Shown one piece after another: positions 1 through 40,880 of a DNA stretch of 40,880 nucleotides (positions are counted from its first letter, which is position 1; every line of letters starts with the position of its first letter). A program made the translations under genes and the position numbers. This stretch comes from Kiritimatiellia bacterium (lineage in GTDB: Bacteria; Verrucomicrobiota; Kiritimatiellia; RFP12; UBA3636). The stretch spans positions 1 to 40,880 of the forward strand of contig JAFUOX010000031.1 of the NCBI GenBank assembly GCA_017481725.1, given 5' to 3'. A model generated the notes under the pieces. The model saw only the letters and a program-made list of their open reading frames with translations, made no database searches and had not been told where the DNA came from.

Positions 1-384
1 GGAAGCTTTAGATCGTGGCTTGGTCATCTTGTTGGCTGGAGAATTAACGACTATATACGTGAACGTTCTCATATTAGTAAAGGTAAAAAAGTAACGTTTA
101 CGCCTATTGAAGATGTCCAATTATCTCAAAATCCAGAGCTGGATTCTGTAATTGAAGAGGAATGGAGAGCGGTTACTATAAGTAGAGCCTTAAAGCTATT
201 GCAGGAGGAGGCCTCTATTGAACATTTCCAAGTATTTCATGCTATTGAAATAGAGGAGTGGCCAATAGAAAAGGTTTGTAAAACATTTGATGTTACAAAG
301 GCCAATGCTTATCAAATTCGGAAACGCTTGAGAATGAAATTTGACTCAATTTTGAAGCATGCACTAGAAGAAGATGGAATATAA
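1..384 (+). CDS. RNA polymerase sigma factor, sigma-70/ECF-like (5' truncated)
   Basis: The frame is open from base 1 to the TAA at 382-384 and the start lies upstream of the window; 127 codons are visible. The first residues (GSFRSWLGHLVGWRINDYIR) look like the end of sigma region 2. A charged linker follows, and then a region-4-like helix-turn-helix near the C-terminus (VCKTFDVTKANAYQIRKRLR). By family, such a protein directs RNA polymerase to a limited set of promoters. The kinase gene starts inside this gene's last 11 bases, so the two are probably translationally coupled. Sigma factors paired with Ser/Thr kinases are known in planctomycetes and relatives, so the kinase may modify or signal to this factor. 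That link is inference. The exact ECF group cannot be named from the fragment. Confidence 0.8.
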   Translation, partial: GSFRSWLGHLVGWRINDYIRERSHISKGKKVTFTPIEDVQLSQNPELDSVIEEEWRAVTISRALKLLQEEASIEHFQVFHAIEIEEWPIEKVCKTFDVTKANAYQIRKRLRMKFDSILKHALEEDGI

Positions 385-2224
385 TAAACTTGACGAATAT
401 ACATTCTTTAGAGAAATAGGATGTGGTGCTTCTGGCTCTGTTTGGATTGTAAAGTCTTCTAAGGAAATTTTTTACGCAATAAAGAGAGTAGATAAAGCAG
501 CAATTGGTGAAGATGCCTATAATAGAGAGATTCGCGGAATTTCAATTTATGGCCGCCTCCCTTGGCATAGTGGTCTTGTGCCAGTTTATGATTTTTGGGA
601 AGATGCTGATAATGCTTGTTTTTATTCTGTTATGGCATTGGCGGATGATGAAAATGGTAGCCGCAATTTTGAGCCAGAAACATATCGACCAAGGACTCTT
701 TCCTCAATAATATCTAGCCGGGTGGCATTGCCAATTGAGGAATGTGTTTCTATCGCTAAAATATTGCTGAATGGGTTGATATATCTTCAAAATAATCATA
801 TAATACATCGAGATATAAAGTCAGGTAATGTGTTGATTATCAATGGTGAGCCAATGCTAACAGATTTTGGATTGGCTATTGATTTTAGAGATGCAAATTC
901 TATCGTTGGAACGCCTGGATATGTCCCTCCTGAAAATCATGGCACTGTGCAAGGCGATATTTATAGTCTTGGAAAGCTTCTTTACACAATTAGTACAGGG
1001 CGTAGTGCGGATGAATTTGGATATACACCTAGAACAGAGGCAGATGTTTCTTCGCCATTGTTCCCATATTGGCTTAAGATACTAAATAAGGCATGTGCTC
1101 CTAGACTATCAGATAGATATTTTTCTCCAAAAGCAATGCTTGATGATATTGCTGCAATGCATGTTGTAAAACGTCGCTTCCGTTGGAAGCCTTATGCAGC
1201 ATTAGTTGCAGCCATTCTTGCAATAGCTATAAATATTTGGCTAATTTTCTTTTATAATTCTCATACTAAAGAAATCTCAGTACCAATAGCACCGGCAGAA
1301 GACGCTGAGCCTACAACAATCCAAAATAAAGAGCAAACACAAGAGTATGAGCCATATGTGATTACAAAGAAGCAGGTAGAAGAAACTAAGGCAGATGCGG
1401 CTCGCATGGTTGCAGAAATAAATAATGAATTAGCAAGTGTTGCTGACGAAATTTTGGGTTATGTTTCAGAAGCAGAATTAGATATTGAGAATAGCCGCCA
1501 AAAAGCAGCGAGTGAAGCGAAAAAGGTGCAGCAAAATACATCTAGTGCCAATAATGCAATTGATGATAAAGCCACACTAAACCAAACACCTACTAATCAA
1601 ATCATTTTAGGGTCACCAGAAGCTTCTCAACAAGATGCATTCAATCCTTCTAGCATAAATTTCAACCTAACAAAGCTTCCTTCTGGATTATTTATTTGCA
1701 AATATGAAGTGACACAGGTGCAATGGCAGCAGATAATGGGCTATAATCCATCTGAACATGTTGGTGCAAATAATCCTGTAGATACAATTTCTTGGAATGA
1801 AGTGCAAGAGTTTATTCGTCGATTAAATTCAATAGAACAGGTAAAAGAGAATGGGCTTAAATTTAGATTACCTACATTGAGTGAATGGCAATATGCTTGC
1901 GGAGCAGGAAGCACTGGAGATTATGGTCTATTGGAAAACAATGCAGAAGGAGCATTTAATGACATGGCTTGGCATCGTTATAATTCTGGGAAAAGGACAC
2001 ATCCTGTAGGGACAAAAAAGCCCAATGCTTGGGGCTTATATGATATGCATGGCAATCTATGGGAAATGACATATAGTCCAGGTGATGAAAAGATTACAAC
2101 TGCAGGAGGCTGTTGGGGCAATAGCTATTATTTTTGCAGAATTTCTTCTACCGCTCAAAACACAAAAGATCAAAAAAATAGCAGCACTGGATTTCGCTTA
2201 GTTGCTGAAAAAATAAGCAATTGA
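374..2224 (+). CDS. Transmembrane Ser/Thr protein kinase with C-terminal formylglycine-generating-enzyme-like domain
   Basis: This 616-residue protein has a cytoplasmic Hanks-type kinase domain (about 10-260). The glycine loop is GCGASGSV (16-23), the ATP-binding lysine is K37 in AIK, the catalytic loop is HRDIKSGN (145-152), and the metal-binding DFG is 164-166. The usual APE is replaced by PPE after TPGYV. One membrane segment follows (about 273-294), then an Ala/Glu-rich probably extracytoplasmic linker (300-430), then a sulfatase-modifying-factor/FGE-type domain (about 440-612; landmarks PVDTISWNEV, FRLPTLSEWQYA, GLYDMHGNLWEM, TGFRLV). In that domain C588 fits the second catalytic cysteine of true FGEs. 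The first seems absent and C580 is offset, so the domain may bind a ligand rather than oxidise sulfatases. The ATG lies inside the sigma gene. Likely role: receptor kinase of a sigma-factor pathway (inference). Confidence 0.88.
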   Translation: MEYNKLDEYTFFREIGCGASGSVWIVKSSKEIFYAIKRVDKAAIGEDAYNREIRGISIYGRLPWHSGLVPVYDFWEDADNACFYSVMALADDENGSRNFEPETYRPRTLSSIISSRVALPIEECVSIAKILLNGLIYLQNNHIIHRDIKSGNVLIINGEPMLTDFGLAIDFRDANSIVGTPGYVPPENHGTVQGDIYSLGKLLYTISTGRSADEFGYTPRTEADVSSPLFPYWLKILNKACAPRLSDRYFSPKAMLDDIAAMHVVKRRFRWKPYAALVAAILAIAINIWLIFFYNSHTKEISVPIAPAEDAEPTTIQNKEQTQEYEPYVITKKQVEETKADAARMVAEINNELASVADEILGYVSEAELDIENSRQKAASEAKKVQQNTSSANNAIDDKATLNQTPTNQIILGSPEASQQDAFNPSSINFNLTKLPSGLFICKYEVTQVQWQQIMGYNPSEHVGANNPVDTISWNEVQEFIRRLNSIEQVKENGLKFRLPTLSEWQYACGAGSTGDYGLLENNAEGAFNDMAWHRYNSGKRTHPVGTKKPNAWGLYDMHGNLWEMTYSPGDEKITTAGGCWGNSYYFCRISSTAQNTKDQKNSSTGFRLVAEKISN

Positions 2225-2510
2225 AAAAAAATATCCGCAGGTCTTCAAATTAGAGAATCTACGGATAAGAACAATGAATTCATTTGTTTCGGTAAATAAT
2301 ACGGATTAAATTCCCAAAATCTGACAAAAATTGCTTAAATAATTTAATAGAAAAATTCTTGGGAATGGCTAGAATTTGCATGCCTTATGGGCATATACTG
2401 GCACATGGAGCTTGTGCCATGCTTAGAAGTGTGGGCAATTCGTGCATAAATTATAACTAGAAGAAAAGCTTAGTGGTTTCTACATAAAAGATATGTGCTT
2501 TCTTTATCTG
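2225..2510. other. Intergenic region between the kinase gene and araA, several small hairpins
   Basis: No gene is seen here. An imperfect 9-bp inverted repeat (TATCCGCAG with CTACGGATA) lies just after the kinase stop but has no T-run. A perfect 7-bp hairpin occurs at 2399-2419 (TGGCACA, 7-nt loop, TGTGCCA). Just before it is a 5-bp hairpin of ATGCC and GGCAT. These may be 3'-end structures of the kinase mRNA or simply short palindromes like those elsewhere in the window; no function is assigned. Confidence 0.35.
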
Positions 2511-2555
2511 TTTGCTTTTTTTTCTCTAATTAGGTACAATTTGATTTATCAAATT
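2511..2555 (+). promoter_or_regulatory. Putative araA promoter with overlapping palindromic operator
   Basis: A -35-like TTGCTT (2511-2516) lies 18 bp from a -10-like TACAAT (2535-2540). An 18-bp palindrome overlaps the end of the -10 and the expected start point at 2538-2555: AATTTGAT, 2 bp, ATCAAATT, with both 8-bp arms perfect. The position suits a repressor site. A ribosome-binding site AGAAAGG follows at 2571-2577, 7 bases before the araA ATG. The regulator is unknown; no AraC or AraR gene is adjacent. Confidence 0.5.
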
Positions 2556-2584
2556 TAAAACTATTTTGTAAGAAAGGTTTTCCT

Positions 2585-4078
2585 ATGCTAAAGACAAAAA
2601 AATATAAGTTTTGGTTCGCTACAGGTTCCCAGGATCTTTATGGCGATGAGTGCCTTAAGGAAGTGGCAAAGCATTCACAAATTATAGTGGAAGCTTTGAA
2701 TGCTTCAAAGAAGCTCCCTTTTAAGGTTGAGCTAAAGCCAACTCTTATTGATTCAGCATCTATCCGTAAGTGCTTTAATGATGCAAATGCAGACCCAAAT
2801 TGTGCAGGTGTTATCACATGGATGCACACATTCTCTCCTGCTAAGATGTGGATTTTAGGCTTGCAGGAATATCGTAAGCCATTGCTTCATTTGCACACAC
2901 AGTTCAATCGTGAAATCCCATACGACACAATCGATATGGATTTTATGAATACAAACCAGTCAGCACATGGTGACCGCGAGTTTGGTCACATTGTTAGCCG
3001 CATGGGCATTGAGCGCAAGATTATCGTTGGCCACTGGAGTGACGCAAATGTTCAGGAGCGCATTGCTTCTTGGATGCGCACAGCTATCGGTGTTATGGAA
3101 AGCAGCCACATCCGCGTGCTTCGTATTGGAGATAATATGCGCGATGTTGCAGTTACAGAGGGCGATAAGGTTGAGGCAGAAATCAAGTTCGGTTGGGAAA
3201 TCGATGCTTACAACGTAACAGATATTGCTGAGTATGTAGATGCTGTAAAGAAGTCAGAGATCAAGGATTTGACAGACCTTTACTATGAGCAGTATGGTGT
3301 TGTTCTAGAGGGCAGAAGCCCAGCAGAATTCCGCAAGCACGTTGAGGTTCAGGCTGGTATTGAAATTGGCTTCCGTCGCTTCCTAGAGGAGCATAATTAT
3401 CATGCAATTGTAACAAACTTCCAGATGCTTGGCGGTTTGAAGCAGCTTCCTGGTCTTGCAATTCAGCGCCTGATGGCAGAGGGCTATGGCTTTGGTGCCG
3501 AGGGTGACTGGAAGACAGCAGCTATGGTTCGCTTGATGAAGATTATGACAACTGGCATTAAGAATGCAAAGGGTACATCATTCTTTGAGGATTACACATA
3601 TCATCTACCTGCTGGCAATGAGTCAATTCTTCAGTCTCACATGCTAGAGATCTGCCCAACAGTTGCTGCAGAAAAGCCAGTAATGAAGGTGCAGTTCCTA
3701 TCTATGGGACAGCGTGAGGATCCAGCTCGCTTGGTATTTACTTCAAAGCCAGGCCGTGGTGTTGCTTGCTCTCTTGTTGATTTGGGTCATCGTTTCCGCT
3801 TAATCGTAAATGATGTTGAGTGCTTGCCACAGGATACTCCAATGCCTAAGCTTCCTGTTGCAACAGCTCTATGGAAGCCAATGCCAAACCTAATTACAGG
3901 AGCAGAGGCATGGATTCTTGCAGGTGGTGCTCACCATACAGCATTCTCTTATGACCTAACTGCTGAGCAGATGGGCGATTGGGCTGCAGCTATGGGTATT
4001 GAGTGCGTATATATTGATGAAGCTACAACAATCCGTAACTTCCGCAATGAACTACGCTGGAATGATGCAGCATTTTAA
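2585..4078 (+). CDS. araA: L-arabinose isomerase
   Basis: This enzyme converts L-arabinose to L-ribulose in the cytoplasm, the first step of arabinose catabolism, and needs a divalent metal (Mn2+ in known members). The protein is 497 residues, the usual AraA length, and family landmarks run end to end, from FWFATGSQDLYG near the start to the C-terminal GGAHHTAFSYDL. The four metal/catalytic residues of the E. coli enzyme have counterparts: E306 (GAEGDWK), E335 (FFEDYTYHL), H352 (SHMLEICPT) and H450 or H451. AGAAAGG lies 7 bases before the ATG. The gene stands alone between its own promoter and a strong terminator; araB and araD are not in the window. Codon choice is narrow and regular, as in the porin-like gene at 28509, which hints at strong expression (impression, not measured). 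Confidence 0.97.
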   Translation: MLKTKKYKFWFATGSQDLYGDECLKEVAKHSQIIVEALNASKKLPFKVELKPTLIDSASIRKCFNDANADPNCAGVITWMHTFSPAKMWILGLQEYRKPLLHLHTQFNREIPYDTIDMDFMNTNQSAHGDREFGHIVSRMGIERKIIVGHWSDANVQERIASWMRTAIGVMESSHIRVLRIGDNMRDVAVTEGDKVEAEIKFGWEIDAYNVTDIAEYVDAVKKSEIKDLTDLYYEQYGVVLEGRSPAEFRKHVEVQAGIEIGFRRFLEEHNYHAIVTNFQMLGGLKQLPGLAIQRLMAEGYGFGAEGDWKTAAMVRLMKIMTTGIKNAKGTSFFEDYTYHLPAGNESILQSHMLEICPTVAAEKPVMKVQFLSMGQREDPARLVFTSKPGRGVACSLVDLGHRFRLIVNDVECLPQDTPMPKLPVATALWKPMPNLITGAEAWILAGGAHHTAFSYDLTAEQMGDWAAAMGIECVYIDEATTIRNFRNELRWNDAAF

Positions 4079-4135
4079 TGCGTAGATATTGGTGCAGCTC
4101 ATGCACTCAAATTTTGCCAATAGGCAAAGCTATTA

Positions 4136-4183
4136 TGTCCTATTCGACGGCGCCTATGCCGCCGTCTAGGACAAATGTTTTTT
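4136..4183 (+). terminator. Rho-independent terminator of araA
   Basis: A two-part stem is formed by TGTCCTA (4136-4142) with TAGGACA (4167-4173) and GACGGCG (4146-4152) with CGCCGTC (4160-4166). It has a 3-nt bulge and a 7-nt loop and is followed by a T-rich tract to 4183. It lies 58 bases after the araA stop and closes a single-gene unit. Confidence 0.85.
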
Positions 4184-4216
4184 AAATCACTCTTGTTAAC
4201 GATTAATTTAGATTAG

Positions 4217-6157
4217 ATGCTTAGAAAATTATTCCTATTATGTTTCTTGTTGCTAACAGTGGCACCAATTTTGCGTGCTGCTGAGGTCTCTATTATTTAT
4301 GGAGATAACTCTTTGTGGAATAAAAAAGAGGTTGCGTTTGCAGAGCGTAGAGCAACAGGAATGAGTAGGCACCTACAAAGAGTTGGCTTTGATACAGAGG
4401 TGTATTCTGATAAGGAATTTAAGAAGGCATTATCAAAAAATTGCAAAACAGCAAACCTCTTAATGTGTCAAAATCCAAGTAAGGATTTTCTTGCTGAGAT
4501 TAATAAATTTGTGGCTAGAGGAGGAAAGCTTTGCATCTTTTATTCCGATTCACCTGCATTGGCAAAGGTGATGGGAATAAAGGTGGATAAATTTATTAAG
4601 CCACAAAAGACAAATGATAAATGGAAGCGTATTGTTTTTATTTGGCCACGACCCATTCATATGCCTGATGATTATGCACATGAGCTTCCTTCTGTAATGC
4701 AATTAATTCCTCAAGGGGAAGCAAAGTCCTTAGGGTGTTGGGAAAGTGCTTCTGGAGAAAAAGGCCCGGCTGGAATAATTGAAGCACCAAATGGTTATTG
4801 GGTTAGTTTTTTGCCAAGTGAATATGCGAACCCAACAGATTACACACTATTTGTTGCCTCGATTGTTGGAGGAACAAATAAAGCACTATGGCGCTCTGCC
4901 GCACAAAATTTACGTAACAATATAAATGCTTCTATTTCTGAAAAGTCTGTTATGGCTCTTTATGAAAAGTATAAAAATACTCCTTATCCAAAGCTTAAGA
5001 AAAAAATAGAATCATTACGCAAGCTTAATGGAGAAATTGATAATTGTTTTTCTAAAGGGTTGTTTGCAAAGGCAGTGCCTGAGCTCTGCAATTTACGCAA
5101 GGAAATAGAATTAATACAAGCCTTTTTAGATGGACGCATAAAGCTACGGGTCGTTGCTGTGTGGGATAAATCTACAGTTGCTGCACATGCAAAAAATAAG
5201 CAGGCGGCAGTTAATAAGCTCAAAGCCGCAGGCGTCACAGATGTATTTATGGAGATGGCGGCGCCAGGCTGGAGTGTGGTCTCTTTACCTTATATTCCTG
5301 TTTTGAAAGAGAAGTCTTTAGAAAAAGATGTAAAAGAAATGATTGCTCTCTATAAGGCAGCAGGCATACGCACACATGCATGGATTTATTCTCTTAATGG
5401 AGAATATATGGCACAAGCAACGTGGGAGGATTATCGTGAGCGTGGAATGACAATGGAGGGAGTAGCAAATAATTCTGCAATCCGTTGGCTCAATCCAAAT
5501 CACAATCAGGTCAAGAAGGCATTAGGAGAAATAGCTGTGTTTCTTGTGCAAAATTATGGCTTTGATGGCATTCATTTAGATTATGTTAGATATCCTGATT
5601 TTCCAACAAATCATATAAAATCACCAAATGATAAATCCAAATTTATGGCATATGCTAATTTGAAGAAAATTGATTGGCCAAAGGATATTGCATTTAAGGG
5701 GAAGTATCGTTCACAGTATGATAAATGGCGCACACAAAATGTTACAGAGTTGGTTACGCATATTAGGAATGAGCTAAAAAAATCAGCACCTAATGTGACC
5801 TTTTCTACGGCGGTATTTGGGCGTTATCCAACCTGCATTTATTCAATAGGGCAGGATTGGAAGGCATGGATTGATGATGGTCTAGTTGATTTTGTTGTTG
5901 CGATGAATTACACACATGATATGAATTTGTATCGTGAATTAGTAAGTGCACAAGCAGATACGAAGTATCGCGAAAAAATAGTGTCTGGAATTGGTGTAAA
6001 TTCATTTGAGGGGATGCTTAGTGTTACACAGGTATTTCATCAAATTCGCTTTGCTGGATTTAAAAAGCTTAGGGGCATTTCTCTCTATAGCTATGAGGAA
6101 TATCTAGAGGCAGAGGTCTTGCCTGCACTAGAATTGGTCAATGATGGAAAGAAGTAA
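4217..6157 (+). CDS. Secreted family-10-like glycosyl hydrolase (GHL10/YngK-type)
   Basis: The protein is 646 residues with a signal peptide (MLRKLFLLCFLLLTVAPILRAA). The N-terminal third (to about 230) looks like a flavodoxin/amidotransferase-like fold with no assigned activity. Residues 300-640 resemble the GHL10 (DUF187, YngK-like) TIM-barrel family: RVVAVWD at the first strand, a GVTDVFMEM strand, THAWIYSLNGEY, the hallmark YGFDGIHLDYVRYP with acidic residues at a barrel strand end, then VDFVVAMNYTH and a C-terminal GISLYSYEEY. Family members are predicted to cleave cell-surface or dietary glycans; the substrate is unknown. The stop is 6 bases before the next gene, so the pair is likely co-transcribed. 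No strong ribosome-binding site precedes the ATG. Confidence 0.82.
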   Translation: MLRKLFLLCFLLLTVAPILRAAEVSIIYGDNSLWNKKEVAFAERRATGMSRHLQRVGFDTEVYSDKEFKKALSKNCKTANLLMCQNPSKDFLAEINKFVARGGKLCIFYSDSPALAKVMGIKVDKFIKPQKTNDKWKRIVFIWPRPIHMPDDYAHELPSVMQLIPQGEAKSLGCWESASGEKGPAGIIEAPNGYWVSFLPSEYANPTDYTLFVASIVGGTNKALWRSAAQNLRNNINASISEKSVMALYEKYKNTPYPKLKKKIESLRKLNGEIDNCFSKGLFAKAVPELCNLRKEIELIQAFLDGRIKLRVVAVWDKSTVAAHAKNKQAAVNKLKAAGVTDVFMEMAAPGWSVVSLPYIPVLKEKSLEKDVKEMIALYKAAGIRTHAWIYSLNGEYMAQATWEDYRERGMTMEGVANNSAIRWLNPNHNQVKKALGEIAVFLVQNYGFDGIHLDYVRYPDFPTNHIKSPNDKSKFMAYANLKKIDWPKDIAFKGKYRSQYDKWRTQNVTELVTHIRNELKKSAPNVTFSTAVFGRYPTCIYSIGQDWKAWIDDGLVDFVVAMNYTHDMNLYRELVSAQADTKYREKIVSGIGVNSFEGMLSVTQVFHQIRFAGFKKLRGISLYSYEEYLEAEVLPALELVNDGKK

Positions 6158-6163
6158 ACAGCT

Positions 6164-7936
6164 ATGAATTTTAAAATATTTACAGTGTTAATTTTATTGC
6201 TTCATGTGCTTGTATTAATTGCTGATACAGCTGTGCCTCCTCCTCCATCGTGTGCTCAGGAGTGGTTTCCGAAGGAAGGTTGGATTGAGCAACCAAGTCC
6301 ATATTCTTCTCCCTATGCGAAGCGAGGAGGAAAGCTTGCCATTTGGGGTAGTGCAGTTCCAAAGAGCCTGAATGCACTTTTAGATAATAACTCTTTCTCT
6401 AGCCAAGTGTTTTATATGATGTATGAAACATTGCTTGGGCGCGATCCTGTCACAGCAGATTATGCACCTAATGTAGCGAGCGAGTGGAGCGTTTCCCCAT
6501 GCTGTGGCAAGGTCTTTATCTTCAAAATTGACCCTGCTGCAAAGTGGAGCGATGGTAAACCAATTACAGCAGAGGATGTGCTTTGGAGCTTTAATGCAAT
6601 AATGAACCCAAAGCACCTCACAGGTCCATATAAAATAGGTTTAGCTACATTTTTAGAAACCCCACCAGTTATTTTAGATGAGCGCACTATCAAATTTACT
6701 GCGGCAGAAGCTCATTGGCGAAATCTTGGAACAATTGGTGGCTTTCCAATCCTCCCTAAGCACTGCTTTGAGGGAAAGGATTTTAATAAAATCAATTTTG
6801 ATTTTCCAGTCGTTTCAGGACCATATATGCTTTCAGGGATGAAGGAAAATATTTCCCTTACAATGAAGCGTCGCAATGATTGGTGGCAGAGTGAGCGCCC
6901 AGCAAATAAAAATCTTTTCAACTTTGATTTTATAGAATACCGCTTTCATACTGACCGAGAAAATGCGTGGGAGGTCTTTCGAAAGGGAGGCTTCGATTTG
7001 TATCCGATTTATTCTGCAAGAATATGGGTGCAGGAAATCAAAGGAGAGCGCTTCGATAAAAACTGGATTGTGGCTAAGGCAATCAATAACAATAAGCCAA
7101 TAGGCTTTCAGGGCTTTGCCATGAATATGCGCCGCGAGCCATATAATGACGTAAGGGTTCGCCAAGCTTTAGCTCATTTGTTGGATCGCCCCACAATGAA
7201 CTCCACAATGATGTATGGACAATACTTCCTCCATAAATCATACTATGAGGATTTATATGATGAAAATAATCCATGCCTAAATGAATCCTATGATTATAAT
7301 CCAGCAAAGGCTGTAAAATTACTTGATGAGGCTGGCTGGAAAATCAACCCTGCCACAGGCTGGTTAGAAAAAAATGGAAAGCAATTTACAATTACATTTT
7401 TATCAAACGATTCAGGTACAACTGATAAGTTTATAGCCTTGTATCGTGCAGATTTGGAAAAGGTGGGAATACAGCTTAAAATAGAGCGCAAGGATTGGGC
7501 TGCTTGGTCTCGCGACATGGATTCCTATAATTTTGAGATGTCTTGGTGTGCATGGGGAGCAGGACTTTTCAAGGACCCTGAGGGAATGTGGTATTCAAAG
7601 CACGGTGCAGTTGATGGAGGCGTAAATATTACAGGCTTTTCAAATGCACGAGTTGATGAGCTTATTGATGAGCAGAAATCATGCTTTGACCTTGCTCGAC
7701 GCAATGAAATTTGCCGTGAGATTGATGGTATTGTAGCAAAGGAGTGCCCATATATACTTTTATGGAATACATCTAGCACACGTCTTCTTTGGTGGAATAA
7801 GTTTGGTGTGCCAGAGAAAATTCTTTCTAAATACGGCAACGAGGATGATGCCATAGTCTATTGGTGGTATGATGAGGATAGGGCAGAAGCCCTTGATTGG
7901 GCTCAGCAAAATGGTGCAGTGCTTCCGCTCCCATAG
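6164..7936 (+). CDS. Extracellular solute-binding protein family 5, YejA-like
   Basis: The 590-residue protein carries an N-terminal hydrophobic export signal with no clear lipobox. The core is an SBP_bac_5 peptide/oligosaccharide-binding fold: YETLLGRDP, KWSDGKPITAEDVLWSF, VVSGPYML, and a segment typical of YejA proteins (IEYRFHTDRENAWEVFRKGG, then MNMRREPYNDVRVRQALAHL). YejA is the periplasmic receptor of the YejABEF ABC importer for peptide-like compounds. No permease or ATPase gene is adjacent here, so it either uses a remote transporter or acts as an orphan receptor. The 6-base spacing to the hydrolase gene suggests the hydrolase product may be its ligand (inference). Confidence 0.88.
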   Translation: MNFKIFTVLILLLHVLVLIADTAVPPPPSCAQEWFPKEGWIEQPSPYSSPYAKRGGKLAIWGSAVPKSLNALLDNNSFSSQVFYMMYETLLGRDPVTADYAPNVASEWSVSPCCGKVFIFKIDPAAKWSDGKPITAEDVLWSFNAIMNPKHLTGPYKIGLATFLETPPVILDERTIKFTAAEAHWRNLGTIGGFPILPKHCFEGKDFNKINFDFPVVSGPYMLSGMKENISLTMKRRNDWWQSERPANKNLFNFDFIEYRFHTDRENAWEVFRKGGFDLYPIYSARIWVQEIKGERFDKNWIVAKAINNNKPIGFQGFAMNMRREPYNDVRVRQALAHLLDRPTMNSTMMYGQYFLHKSYYEDLYDENNPCLNESYDYNPAKAVKLLDEAGWKINPATGWLEKNGKQFTITFLSNDSGTTDKFIALYRADLEKVGIQLKIERKDWAAWSRDMDSYNFEMSWCAWGAGLFKDPEGMWYSKHGAVDGGVNITGFSNARVDELIDEQKSCFDLARRNEICREIDGIVAKECPYILLWNTSSTRLLWWNKFGVPEKILSKYGNEDDAIVYWWYDEDRAEALDWAQQNGAVLPLP

Positions 7937-8253
7937 TGTGTGAATTGGCGCGCAGTGCGCGCTGAAAAAACAGAATCATAAGCGCAGAACTAATAGGTTT
8001 TTCTAAATGGCAGCGCGGAATGCCGCGCACTCTGTGTGGGGCGGCAATTATTCGATAGCATTCGACCCACCCCCTGCATCACGCCCCGCATTTCAAAAGC
8101 CTTGATGGGTAGCACCCCATTACCACACCCATCACGCACTCCACCACACCAGCCCAGCTCCCTCCGCTGAAAACCACGCTACGTGTGCTTAGCGTCTCTG
8201 CGTCCCTTCTTCGCACTTCTAGCGGTTACGAAAATATTACAGTCGAATTTAGG
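7937..8253. repeat. Palindrome-rich intergenic island, part 1
   Basis: No gene is seen. The stretch is more GC-rich than its neighbours and holds short perfect palindromes: GCGCGC-AGT-GCGCGC (7948-7962), GCGCGG-AATG-CCGCGC (8013-8028) and CACG-CTA-CGTG (about 8175-8185). Positions 8192-8223 are an exact 32-bp match to 30467-30498. The AAAACCAC...TACGTGTGCT stretch at about 8170-8190 recurs, nearly identical and inverted, at about 38520-38541. It belongs to the same dispersed repeat family as the islands at 29.3 and 38.5 kb. Confidence 0.75.
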
Positions 8254-8634
8254 TTAAAATAAATCTACTCGCCTTAGTAAAAAATCAATTAGATTACAGT
8301 GGAATATGCCATTATTATCATAAAAATTATGTGGTATATCCATGCGAATTATTATTTTTTTAAAAAAATCTTTAGTTAAAATTAAAGAAGATAGTTCTGA
8401 AGAATTTTTCTTGTCTGAATCTATTTGATAAGCAGATTGAATATAGATTTTTTTATCGGCATTATTTACTACAAAATCTATTTCCCTTGGGGTGTTTGAT
8501 TTGTTCGTTCGATCTAAAACTACACCTACATCTATTGAGTATCCTCTTAGCAATAATTTTGATATAAAACTTACTACACTTGCGTCATAAGTTTTCGGTA
8601 AAAAGATTAAAAAATCTTCATAATATATTGGGTT
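8254..8634 (-). pseudogene. Remnant of a DUF4143-type AAA ATPase (C-terminal end only)
   Basis: The open frame runs from after a TGA at 8635-8637 to the TAA at 8254. The last 99 residues, preceded only by a TTG codon, match the C-terminus of ATP-binding proteins with a DUF4143 domain: RGYSIDVGVVLDR, REIDFVVNNADKKIYIQSAYQI, IPHNFYDNNGIFHCNLIDFLL. Intact members are roughly 400-450 residues and carry a Walker A motif; neither that ATPase core nor a credible start is present. The residues upstream of RGYSID diverge from the family. It is best read as a decayed gene stranded in a repeat island. Confidence 0.75.
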
Positions 8635-8637
8635 TCA

Positions 8638-8966
8638 GTATCTAATGATAAATTTAAAATTTAAAGACTTCTTGTGAACCTAGCGCATCACTGTGTCTCT
8701 TTTCTCTGGGAAAACACACTTAGTGTGTTTTTATGCGGGGTAAGGAGAATAATTTTTTGGAGTAGATTCGCGCAACGCGCTCGCTCTGCGTTCCACGATT
8801 GCGTGCGCACCCGCTCGCTCTTTAAATTGTTGTCCCGTTGATTGTTGGCTGTTGATTGTTGATTGTTGGTTTTACGCCTCCCATCCTACTCAGCTCCCAG
8901 TCTTCCTCGGGCGGGAGCCAGCGTAGGATTAGCCATCACGTACGCGCGCGTCAAGCACGCCGCACG
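8638..8966. repeat. Palindrome-rich intergenic island, part 2
   Basis: No gene is seen. A perfect inverted repeat of AAAACACAC and GTGTGTTTT around TTA sits at 8711-8731. The TTTTC...GAAAAC just before it could form a competing hairpin. A GTTGATTGTTG-type short direct repeat lies at about 8835-8870. A larger hairpin at 8883-8929 pairs ATCCTAC with GTAGGAT and GCTCCC with GGGAGC. A 10-bp palindrome, ACGCGCGCGT, lies just downstream of the regulator's stop. The CACAC/GTGTG unit resembles one at 38523-38535, where it is followed by a similar TTTTC(T/C)GGGAGAA-type sequence. Confidence 0.65.
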
Positions 8967-9974
8967 CTATTGCTTTAGAGAGTCGCGCCAAATAATTTGT
9001 GGCTGAACTTTGATGGTTGTTAAAGGAGTTTTATTTGTTAAATGATCAACCATCATATCTGCTGCTTTTTCTGCAATTTCCTCAGACATAGAGTCAAAGG
9101 TTGTTATAGGAACATTGCTATAATTGGATAAAGTAAAATTATCTCCACCACAAATCATTACATCCTTCGGAATGTTAAGCCCGAGAGATTGTAAATGACG
9201 TTCTACGGTGATAGCCATAAGATCGTTTGCACAAACTACAGCGTCTGGCTTGAAATTAACAATTTCAGGCAAGTGAGAAGTAAGCTCTTCAACAAAATCC
9301 TCGGTCTCGAGCTCTATGTGCATAGATTTTACTTTTGGAGCAGTTTTTAATGCCTCTGTAAAACCAGCGAATCGCTGTGAGAATGAGAAACCATGTTTAG
9401 AACCAACGCCACAAATTCGCTTTGCCCCATTGTTTATGCAGGTTTTTGTCAATTTATATACAGGCTGAAATTGCTCAGTATAGATGGCTGGATATTCATC
9501 TATCTTATTTGTTAAAAAAACAAATGGGAACTCTTCTGCAAAAAGCTCTTTGTGAAAGCAATGCTCTGGGCGTGCACCCCAAATGAAAAGTCCGTCAATT
9601 TCATTGCGTTTAAAAATATTTATATATTCACGACTCTCAATAAAGGTAGAATCGTAATATAGGGGTAAGCAACGATACCCCTTAGAAAAAAGGCAACGAC
9701 AAAGCGAGAAGAGGAGCTTTGAAAGATCCTCTGTTCGCTTAAAATTGTCGTGGCAAGCCACAAAGCCAATAACCTTTGATTTTTTTGCAAAGAAGCGTGA
9801 AGCATGAATACTTGGGTGATAATCAAGCTCATTACAAATGGCCAAAATTTTGTCGCGAGTGGCTTGTGTTACTGGAATTTTACATTCCTTACCAGAAAGC
9901 ACTCTAGAGACAGTAGAAGGAGCAGTGCCAGAAAGCTCCGCAATTTGTTTAATTGTAATTTTCTTCTTTGGCAT
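8967..9974 (-). CDS. LacI-family transcriptional regulator
   Basis: The 335-residue protein has the full LacI/GalR layout. The N-terminal helix-turn-helix (ITIKQIAELSGTAPSTVSRVL, from about residue 5) is followed by a hinge helix region (YHPSIHASRFFAKKSKVIGF) and a periplasmic-binding-protein-like effector domain with FIWGARP, RFAGFTEAL, DAVVCANDLMAI and DVMICGGDN. It binds an operator as a dimer, and a sugar or nucleobase effector changes its affinity. It starts 17 bases after the purE stop on the same strand, so it is probably the last gene of the purD-purE unit. A PurR-like role or control of a distant sugar operon are both possible; the sequence does not decide. Confidence 0.9.
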   Translation of the reverse strand: MPKKKITIKQIAELSGTAPSTVSRVLSGKECKIPVTQATRDKILAICNELDYHPSIHASRFFAKKSKVIGFVACHDNFKRTEDLSKLLFSLCRCLFSKGYRCLPLYYDSTFIESREYINIFKRNEIDGLFIWGARPEHCFHKELFAEEFPFVFLTNKIDEYPAIYTEQFQPVYKLTKTCINNGAKRICGVGSKHGFSFSQRFAGFTEALKTAPKVKSMHIELETEDFVEELTSHLPEIVNFKPDAVVCANDLMAITVERHLQSLGLNIPKDVMICGGDNFTLSNYSNVPITTFDSMSEEIAEKAADMMVDHLTNKTPLTTIKVQPQIIWRDSLKQ

Positions 9975-9991
9975 TTATAAAAAAGAATTTA

Positions 9992-10495
9992 TTATAGAGA
10001 AGCATTAAGCTTTGCATCAGCTGCGATAACCTTATCACGTAGCTGTTGCTTGCGCTGTAGTAGGCGTTCAGCAAGAGCATTATCGCTAAGAGCAAGAATT
10101 TCTGCTGCAAGGATAGCTGCATTAGTAGCACCAGCAGAGCCTAGAGCAACCGTAGCAACAGGAATGCCAGAAGGCATTTGAACAGTTGCAAGAAGAGCAT
10201 CTAATCCATTTAGTGCACCACCTTGAACAGGAATGCCAATCACAGGAAGAGTTGTGTGCCCTGCTATAACACCTGCTAGATGTGCAGCACCACCAGCTGC
10301 TGCAATGATTACCTTAATACCACGATCACGAGCAGTTGCAGCATATTCGCAAGCAATGTCAGGTGAGCGGTGTGCAGAGATAACTCGCACCTCATGTGGA
10401 ATCTCAAACTCGTTCAAAAAATCATGTGCCTTTACAACTAGCGACCAATCAGAGTCGCTGCCCATTACGATACTTACTACTGGTTTTGCGTCCAT
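9992..10495 (-). CDS. purE: N5-carboxyaminoimidazole ribonucleotide mutase (PurE, class I)
   Basis: This enzyme moves the carboxyl group of N5-CAIR to give 4-carboxy-aminoimidazole ribonucleotide in purine synthesis. The 167 residues are typical for a stand-alone class I PurE. Clear signatures are MGSDSDW (11-17) for phosphate binding, SAHRSP (40-45) with the active-site His, AAAGGAAHLAGVIAGHT, and GIPVQGGALNGLDALL. It starts 6 bases after purD, with a ribosome-binding site (AAGGAAT) inside the purD stop region. The class I form implies a PurK partner elsewhere in the genome (inference). Confidence 0.96.
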   Translation of the reverse strand: MDAKPVVSIVMGSDSDWSLVVKAHDFLNEFEIPHEVRVISAHRSPDIACEYAATARDRGIKVIIAAAGGAAHLAGVIAGHTTLPVIGIPVQGGALNGLDALLATVQMPSGIPVATVALGSAGATNAAILAAEILALSDNALAERLLQRKQQLRDKVIAADAKLNASL

Positions 10496-10501
10496 TTCAA
10501 A

Positions 10502-11782
10502 TTATTCCTTTTCTAGCTTTAGAGCTCTGTGAGCAATGTCTGTGCGATATTCAGCACCATCATATTTAATCTTTAAAATAGCACGATAAGCCTTAGCAAC
10601 AGTTTCACGGAGGTCTGGGCCATGAGCAGTTACGCCTAGGACTCTGCCACCGGCTGTAACAACGGTGCCATTTTTAAGTGCTGTGCCAGCATGGAAAACA
10701 TCAACATCTTCATCCTGCTCAGCCGCTGCGATGCCCTCAATAGGATTGTCTTTGTCATATTTGCCAGGATAACCACCAGCAACCATAACAACACAAACGC
10801 AATTTCCTGGCTTCCACTTAATCATCTCCTTTGAAAGTGTGCCATCAATACATGCATTCATTGCCTCAACCATATTGAAATCCATACGAGGTAAGATTGA
10901 TTGTGTTTCTGGGTCACCAAAGCGACAATTAAATTCAACAACGCGTGGACCAGTAGGTGTTAGCATGATGCCAGCATAAAGGATGCCCTTATAGACAATG
11001 CCACGCTTACGTAGCTCTGCAACAACTGGCTCAAGAATGCGGTTTTGAACAACAGCAAGCATATCCTCTGTAACGCATGGAGCAGGAGAATAAGAACCCA
11101 TACCTCCTGTGTTAGGACCTTTATCATTATTTAGAAGGCGCTTGTGATCCTGAGCAGAAGCAAGAGGAACAATGTGCTCTCCATCAACAAAAGCTAGGAT
11201 TGATGCCTCTTCACCAGTCATAAATTCTTCAATTAGAACCTCAGAAGCAGAATCACCAAATGATTTTGTAATAAGCATTGTATCAATTGCTTCTTCGACC
11301 TCAGCTTGGTTCATGCAAACAGATACACCTTTACCTGCTGCAAGACCATCTGCCTTTAGCACAACAGGAATGCCAAACTCTTTAATCTTAGCACGTGCCT
11401 CATCTGGTGAGTGTACAACAGCACAACGAGCTGTTGGAACACCAGCTGCAATCATAACATCCTTTGCAAACTTCTTGCTGCCTTCCATCTGTGCTGCAGC
11501 CTTGCATGGACCAAATGCACGAATACCTTTTTCTGAAAGTGCATCAACAAGACCAAGACATAGAGGAACCTCTGGGCCAACAATAACTAAATCTGGCTTG
11601 TTTTCTAATGCCCAAGCAACAATTCCTTCAATGTCATCTGCCTTAATAGAAAGATTAGTTGCTAATGCTGCTGTTCCAGCATTGCCTGGTGCGCAAAATA
11701 GCTCTACGGCTGGATCATCCTTGCGTACCTTCCATACGATTGCGTGCTCGCGGCCACCATTGCCGATTACAAGTATTTTCAT
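10502..11782 (-). CDS. purD: Phosphoribosylamine-glycine ligase (GAR synthetase)
   Basis: PurD joins glycine to 5-phosphoribosylamine using ATP, the second step of purine synthesis. The 426-residue length is standard. The N-terminal domain shows GNGGREHAIVWK (7-18) and VGPEVPLCLGLVDAL. The ATP-grasp domain carries KADGLAAGKGV (143-153), NDKGPNTGGMGSYSPAP and EFNCRFGDPETQ, the last with metal-binding Glu and Asn. A ribosome-binding site (CGGAG) sits about 9 bases before the ATG. It lies 17 bases after pcnB and 6 before purE on the same strand, so all are probably co-transcribed. Confidence 0.97.
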   Translation of the reverse strand: MKILVIGNGGREHAIVWKVRKDDPAVELFCAPGNAGTAALATNLSIKADDIEGIVAWALENKPDLVIVGPEVPLCLGLVDALSEKGIRAFGPCKAAAQMEGSKKFAKDVMIAAGVPTARCAVVHSPDEARAKIKEFGIPVVLKADGLAAGKGVSVCMNQAEVEEAIDTMLITKSFGDSASEVLIEEFMTGEEASILAFVDGEHIVPLASAQDHKRLLNNDKGPNTGGMGSYSPAPCVTEDMLAVVQNRILEPVVAELRKRGIVYKGILYAGIMLTPTGPRVVEFNCRFGDPETQSILPRMDFNMVEAMNACIDGTLSKEMIKWKPGNCVCVVMVAGGYPGKYDKDNPIEGIAAAEQDEDVDVFHAGTALKNGTVVTAGGRVLGVTAHGPDLRETVAKAYRAILKIKYDGAEYRTDIAHRALKLEKE

Positions 11783-11799
11783 AATTTATACTCCGTTGG

Positions 11800-13320
11800 T
11801 TAATTATGTTTTTCAGCTGTACCTGCTTCTTGTGTGTCTGAAGAGGCTGGAGTAGAAGCAGATGCTTCTATTGCTGTATTTTCAGAAGCGTTTTGGTTTG
11901 CATCTGGGTTTTTATTCCCCTTCTTACGTCTTCTGCGTTTCTTCTTTTTTGATGGTATCCCTTCATTTTCCTGAGCCTGATTTTGCTGTTGTGGCTGTTT
12001 CCCCTTTTTAGTAGGAGAGGAGTGAGGGAACATATCATATTCATTTTTTAGCTCTTGCTGATGTGGCTCGAGCGGATTTATTTCAACAAATTTTTCAAAG
12101 CCAATTTTCCATGCTTCAATTTCACTTAGTGCCTTTGAATCCTCTCTTGCGATTGCAGCGATTTCCCAAAGGGCTTGAATAAGTGGGTATGCCTGTTTTG
12201 AATATAGCTTATTTTTCTTTTGTTGCTTTGTTTTATAAAAATCATAACTCACCAATGCCTCTGCAACAGAGAAACAAATAAGCTTAGGAAGATTCCATGC
12301 TGGTGTTGAGAAAGGTGATTTAAAGATTTTGAAAATCAATTGGTTTGCTAGCTCATAGCGCTCTTCTATTGAAGCAGAAGGAGAAACCTGAGAAAAATAG
12401 ATTGGTGCTATGAGAGAGCTCATCTTAAGTGCTACATCAGAGATAAATGTTCGTGCTTGCTTATCCTCAGTATTGTAGCTTACATTTAATTTGTCAAATG
12501 CAGCAAGAAAATTCCAAAGATTAGATTTTTTGCCGCCAGAGATTTTTAAGTATTCCTCAATTTCTGGCAAAAGCTTTGCCATAAGCTTTGAATCCCAAAG
12601 CTTGCGGAAGGATTTTTCTGCCTTTGAAAATGCAAAAAGACGCATAGTTTCTTCAAAGATGCGTGGCTTTGATGCCTGAAGAATTTCATCTCCATGCTTT
12701 GCAATTGCCTTAAGAGAGTCTGAATGAATCTTGAAATCAAGGCGAGCAGAAAGGCGTATTGCTCGTAGCATACGAACAGGGTCCTCTCGGAAACGTATGT
12801 TAGGATCACCAATTGAACGTAGCACACCATTTTCTAAATCTTTGATGCCGCCAGTATAATCAATAATTGAAGATGTTTTTACATCGTAAAAGAGTGCATT
12901 TACAGTAAAATCGCGGCGCTGTGCATCCTGTTCTGGTGTTCCAAATAAATTGTCTGCATCTTGGTATAGAGCTCCTACCGCTGATAGGTCAGTGTCCTCG
13001 TTTGGATTTGGAGCACGCCTAAATGTGGATGTCTCTATTTGCTTGTTGCCAAAAACAATAAGTGCAAGCCTAAAACGCCTACCAATAAGAAATGCATTTT
13101 TGAAAAGCTGGCGTATTTGGCGTGGTCGTGCATCTGTTACAATATCAAAATCCTTTGGAGTGCGATCAAGCAAAATATCTCTCACTCCGCCACCAACAAG
13201 GTAAGCAGTATATCCAGCTTTATTGAGTCGGTGGATAACATTTAATGCATCTCGATCAATGTTGGCGGGTGAAATCTTTTCGTTTAATTTCTTTTTCCTG
13301 CGCAAAAGTAAGGACATCAT
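11800..13320 (-). CDS. pcnB: Poly(A) polymerase / CCA-adding-family nucleotidyltransferase
   Basis: The 506-residue class II nucleotidyltransferase has YLVGGGVRDILLDRTPKDFD near residues 40-59. The GG motif and the metal-binding D57 and D59 are visible, followed by RRDFTVNALFYD and the tRNA-nucleotidyltransferase head signature REDPVRMLRAIRLSARL. A long C-terminal extension is rich in Gln, Lys and Arg (SKKKKRRRRKKGNK at about 450-464), then Ala/Ser-rich. Such a basic tail is typical of bacterial poly(A) polymerase I rather than CCA-adding enzymes, which favours PcnB. PcnB adds 3' A tails that speed RNA decay. The gene begins with two consecutive ATG codons; either could be used. It sits between the GT2 gene and purD in one operon-like run. 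Confidence 0.86.
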   Translation of the reverse strand: MMSLLLRRKKKLNEKISPANIDRDALNVIHRLNKAGYTAYLVGGGVRDILLDRTPKDFDIVTDARPRQIRQLFKNAFLIGRRFRLALIVFGNKQIETSTFRRAPNPNEDTDLSAVGALYQDADNLFGTPEQDAQRRDFTVNALFYDVKTSSIIDYTGGIKDLENGVLRSIGDPNIRFREDPVRMLRAIRLSARLDFKIHSDSLKAIAKHGDEILQASKPRIFEETMRLFAFSKAEKSFRKLWDSKLMAKLLPEIEEYLKISGGKKSNLWNFLAAFDKLNVSYNTEDKQARTFISDVALKMSSLIAPIYFSQVSPSASIEERYELANQLIFKIFKSPFSTPAWNLPKLICFSVAEALVSYDFYKTKQQKKNKLYSKQAYPLIQALWEIAAIAREDSKALSEIEAWKIGFEKFVEINPLEPHQQELKNEYDMFPHSSPTKKGKQPQQQNQAQENEGIPSKKKKRRRRKKGNKNPDANQNASENTAIEASASTPASSDTQEAGTAEKHN

Positions 13321-13343
13321 AGTATGAAGCTACCTAAATATAA

Positions 13344-14060
13344 TTAGGATTGTCCTTTCTTAAATTTGCGCTTTTCGGAACGAAAATGGGAAAGCATTTT
13401 GAAAAATCTAATTGTGTCACGTACTGGGCGTATTTTGCTCTTTTCTTCACCATATATTGTAGAAGTAGGTGCTTCTGCAATTTTGTATCCATTTAGAGAA
13501 ATTTGAAGTAGGTGCTCAGATTCTGCTGAAAAGCCACCAGAGGAGCATTTTATGCAAAGAGGCAAAACCTTTGCGGTGTATAGACGGAATCCATTTTGAG
13601 TGTCCGATACCTTTTGCCCAAGACTTCTACTGAGAAGCCAACTCATAAATTTATTTGTAACAAGTCGAATAAAAGGCATTCCGGTAGTATTTGCCATACG
13701 AGAGCCAACAATCATATCGGCACCAGTTTCGTTCCATGCATTAACAAAGTTAATGATTTCTGCCGGAGGATGTTGACCATCACCATCAAGAGTAATTACA
13801 GCATCATATTTGTTTTCTAAGGCATAGGTAAAGCCAGTAATCATTGCATTGCCTTTGCCCTTGTTTACATCATGTACAATAACATAAGCACCTGCTGCAC
13901 GTGCTTCTTCAGCAGTTCTATCAGGGGAACCATCGTCAACGACAACTACATCACCTAGCTTTGTCTGAATAGCCTGTGATGCGACATTTCTTATAGCAGA
14001 TTCTTCCTTGTAGCAAGGGATGAGAATCATTATTTTTCGTTGTTGTTTATTGTCTTCCAT
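13344..14060 (-). CDS. Family 2 glycosyltransferase (dolichyl-phosphate-mannose-synthase-like)
   Basis: The 238-residue GT-A fold enzyme has ILIPCYKEE at the start, VVVVDDGSPDRT (38-49) for nucleotide binding, the DXD-type motif LDGDGQHPP (91-99), and the acceptor-side motif SDTQNGFRLY. It lacks C-terminal membrane helices, so it resembles the catalytic part of polyprenyl-phosphate sugar transferases and probably makes a lipid-linked sugar or another envelope glycan at the inner face of the membrane. The stop is 23 bases before pcnB on the same strand. Donor sugar and acceptor are unknown. A weak -35/-10 pair (TTGAAA, 17 bp, TTAAAT on the - strand) lies in the 122-base gap upstream. Confidence 0.87.
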   Translation of the reverse strand: MEDNKQQRKIMILIPCYKEESAIRNVASQAIQTKLGDVVVVDDGSPDRTAEEARAAGAYVIVHDVNKGKGNAMITGFTYALENKYDAVITLDGDGQHPPAEIINFVNAWNETGADMIVGSRMANTTGMPFIRLVTNKFMSWLLSRSLGQKVSDTQNGFRLYTAKVLPLCIKCSSGGFSAESEHLLQISLNGYKIAEAPTSTIYGEEKSKIRPVRDTIRFFKMLSHFRSEKRKFKKGQS

Positions 14061-14182
14061 AAAGAAACTTTTTTATTCAATTTGTAATTCGAATATTTAA
14101 CCAAAATTACGATAATTTTTCAAGCAATTGTTGGTGCTAGAACGTCTCTGAAGCACTCAATAAAAAAGGCTTGTTTTATCTG

Positions 14183-15001
14183 CTATTTAACTATTTTTAC
14201 ATCATCAAAATGTAGGCGAGTGCGATGATCTGAGCCAGTAGTTTCTACCTCAAGATCTTTGATTACCCAACGCTCATCACCTTCTGCAACCTCAAGTTTT
14301 TGCACTGCACGAACCCAAAGCCTGCGAGTCTCATTGCCAGTGCTGTCATTTTGCGTTGCTTGCATCAGTACACGCTGTGCTTTATCAAGCCACACCTTCC
14401 CAAATGAGCAGCTTTGTGTTGCTGTTGGTGGGGTGAGCTTAATTATGTCGCAATCCCTTCCTTTAACATCTCCCTCGCCAACAAGCTCAGGATTTTTCCA
14501 CCATAGAAAATCCATTGTCGCATCAATCCATGTAACATCAGAACCCAATACTGTGTCATTAACCTTTGGTGCAGGAATTTGTGCTCCTGCAGGTGTTTTC
14601 ATGTTGCGTGAAAGTGTAATAGCACCTGCGGCATCACGCTTTATTGTTACATCATCTACTAATTCACCCTTTAGTGAGTAGAACTTATATGTGGCATATG
14701 GCTCAGCTGTTCCCCAACAAACATTTGCCAAAAAATTATATTCGCTTATTTCAATACCGTAACGGCGTCTCATTGTGAGGCGGCCAGTTAGCTGTAGCTC
14801 TTCAGGAGGGAATCGAGCAATGCAATCAGACATAAGCATTGAGGCAGAAGCCTTGGATTCTGTTGAACCTTCAGCTGGTTGTTCAATGTATTGAAGAATA
14901 CTAGGTGCTTTTATTGCTTCGGCAGGCTTGCTATCTGTTTCAGCGGCAATAGAAAATGATGAAATAGACAACAATAGAACAACAATGATATTTTTCTTCA
15001 T
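14183..15001 (-). CDS. Outer-membrane lipoprotein-sorting (LolA-like) family protein
   Basis: The 272-residue exported protein has a signal peptide (MKKNIIVVLLLSISSFSIAA). The body fits the LolA-like outer-membrane lipoprotein-sorting family: an antiparallel sheet region with EELQLTGRLTMRRR, then the recognisable LGSDVTWIDATMDFLWW, a GRDCDIIKLTPP strand and KVWLDKAQRVLMQA. Classical LolA is about 200 residues and carries lipoproteins across the periplasm; these longer relatives have no proven substrate. The gene is 22 bases after the methyltransferase gene in the run that contains the secretin gene, so it could help deliver or assemble envelope components of that system (inference). Confidence 0.72.
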   Translation of the reverse strand: MKKNIIVVLLLSISSFSIAAETDSKPAEAIKAPSILQYIEQPAEGSTESKASASMLMSDCIARFPPEELQLTGRLTMRRRYGIEISEYNFLANVCWGTAEPYATYKFYSLKGELVDDVTIKRDAAGAITLSRNMKTPAGAQIPAPKVNDTVLGSDVTWIDATMDFLWWKNPELVGEGDVKGRDCDIIKLTPPTATQSCSFGKVWLDKAQRVLMQATQNDSTGNETRRLWVRAVQKLEVAEGDERWVIKDLEVETTGSDHRTRLHFDDVKIVK

Positions 15002-15022
15002 AGCAAGTTCTTCTAATATAAA

Positions 15023-15823
15023 TTATAAACGAGGAGAGAGCACGGCCTCTTGCATTGTACGTCCATCTGAAAGCACAGGAGAAATTCTTTCTCTCCATTG
15101 CTTGCGCTCAGCAGTAATAACAGAAACAAATCCCTTACCACCGAGAATGAAATAATCAAGCTGGTTTGCCAACCAGTAATTTGGAGATTTCTTTACTGGT
15201 GTGCTTGCTGTGCTTTGCTCATATTCGCGAATTCTTGCTAGCTCAGTAAAGAATTTTGAATAATTTTCCACTGAAATAACATTGTAGCCAGTACTGAAAA
15301 GCTGAAAAATCTCTTTTTGAGACATAGCCATATTTATTGGTGAAAAACCATTCAATTTAGATGCAAGCTTCTTTCTAATGTAAGAAATAATGCTTAATGG
15401 TCGTTTGTTTTGTATTGCAATTATGAGGCGACCATTTATCTTTAGAACGCGATGACACTCCTTAATAAATGCTTCTGTAGAAGGCATTGCAGGAAGAATA
15501 TCAAGAGCAACGATAATATAGTCAAAAGACTGATTTGCATATGGAAGCTCTCCATTTATGCCAAGGCATGATACATTAGGGTCCGCAAGAAGCTTGGAGG
15601 TAAACTCAAGAAGCCTTGGTGAGCGAACGACTGTTGCCCAGCTTCCACCAGCTTTTCTAAGCTCCTTTGACATAATAGGATTAGGCATACCAACATCAAG
15701 AAATGTTTTTGTTGCTCTTCCAGATAGAGGAAAGCTTTTAATGATTGTGCTTATCTGTAGCTTTAGTGGCAGACTTGATTGGTATTTGCGTAAGTATTTT
15801 TGCTCTAGTTCATCCATGTTCAT
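15023..15823 (-). CDS. Class I SAM-dependent methyltransferase (type 11-like)
   Basis: The 266-residue protein has a Rossmann methyltransferase core. Motif I is KTFLDVGMPNP (39-49), a degenerate form of the usual D-x-G-x-G. A SFDYIIVALDILPAMPS segment stands where motif II/post-II is expected, followed by ECHRVLKINGRLIIAIQNK, typical of the Methyltransf_11 family. The glycine-poor motif I weakens the case for activity, although the overall pattern persists. AGGAGA lies 5 bases before the ATG. It is placed directly downstream of the secretin gene (30-base gap) and upstream of the LolA-like gene; the substrate is unknown. Confidence 0.75.
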   Translation of the reverse strand: MNMDELEQKYLRKYQSSLPLKLQISTIIKSFPLSGRATKTFLDVGMPNPIMSKELRKAGGSWATVVRSPRLLEFTSKLLADPNVSCLGINGELPYANQSFDYIIVALDILPAMPSTEAFIKECHRVLKINGRLIIAIQNKRPLSIISYIRKKLASKLNGFSPINMAMSQKEIFQLFSTGYNVISVENYSKFFTELARIREYEQSTASTPVKKSPNYWLANQLDYFILGGKGFVSVITAERKQWRERISPVLSDGRTMQEAVLSPRL

Positions 15824-15853
15824 AATGTCTCCTAGAAATAATTAAGGTGGTGG

Positions 15854-18592
15854 TTAATCCTCAGCTGACATATCAAGTATAATGTCAGTCTCTTCATCAA
15901 AAGATTTTTCTGCAGGCTTTTCCTGCTTGTCTTCTTTTGCATCACCTTCTAATTTAGTTGCAGAAGCTTCATCCAAAATATTATTTGTAGAATTGTTGTT
16001 TCCAGGGAGAACCACGCCATTAGGTAGAGAGCGGAGCTTTTCTGCCTCTGTAAAGTGAATATATGGATAGTCTGTTTCAGAGCCATCTGGGTTTGTTCTT
16101 CCCTTTGCAGGATTGTCAAAGCCATTTTCTTCGTTTGTGTTGGTTAAATATCCAGATAGAGATGAATTTGGCTTCTCAACTGTCTTGCGAGAATTGTTAA
16201 TATATGTCTTGCGCTCCTTTTCTTTCATTGGGTCTGCAAGGCGGCTATATGACCAACCACTGTCCCATACACCTTCTGTGTCAAGTGTTGCACGGACCTT
16301 GCGTGCGTCATCCTCTACCTGAGCAGGTGTGTTGATTACACGAGGAGTTAGGAATACAATAATTTCTGTGCGTGTATTTTCTTCTTTCTCAGAGCGGAAT
16401 AGCCAACCAATCAAAGGGATACTACCTAGAATAGGTACCTTTGTTTGGGCAATAGTTACTTGATTTTGTGCTAGACCACCAAGAACAACAGTTTCTCCAC
16501 TTTGAACAGCAACATCTGCCCCCATTTTGCGGGTGTTGAGCATAGGATATTCACTTGTGTTATTGCCAGTAGCGATAGGCTTGTAGCCCTCATTTGTTTG
16601 CATTTCCTGCTCAATTGTTAAATTGATGAAACCATTTTTGTTGATGCGAGGTGTAACTGTTAGCTTGATACCAATATCCTCGTTCTTAACATTGTCGCTA
16701 GAACGATTTGAGTCGTCATAGTATGTTGTTCCATCATGCCAATAAATACGCTCTGTTGCTTCAAGTACAGCCTCTTTGTTATCAAGAGTTGTGATACGAG
16801 GAGAGCTTAATAGACGAGAACGAGAATCTGTATTGACAGCCTTAAGAATTACATCTAGGTTTAAATCAAATAGGGTTGTTGCAAGATTGATGCCACTGCC
16901 AGCTAGACCAGACGCATCGGTTGAAAAATTTAGTGCTGGAGTAGCTTTACCAGTGCCACCGCCACCAGAGGTTGCAAATGCAATATTGCCATTGTCTGTC
17001 AACATTGTGCGTTGTACCCAATCCATACCAGTCTCAAGAGAGTCTGTAAATTTGACTGAAACAATAGCAGCCTCAATTACAACCTGAGATAGCATAATAT
17101 CAACATCGTTGATGATGTTTTTAATCACATCCATATCAGCAGCTGGTGCCATTACAAGTAGAGAGTTTGTGCGCTCATCAGAAAGTATTTTGATGTTTTC
17201 TGAATCAAGCTGACCAACCATTTGAGATGAAACACCAGAGCCAGACTTTTGCTGTCTATTAGCGGTTGGTGTGCGATTGTTGTTTGCATTGCTCTCAGTA
17301 GAAGCACTGTCGCGGCGAACCTTTGAGTCGTTAGAATCATTTTTTGCATTATCAATGAGCTCATTAAGTAGCTCAGCAACCTCCTCTGCAACAGCATGCT
17401 CAAGGCGAATTACCTCTGCCAATACATCAGGTGCTGTAGGAATATCTAGTTCCTTGATTAGCTTGTCAAAGAAAACCATGTTTTCCTTGCGTGTGATGAT
17501 GATAAGTATATTTGTGCGCTCATCTGCAAAGATGCTTACCTTGCCACGGATTAAACCGCGCTGTGCATCTGCAACAGCTGCATCAATAGCAGCATTCCCT
17601 GCTGGCTTGTTGTCTTGATTTTGTTGATTGCGATTCCAACGGTTGCCAGGAACTCCGGCACCATGTGGTAGAGGACGATTATATGTGCCAGGTGCACCTG
17701 TGGTACGCTCTGTTGCTGCATTTTTATTCTTTTCTTGCTCTTCCTGTGCGTCTGTTACGATTTCCATTAGGCGCTCTTTAATTTCAGTTGCCTTTGCATA
17801 CTGAATCTTGATGATGGTTGTCTCCTCTAGTGCAGGAATTGGCTTATCAAGATGTGAGAGCATTTCAATGATGCGGTTTACATTTTCTACAGAATCTGTA
17901 ATGCGGAAGCTATTGTCACGCTCAAAGGTTTGAATTTGTGAGCCAGTGCGAACAAAGCCCTCAACAATTGCCTTTGCTTCTTCAATGGTGATGTAGTTTA
18001 GGCGGATTGTACGTGTTACAAAGCTTCCATCCTCTGGAAGAATTGCATCCTTATTTGAAACATCGGTAACAACATCTCCTTTTATACCACGACGATGAAA
18101 CTCTGTGCTAGGAAATACCTTTAAGAATTTGTTTCCATCCTTTTCAAGTGCAATGCCATTTAGATTTAGCACAGACTCAATTGCAAGTAGATATTCTTCG
18201 TCTGACAATGGTGACTCTGGAGTAGAGCGAAGTGTAATTAGAGGTGCTGGTGTGGCAGGGTCTTTAACAACAAGCCTGCCAGTACGCATAGCGTAGTCCA
18301 TAATTAACAAATCAGCAGCTGCATCTTGGAAGTTTAACCCATTAGGACTTTTATCAAATGGAATTGCTGGTGCTGATCCAGTTGGATTCTGGTTTACACC
18401 CTTGCCCTTTGGTGCTGCCTGACCTGCTGGATTGTTGTTGTTTGTCGGTCTTCCTCTGCGAATAGCTGTAGGAGATTGATTGTTTGGTGCATTGTTTTGT
18501 GGCTGCTGAGCCTCTGCAACTGAGCTGGCAACACAAAATGCAATTGTAAGTATTGCTACCTTAAGAGAAATTAAACTTGAATTTTTTTTCAT
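15854..18592 (-). CDS. gspD: Type II secretion/type IV pilus secretin (GspD-like)
   Basis: The 912-residue outer-membrane channel subunit starts with a signal peptide ending AEA (about 28), followed by an Asn/Gln/Pro-rich linker. The ring-forming N domains follow (about 87-165, 195-250, 258-385 and 391-500), the latter with repeated NxIxIxxxxEN and SDERTNSLLV patterns. The secretin core is 505-755 (QVVIEAAIVSVKF, SRLLSSPRITTLDNKEA, VQSGETVVLGGLAQ, KVPILGSIPLIGWLF, TEIIVFLTPRVI). Gln/Asn-rich inserts lie in N2 (285-345) and N3 (415-460). A long polar C-terminal tail (756-912) follows the core and could be a pilotin or anchoring segment. Order on the - strand is GspL-like, PilO-like, secretin, typical of the inner-to-outer membrane part of such machines. 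Confidence 0.92.
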   Translation of the reverse strand: MKKNSSLISLKVAILTIAFCVASSVAEAQQPQNNAPNNQSPTAIRRGRPTNNNNPAGQAAPKGKGVNQNPTGSAPAIPFDKSPNGLNFQDAAADLLIMDYAMRTGRLVVKDPATPAPLITLRSTPESPLSDEEYLLAIESVLNLNGIALEKDGNKFLKVFPSTEFHRRGIKGDVVTDVSNKDAILPEDGSFVTRTIRLNYITIEEAKAIVEGFVRTGSQIQTFERDNSFRITDSVENVNRIIEMLSHLDKPIPALEETTIIKIQYAKATEIKERLMEIVTDAQEEQEKNKNAATERTTGAPGTYNRPLPHGAGVPGNRWNRNQQNQDNKPAGNAAIDAAVADAQRGLIRGKVSIFADERTNILIIITRKENMVFFDKLIKELDIPTAPDVLAEVIRLEHAVAEEVAELLNELIDNAKNDSNDSKVRRDSASTESNANNNRTPTANRQQKSGSGVSSQMVGQLDSENIKILSDERTNSLLVMAPAADMDVIKNIINDVDIMLSQVVIEAAIVSVKFTDSLETGMDWVQRTMLTDNGNIAFATSGGGGTGKATPALNFSTDASGLAGSGINLATTLFDLNLDVILKAVNTDSRSRLLSSPRITTLDNKEAVLEATERIYWHDGTTYYDDSNRSSDNVKNEDIGIKLTVTPRINKNGFINLTIEQEMQTNEGYKPIATGNNTSEYPMLNTRKMGADVAVQSGETVVLGGLAQNQVTIAQTKVPILGSIPLIGWLFRSEKEENTRTEIIVFLTPRVINTPAQVEDDARKVRATLDTEGVWDSGWSYSRLADPMKEKERKTYINNSRKTVEKPNSSLSGYLTNTNEENGFDNPAKGRTNPDGSETDYPYIHFTEAEKLRSLPNGVVLPGNNNSTNNILDEASATKLEGDAKEDKQEKPAEKSFDEETDIILDMSAED

Positions 18593-18619
18593 AATTTTAC
18601 CCTAAATGTAATTTAAAAA

Positions 18620-19159
18620 TTATTTTGCAGAATCCTCACGCATATATGCACAATAAAGCACGAAAGATCCCTTTAATAAGCCTGGTTTGTTAGATACTGG
18701 GGCTATTGTTAATGTGCGGATATCAAGCATTGCTCCTTCCGCTTGTAGTGCATACATGAAATTAACAAAAGGCTCTAGTTCACTCTCCCAATCCTTTACC
18801 TCAATCGGAAATTCATAAACATCGCTTACCTTTGTCTCTTCCCCAGAATGGCGATTGCGTATTTTAACTCCATGACGCTCTGCCGCAAGATCCATAATGT
18901 TTAGCCAATATGTGTCAACCTGAACATCAGGCTCAAAGGTTGGCATCTGTGGCTTTTTCTCCTCATAGCGCTGTGCCCAAATGTCCTTTGCAGCAATAAG
19001 CTCCTTTTGCAAAATCACATTGTCCTCTGCTGTTTGAAGAGCTCTCTGCTTCATGGAAATGTTGTCTGTGCATTTTCTAAAGTTGGCTAGTGTGATGCCA
19101 AAAAGAATGATAATGCCAATAATGACAAGCAGCTGTTTATCTTTTGTTGACATACTCAT
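18620..19159 (-). CDS. PilO/GspM-like inner-membrane assembly protein
   Basis: The 179-residue bitopic protein has a short cytoplasmic start, one membrane helix (LLVIIGIIILFGITLANF, about 10-27), a coiled-coil-like stretch (MKQRALQTAEDNVILQKELI), then a small alpha/beta ferredoxin-like domain ending in FVLYCAYMRE. Layout and length match PilO and GspM, which bind PilN/GspL and help transmit force or assemble the pseudopilus. It lies 3 bases after the GspL-like gene and 27 before the secretin gene, which supports the call more than the weakly conserved sequence does. The start could also be the third codon, also ATG. Confidence 0.75.
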   Translation of the reverse strand: MSMSTKDKQLLVIIGIIILFGITLANFRKCTDNISMKQRALQTAEDNVILQKELIAAKDIWAQRYEEKKPQMPTFEPDVQVDTYWLNIMDLAAERHGVKIRNRHSGEETKVSDVYEFPIEVKDWESELEPFVNFMYALQAEGAMLDIRTLTIAPVSNKPGLLKGSFVLYCAYMREDSAK

Positions 19160-19162
19160 TGC

Positions 19163-20629
19163 TTAGTTGCTCCCTTCTGCCGCATCATCTGTGTTGCTTG
19201 TAATGATTATGGCAAGCTCAAATACGTCTTTCCCAAGATTCTTGTTGTGGGTTGGTCCCGAGGTTAGACGATTCTCCCCAAGCAGCTTTGAGTTTCTAAG
19301 ATTGTTCATGAAATCATAGATAATTGAAGAGGATTGTGCACGCCCCTCAATTTGCAAAATCTTGTCTGCTCCACGATAGCGGAATTGAGTGAGATCAATG
19401 CCTTCTGGCATATAAATGCAAACCTCACGCAATAGCTCGAGAGGAGAGTGTGAACGGTCAGAATATCGATCAATGATATTAATGCGATTTCTAAAATCCT
19501 GCACCTTGTTTGATTCTGGGAATAACTGCTCGGAAATCTTATTAGTCTTATTAATTTTCTTTTCAATCAAATATGGGTAGCCATATAGATAGGCAATAAG
19601 AGCAATCCAAATAACCATAATTGCTGTGAAAATAGACATATTGCGGAGCTTAGATTTTTGATGCTGTAGCTCTGCTGCCCAGCTGCCAGGATAAAGATTC
19701 ATTACACCTTTATCAAAGGAACGCTTTGCAATGCCAACTGCTGTAAGTGGCAGGGATGTCTGATTTGTGCCATTCAGTGGCTTTGTATTTGTTGAAGCAA
19801 AAATAATAGAAAGCTCTTCCTTCGCACCAATTGCAGCTTTGATTTTTTCCTGCTGCAATAGAACTGGAGATTCATCCAAATCTACAAGTATGAGCTTTGC
19901 TATCTCTTGCTTTGTAAATTCACTATTTACTTGGCGGATTGTTTTGCTAATGCCAGAGGTAAGTGCAAAACCAGAAATTGCTTCTGCACTTCCTAGATGA
20001 CGGATTGCACAAGGAATAATACCATCAGCTATGAGAATTGTTAAAGAATCGCCTTCTCGTGCTAGGATGACTTGTCTTCCACTATCCTGTAAAAGCTTTG
20101 AGTCTATAAGATTTCTCCATAGGCCCATTATGTATGCATCAACTCTCTCAACCTTTTTAGGAATTACATCAAGATAGAGCAACTGACTTAGGACATCCTC
20201 TTCCTTTGCTGCGGCATATAGAATCTTTGAAGAGCCCTCTGCTTGCTCTAGAATGTCAAAAGAGAATACCATTTCTTCAATAGGTGCTGGAGATTGTGGC
20301 TCAAATTCATTGAGTGCCATCTGCTGAATTTCTTCTGCGTCAGTAGATGGAAATGCTGCCACCTTGAAGATTAGGCGTGATGTTGGGATAGATAGGGTAT
20401 TCTTATCTGCAAGCTTTGATGACACCTTTTTACTATAAAAAGCCAATTCTTTCTGATAATCAGCCTGCACTGCAGCATCTGATTCTTCCTCTGATAGCTG
20501 TGGCTCTATAGGTGTGTGTCCAATCTCTCCACTTGAAGAAATGGATAAATTGCCCTTATTGTATGAGCATTTAGCCCATTCATAAGAGCTCCCTGAAAAT
20601 GTTATTGCGGAGCAAAAATCTTTTGCCAT
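19163..20629 (-). CDS. GspL-like (PilM-PilN fused) secretion/pilus assembly protein
   Basis: The cytoplasmic part (about 1-325) has an actin-like PilM/GspL fold: SAITFSGSSYEWAKC at the start, TSRLIFKVAAFP, ALNEFEPQSP. The single membrane helix is IFTAIMVIWIALIAYLYGYPYL (about 332-355), followed by a periplasmic PilN-like ferredoxin domain (LLREVCIYMPEGIDLTQF, LQIEGRAQSSSIIYDFMNNL). In T2SS/T4P, GspL links the cytoplasmic ATPase to the periplasmic GspM/PilO. The frame stays open upstream to a TTG at 20698, but the ATG at 20629 places the actin-like fold at the N-terminus, so I chose it; neither has a good ribosome-binding site. No gspE or gspF is nearby. Confidence 0.8.
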   Translation of the reverse strand: MAKDFCSAITFSGSSYEWAKCSYNKGNLSISSSGEIGHTPIEPQLSEEESDAAVQADYQKELAFYSKKVSSKLADKNTLSIPTSRLIFKVAAFPSTDAEEIQQMALNEFEPQSPAPIEEMVFSFDILEQAEGSSKILYAAAKEEDVLSQLLYLDVIPKKVERVDAYIMGLWRNLIDSKLLQDSGRQVILAREGDSLTILIADGIIPCAIRHLGSAEAISGFALTSGISKTIRQVNSEFTKQEIAKLILVDLDESPVLLQQEKIKAAIGAKEELSIIFASTNTKPLNGTNQTSLPLTAVGIAKRSFDKGVMNLYPGSWAAELQHQKSKLRNMSIFTAIMVIWIALIAYLYGYPYLIEKKINKTNKISEQLFPESNKVQDFRNRINIIDRYSDRSHSPLELLREVCIYMPEGIDLTQFRYRGADKILQIEGRAQSSSIIYDFMNNLRNSKLLGENRLTSGPTHNKNLGKDVFELAIIITSNTDDAAEGSN

Positions 20630-20741
20630 AATAAATCTACTAAAGTACTTTGGTTTAAATGTTTCCAATATTATGACATAACTACGTTTAAAACTCAAGT
20701 TCTTTATTATTATAGTATAGAAAAAAATCAGCTTTTTGACG

Positions 20742-22442
20742 CTATTTTTTCAATGGCCGCAATAGAAATGCAAGCAGAAATATCAGAATGCCTGAAATAA
20801 TGGTCGCAGAAAGAGACCATGTCGGTAGTGCGATGGTTGCAAATGGCATGTTCGCTCCAAATTCTGCTATTGCCATAAGCCAATCAGTGAATGCTATATT
20901 GGCAGAATTGAATATGATAGCTAGCTCATATGAGAAAATGCCAGTAACCATTGCCAATGCCGCTGTGATAACAATGAAAAATGCTAATGGTATAACCAAA
21001 ATATTGCACAATATGCTTATTGGTGTGATCTGATTGAAAAGATATCCGGTAGCAGGAATTGAAGCTATAAATACAGCAATACTTACTGCTAAACCCTCAG
21101 GAATTTGCTGCAAAGCTTCAATAAATACCTTTACAAGAAATAGCTCTTGAACCGCCTTCCAATTTCTTCTCCAAAAACTAGAATTTAAATCCTCAATAAT
21201 ACCTACATTATTAGCTTCAGATTTTGCTAGCTTTCTCCTAAGCTTATACTCGGAAATAGATGCCTTTATACGCTCAGATAGCCCAATTAATGGAGGGGCA
21301 AAAAGTGCAATTCCAATAATGCAGACAAAAGATAAAATATAGCCTATATTGTTTATTTGCAGAGGATTAATAGCTTGTGTTATTAATGCTGTCGCCGCAA
21401 TCGTGGATAACAACATTGTCTTGCGACCCGCAAGAATTGATGTGTAGAAAATGAGCGACATAATGCACGCACGAACAGTGCTTGGACTTGCTCCCGTGGC
21501 TATCGTATATGCGACGATTATTAATGAGAAGAATATTGTTCTCACACCAGGGGAAAGTCGCATAAATGAAAGTATAAGCACAACAATTGTTGCCACAATA
21601 CCCACATGCAAGCCTGAAATTGCAAAAACATGAACAGTGCCAGATTGGCGGAATAATTGCCGGGTTTTATATGGAATATCTGTTCCATATCCAAGCACCA
21701 TCATTCTAACAATAGAAGAGTTTAGCCAGTGACCGTTATTGTTCAATGAGAGCAAATCTGAGGCATAAGAACGCATAGATGAAATTGTTGAAAGTGGGAA
21801 TGGTAAATCATACTTAGAAAGTCTAAAGCATTGCCTGTCATTACCACTAATTGTAAGCTTTAGCTCAATGTCCCCATAATAATTTTTCTCGTAGGAAAGC
21901 TTTCCGTGTAACTGCCAGCCATCGCCTAATTCTGCCATCGGGATATTTGATTCAAGCGTGCCGATTGTTTTGGGGCCAAACCAAACAACACTGATTTTTG
22001 TAGGGGTAATTTTTGTGCCACCAAAATCGTCTGGTAGTTCATAAACATCAAATTTGAAGTCTAGTCCACCAGTACCTCGTTTTGTTGTAAAACGGCGCGG
22101 TGCTTCAGAAATTCGCCCACAGAATGTTGCGTCATTGCTTTCCTCTGCGATTTCAAGAATTGTCTCAAAATCATAGATTTGCATCTGCCTTGAATACATT
22201 GCATTTGCTAAAGCGATGAGAAATAGTGTCGTGTAAATAAAGTAAGACCCGATTCGTTCGCCTATGCTGCTGCGTTTTAATAGCTTTATGATGCAAAGGT
22301 ATAGTGCAAAGCAAATAATTCCGGCATATAGGAATGGGAATGGATTTGCTAATGTATTTGCTCCAATTGCTGTACCAATTGAGAAAAAAATGGCAGGAGT
22401 TAGTAGTGGGTATCTAACTATTTTTAGGTTTGCTTCTGCCAT
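20742..22442 (-). CDS. comEC: ComEC/Rec2 family competence protein without the beta-lactamase-like domain
   Basis: The polytopic inner-membrane protein is about 566 residues. Two or three N-terminal helices are followed by an OB-like DUF4131 region (about 100-200). The Competence domain has the hallmark VFAISGLHVGIV (about 272-283) and GASPSTVRACIMSLIFY, then several more membrane segments to the C-terminus. ComEC is the channel that brings single-stranded DNA into the cytoplasm. Many bacterial ComECs end in a metallo-beta-lactamase-like domain; this one stops after the membrane part. Location next to secretin and GspL/M-like genes fits a DNA-uptake pilus, but no ComEA or pilus ATPase is present here. 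The ATG at 22442 is chosen over a TTG two codons earlier. Confidence 0.88.
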   Translation of the reverse strand: MAEANLKIVRYPLLTPAIFFSIGTAIGANTLANPFPFLYAGIICFALYLCIIKLLKRSSIGERIGSYFIYTTLFLIALANAMYSRQMQIYDFETILEIAEESNDATFCGRISEAPRRFTTKRGTGGLDFKFDVYELPDDFGGTKITPTKISVVWFGPKTIGTLESNIPMAELGDGWQLHGKLSYEKNYYGDIELKLTISGNDRQCFRLSKYDLPFPLSTISSMRSYASDLLSLNNNGHWLNSSIVRMMVLGYGTDIPYKTRQLFRQSGTVHVFAISGLHVGIVATIVVLILSFMRLSPGVRTIFFSLIIVAYTIATGASPSTVRACIMSLIFYTSILAGRKTMLLSTIAATALITQAINPLQINNIGYILSFVCIIGIALFAPPLIGLSERIKASISEYKLRRKLAKSEANNVGIIEDLNSSFWRRNWKAVQELFLVKVFIEALQQIPEGLAVSIAVFIASIPATGYLFNQITPISILCNILVIPLAFFIVITAALAMVTGIFSYELAIIFNSANIAFTDWLMAIAEFGANMPFATIALPTWSLSATIISGILIFLLAFLLRPLKK

Positions 22443-22498
22443 ATGCAAGTCTCAATGTTAGTAAAGCTTAGAAAGGGAGTTTGGAAAGATATGTTGTG

Positions 22499-23926
22499 CT
22501 ACAAAATTGGTTTTAGATATGTTTGTATAACAATTGCTCCATTATTGAAAATTACAGATCCAAAAATATCATTGTAATTGTTCATATCATATGTGCCAAA
22601 ATCGCTTAGACTTTTTCTTAGTCGGTCATCCTTCACGATACCAGTATAAATGTAGTTGTTATTTAAATCCAGACCATTAGCTCCGTAGAAGATTAGAGCA
22701 CGGATGTTGATGGTTGAGGTAAGGGTTACAAATGCGTCTTGGTGTACATGGATAGCTGCGTCCTTACATTCTAATGGATTATCGCAAATGTCTGAAGGAA
22801 TGCGAGTTGATGCAGTTGTTGAACGCTGCCAATCTCGAATAATAATATTGCCACCACCAGGGATATTTGTGTTAAAGCGATTTTCTAGATACACCGTGCC
22901 ACAAGCTGCACGAACATGCTTATCTTGTGATGGATTATCTGGGCTATTTGTTTCGCCTACACCACCATAAGCAACAATTTGTCTTGTAGGAAAGTTTGAT
23001 GGATCGTTACCTTCTCCATCTCCTTTACAAGTTTTGTTATAGACAATAGCGATTCTTCCACCGCCACCACCACCAGCACCATTGTGCCAGCCTCTGCCTC
23101 CATTAGCTTGGATTTTTCCCTCACCATAGAAGTGTCCGTTAATATCGATATTTATTGTGCCACCTGCGGCACCTCCATAATTTGTTCCGTCAATATTTGC
23201 ACTATCAGCATTTGAGCAAATTACACCGTTATGTGTGAGATTTCCAGCGATTTTTAACATAATTACACCACCACCATTATAGGAGTAGTTGCCGCCTTCC
23301 TTTGTGGTGCCACCAGATCCAGATTGGGTTGGATTTATTATTGAATCATAGCAAAGTGACCTATTAGTAAAATCTCCACCAATTTTTGTGCTGCCTTGAC
23401 CTCCATGGCTTGCTCCATGTCCAGGCTCAATTCCTGGAGAAGGTCCTTTGCCAGATGCAAAGCCTTTGCCAGAAGTAGAAACAAATGCTCGCACACCGAT
23501 GCTCATATTGCCATCTATTTTTAGATTAAGCCACCATTTGTCTTCATCAGAATTAGGGTGGTGTGTTAGCCCTCCATCTAATATAAAGCAATCTCCCTTT
23601 ATATGTAGCTCTTTGATAGCTCCATCGCGTGAGGTTGCAATTGTTGCAATAGCAAGATATCCCGCCTCTTGTAGCCACCCACCAACAGTGTCCGGTGCAG
23701 CCTCATCCCAAATAATAGATCTTGGATTTGATGCTGGTAAGCGTACAATCTCATTTTCGGTTGGCACATGCTTTAGAGACCAGTTGGCTGGGTTACTTGC
23801 GAGGGCATTGCTTGTAGAGGAGCGAACCCATGTGTTTGTATGCATAGTTAGCCCTTCAGCGTATATCCCGTTTGATGCGATACTTAAAAGCATTGCCAAT
23901 AGAGCAATTTTGTATGTCCTTTTCAT
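22499..23926 (-). CDS. Secreted glycine-rich protein of unknown function
   Basis: I do not recognise a named family. The 475-residue protein has a signal peptide (MKRTYKIALLAMLLSIASNGIYA). It starts with a WVRSSTSNALASNPANWSLKHVPTE-like segment seen at the head of beta-helical surface proteins. A long Gly/Asn/Ser-rich middle (about 150-300) has beta-strand periodicity, such as GGGVIMLKIAGNLTHNGVI and GGTINIDINGHFYGEGKIQA, and a run of six glycines in GAGGGGGGRIAIVY. The C-terminus is less repetitive and has no evident anchor. A right-handed beta-helix or adhesin-like surface protein is likely. Its place just upstream of comEC and the secretin genes in the same direction makes it a possible exported client (inference). 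Confidence 0.6.
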   Translation of the reverse strand: MKRTYKIALLAMLLSIASNGIYAEGLTMHTNTWVRSSTSNALASNPANWSLKHVPTENEIVRLPASNPRSIIWDEAAPDTVGGWLQEAGYLAIATIATSRDGAIKELHIKGDCFILDGGLTHHPNSDEDKWWLNLKIDGNMSIGVRAFVSTSGKGFASGKGPSPGIEPGHGASHGGQGSTKIGGDFTNRSLCYDSIINPTQSGSGGTTKEGGNYSYNGGGVIMLKIAGNLTHNGVICSNADSANIDGTNYGGAAGGTINIDINGHFYGEGKIQANGGRGWHNGAGGGGGGRIAIVYNKTCKGDGEGNDPSNFPTRQIVAYGGVGETNSPDNPSQDKHVRAACGTVYLENRFNTNIPGGGNIIIRDWQRSTTASTRIPSDICDNPLECKDAAIHVHQDAFVTLTSTINIRALIFYGANGLDLNNNYIYTGIVKDDRLRKSLSDFGTYDMNNYNDIFGSVIFNNGAIVIQTYLKPIL

Positions 23927-23935
23927 AGTGTTATC

Positions 23936-24307
23936 CTAAAAATTCAATAGTGTAGAAATTCTCTCTACGATGAATGCCACAGAGCATGCTGCTGCAGCCA
24001 CGGTAGGTAATTTTTTGTCTTTCAAAGAAAGTATTAGTGCAACAATAAACCCCATTATAGCAGAAATTAAAGGAATTGTTGTATCATTTTTTGTGGCAGG
24101 GTCTATGGTGATGTCTGCAGTTGAATTAAAAATATCTGGGAATATCATTGCAGAGAGTAATGCAAATGGCATATATTTGAAGAGGGCAACAAGGAATGGA
24201 TTGGTTAGCTGTTTCCTTAAAAGCAATAGCGGAACTGCACGTAATAAGTATGTTATTAATGCAGTTAATAGCACAGCATAGAGAACCTGTGTAGCTGTTA
24301 AATTCAT
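23936..24307 (-). CDS. azlD: AzlD-type branched-chain amino acid exporter small subunit
   Basis: The 123-residue protein has four predicted membrane helices and AzlD signatures: an N-terminal TYLLRAVPLLLLRK stretch and KYMPFALLSAMIFP. AzlC and AzlD together export branched-chain amino acids and some analogues from the cytoplasm. Its ATG overlaps the azlC stop by 4 bases, typical of translational coupling, and its stop is 9 bases before the glycine-rich protein gene. Confidence 0.88.
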   Translation of the reverse strand: MNLTATQVLYAVLLTALITYLLRAVPLLLLRKQLTNPFLVALFKYMPFALLSAMIFPDIFNSTADITIDPATKNDTTIPLISAIMGFIVALILSLKDKKLPTVAAAACSVAFIVERISTLLNF

Positions 24308-25050
24308 TGCTTATTCTCCTTTTGTGGCACAATGTCAGACTGTTCCTCTAAAGAAGTAGAAGCTCTTTCTGGATAAATTGCACTGATAATTACTGCAGCA
24401 ACTATACCCGCAATAAGAATGCTCCAGCTTGCATTTGGACGTACATCTGTTGGAAGAAATTTTAAAATAATATTTAGTATTGCGGCAATGCTTATACAAT
24501 AAAGCATTGGACGGTGACGCTTTGCATCTGGGATGATAATCGCAATAAACATTGCATATAGAGCAATGCCCAATGCATTGATTACACATTGTGGGAGGAG
24601 TGTGCCTCCGAGAGCACTTAAAAGAGTGCCAAGATTCCAGCCGGCATAGGAGCTAAGGAATAATCCCATCATATACGAAAAGGTTACAAGAGTGCGGGAT
24701 TTTAAAGCAACTGCTATTATTTCATCGGTGTCTGCCATGGCTATCATTAGGCGCTGCCAAATTGATATGCTAGGGGATAACCGCTGAGAAATTGCTAATG
24801 CCATCAAAATATAGCGGATATTTAATACACTGACAGCAATGCAAATTTCAAAAATGCCACTCCCAGTATTTGCCACCTTGACTAATGCGAATTGCCCAGT
24901 CCCAGAGAGATGTGTTAAACTCATCAAAATTGGCGACCAAATAGGGAAGCCACTCTTTAGTGCATAAATACCAAAGGCAAACCCTACCGATAGATATCCA
25001 AAAAAGATTGGTAGGGCATCAATTAATCCCTTTTTTAATAGTTTGTTCAT
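24304..25050 (-). CDS. azlC: AzlC family branched-chain amino acid exporter large subunit
   Basis: The protein is about 248 residues and highly hydrophobic. AzlC features include GLIDALPIFFGYLSVGFAFGI near the start, HLSGTGQFALV, LNIRYILMALAISQRL, and a TDEIIAVAL motif around residue 110. The family works with AzlD as a two-subunit exporter of Leu, Ile and Val. The ATG at 25050 is used; a GTG two codons upstream (25056) is an alternative, and neither has a clear ribosome-binding site. The 64-base gap to gpsA is the largest break in this part of the run, so a separate promoter is possible. Confidence 0.88.
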   Translation of the reverse strand: MNKLLKKGLIDALPIFFGYLSVGFAFGIYALKSGFPIWSPILMSLTHLSGTGQFALVKVANTGSGIFEICIAVSVLNIRYILMALAISQRLSPSISIWQRLMIAMADTDEIIAVALKSRTLVTFSYMMGLFLSSYAGWNLGTLLSALGGTLLPQCVINALGIALYAMFIAIIIPDAKRHRPMLYCISIAAILNIILKFLPTDVRPNASWSILIAGIVAAVIISAIYPERASTSLEEQSDIVPQKENKQ

Positions 25051-25114
25051 AACCACGATAACAATATAGCAAAATCTATTTATTTGTTTATATTCAACTC
25101 AATAACTTGAAAAA

Positions 25115-26116
25115 TTATTTGCCATAGTGCTCATGCTTGCTGTCTCTTGACATGAGAGTGCCAACTGCCTCAAGTGGAGTTGCCTTGCCCTCAAGAACAG
25201 ATTTTACAGCAAAGCAAATCGGCATATCCACTCCATACGCATCAGCTAAATCACATACAATGCTGCAATTCCATACTCCCTCAGCAACCTGCTGCATTCC
25301 TTTGCAAATTTCTTCCAATGTTTCACCCTTGCCTAGACGCTCGCCAACACCACGATTACGGCTGTGACGGCTAGTGCAGGTAACAACAAGATCACCAATA
25401 CCACTTAATCCAGCAAAGGTGTTGGAATTGCCTCCCAATACGCAGCCAAGCCTTGCCATTTCTGCAAGTCCTCTGGTGATTAATGCAGCACGTGAGTTGT
25501 CGCCAAATCCCAAACCATCACTCATGCCAACAGCAAGAGCAAGCACATTTTTAATCGCACCACCTAATTCCACGCCGATTGTGTCTGTTGAAGTGTAAAC
25601 GCGAAAACGTTTATTTGAGAATAGCTTTTGGATGCGTAGAACACGCTCCACATCATTGGACGCTGCCACAACAGCGGTTGGGATTCCACGAGATACTTCT
25701 TCAGCATGTGAAGGACCAGATAATGCAACTACATCATCTATGTTAAGTAGTTTTGAGGCAGTGCGAGTTAGGCGTTTACGAGTTTTTTCACAAAAGCCTT
25801 TAGAGACACTTACAACATCGCAATCCTTTGGTAGCTTATCAGCAAGCTGAACACAAATTTTATCATAGAAATGAGATGGGATAGCAAGCACGACAACATT
25901 GGCATCTGCTACAGCCTTTGCCATATCAGATTCAAGCTGAAGCTCGTCTGGTAGTGTTACACCTGCAAGATAGCGTGGATTTTTTCTTGTTTGGCGCATC
26001 TCTTCTATGTAGTCCGCAAATGGTCCCCAAATAGTTACATCATTGCCATTCTCTAAAAGGAGCATTGCAATAGCTGTTCCCCAACCACCATCACCAATAA
26101 CAGAAACCTTACTCAT
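25115..26116 (-). CDS. gpsA: NAD(P)-dependent glycerol-3-phosphate dehydrogenase
   Basis: GpsA reduces dihydroxyacetone phosphate to sn-glycerol 3-phosphate for phospholipid synthesis. The 333 residues are the normal length. The cofactor-binding loop is VIGDGGWGTAIA (6-17), with Asp in place of the usual first-loop Ala/Gly. Other landmarks are NPRYLAGVTLP, SVSKGF (K106), LSGPSHAEEV (132-141), GGAIKNVLALAVG with catalytic K189, and RGLAEMARLG. It starts 3 bases after plsY on the same strand, with a ribosome-binding site (AAGGAC) inside the plsY end. The two consecutive pathway enzymes are therefore made together. Confidence 0.96.
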   Translation of the reverse strand: MSKVSVIGDGGWGTAIAMLLLENGNDVTIWGPFADYIEEMRQTRKNPRYLAGVTLPDELQLESDMAKAVADANVVVLAIPSHFYDKICVQLADKLPKDCDVVSVSKGFCEKTRKRLTRTASKLLNIDDVVALSGPSHAEEVSRGIPTAVVAASNDVERVLRIQKLFSNKRFRVYTSTDTIGVELGGAIKNVLALAVGMSDGLGFGDNSRAALITRGLAEMARLGCVLGGNSNTFAGLSGIGDLVVTCTSRHSRNRGVGERLGKGETLEEICKGMQQVAEGVWNCSIVCDLADAYGVDMPICFAVKSVLEGKATPLEAVGTLMSRDSKHEHYGK

Positions 26117-26119
26117 ATC

Positions 26120-26758
26120 TTATTTGTCCTTTTTGAAAGAAAATCTATTCTCGTTGCCATTTATTAGGCGTTGTATGTTTGTCCTGTGCTTTATGATAAC
26201 AAGTGCTGCTAAGAAAGAAATTACAATAGGGATTATGCTACTATTAGCTGAGGCATAATCAATAAACCATGAGCCCAGTGCCACATATGCTGCAGCAATA
26301 ATTGATGCTAGAGAAACATAGCCAGTGGCTCTAAATATGATTGCCCACAAAGCAAATCCTGTAAGTGCTGAAATAGGTGCAAGACCTATTGCAATTCCTA
26401 GACCAGTTGCCACACCTTTGCCTCCTTTGAAGTTCAAAGTAAATGGGAATGAATGTCCTAGTATAACACAAATTGCTCCAGTTATAGCAACATATGCCTC
26501 ATTAAGCTCAGGCTCTGCTCCAAAGAAATATTTTACAGCACTAGGAATTATAACTACTGCGGTTACTCCTTTAAGCATATCCAATATAAAGGTGGTAATG
26601 CCTAACTTTTTGCCTAGATTTCGAAAAACATTTGTGGCTCCAATATTTTTGCTGCCAAGAGTACGAATATCAACGCCCTTTGTTAAGCCAGCTAGATAAC
26701 CAAATGGGATGGAACCTATGATGTAAGAAAAAATTGCTGTTAAAATAATAGTTTTCAT
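26120..26758 (-). CDS. plsY: Acyl-phosphate:glycerol-3-phosphate acyltransferase
   Basis: PlsY is an inner-membrane enzyme that transfers the acyl group of acyl-phosphate to glycerol 3-phosphate, giving lysophosphatidic acid. The protein is 212 residues with multiple membrane helices and the three conserved cytoplasmic motifs: IGSIPFGYL (14-22), GSKNIGATNVFR (35-46) and HSFPFTLNFKGGKGVATGLG (about 101-120). It is the first gene of the long - strand run and sits directly upstream of gpsA, whose product it uses. Confidence 0.95.
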   Translation of the reverse strand: MKTIILTAIFSYIIGSIPFGYLAGLTKGVDIRTLGSKNIGATNVFRNLGKKLGITTFILDMLKGVTAVVIIPSAVKYFFGAEPELNEAYVAITGAICVILGHSFPFTLNFKGGKGVATGLGIAIGLAPISALTGFALWAIIFRATGYVSLASIIAAAYVALGSWFIDYASANSSIIPIVISFLAALVIIKHRTNIQRLINGNENRFSFKKDK

Positions 26759-26975
26759 TTAGTCGTTGTAGTATTTGTTTTGGTATAACTCTTATAAATA
26801 TAGTTAATAAAAATATGCCACAAATTTTATTATATAAGAGGAAAAATAGCAATAAAAACTTAATCAAGTGAAAATGTAGAAAATTTGCAATGTAAAAAAT
26901 AAGTAGTGCAAATCTATCCGAATTCGTGCTAAAATACACATAATACAAAGTATTAAGGTTTAAGAAGGTGTTAAA
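26759..26975. promoter_or_regulatory. Divergent promoter region between plsY and ybgC
   Basis: For the - strand there is a perfect TATAAT (26834-26829) but only a poor -35. For ybgC on the + strand there is a -10-like TAAAAT (26930-26935) without a good -35, a 6-bp inverted repeat TAATAC-AAA-GTATTA (26941-26955) in the presumed leader, and a strong ribosome-binding site AGAAGGTG just before the ATG. Promoter assignments are tentative. Confidence 0.35.
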
Positions 26976-27395
26976 ATGATTAAAACAATTCCAGAGGGTG
27001 CTGTTTCAACAAAATATCGCGTGCCATATGCTGACACGGATATGATGGGTGTCGTTTATTATGGAAATTATCTTACTCTTTTCGAGCGTTGCAGAAATGA
27101 AGTAATGCGTGCAACAGGTGTTACCTATAAGGAGATGGAAGAGCGTGATAAAGCTATGCTTCCTGTAATTGAGGCACATGTGAATTATAGCAAGCCTGCT
27201 CGCTATGATGATGATTTGACTATTTATGGCTGGTTGGCTGCTGCTGGTGGTGTGCGTATTAAAGTGTGCTGTGCTGTAATGCGAGGAGAAGAGCTATTGG
27301 CGTCTGGTTACACGGTACATGCATGTGTATCCACAGAAAATATGCGTCCAATGCGCCTTCCTTCATACATTGTTGAAAATATTGTAGCAGAGTAA
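26976..27395 (+). CDS. ybgC: YbgC-type acyl-CoA thioesterase (hotdog fold)
   Basis: The 139-residue single-domain 4HBT thioesterase has the family signature YRVPYADTDMMGVVYYGNYL at about 14-33, including the catalytic Asp region. The His often found in this motif (VVYHANY) is Tyr here, a common variant. The rest follows the hotdog pattern (FERCRNEVMR, HVNYSKPARYDDDLTI). YbgC enzymes hydrolyse acyl-CoAs and in proteobacteria accompany the Tol-Pal system; no tol genes are here. It is followed after 14 bases by epmA in the same direction. Confidence 0.88.
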   Translation: MIKTIPEGAVSTKYRVPYADTDMMGVVYYGNYLTLFERCRNEVMRATGVTYKEMEERDKAMLPVIEAHVNYSKPARYDDDLTIYGWLAAAGGVRIKVCCAVMRGEELLASGYTVHACVSTENMRPMRLPSYIVENIVAE

Positions 27396-27409
27396 TTGAG
27401 GGTAGCACA

Positions 27410-28303
27410 ATGAGCTACGAGTGGTTAGAATATTTTCCTAAACGTGCTCAAGCAATAAAGGCTATCCGCAATTATTTTGATGCGGAAGGCTTTATAGAGG
27501 TTGATACGCCTGTGCGTATTCCTGCTCCTGCAAATGAGCCTCATATTATCCCTCCCGCTAGTGGAGATTGGTTTTTGCGTGCATCACCAGAGCTACAATT
27601 AAAGCGACTTCTAGCTATGGGATTTACAAAGCTTTATCAGATTGGTCCATGCTTTAGGCAGGGAGAGTCTGGAGATAGACATTCGCCTGAATTTACGATG
27701 CTTGAATGGTATAGGGCTAATGCAACCTATCTTGATGTACTAGATGATATGCGGAGATACGTTGTAGCAGTAGCTATGGCAGTTAATGGAAGCACCTTAG
27801 TGGAGAGAGATGGCGTTCAGCTTGATCTCGCATTGCCATGGGAAATAATTACCGTTCAAGAGGCAATGATTAAATATGCAGGCTGGGACCCACTCGAGGA
27901 ATATGATCAAGATCGGTTTGATTTTGATATGGGAATAAAGGTAGAACCGCAGCTTCCAAAGGATAAGGTTGTTGTATTAATGAATTATCCAGCTCAGGCA
28001 GCAGCCTTAGCACAGCTTTCTTCGGAGGATAATCGAGTTGCTGAGCGATGGGAGGCATATGCTTTTGGAATAGAGCTATGCAATGCATTTGGAGAGCTTG
28101 TTGACCCAATTGAGCAGCGTGCCCGGTTTATTGCGGCTCGTGAAGAGAAAATCGCTTGTGGAGAAGTCCCAATGCCTCTAGATGAGGAGTTTCTCTCGGC
28201 ATTAGGCTCAATGCCACCATCTGGTGGTGCCGCATTAGGGGTGGATCGCTTGATTATGGTGCTTACAGGAGCTCCTACTATTGGCAAGGTTAGGTTTACA
28301 TAA
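27410..28303 (+). CDS. epmA: Elongation factor P lysine ligase (EpmA/GenX-like)
   Basis: The 297-residue protein consists only of a class II lysyl-tRNA-synthetase-like catalytic domain. It lacks the N-terminal anticodon-binding OB domain, as expected for EpmA. Motif 2 is present as IGPCFRQGESGDRHSPEFTMLEWYRA (about 78-103), and motif 3 as GGAALGVDRLIMVLTG near the C-terminus. EpmA attaches beta-lysine to a conserved lysine of EF-P so that ribosomes pass polyproline stretches. EF-P and the aminomutase EpmB are not in the window. Paired with ybgC in one transcription unit. Confidence 0.92.
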   Translation: MSYEWLEYFPKRAQAIKAIRNYFDAEGFIEVDTPVRIPAPANEPHIIPPASGDWFLRASPELQLKRLLAMGFTKLYQIGPCFRQGESGDRHSPEFTMLEWYRANATYLDVLDDMRRYVVAVAMAVNGSTLVERDGVQLDLALPWEIITVQEAMIKYAGWDPLEEYDQDRFDFDMGIKVEPQLPKDKVVVLMNYPAQAAALAQLSSEDNRVAERWEAYAFGIELCNAFGELVDPIEQRARFIAAREEKIACGEVPMPLDEEFLSALGSMPPSGGAALGVDRLIMVLTGAPTIGKVRFT

Positions 28304-28508
28304 CTTAAAGCTTGTGCGGGAATTGAAGCATTATGCTCATTTTTTTAGCATAAGTGGTGGAAAAATTAGGTCAGAATCACCAATGACCGCGGGATCTTAA
28401 AAAAAAGATTGATTTTTTATGTAGATTTTTCTAAATTATAAGTCAGTAAATTCACAGCAAACTCATTTGCTATAACAATTCTACCAAACAAAGGAAGGAT
28501 ATACAAAA
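28304..28508. promoter_or_regulatory. Leader and possible promoter of the outer-membrane protein gene
   Basis: A 7-bp hairpin, TTATGCT / AGCATAA (28331-28353, T-rich loop), lies shortly after epmA and may end its transcript, though no T-run follows. A plausible promoter is TTGATT (28409-28414), 17 bp, TAAATT (28432-28437). A strong purine-rich ribosome-binding stretch AAGGAAGG (28491-28498) precedes the ATG at 28509. The roughly 70-nt leader implied by this promoter is A/T-rich. Confidence 0.4.
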
Positions 28509-29267
28509 ATGTTAAAATCAAAAATCGTGTTGTCAGCAGTTGCACTATCAGCATTTGCTTCATTTGCTATGGCAGATGATGTAGTTGTTCAAGAAGAGAA
28601 GGATTATGGTGTATATGGCTATGCATCTATTGATGTTGCTAGCGCATGTATTTCTGGTAGCGGTGCTGTTACAACAGACGCAATAAACTTGCAGCCATGC
28701 GTAGGTGTTGGTGGTAATCTATGGGGTTGGCTACCAATGGAATTCTGCATGTGGGCAGTATATGTAACAGATAATGTTGCTTGGGATGCAATGAACCATG
28801 ATTCTGGCTTTGCTGAGATCGACCTATCTATGATCCACGCTCAGAGTTTTGATAATGGCTTTGGTTACTCAGTCGCTTTGACAACTTGGGCATACCCAAA
28901 TGTTGGTGATGAGAGCGATGACCTATTAGAGATGACTGTTTCACAGAAATTCCTAAATCATGTTAAGGCTAGCTTCGAGGTTGAGTGGATGCTTTCTGGC
29001 TCAGCAGAGAAGGATGTTCGCATGATGCCAGCTATCACAGTTTTCGGTAATGTTACAAAAGATATTGAGGCTTCAGCAAGAGGTATGATGTTCTACAAGG
29101 CTGATAACGATGGTGAGGATGGTTGGAGCAACTGGAATGTTAAGCTAGCTCTTTCTGGTTATGGTTTCTCAGCATATGCTCAGTGGTTCAAGGAAATCGA
29201 TGAGGATGTTTATGGTGACCAAGTTGAGGATTTTGTTTATGGCGTAAGCTATGGCTTTGATTTCTAA
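28509..29267 (+). CDS. Putative outer-membrane beta-barrel protein
   Basis: The 252-residue protein has a clear signal peptide (MLKSKIVLSAVALSAFASFAMA, cut about residue 22). The mature part alternates polar and hydrophobic residues in strand-length blocks (YGVYGYASIDVASA, GFGYSVALTTWAYP, NVKLALSGYGFSAYAQWF). It ends in aromatic Phe (VYGVSYGFDF), the classical C-terminal signal of barrel proteins recognised by BAM. I cannot name the family; a small porin-like or structural barrel is the best guess. It is monocistronic between a possible promoter and a very strong terminator. Narrow codon use and the strong ribosome-binding site suggest high expression (inference). Confidence 0.65.
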   Translation: MLKSKIVLSAVALSAFASFAMADDVVVQEEKDYGVYGYASIDVASACISGSGAVTTDAINLQPCVGVGGNLWGWLPMEFCMWAVYVTDNVAWDAMNHDSGFAEIDLSMIHAQSFDNGFGYSVALTTWAYPNVGDESDDLLEMTVSQKFLNHVKASFEVEWMLSGSAEKDVRMMPAITVFGNVTKDIEASARGMMFYKADNDGEDGWSNWNVKLALSGYGFSAYAQWFKEIDEDVYGDQVEDFVYGVSYGFDF

Positions 29268-29296
29268 TCCTAAACTAAACCAAAAATTTTAATTAT

Positions 29297-29333
29297 AGGC
29301 TCTGTGCAAGAAATTTGTGCAGAGCCTTTTTTT
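29297..29333 (+). terminator. Strong rho-independent terminator
   Basis: The stem pairs AGGCTCTG with CAGAGCCT and continues inward with two G-U pairs and CAA/TTG to about 13 bp. The loop is about 5 nt, followed directly by a run of T to 29333. It lies 30 bases after the barrel protein stop and marks the start of the repeat island. Confidence 0.92.
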
Positions 29334-29386
29334 ATGGGTGTGCTGCTTCATCCCCCTAAGGGTAGCTCTGCTGCCCTAGACCCCCC
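29334..29386. repeat. GCTTCAT-containing lead-in to the octamer cassettes
   Basis: GTGCTGCTTCATCC (29342-29355) is shared with 38867-38878 of the second island, where it also immediately precedes the octamer cassette. It is followed here by a small hairpin, GGGTAGC / GCTGCCC. No gene is seen. Confidence 0.5.
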
Positions 29387-29538
29387 AACTGTCCAACTCG
29401 CCCACTCGCAAACTGTCAAACTTTCCAACACCTAAATTGATTCATTTTTTTTGTATAGTTTGACAGTTAGATAGTATGACAGTATGATAGTTTTATAGTA
29501 TGACAGTTAGATAGTGAAGATGAGGGTGGCTTGCCGCC
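29387..29538. repeat. Inverted octamer-array cassette A1
   Basis: The left array is a series of 8-bp units of the type NACTNNCN (AACTGTCC, AACTCGCC, CACTCGCA, AACTGTCA, AACTTTCC). A spacer with an 8-T tract ending GTAT follows, and then a right array of 8-bp units of the type AGTNNGAY (AGTTTGAC, AGTTAGAT, AGTATGAC, AGTATGAT and so on) in inverted sense. AACTGTCAAACT (29411-29422) pairs perfectly with AGTTTGACAGTT (29457-29468) over a 34-nt loop. It ends with a GGGTGG...CCGCC mini-hairpin. Confidence 0.8.
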
Positions 29539-29543
29539 AGTAA

Positions 29544-29708
29544 AACTCAACTGTCAAACTTTCCAACTCGCCCACTCGCAAACTGTCAAACTTTCCAACA
29601 CTTAAATTGATTCATTTTTTTGTATAGTATGACAGTATGATAGTATGACAGTATGATAGTATGACAGTTAGATAGTTGGATAGTGAAGATGAGGGTGGCT
29701 TGCCGCCC
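29544..29708. repeat. Inverted octamer-array cassette A2
   Basis: Same layout as A1, directly downstream: left octamers, a spacer nearly identical to A1 but with a 7-T tract, right octamers (AGTATGAC and AGTATGAT alternating, then AGTTAGAT, AGTTGGAT), and the terminal GGGTGGC / GCCGCCC mini-hairpin (to 29708). The number and order of units differ from A1, as expected of a variable-number repeat. Confidence 0.8.
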
Positions 29709-29720
29709 GGTGCTGCTGGG

Positions 29721-29759
29721 GCGAGAGGTGGCAGGGTGTCAACCCTTGCCTCCTCTCGC
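29721..29759. repeat. Conserved 39-nt GCGAGAGG hairpin closing cassette pair A
   Basis: GCGAGAGG (29721-29728) pairs with CCTCTCGC (29752-29759), and GGCA/TGCC plus GGG/CCC pairs continue inward. A 39-nt copy at 39195-39233 differs by a single base, in the loop, so the element is well conserved between the two islands. Confidence 0.8.
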
Positions 29760-30058
29760 TTTCCTGAAACATTAGACGCTAGACAACGCTGACGTTAGAC
29801 ATTTAGATGATAGAAAACCATTGAAGTGAAACGCCCTTAACACGTCTCACGTCTTATTGTCTATCGGTGGTCTCACGTCTAACGTCGTTCAACCGTCTCA
29901 CGTCCCTTCTTCGCACTTTTGAAGCGTGCTACCACACACAAAGCGACTGGAAGTCGCTTCTCCATACTCTGCCAGCCCGCGAGCGTGATGCACGTGACGC
30001 CAATGGGACGCAGAGACGCGGAGGTCGCAGAGGTCGCAGAGACGTGACGCCGAAAAAT
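29760..30058. repeat. Mosaic repeat stretch between cassette A and the first 75-bp palindrome
   Basis: No credible gene is seen. The stretch contains GTCTAACGTC/GTCTCACGTC-type short repeats (about 29850-29910) and a perfect 7-bp palindrome, AGCGACT-GGA-AGTCGCT (29941-29957). From 29979 it enters the roughly 186-bp segment duplicated at 38576-38760, which includes GGGACGCAGAGACGC and twice GAGGTCGCA. Frames across it give arginine-rich products with no family features. Confidence 0.6.
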
Positions 30059-30133
30059 ACACTAGCGGAATGAGCTTTGCCTTGGATATTGCTACTCTTC
30101 CGAAGCAATTGGGCAAAACTCATCCACTAGTGT
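30059..30133. repeat. 75-bp imperfect palindromic element, copy 1
   Basis: The ends ACACTAG and CTAGTGT pair. Inside, ATGAG/CTCAT, TTTGCC/GGCAAA and ATTGCTxC/GxAGCAAT form successive stem segments separated by small internal loops, with a 6-nt apical loop. It differs from copy 2 (38654-38728) at five of 75 positions. It lies within a 187-bp segment (29979-30165) shared with 38576-38760. Confidence 0.82.
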
Positions 30134-30347
30134 GCTCGCCCAAAAGACTATTAAGACGCGGAGGCAACGCATTATAATAAATGAAGAATGAAGAATGAAA
30201 AATGAAGAATTTAGGTAGAGTTGAGTGGCTGTTTTCTCCATTCTCGCGTCTAACGTCGTTTAACCGTCTCGCGTCTAACGTCCCACTTCACACTTCTAGC
30301 CACCACGTGCATCAGCTTAGCGTCTCTGCCTTCTTGGCGGTCGAACA
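30134..30347. repeat. Mosaic repeat stretch with ATGAAGA-type tandem
   Basis: No gene is seen. After the end of the shared segment (30165) there is a short degenerate tandem of ATGAAGA/ATGAAAA units (about 30180-30210). GTCTAACGTC and GTCTCGCGTC repeats like those at 29850-29910 follow, and then a TTAGCGTCTCTGC fragment of the family also found at 8189-8223. Confidence 0.5.
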
Positions 30348-30422
30348 CACTAGCGCTTGGCAGTTTCCTTATTGCTTCTGAAAGATAGAGCAATAACCAA
30401 GGAAACAACAAGCGGTAGTGTT
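30348..30422. repeat. 75-bp imperfect palindromic element, variant copy 3 (inverted orientation)
   Basis: It is again exactly 75 bp from ACACTAG to TAGTGT. ACACTAGCGCTTG pairs with CAAGCGGTAGTGT (one mismatch), GTTTCCTT (30364-30371) with AAGGAAAC (30400-30407), and ATTGCT with AGCAAT. Read on the - strand, its core keeps TTATTGCT, TCTTTC and GAAGCAAT as in copies 1 and 2. The outer stem arms have different sequences that still pair. Confidence 0.78.
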
Positions 30423-30540
30423 ATCACAGAACCCACCACGCAAGCCCTGCGACCTCTGCGTCCTTTGCGTCTCTGCGTCCCTTCTTCGCACTTCTAGCTA
30501 GCACCAGCATCACATGTAAATTTGCCTTTTGTATGTAAAA
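30423..30540. repeat. End of island A with 32-bp repeat
   Basis: 30467-30498 is identical to 8192-8223, a 32-bp exact repeat 22 kb apart. The CTGCGACCTCTGCG stretch just before it is the inverted form of the GAGGTCGCAGAG units at 30021-30041 and 38618-38638. No gene is seen. Confidence 0.75.
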
Positions 30541-30551
30541 TTTGTACTAGA

Positions 30552-30601
30552 TTGACAAAATGTCGCATATTTTTGTATAATATGTGGTGAAAAATGTCGC
30601 A
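30552..30601 (+). promoter_or_regulatory. Consensus promoter of the two-component operon with an 11-bp direct repeat
   Basis: TTGACA (30552-30557), 18 bp, TATAAT (30576-30581): both hexamers are perfect sigma-70 consensus. AAAATGTCGCA occurs at 30557-30567, inside the promoter spacer, and again at 30591-30601, just after the expected start point, with 34 bp between starts. Such bracketing repeats suit a repressor or an autoregulating response regulator. AAGGAG (30606-30611) is the ribosome-binding site of the kinase gene. Confidence 0.75.
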
Positions 30602-30618
30602 AAACAAGGAGATGTGTA

Positions 30619-31812
30619 ATGGCGTCACAGTCGCGTTTTATAGATAAATTAGTTTCTAAGCTTAATCGCTTGGATGCAGAGAACCTACAAGCCCAATTTT
30701 TAAGCCTAGCCCGTGAAAGAGGAATTTTAGAAACAATATTCCAGTCAATTCAAGAGGGAATACTCGTCGTGTCAGCTGAGGGTCGATTGTATTATGCCAA
30801 TCATGCAGCAGAGCAATTATTTGGATTTGAGATTTCAAAAATGCGAGGCCGCCCGATAGCTCGCTATATTCCAGATGTGGAATGGGATCAGCTTGCCGGA
30901 GGAGAGGAAGCAGAATGGGCAAAGCTCTCCAGAAGTGAGATTGAGGTTTTTAATCCAGAGCATAAGATAATAAGCTTATATGCTGTTCCATTGGAGGAAG
31001 GTCTTGGTGAAGAGACTGGTCCATGCGTGGTATGTATTCTTAGAGATATTACAAGAGAAAGGGCAGAGGAAGCCGAGGTTGTTGAAACCGAGCGTATGAA
31101 AGCCATTCGCTTGCTTGCTGCAAGCCTCGCTCATGAGATAGGAAATCCGCTCAATGCACTAGGAATTCATTTGCAGCTCTTCAATCGAGAATTAAAATAT
31201 CTACCAGAAGAGGATAGAGAACGCCTTTCAGAGCTAGTGACTGTCGCACAGGAGGAGGTTTCTCGCCTTGATCTTATGATTTCCAAGTTTTTGCGAGCAT
31301 TGCGCCCAAGCCCCCTTGAGTTAACAGATTGCAATATGCAAGAGGTGCTTGAGGAATCTTTAAAAATTATGAAGAGCGATATTGAAGAGCATCAAATTTC
31401 TGTATCAATTGCTCATCGTGGCAAGATCCCAGTCGTTAAGGCAGATGTTCAGCAAATGAAGCAGGTCTTTTTTAATATCGTGAAGAATGCTCTTCAAGCA
31501 ATGGAAAATAAAGGACAGCTATGTATCACGCTTGAAGCAGATGATAGAAATCTAGCAATAGCATTTAAAGACTCAGGTAGTGGCATTAGCGAAGAGGATT
31601 TTCGCCTCTTGTTTGAACCATATCATACAAGCAAGGCTAAGGGTAATGGTCTAGGACTAACGATTGTTGATAGAATTATCCAGGATCATGGAGGACGCCT
31701 TGAGGTCTCTAGTAAAAAGGGTGTCGGCACCTGCTTCCGCATAATTTTACCGTTAGCTAATCGTAAGACAAGAATGCTTACTGTGGAGAAAAATAATGAA
31801 AAAGCAATATAA
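30619..31812 (+). CDS. Cytoplasmic PAS-domain sensor histidine kinase (NtrB-like)
   Basis: The 397-residue protein has no membrane segment. A PAS domain (about 36-150) is followed by a HisKA dimerisation domain with the phospho-acceptor H172 in SLAHEIGNPLNALG. The HATPase_c domain shows NIVKNALQAM (N box), DSGSGI (318-323), LFEPYHTSK and GNGLGL (342-347). It autophosphorylates on His and passes phosphate to the regulator encoded next. Its stop codon lies within the first codons of the regulator gene (17-base overlap), so the pair is coupled. The signal sensed by PAS is unknown. Confidence 0.93.
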   Translation: MASQSRFIDKLVSKLNRLDAENLQAQFLSLARERGILETIFQSIQEGILVVSAEGRLYYANHAAEQLFGFEISKMRGRPIARYIPDVEWDQLAGGEEAEWAKLSRSEIEVFNPEHKIISLYAVPLEEGLGEETGPCVVCILRDITRERAEEAEVVETERMKAIRLLAASLAHEIGNPLNALGIHLQLFNRELKYLPEEDRERLSELVTVAQEEVSRLDLMISKFLRALRPSPLELTDCNMQEVLEESLKIMKSDIEEHQISVSIAHRGKIPVVKADVQQMKQVFFNIVKNALQAMENKGQLCITLEADDRNLAIAFKDSGSGISEEDFRLLFEPYHTSKAKGNGLGLTIVDRIIQDHGGRLEVSSKKGVGTCFRIILPLANRKTRMLTVEKNNEKAI

Positions 31813-33172
31813 GATTTTAATAGTTGATGATGAAAAAAATACACGTGATGGATTGCGTCGTGCTTTGTCCCGAGAGTATGAGGTGTTCACAGCAGAGAGT
31901 ACTGTCGCTGCTCTGCATGTTTTAGAGGAAAATCAGGTTGATTTGATGCTTTCTGATGTTCGAATGCCTGGTGAGGATGGTATTTCTCTATTAAAGCAAG
32001 TTAGAGAGAAGCATCCAACCACTGCATGCGTTCTTCTGACAGCATACGGTTCTGTAGAGACAGCTGTTGAAGCAATGAAGCTTGGTGCTCAAGATTTCTT
32101 AACAAAGCCAGTTAATCTAGATCATTTAGATATGCTGATTGCACGCACGTTGAATCATGCTTCTTTACAAAAAGAAAATGAGGAGCTTAAGCGTCAGCTT
32201 GATTCTAGATATGGACTTGAAAATATAATTGGTTCATCACCAGCTATGGAGCGCTTGTTCAATGTAATACGTCAGGCTGCACCTAGCCAAGCTACAGTTC
32301 TTATTCAGGGTGGTAGTGGAACAGGTAAGGAGCTTGTTGCTCAAGCTATGCATAGACTTAGCAACTGTGCCACAGGTCCATTTGTTGCTGTGCATTGTGC
32401 TGCACTTTCCCCTACGCTCTTGGAGAGCGAGCTTTTTGGTCATGAGAAAGGTGCATTTACAGGTGCTGTTGCTCAGCGTAGAGGACGCTTTGAAATGGCA
32501 AATAATGGCACTCTGTTTTTGGATGAAATTTCAGAAATTGACCTTGCCACTCAGGTAAAGCTATTGCGTGTGCTAGAAACACGCCAATTTGAAAGAGTAG
32601 GCGGTGGTGAGACAATTAATGTTAATATTCGTGTGATTGCTGCAACAAATCGCAATTTGCGTAAATATGTTGATGAAGGTAAATTCCGTGAGGATTTATA
32701 CTATCGTTTAAATGTTATAGAGATTAATCTTCCTTCTCTTAATGAGCGAGCATCAGATATCCCAATTTTATGTAATCATTTTATTCGCGAATTTGCAGAA
32801 CGTAACTCACGCAATGTTACTGGAATTTCTCAGAGTGCAGTTGCTGCTCTTCAAGCATACGAGTGGCCTGGTAATGTACGTGAATTACGCAATACAATCG
32901 AAAAGATGGTTGTGCTTGCTCGTGGGGAAATTCTCGAGGCAGACGATGTGCCTGAAAATATTAAGAATGCTCTTCTCTTAAAGGGTGTTTCTTTAACCAC
33001 TATGCCAACTTCCCAAACTGCTGTAGTAGGAGAAGAATCTCTTGCTGATATGGAGAAACGCAAAATTCTTGATGCATTGAATGTTGCTGGAGGGAATAAG
33101 TCTAAAGCAGCAGATGCACTTGGAATCAGCCGCCGCACACTTCACCGGAAATTGAAGGAATGGCAGATTTAA
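31796..33172 (+). CDS. NtrC-family sigma-54-dependent response regulator
   Basis: The 458-residue protein has three domains. The receiver (1-120) has acidic pocket D11/D12, phospho-acceptor D54, T82 and K104. The AAA+ sigma-54-activating domain (about 144-380) has Walker A GGSGTGKE (172-179), the sigma-54 contact loop GAFTGA (219-224), Walker B GTLFLDEIS and arginine-finger regions. A Fis-type helix-turn-helix closes the protein (NKSKAADALGISRRTLHRKL). When phosphorylated it should drive sigma-54 promoters by ATP hydrolysis. Targets are not evident; I found no convincing TGGC-N-GC-type -24/-12 site in the gaps I inspected. Confidence 0.95.
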   Translation: MKKQYKILIVDDEKNTRDGLRRALSREYEVFTAESTVAALHVLEENQVDLMLSDVRMPGEDGISLLKQVREKHPTTACVLLTAYGSVETAVEAMKLGAQDFLTKPVNLDHLDMLIARTLNHASLQKENEELKRQLDSRYGLENIIGSSPAMERLFNVIRQAAPSQATVLIQGGSGTGKELVAQAMHRLSNCATGPFVAVHCAALSPTLLESELFGHEKGAFTGAVAQRRGRFEMANNGTLFLDEISEIDLATQVKLLRVLETRQFERVGGGETINVNIRVIAATNRNLRKYVDEGKFREDLYYRLNVIEINLPSLNERASDIPILCNHFIREFAERNSRNVTGISQSAVAALQAYEWPGNVRELRNTIEKMVVLARGEILEADDVPENIKNALLLKGVSLTTMPTSQTAVVGEESLADMEKRKILDALNVAGGNKSKAADALGISRRTLHRKLKEWQI

Positions 33173-33257
33173 AAGCATCTGCATTTTGTAATAATTTGTT
33201 GGCGATATTGGTTACATGCATTTTCGTGATATGTGATTTCTAAGCTTTTAGGATACA

Positions 33258-34205
33258 ATGGAAATTACCGCAGAAGGACAAAAAATACTCACCCTGCAGC
33301 TAGCTGCTGAACATCAAGGTCAAACCTTGTTGTCTGTGCTAAATGCAGCATTCCCAAGCTATCCAGAAAGTAGCTTTATTGATGCTTGTGCTGCAGGATA
33401 TGTAAAAATTGATGGTGCTGTGGCAGAGTCTGCATATAAGCTTGTGGCAGGGTCTATTTTGGAGTATCTTGTGCCGATGCAGGAGGAGCCAGAGGTCGAT
33501 GAAAGCATTGAGATAATGTACGAAGATGAGTATTTTGCTGTTGTTAATAAGCCAAGTAATTTGCCGTGTCATCCATCTGGACGCTATTATCGTAACACTT
33601 TAATTGAAATATTGAAGCACAAATATGGGTTTGCTAATGCATTAATGGTTAACCGATTAGATCGAGAAACCTCAGGCGTTGTAATTGTGGCAAAAAGTCA
33701 AGAAAGTGCATCTCTTTTGGGAAAGACCTTAATGGAGCAAGGCTTTGAGAAGATTTACTTGGTAAAGGTTGTAGGGCAGTGGAAGCACCCTTCGCCATAC
33801 GTTGCGAGAGGTTATATTTGGTTAGAACGTGGCATGGTGGTAAGGAAGAAGCGAGTATTTTCTGAGACAGAACAACGTGGTCAAGATTGTATCACAGAGC
33901 TTAGACTTGTCTCCTCAGATGGTGAGCATTCTTTGGTTGAAGCTCGCCCCATCACTGGGCGTCCTCATCAAATTCGGGCAACAATGAAAGCATTGGGATA
34001 TCCTGTGGTGGGGGATAAGCTTTATGGTGTTGATGAAACAATTTATGCCCGTATGGCTGCACATGAAATGACAGCAGAGGATTGGCTCCTTCTTGAAATG
34101 TCACATCAAGCACTACATTCTTGGCGAACTTCATTTGTCAACCCATATACAGGCAACCATATGGAATTCCAAGCCAAATGTGCTTGGCTGGAGAATAATG
34201 AATAA
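33258..34205 (+). CDS. RluA-family RNA pseudouridine synthase
   Basis: The 315-residue protein has an N-terminal S4-like RNA-binding region (LLSVLNAAFPSYPES to SILEYL, about 22-71). The catalytic domain follows, with VVNKPSNLPCHPSGRY and the signature VNRLDRETSGVVIVAK (131-146), where D135 is the nucleophile. The C-terminal motif is ARPITGRPHQIRATM, then GYPVVGDKLYG. It converts uridine to pseudouridine in rRNA or tRNA; which RluA subgroup (RluC, RluD or TruC target) cannot be told. AGGATA precedes the ATG. There is an 85-base gap from the regulator gene, so it may have its own promoter. Confidence 0.92.
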   Translation: MEITAEGQKILTLQLAAEHQGQTLLSVLNAAFPSYPESSFIDACAAGYVKIDGAVAESAYKLVAGSILEYLVPMQEEPEVDESIEIMYEDEYFAVVNKPSNLPCHPSGRYYRNTLIEILKHKYGFANALMVNRLDRETSGVVIVAKSQESASLLGKTLMEQGFEKIYLVKVVGQWKHPSPYVARGYIWLERGMVVRKKRVFSETEQRGQDCITELRLVSSDGEHSLVEARPITGRPHQIRATMKALGYPVVGDKLYGVDETIYARMAAHEMTAEDWLLLEMSHQALHSWRTSFVNPYTGNHMEFQAKCAWLENNE

Positions 34206-34498
34206 CTTTGGCTGGTGTAAGCTCATATTGCCAGCGATTTGTTAAAAACAGATATTTGTTTTACAAGCTAAAAGTATCTAACTTTATATCTGTTTTATTA
34301 ACTAATAAAAGTTCAAGCTGCTAGGCTGTTATAGCTATTGATTTCTGAGTTGTTGGGTGTTGTCCTAACCAAGAAGCAGGAAATATAATTTTATAAAAAA
34401 ATGAACTTTTATGGAACAAGGCTCGTTTAAAACGATAGAATTGGTTAAATGTCTAGGGTAAATATGCCTAGTAAGATGATAGAAATCAGGAAAATTTT
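34206..34498. other. Leader region of the pilin-like gene
   Basis: No gene is seen. There is a small hairpin CTAGG...CCTAG at 34453-34471 about 28 bases before the ATG, an AGGA ribosome-binding site, and a TAGAAT that could act as -10 but without a good -35. Otherwise it is featureless AT-rich sequence. Confidence 0.35.
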
Positions 34499-35530
34499 AT
34501 GAAAAGAGCAGACAATAAAGGTTTTACATTGATTGAGTTAATTGTAGTTGTTGCTGTATTGGCAATTATTGCAACAATAGCAATTGGCAAGTATGATGAT
34601 ATTCAAAAAGATGCTGCACGCAAGGCAAATCGTGCAAATATTAATAATATTACAAGCACAATTAACACATATCTTGTTTCAGAAACAAATCACGAGGGGC
34701 TTTTTGATTATGTTGAGTCTTTGGTAGATTTGGGCTCTGATGGCAGGGCTTGGTATGGCTCTGCAGGCGATTATGATTGGACAAAAAACACGGATACAGA
34801 TTATCCTGGTATCTATGCTGGCATTAAATATGTGCCAGCAACTATTTCCAATGCAAGTGGCGTCACTTCCACAACTAAAGGAGATGTTTTTGAAGCACGT
34901 AAAAAGAATTCAGGCATCCCAAGTAGCTTTAGATCTTCCCTTGGTATTCACTATTTGACACAAAAAGAGGTTGATGCATTATATGAGGCAGGTGTAAGCA
35001 CTGTTTTAATGCACAATTACACATCTGGTCAAGCTAAAGGTCCTGCAAATCGTAAGCCACTAGTTGTAGATTCAGATGATTTTTGTGATGAAAATGGGTT
35101 AACCTATAGGAATGGCGGACCGGGCCATCGTGCTGATATGAGTGCATTTTATCCTGTTGTGCTAACAAATGGCTCTCCTGTCGTTGTTATTAATCCTAGT
35201 GAGGCAGATATTTATCGTGCATTAGGCGTGGATTATGATATTACAGAGGATTTTAATGCTTCAACACCAGATGATTATTATACTGATGGAATTTGTCCAC
35301 GACTAATAGTTTTTGGTATGGGGCGTTCTTCCGATATTACAGCAAAGCTATTTCAATCTCCTCCTAAGATGAAAACACTAGATAACACTAATTACAATAA
35401 TTATCTACTTGTGTTTGCAATGAAGAATGGTACAGGTAATACTGGCTATACAACTGAGTTTGTAGGAGTTATAGATTCAGAGGGGAATACAGCAAAGGCA
35501 GCACAATACAATCTTGATTGGGCAAATTAA
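34499..35530 (+). CDS. Type IV pilin-like/pseudopilin (prepilin with class III signal)
   Basis: The 343-residue protein starts MKRADNKG|FTLIELIVVVAVLAIIA. This is a prepilin peptidase site (cut after G8, F9 to be methylated, E13 at +5) followed by the hydrophobic stalk helix. The mature head is large (about 300 residues), Asp/Asn/Gly-rich and without recognisable repeats, longer than typical major pseudopilins (about 140 residues). It may be a minor pseudopilin or a surface-displayed filament protein. It is monogenic, with a strong terminator after it and no prepilin peptidase nearby. It may be assembled by the machine whose gspD, PilO-like and GspL-like genes lie at 15.9-20.6 kb (inference). 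Confidence 0.85.
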   Translation: MKRADNKGFTLIELIVVVAVLAIIATIAIGKYDDIQKDAARKANRANINNITSTINTYLVSETNHEGLFDYVESLVDLGSDGRAWYGSAGDYDWTKNTDTDYPGIYAGIKYVPATISNASGVTSTTKGDVFEARKKNSGIPSSFRSSLGIHYLTQKEVDALYEAGVSTVLMHNYTSGQAKGPANRKPLVVDSDDFCDENGLTYRNGGPGHRADMSAFYPVVLTNGSPVVVINPSEADIYRALGVDYDITEDFNASTPDDYYTDGICPRLIVFGMGRSSDITAKLFQSPPKMKTLDNTNYNNYLLVFAMKNGTGNTGYTTEFVGVIDSEGNTAKAAQYNLDWAN

Positions 35531-35572
35531 TTTTTAAAAATATAAGTCTAATTTTTTAGGTAATAATTTTGA

Positions 35573-35614
35573 TTTGGTGCTTAGTGTTTGCTTTGCACCA
35601 AATTTTATTTTTTT
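35573..35614 (+). terminator. Rho-independent terminator of the pilin-like gene
   Basis: TTTGGTGC (35573-35580) pairs with GCACCAAA (35595-35602) around a 14-nt loop and is followed by a T-rich tract to 35614. Confidence 0.85.
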
Positions 35615-35653
35615 GTTGCTACGTGCATTTATACAAGTGCATGGGTAAAAATT

Positions 35654-35723
35654 TAGACAAGATTCTCTAAAAGCATAGAATAGAATGTAGCATCTAGACA
35701 AAAAACAAGAAAAATGGTAAAAT
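35654..35723 (+). promoter_or_regulatory. Two tandem promoters upstream of grpE
   Basis: P1 is TAGACA (35654-35659), 16 bp, TAGAAT (35676-35681). P2 is TAGACA (35695-35700), 17 bp, TAAAAT (35718-35723). Both share the same -35 hexamer, one base from the sigma-70 consensus. No CIRCE inverted repeat (HrcA operator) is seen, so heat control, if any, works otherwise. Confidence 0.5.
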
Positions 35724-35772
35724 TTTTAACTATTATTTATTAACGCTTTATAGAAGTGTCATGGAGATTTTT

Positions 35773-36507
35773 ATGAATAACGATGATTTAAAGGAAGATA
35801 CAGTAGTTACAGAGGCAAATGATTGTGCATCTGATGTTCAACAACCAGTAGATGAAGAAACTGCTCAAGCGGTTGAAGCTGAAGCACAAGCAACGGAGCC
35901 TGCAGCAGAAAATGCAGCAGAGGAGCCAACAGCTGAGGAAAATCCAGCAGAGGAGCCAACAGCAGCAGAAAATGCAGCAGAGGAGCCAGCAGCTGAGGAA
36001 AATCCAGCAGCAGAGCCAGAGGTTGAGCCAGAGGTGGAAGAGGCTCAACAACCATCAGAAGCTGAGATTTATCGAGAGCGTCTTATCCGTCTCCAGGCAG
36101 ATTTTGATAATTATCGCAAGCGTATGGCTCGCGATAAGGCTGATATGATTAAGAGTGCAAATGCAGATCTTCTTTCTGCAATGCTTACTGCTCTTGATCA
36201 TATTGATCATGCACTCGCATCACTTGAAAAGACAACCGCCGGAACAGAAGCAACAGAATCAAACCCATATATTGAAGGCTTTAAGCTTATTCAGAATGAG
36301 CTTTTGCGTGGGTTGGATAAGTTTGGACTTTCTCCAATTGAATCCATAGGTAAACCTTTCGATGTGGAAGTACATGAGGCTCTTTCAAAAATGCCAAGCG
36401 ATAGTGTAGCTCCTGAGCATGTACTATTTGAGGTTCGCAAGGGCTATATGCTTAATGGCAAGGTTCTACGTGCAGCACAAGTAATTGTTTCTGCACCAGT
36501 AGAATAA
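35773..36507 (+). CDS. grpE: GrpE nucleotide-exchange factor of DnaK
   Basis: GrpE opens the DnaK nucleotide pocket to release ADP during chaperone cycling. The 244-residue protein has an acidic, disordered N-terminal third with 10-residue repeats (about 40-80). The long dimeric helix follows (YRERLIRLQADFDNYRKRM), then NADLLSAMLTALDHIDHAL and the C-terminal beta domain with GKPFDVEVHEALSKMPS and VRKGYMLNGKVLRAAQVIVS. I chose the ATG at 35773 because GGAGA at 35763-35767 is well spaced for it; an ATG at 35761 is in frame but less well placed. Followed by dnaJ after 39 bases. Confidence 0.94.
   Translation: MNNDDLKEDTVVTEANDCASDVQQPVDEETAQAVEAEAQATEPAAENAAEEPTAEENPAEEPTAAENAAEEPAAEENPAAEPEVEPEVEEAQQPSEAEIYRERLIRLQADFDNYRKRMARDKADMIKSANADLLSAMLTALDHIDHALASLEKTTAGTEATESNPYIEGFKLIQNELLRGLDKFGLSPIESIGKPFDVEVHEALSKMPSDSVAPEHVLFEVRKGYMLNGKVLRAAQVIVSAPVE
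35890..36009 (+). repeat. Four 30-bp in-frame repeats inside grpE
   Basis: Units at 35890-35919, 35920-35949, 35950-35979 and 35980-36009 encode ATEPAAENAA, EEPTAEENPA, EEPTAAENAA and EEPAAEENPA. The two unit types alternate, as if a 60-bp block had duplicated. Acidic disordered N-termini are tolerated in GrpE, so copy number can vary without frameshift. Confidence 0.8.
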
Positions 36508-36546
36508 TTTGAATTGTAAGTTTAATTTTTTTAGAGAGAATTGTTT

Positions 36547-37725
36547 ATGGCAAAGCAAGATTATTATGAGTTGTTGGGGGTTTCAAAGACAGCCTCTGCC
36601 GATGAAATCAAAAAGGCATACCGTAAGCTCGCAATGAAATATCATCCAGATAGAAATCCTGGAAATAAAGAGGCTGAGGAAAAGTTTAAAGAGGTTTCAG
36701 AGGCCTATGAGATTTTGAGTGATGATAATAAGCGTGCTAATTACGATCGCTATGGTCATGAAGGCACGAAATTTGGTCCTGGTGGCTTTGATTTTGGCCG
36801 CGACTTTACTCACGCTGGTGATTTTAGTGATTTGTTTGAAGGATTATTTGGCGGAGGTGGCGGAGGAATCTTTGAAAACCTTTTTGGTGGCGGAGGTAGA
36901 GGACGCCGTAGTAATAACCCTAATGCACCTCAGAATGGTGCTGATTTGCGGTACGATTTGCAAATTACACTTGAAGAGGCTCTCTTTGGTACAACAAAAG
37001 AGATTTCTATCCCACATGACCACGATTGTCCAGATTGTAAAGGTACAGGGGCAGCACCTGGTTCTGCGAGAGAAACCTGTAAGCAGTGCGGTGGTTCTGG
37101 TTATGTAATAAGTGGTGCCGCATTTTTTAAAGTTCAGTCTCCTTGTCCTGTATGTAATGGCACAGGTAGTGTTGTTCGTACACCATGCCGTACATGTCGT
37201 GGTTCTGGTCGTGTAAAGGATAAGTCAACAATCAGCCTAAAAATTCCTAGAGGTGTTGATACAGGAGTTCGCTTGCGCATGGCAGGAAAGGGCGAAGGAG
37301 GTCAGCGTGGTGGTGCGGCTGGTGATTTGCATGTTGTTATCCATGTAAAGGAACATCCATTATTTGAGCGTGATGGTGATGATTTGATTTGTGCTATTCC
37401 AATATCACCTGACGTTGCTGCATTAGGTGGAGAGGTTGAAGTGCCAACTCTTGATGGTTTTGCAAAGCTAAAAATTTCAGCAGGAACAACAAATGGCAAA
37501 ATGCTTCGCCTACGCGATAAAGGTTGTCCAGTTCTAAATGGGCGAGGTTTTGGCGATTTATTAGTTCGTCTTGAGGTAGAAATCCCAACAAAGCTAAACT
37601 CAAAGCAGAAGGCAGCATTAGAGGCATTCCGTAATGCTTTTGATAAGTCTTCTTATCCTGCGATGAACAAGTTTCACGAGCATGCAGAAAAATTCCTTGC
37701 AGAACGCGATAAGTTGAAAAAATAA
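36547..37725 (+). CDS. dnaJ: Chaperone DnaJ (class A Hsp40)
   Basis: DnaJ stimulates the DnaK ATPase and delivers unfolded clients. The 392 residues include the full class A set: a J domain with HPD at 33-35 ([12 protein letters not shown]), a Gly/Phe-rich linker (about 78-120, with runs of Gly), and four zinc-binding CxxCxGxG repeats (CPDCKGTG from 161, CKQCGGSG from 178, CPVCNGTG from 200, CRTCRGSG from 214). The C-terminal substrate-binding domains carry [12 protein letters not shown] and [12 protein letters not shown]. The ATG at 36547 is used; the frame could also start at a TTG two codons earlier. Between grpE and rsmE, all co-directional with short gaps; dnaK is absent from the window. 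Confidence 0.97.
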
Positions 37726-37742
37726 CAAAAAACTGTGGGTTT

Positions 37743-38465
37743 ATGCATACGCTACTATTGCCAACAGAAATATTGCTTTCAGAAGGAGAGCAACCATTGC
37801 CCGATGCGCAGGCTCATCATTTAGTTACTGTGCTTCGTGCAAGACTAGGCGATAAGCTTGACCTTACAGATGGCAAGGGACATAGACGCACTGCAGTAGT
37901 ATCACAGCTGGCTAAGCGTAGTGCAGTTGTAAGCTTTACAAGCGAGGTGGAGACAGTGCCACCTCCTCCTGTTGAGTTAACATTGTTTCAGTGTATAGCC
38001 AAGCCAGCTCGTATGGATTGGCTAGTTGAAAAGGCTCAGGAGCTGGGTGTTAAGCGTTTGGTGCCGATAGTTTCTGAATATGTGCAAATAAAACCAAAGG
38101 ATAGTAGCATTGAGCGTTGGGTTCGCATTGCTGAAGCAGCAATTACACAATGTAATAGTGGCTATTTGATGGAAATAGAGTCGGCATGTTCATGGAAGGA
38201 GGCTCTGTCTTTATTTTCGCAGCAGCCTACCTTACTTGCAGATTTACGTGAGAAGAGTCGTACATGCACAGCTGCGGTGCATGAGCTTTCTCAGCCTATA
38301 ACAAAATTAGGTATTATTATTGGTCCTGAAGGAGATCTTTCACCAACCGAATTGGAACAGGCTACTATTGCTGGTGTTATTCCTGTTACATTGGGGTCAA
38401 ATATTCTTCGAGTTGAAACAGCCGCTCTATATGCGATTTCTGCTATTTCTGAGGCATTGTCTTAA
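37743..38465 (+). CDS. rsmE: 16S rRNA (uracil1498-N3)-methyltransferase
   Basis: The 240-residue SPOUT-class enzyme has an N-terminal PUA-like domain (AHHLVTVLRARLGDKLDLTDGKG, about 24-46). The SAM-binding trefoil-knot domain has AKPARMDWLVEKAQELGV, GIIIGPEGDLSPTELE and LGSNILRVETAALYAI at the C-terminus, all typical of RsmE. It methylates U1498 of 16S rRNA in the 30S subunit. It follows dnaJ after 17 bases, an arrangement (dnaJ-rsmE) common in many bacteria. No clear terminator follows; the second repeat island begins directly after the stop. Confidence 0.95.
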   Translation: MHTLLLPTEILLSEGEQPLPDAQAHHLVTVLRARLGDKLDLTDGKGHRRTAVVSQLAKRSAVVSFTSEVETVPPPPVELTLFQCIAKPARMDWLVEKAQELGVKRLVPIVSEYVQIKPKDSSIERWVRIAEAAITQCNSGYLMEIESACSWKEALSLFSQQPTLLADLREKSRTCTAAVHELSQPITKLGIIIGPEGDLSPTELEQATIAGVIPVTLGSNILRVETAALYAISAISEALS

Positions 38466-38653
38466 CACGTACACGGATGAGCGATTTATCGCTAGCACTT
38501 AAGCCTTCGGCGAAACACGGAGCACACGTAGTGTGGTTTTCTGGGAGAACGGAGACGCTAAAGGGACGCAGAGACGCGAGTGTGATGCACGTGACGCCAA
38601 AGGGACGCAGAGACGCTGAGGTCGCAGAGGTCGCAGAGCCGTGACACCAGAAA
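38466..38653. repeat. Repeat island B, lead-in with short palindromes
   Basis: No gene is seen. Successive small palindromes include AGCGAT-TT-ATCGCT (38480-38492), GCC-TTC-GGC (about 38503-38511) and CACAC-GTA-GTGTG (about 38523-38535). Then come two blocks containing GGGACGCAGAGACGC and a GTGATGCAC palindrome. From 38576 it matches island A (29979 onward). Open frames on the - strand here resemble one drawn from the same repeat at 29929-30123, but only because the DNA repeat is shared. Confidence 0.7.
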
Positions 38654-38728
38654 ACACTAGCGGAATGAGCTTTGCCTTGATTATTGCTTCTCTTTCGAAG
38701 CAATTGGGCAAACCTCATCCACTAGTGT
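38654..38728. repeat. 75-bp imperfect palindromic element, copy 2
   Basis: Paired segments are ACACTAG/CTAGTGT, ATGAG/CTCAT, TTTGCC/GGCAAA and a perfect 8-bp apical stem ATTGCTTC/GAAGCAAT with loop TCTTTC. Copy 1 (30059-30133) has one mismatch in the apical stem, so copy 2 is the better-preserved version. Confidence 0.82.
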
Positions 38729-38772
38729 CCTCGCACAGGAGTTTATTAAGATGCGGAGGCTTGCTACGCAAA

Positions 38773-38876
38773 ATGAAGCTGTGCTTCGCTTCATGCACCT
38801 AAGAGGTATCCAATACATCTTAGGTGCGCTTCATGCTCATTTATGAGCGCTTCATAGCACGCATGTGCTGCTTCAT
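38773..38876. repeat. Array of palindromes separated by GCTTCAT
   Basis: GCTTCAT occurs at 38788-38794, 38828-38834, 38849-38855 and 38870-38876. Between them lie different perfect palindromes: GCACCTAAGA / TCTTAGGTGC (10-bp stem, 13-nt loop), GCTCAT-TT-ATGAGC and AGCAC-GCAT-GTGCT. Upstream of the first, ATGAAGC is the inverse of GCTTCAT. No gene is seen. Confidence 0.75.
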
Positions 38877-38882
38877 CCTTAA

Positions 38883-39023
38883 AACTCAACTGTCAAACTT
38901 TCCAACTCGCCCACTCGCAAACTGTCAAACTTTCCAAGCCTCAACACCTAAACAGTTCCATTTTTTTTGTATAGTTTGACAGTTAGATAGTTGGACAGAG
39001 AAGAAGAGGGTGGCTTGCCGCCC
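38883..39023. repeat. Inverted octamer-array cassette B1
   Basis: Same design as A1/A2. Left octamers run from 38883, with AACTGTCAAACT (38920-38931) pairing perfectly with AGTTTGACAGTT (38973-38984). The spacer has an 8-T tract and a different inner sequence (CTAAACAGTTCC instead of CTAAATTGATTC). Only three right units are seen before GGGTGGC / GCCGCCC. Confidence 0.8.
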
Positions 39024-39032
39024 TAGACTCCC

Positions 39033-39182
39033 AACTATCAAACTCGCCCACTCGCCCACTCGCCCACTCGCCCACTGTCAAACTTTCCAAGCCTCAACAC
39101 CTAAACAGTTCCATTTTTTGTATAGTTTGACAGTATGATAGTTTGACAGTTGGACAGAGAAGAAGAGGGTGGCTTGCCGCCC
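39033..39182. repeat. Inverted octamer-array cassette B2
   Basis: The left array contains four successive units of the type ACTCGCCC, the longest such run seen, then CACTGTCA and AACTTTCC. The spacer is as in B1 but with a 6-T tract. Right units are AGTTTGAC, AGTATGAT, AGTTTGAC and AGTTGGAC. It ends in GGGTGGC / GCCGCCC. Confidence 0.8.
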
Positions 39183-39194
39183 GGTGTTGCTGGG

Positions 39195-39233
39195 GCGAGA
39201 GGTGGCAGGGTGTCAGCCCTTGCCTCCTCTCGC
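39195..39233. repeat. Conserved 39-nt GCGAGAGG hairpin closing cassette pair B
   Basis: GCGAGAGG (39195-39202) pairs with CCTCTCGC (39226-39233). It is identical to 29721-29759 apart from one loop base, and at the same distance from the preceding GGGTGGC hairpin. Confidence 0.8.
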
Positions 39234-39265
39234 TTTCATTTTTCCCACATTTTTTTGAATATCCA

Positions 39266-39294
39266 TTGACCCAAAACCCAAATTTTGGTATTAT
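39266..39294 (+). promoter_or_regulatory. Promoter of the adhesin-like gene with spacer inverted repeat
   Basis: TTGACC (39266-39271), 17 bp, TATTAT (39289-39294). CCAAAA (39271-39276) and TTTTGG (39283-39288) form an inverted repeat that fills the promoter spacer, a typical repressor position. The start would lie near 39300, leaving a leader of about 128 nt. Confidence 0.6.
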
Positions 39295-39320
39295 TTCTCT
39301 TGAAACTTATAGAAGAGCTG

Positions 39321-39388
39321 TTTATTTTTTTCAAATAAATCGCTTTTTTATATGCTTTTACTATATATTATTAAGAGGAATAATATAT
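39321..39388 (+). promoter_or_regulatory. Two leader hairpins before the adhesin-like gene
   Basis: Hairpin 1: TTTATTT (39321-39327) with AAATAAA (39333-39339), 5-nt loop. Hairpin 2: ATATATTATT (39363-39372) with AATAATATAT (39379-39388), a perfect 10-bp stem whose 6-nt loop is AAGAGG, a ribosome-binding-site-like word. The real ribosome-binding site GGAG (39418-39421) is downstream and free. Possible roles are mRNA stabilisation or translational control. Confidence 0.45.
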
Positions 39389-39428
39389 TTTATTAACTAA
39401 AAACAAGAACTAAAATTGGAGAAGAGAC

Positions 39429-40880
39429 ATGTTCTCAAAACTAATGAAAAAAACAATAGCAGTTGCTGCTATTGCAGCTATGACATCAGTTATGGCTGCT
39501 GTAGCTACTCCTTGGTGGTCTATTGATTTCAATAGCTACGAAGAAGGAGCTAAGGTATCTGCTTCAACAGAGACCCAGGGTACCTGGACTCAACAAGATG
39601 ACGACCTATCAGTCGTTACATCACAATCCCTATCCCTAAACACACAGGGTAAGGACCTACTATGGACACCTAATGCTCCTGCAGAGAGCTATGACTCTGT
39701 TATTCTTGACGCTGATGTAAAATTCGTTGCTTCAGATGTTGAGCCAACACCAGATAATTCTATGCAGACAGCTATCTACCTAAAGGCAACAGATGATGGT
39801 GATGTTCTTTGCGTATATCAGAATACAGCAGATGGTGCAGCATGGGAAGCCAAAGATGCTTTTACAATTGCTGATGGCGATACAAAGCATGTTACAATCA
39901 CTATTGACTATAGCGATGAGACACCAATGGTAACACTTACTATTGGTGATACTTCAGTTGAGTATCCAGTTGCTAATGTGGCAGATAAGGTTTCTTCTGT
40001 TGCTTTCCGCGGTACAGGTGTTGTTGATAACTTCAAAGCACAGACAAGTGTTAACGTAACATACGTTGCTGATGTTGATGGTCAGGGCTTCAATACATAC
40101 GCAGATGCACTTGCTTATGTTGCTGCAAATGGTGGTAATCTAAAAATCACTGGTAATTCTGCAGAAGAGCTAAGCTTTGGCACATTTACTTTCACAAAGA
40201 ATGCAACAATCGACCTAGGTGGAAAAGAAATCACTGCTGCATTCGTTGTTGATAATGGTGCTCAGTTCTCAATCGATAATGGTACTGTTACTGCTCCTGC
40301 TAAAAACGATGTTATCTACATTAAGAATGGTAAGGCAACAGTTGGTAAAGATGCAACACTTTATGCTTCTACAGATTGTGCAGTATTCATGAAGAATCTA
40401 GATAATGCAGAGGCACAGCTAGCTCTTGATGTATATGGTACACTAGTTGGGGCAGAAGGCTTTGGTACAATCCAGGGCAATGGTAGCAATTTGCCAGCTT
40501 CTGAAATCTATATTCATGATAATGCTACAGTAACTAACGAAAAAGATTTGGCAATCTATCACCCACAGAATGGTACACTAACTATTGATGCTGCTACAAT
40601 CGTAGGTACAACAGCTATCGAGATGCGTGCAGGTGAATTGGTTGTTAATGAGGGTGCTATTATTGAAGGTACAGCAGAGTTCAGTGCAACACCAAATGGC
40701 AATGGCTCAACAGTTCTTGGTGCAGCTATTGCTCTATCTCAGCACACAACAGAACAACCTACTTCTGTAACAGTAAATGGTGGTACACTAAAAGGTGCTC
40801 GTGCTTTCTATCAAGATAATTTAGCTTCAGGTACATCTACATCTGTATCTGCTACAATCGCAGCTGGAACAACATTAGAC
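39429..40880 (+). CDS. Large secreted adhesin-like/surface protein (3' truncated by window end)
   Basis: The frame is open for all 484 codons to the window edge. The start ATG has GGAG seven bases upstream. The signal peptide MFSKLMKKTIAVAAIAAMTSVMA is followed by an aromatic WW near the mature start. Residues about 30-205 look like a lectin/LamG-type beta sandwich (WWSIDFNSYEEGAKVSA, SVILDADVKFVA, VSSVAFRGTGVVDNFKA). A segment starting FNTYADALAYVAANGGNLKITG follows, then repeated short beta-strand units with Asn-Gly turns (VVDNGAQFSIDNGTVTAP, IYIKNGKATVGKDATLYA, GELVVNEGAIIEGTAEF), which suggest a beta-helix stalk. Thr/Ala/Gly/Asn-rich with almost no Cys. Family name and anchoring mode cannot be told without the C-terminus. 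Strong promoter, structured leader and regular codon use suggest high expression (inference). Confidence 0.7.
   Translation, partial: MFSKLMKKTIAVAAIAAMTSVMAAVATPWWSIDFNSYEEGAKVSASTETQGTWTQQDDDLSVVTSQSLSLNTQGKDLLWTPNAPAESYDSVILDADVKFVASDVEPTPDNSMQTAIYLKATDDGDVLCVYQNTADGAAWEAKDAFTIADGDTKHVTITIDYSDETPMVTLTIGDTSVEYPVANVADKVSSVAFRGTGVVDNFKAQTSVNVTYVADVDGQGFNTYADALAYVAANGGNLKITGNSAEELSFGTFTFTKNATIDLGGKEITAAFVVDNGAQFSIDNGTVTAPAKNDVIYIKNGKATVGKDATLYASTDCAVFMKNLDNAEAQLALDVYGTLVGAEGFGTIQGNGSNLPASEIYIHDNATVTNEKDLAIYHPQNGTLTIDAATIVGTTAIEMRAGELVVNEGAIIEGTAEFSATPNGNGSTVLGAAIALSQHTTEQPTSVTVNGGTLKGARAFYQDNLASGTSTSVSATIAAGTTLD

Follow-up and report, generated by a model that had tools for sequence, protein, structure and literature searches.

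Palindromic hairpins in intergenic spacers of the window

The window, which is the whole stretch of 40,880 nucleotides analysed here, derives from a Kiritimatiellae genome of 2.59 Mb and contains three 75-nt hairpins located between genes. Copies 1 and 3 form an island upstream of a histidine kinase gene (30619-31812), and copy 2 is found downstream of a gene encoding an RNA methyltransferase domain (37743-38465). All three hairpins had been recognized in a preliminary description and are indeed present, though copy 3, when read in register, lies one base away from the position first assigned to it. The features are:

29985..30058, plus strand: 5' arm of the copy-1 unit (GTGATGCACGTGACGCC..GGGACGCAGAGACGC..), common to A copies; left limit approximate
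30059..30133, plus strand: A-type hairpin copy 1, 75 nt
30134..30165, plus strand: 3' arm of the copy-1 unit (GCTCGCCCAAAAGACTATTAAGACGCGGAGGC), common to A copies
30312..30346, minus strand: 3' arm of the B unit (copy 3); limit approximate
30347..30421, minus strand: copy 3, a B-type hairpin of 75 nt that converges with copy 1 across a gap of 213 bp
30422..30498, minus strand: 5' arm of the B unit (copy 3); outer limit approximate
38580..38653, plus strand: 5' arm of the copy-2 unit; left limit approximate
38654..38728, plus strand: A-type hairpin copy 2, 75 nt
38729..38760, plus strand: 3' arm of the copy-2 unit

Five positions distinguish copy 1 from copy 2, as originally described, and four or five of these are unpaired; the exchanges of stem arms that had been reported for copy 3 are correct. 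Folding of all three copies was far stronger than that of dinucleotide shuffles (z-scores of -5.7 to -8.0) and was equalled by none of 200 shuffles with either DNA or RNA parameters. Conservation extends into the flanks, such that the repeated unit measures about 150-180 bp with a hairpin of 67-76 nt in its middle, preceded by a 5' arm (GATGCACGTG..GGGACGCAGAGACGC..) some 75 nt long and followed by a 3' arm of roughly 32-40 nt. Pairing of the flanking arms with each other gave -17.2 kcal/mol as compared to -16.5 kcal/mol for swapped arms. The arms thus add no stem beyond chance, and structural conservation ends at the 67-76-nt palindrome. An isolated fragment of a unit arm (GCTAGAAGTGCGAAGAAGGGACGCAGAGACGC) is present at 8185-8223 in a spacer without a hairpin match. 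Both hairpin-bearing spacers additionally hold arrays of AACTGTCAAACTTTCC and TTTGACAGTTAGATAG words together with GGGTGGCTTGCCGCC repeats (29387-29651 and 38889-39149).

The hairpins belong to a large, genus-specific family

A covariance model was built from 42 copies and used to search the genome of origin (G000), those of two sister species (G001 and G002) and 16 other genomes of the same family. The three window copies proved to be members of a genome-wide family with at least 106 distinct copies in G000, comprising 57 of type A (74-76 nt), 27 of type C (67-68 nt), 16 of type B (one of them degenerate), four of type D (with ACATTA ends) and two deviant copies. When copies 1 and 3 served as queries on the same genome, each matched at least about 40 places among the candidates scored. 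The model detected about 22 copies in G001 and about eight in G002, and these sister species carry related arms and the further hairpin types E, E2 and F. Zero copies were found in the 16 other genomes of the family. Among the genomes searched, the repeat is therefore restricted to a single genus of animal-gut bacteria within the Kiritimatiellae. A 16-base pattern search across genome contigs yielded one true relative (L074), while the remaining matches look like chance. Neither curated nor relaxed thresholds gave a match in Rfam, viral contigs and phage and plasmid records did not match the repeat, and a literature search combining Kiritimatiellae with palindromic intergenic repeats found no report.

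In G000, 52 of the 106 copies are located no more than 400 bp from a contig end, so the true copy number is probably higher than 106. The contigs bounded by the repeat hold ordinary host genes, and the repeat accounts for the places at which this assembly is broken. With more than 130 copies in three species, the family constitutes a natural data set on the recognition and evolution of a single-stranded hairpin.

Base pairing is conserved within and between species

Across the 53 family A copies of 75-76 nt, minor alleles averaged 8.8 per unpaired but only 0.9 per paired column (p = 1.7e-7), an approximately ten-fold lower variation in paired columns. In the A3 alignment, 98.9% of the pair cells contain standard pairs, the covariation score was 0.101 as opposed to 0.025 in shuffles, and 26 cells were changed on both sides, compared with 5.3 in shuffles. 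A second set consisted of 53 distinct non-A sequences from the three species. Here, pairs anchored at the ends, i.e. defined by their distance from both ends, were complementary in 92% of cases, and compensatory double changes occurred at eight positions (2, 3, 4, 5, 18, 19, 20 and 21). The number of double-change cells amounted to 57, whereas sliding the pairing by one to three positions gave 0-29. These pair-change counts are uncorrected for relatedness, and many of the changes represent events at the level of subfamilies. In a comparison meant to separate selection during copying from selection on resident copies, private variants, too, were somewhat depleted in paired columns (p = 0.02), and the difference between private and shared variants was not significant (p = 0.19). 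The orthologous A copies at L062 and L086 have one private variant in common and differ at two positions, both unpaired, with all stems kept. Selection on a folded single strand, which had been proposed from the three window copies, is supported by the persistence of covariation and of the contrast between paired and unpaired positions throughout the genome and across species, the check put forward together with that proposal.

Gene order is broken beside this orthologous pair: the gene that precedes the copy in G002 finds its match elsewhere in the window, as if rearranged via the repeat.

Placement, pairing of copies and exchange of hairpin interiors

The copies sit between genes, and the only open reading frames they overlap (eight of 52 copies) are mechanically called ones. 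Around the 52 copies with enough flanking sequence, both neighbouring genes were co-oriented with the hairpin in 21 cases and both opposed in 16, with seven and six mixed arrangements, such that no clear orientation bias is apparent. Where an A hairpin lies less than 300 bp from a B, C or D hairpin, the two are convergent in ten out of ten cases with linkers of 105-279 bp; some of these ten pairs may share descent from one composite, and most copies are unpaired in this sense.

Presence of the repeat varies between orthologous spacers. Downstream of the RNA methyltransferase gene, an A unit is present in G000 and a different short hairpin framed by E2-type arms in G001, and G002 is repeat-free. 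The island upstream of the histidine kinase gene is missing in G001, where the preceding gene differs as well. The conservation of flanks and the mosaic nature of spacers prevented the definition of a target-site duplication or of exact boundaries of insertion. In G001, the different short hairpin (CAGCCAGGCGTCGTCCTGGCTG) often takes the place of the 67-74-nt one inside E2 arms, as seen at no fewer than six loci (L101, L143, L152, L153, L158 and L161).

Inner and outer parts of the hairpins have been swapped. One example is the orthologous spacer L053/L093, in which two species share 5' arm and outer stem but have an inner hairpin of C type in one and of B type in the other. In G001, hairpins of the 74-nt as well as the 67-nt class are found in each of the outer frames ACACTAG, ACGCCAG and ATGCTAG. 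A half-and-half chimera at C97:16570 lies near the end of its contig and could result from misassembly. We infer from this swapping that recombination or gene conversion takes place between copies. To our knowledge, few short bacterial repeats combine such clear cross-species replacement of base pairs in stems with exchange of the hairpin interior in place.

Search for an enzyme that could move the repeat

A REP-associated Y1 transposase had been suggested as a possible partner. Y1 genes (PF01797) do exist, three in G000 and one each in G001 and G002, but none of them has the hairpin nearby within the loci examined in these genomes (78-88% complete). The Y1 gene of L063 (1026-1904) is instead flanked by a different REP of its own (AAGCGACTGGAAGTCGCTTCTCC), with which it likely forms a REPtron in Kiritimatiellae; this REP occurs once in the window (29941-29963). 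A typical REP of the same genome thus adjoins its Y1 gene, whereas the 75-bp element does not. Insertion sequences with matching ends were not seen in the loci examined, and no autonomous partner for the repeat was found.

One other candidate gene, encoding a GxxExxY (PDDEXK_3) nuclease-like protein, is flanked in G000 by a convergent pair of hairpins 818 bp apart (L044:33-999, contig C76). It was rejected as the mover, as no such gene was found in G001 with its approximately 22 copies and the other genes of this kind lack a nearby hairpin.

Relationship to known repeats and interpretation

REP sequences are defined as palindromes of 20-50 nt that follow a GTAG-type tetranucleotide, and the BIMEs of E. 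coli combine y-z1 and y-z2 REPs in inverse orientation (PMC8266576). The family described here resembles REP/BIME elements of the TnpA-REP/RAYT type in being composed of high-copy extragenic imperfect hairpins with conserved stem mismatches, and the ten close A-X pairs, in which two hairpin types are inverse to each other with a variable linker, are BIME-like. Unlike REPs, the hairpin is 67-76 nt long, is preceded by GAAAAA(T), GTGATA or similar bases rather than a GTAG/GGAG tag, is embedded in a conserved unit of 150-180 bp and has inner parts that are exchanged between outer frames. Two tested features, palindrome length and tag on the one hand and proximity of a Y1 gene on the other, thus differ from RAYT-REP families, and the repeat is not a proven REP. 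Bacterial MITEs such as ERIC, bcr1, NEMIS, RUP and Nezha are non-coding, folded elements of 70-300 bp beside genes (PMC3733652). Size, lack of coding capacity, folding and gene-adjacent location all agree with this group, but neither target-site duplications nor terminal inverted repeats shared with a known IS were found in the loci examined.

The family combines high copy number, intergenic placement, compensatory stem change, arm-bearing subfamilies, A-X pairing, spacer differences and part swapping. The hairpin probably forms the centre of a mobile palindromic repeat that is non-autonomous, is specific to the genus and behaves like a REP/BIME or a MITE; the REP/MITE-like nature suggested earlier remains the best heading. 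A putative enzyme acting in trans would recognize the extruded or single-stranded hairpin and then copy or move the unit. As recognition would depend on the folded hairpin, mostly copies with still-pairing stems would multiply. Recombination between copies via shared stretches could then shuffle inner and outer parts and homogenize the copies within a species. The repeat is most likely a small mobile passenger of an already known, REP/MITE-like kind; unusual are the swapped inner and outer stem parts and the fact that no mover gene was found. A bolder version, to which we give a small chance, is a class of hairpin-guided mobile repeats independent of Y1 (RAYT) transposases, in which the apical hairpin is an exchangeable cassette moved by a putative hairpin-recognizing enzyme. 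In that version, the 74-nt class, the 67-nt class and the short third type would be inner hairpins that can replace one another within various outer frames and arms.

Pairing could also have been kept for function if each copy acted as a structured RNA element in its transcript, be it in mRNA stability, as an RNase III site or as a small RNA. The strong conservation of pairing, weakly visible even in private variants, the stable RNA folds and the retention of all stems in the orthologous A copies agree with such a role. It is nevertheless unlikely, given the lack of a clear orientation preference relative to neighbouring genes and of an Rfam family, the lineage-specific presence at orthologous spacers and flanking arms without a stem beyond chance. 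Alternatively, a passive palindromic repeat could have spread by homologous recombination and replication slippage in repeat-rich spacers, with pairing maintained by hairpin-templated repair and not by selection. Location of half of the copies at contig ends in mosaic spacers fits this idea, as do the shuffling of inner and outer parts and the similarity of outer frames within a species. Templated repair should, however, give many double changes in family A, where variation is almost entirely unpaired, and mismatched positions persist, which makes a passive origin quite improbable.

Integron attC sites are imperfect, bulged hairpins recombined as folded single strands. A site-specific recombination site, for instance an attC-like cassette boundary, would be in line with the imperfect, bulged hairpin and its conserved unpaired bases, the in-place exchange of interiors at L053/L093 and the possibly misassembled chimera near a contig end, but is very unlikely: direct reading of the copies confirmed the reported mismatch of their ends with attC boxes, with the RYYYAAC and GTTRRRY core sites absent, and instead of a cassette array the copies are scattered singly or as convergent pairs.
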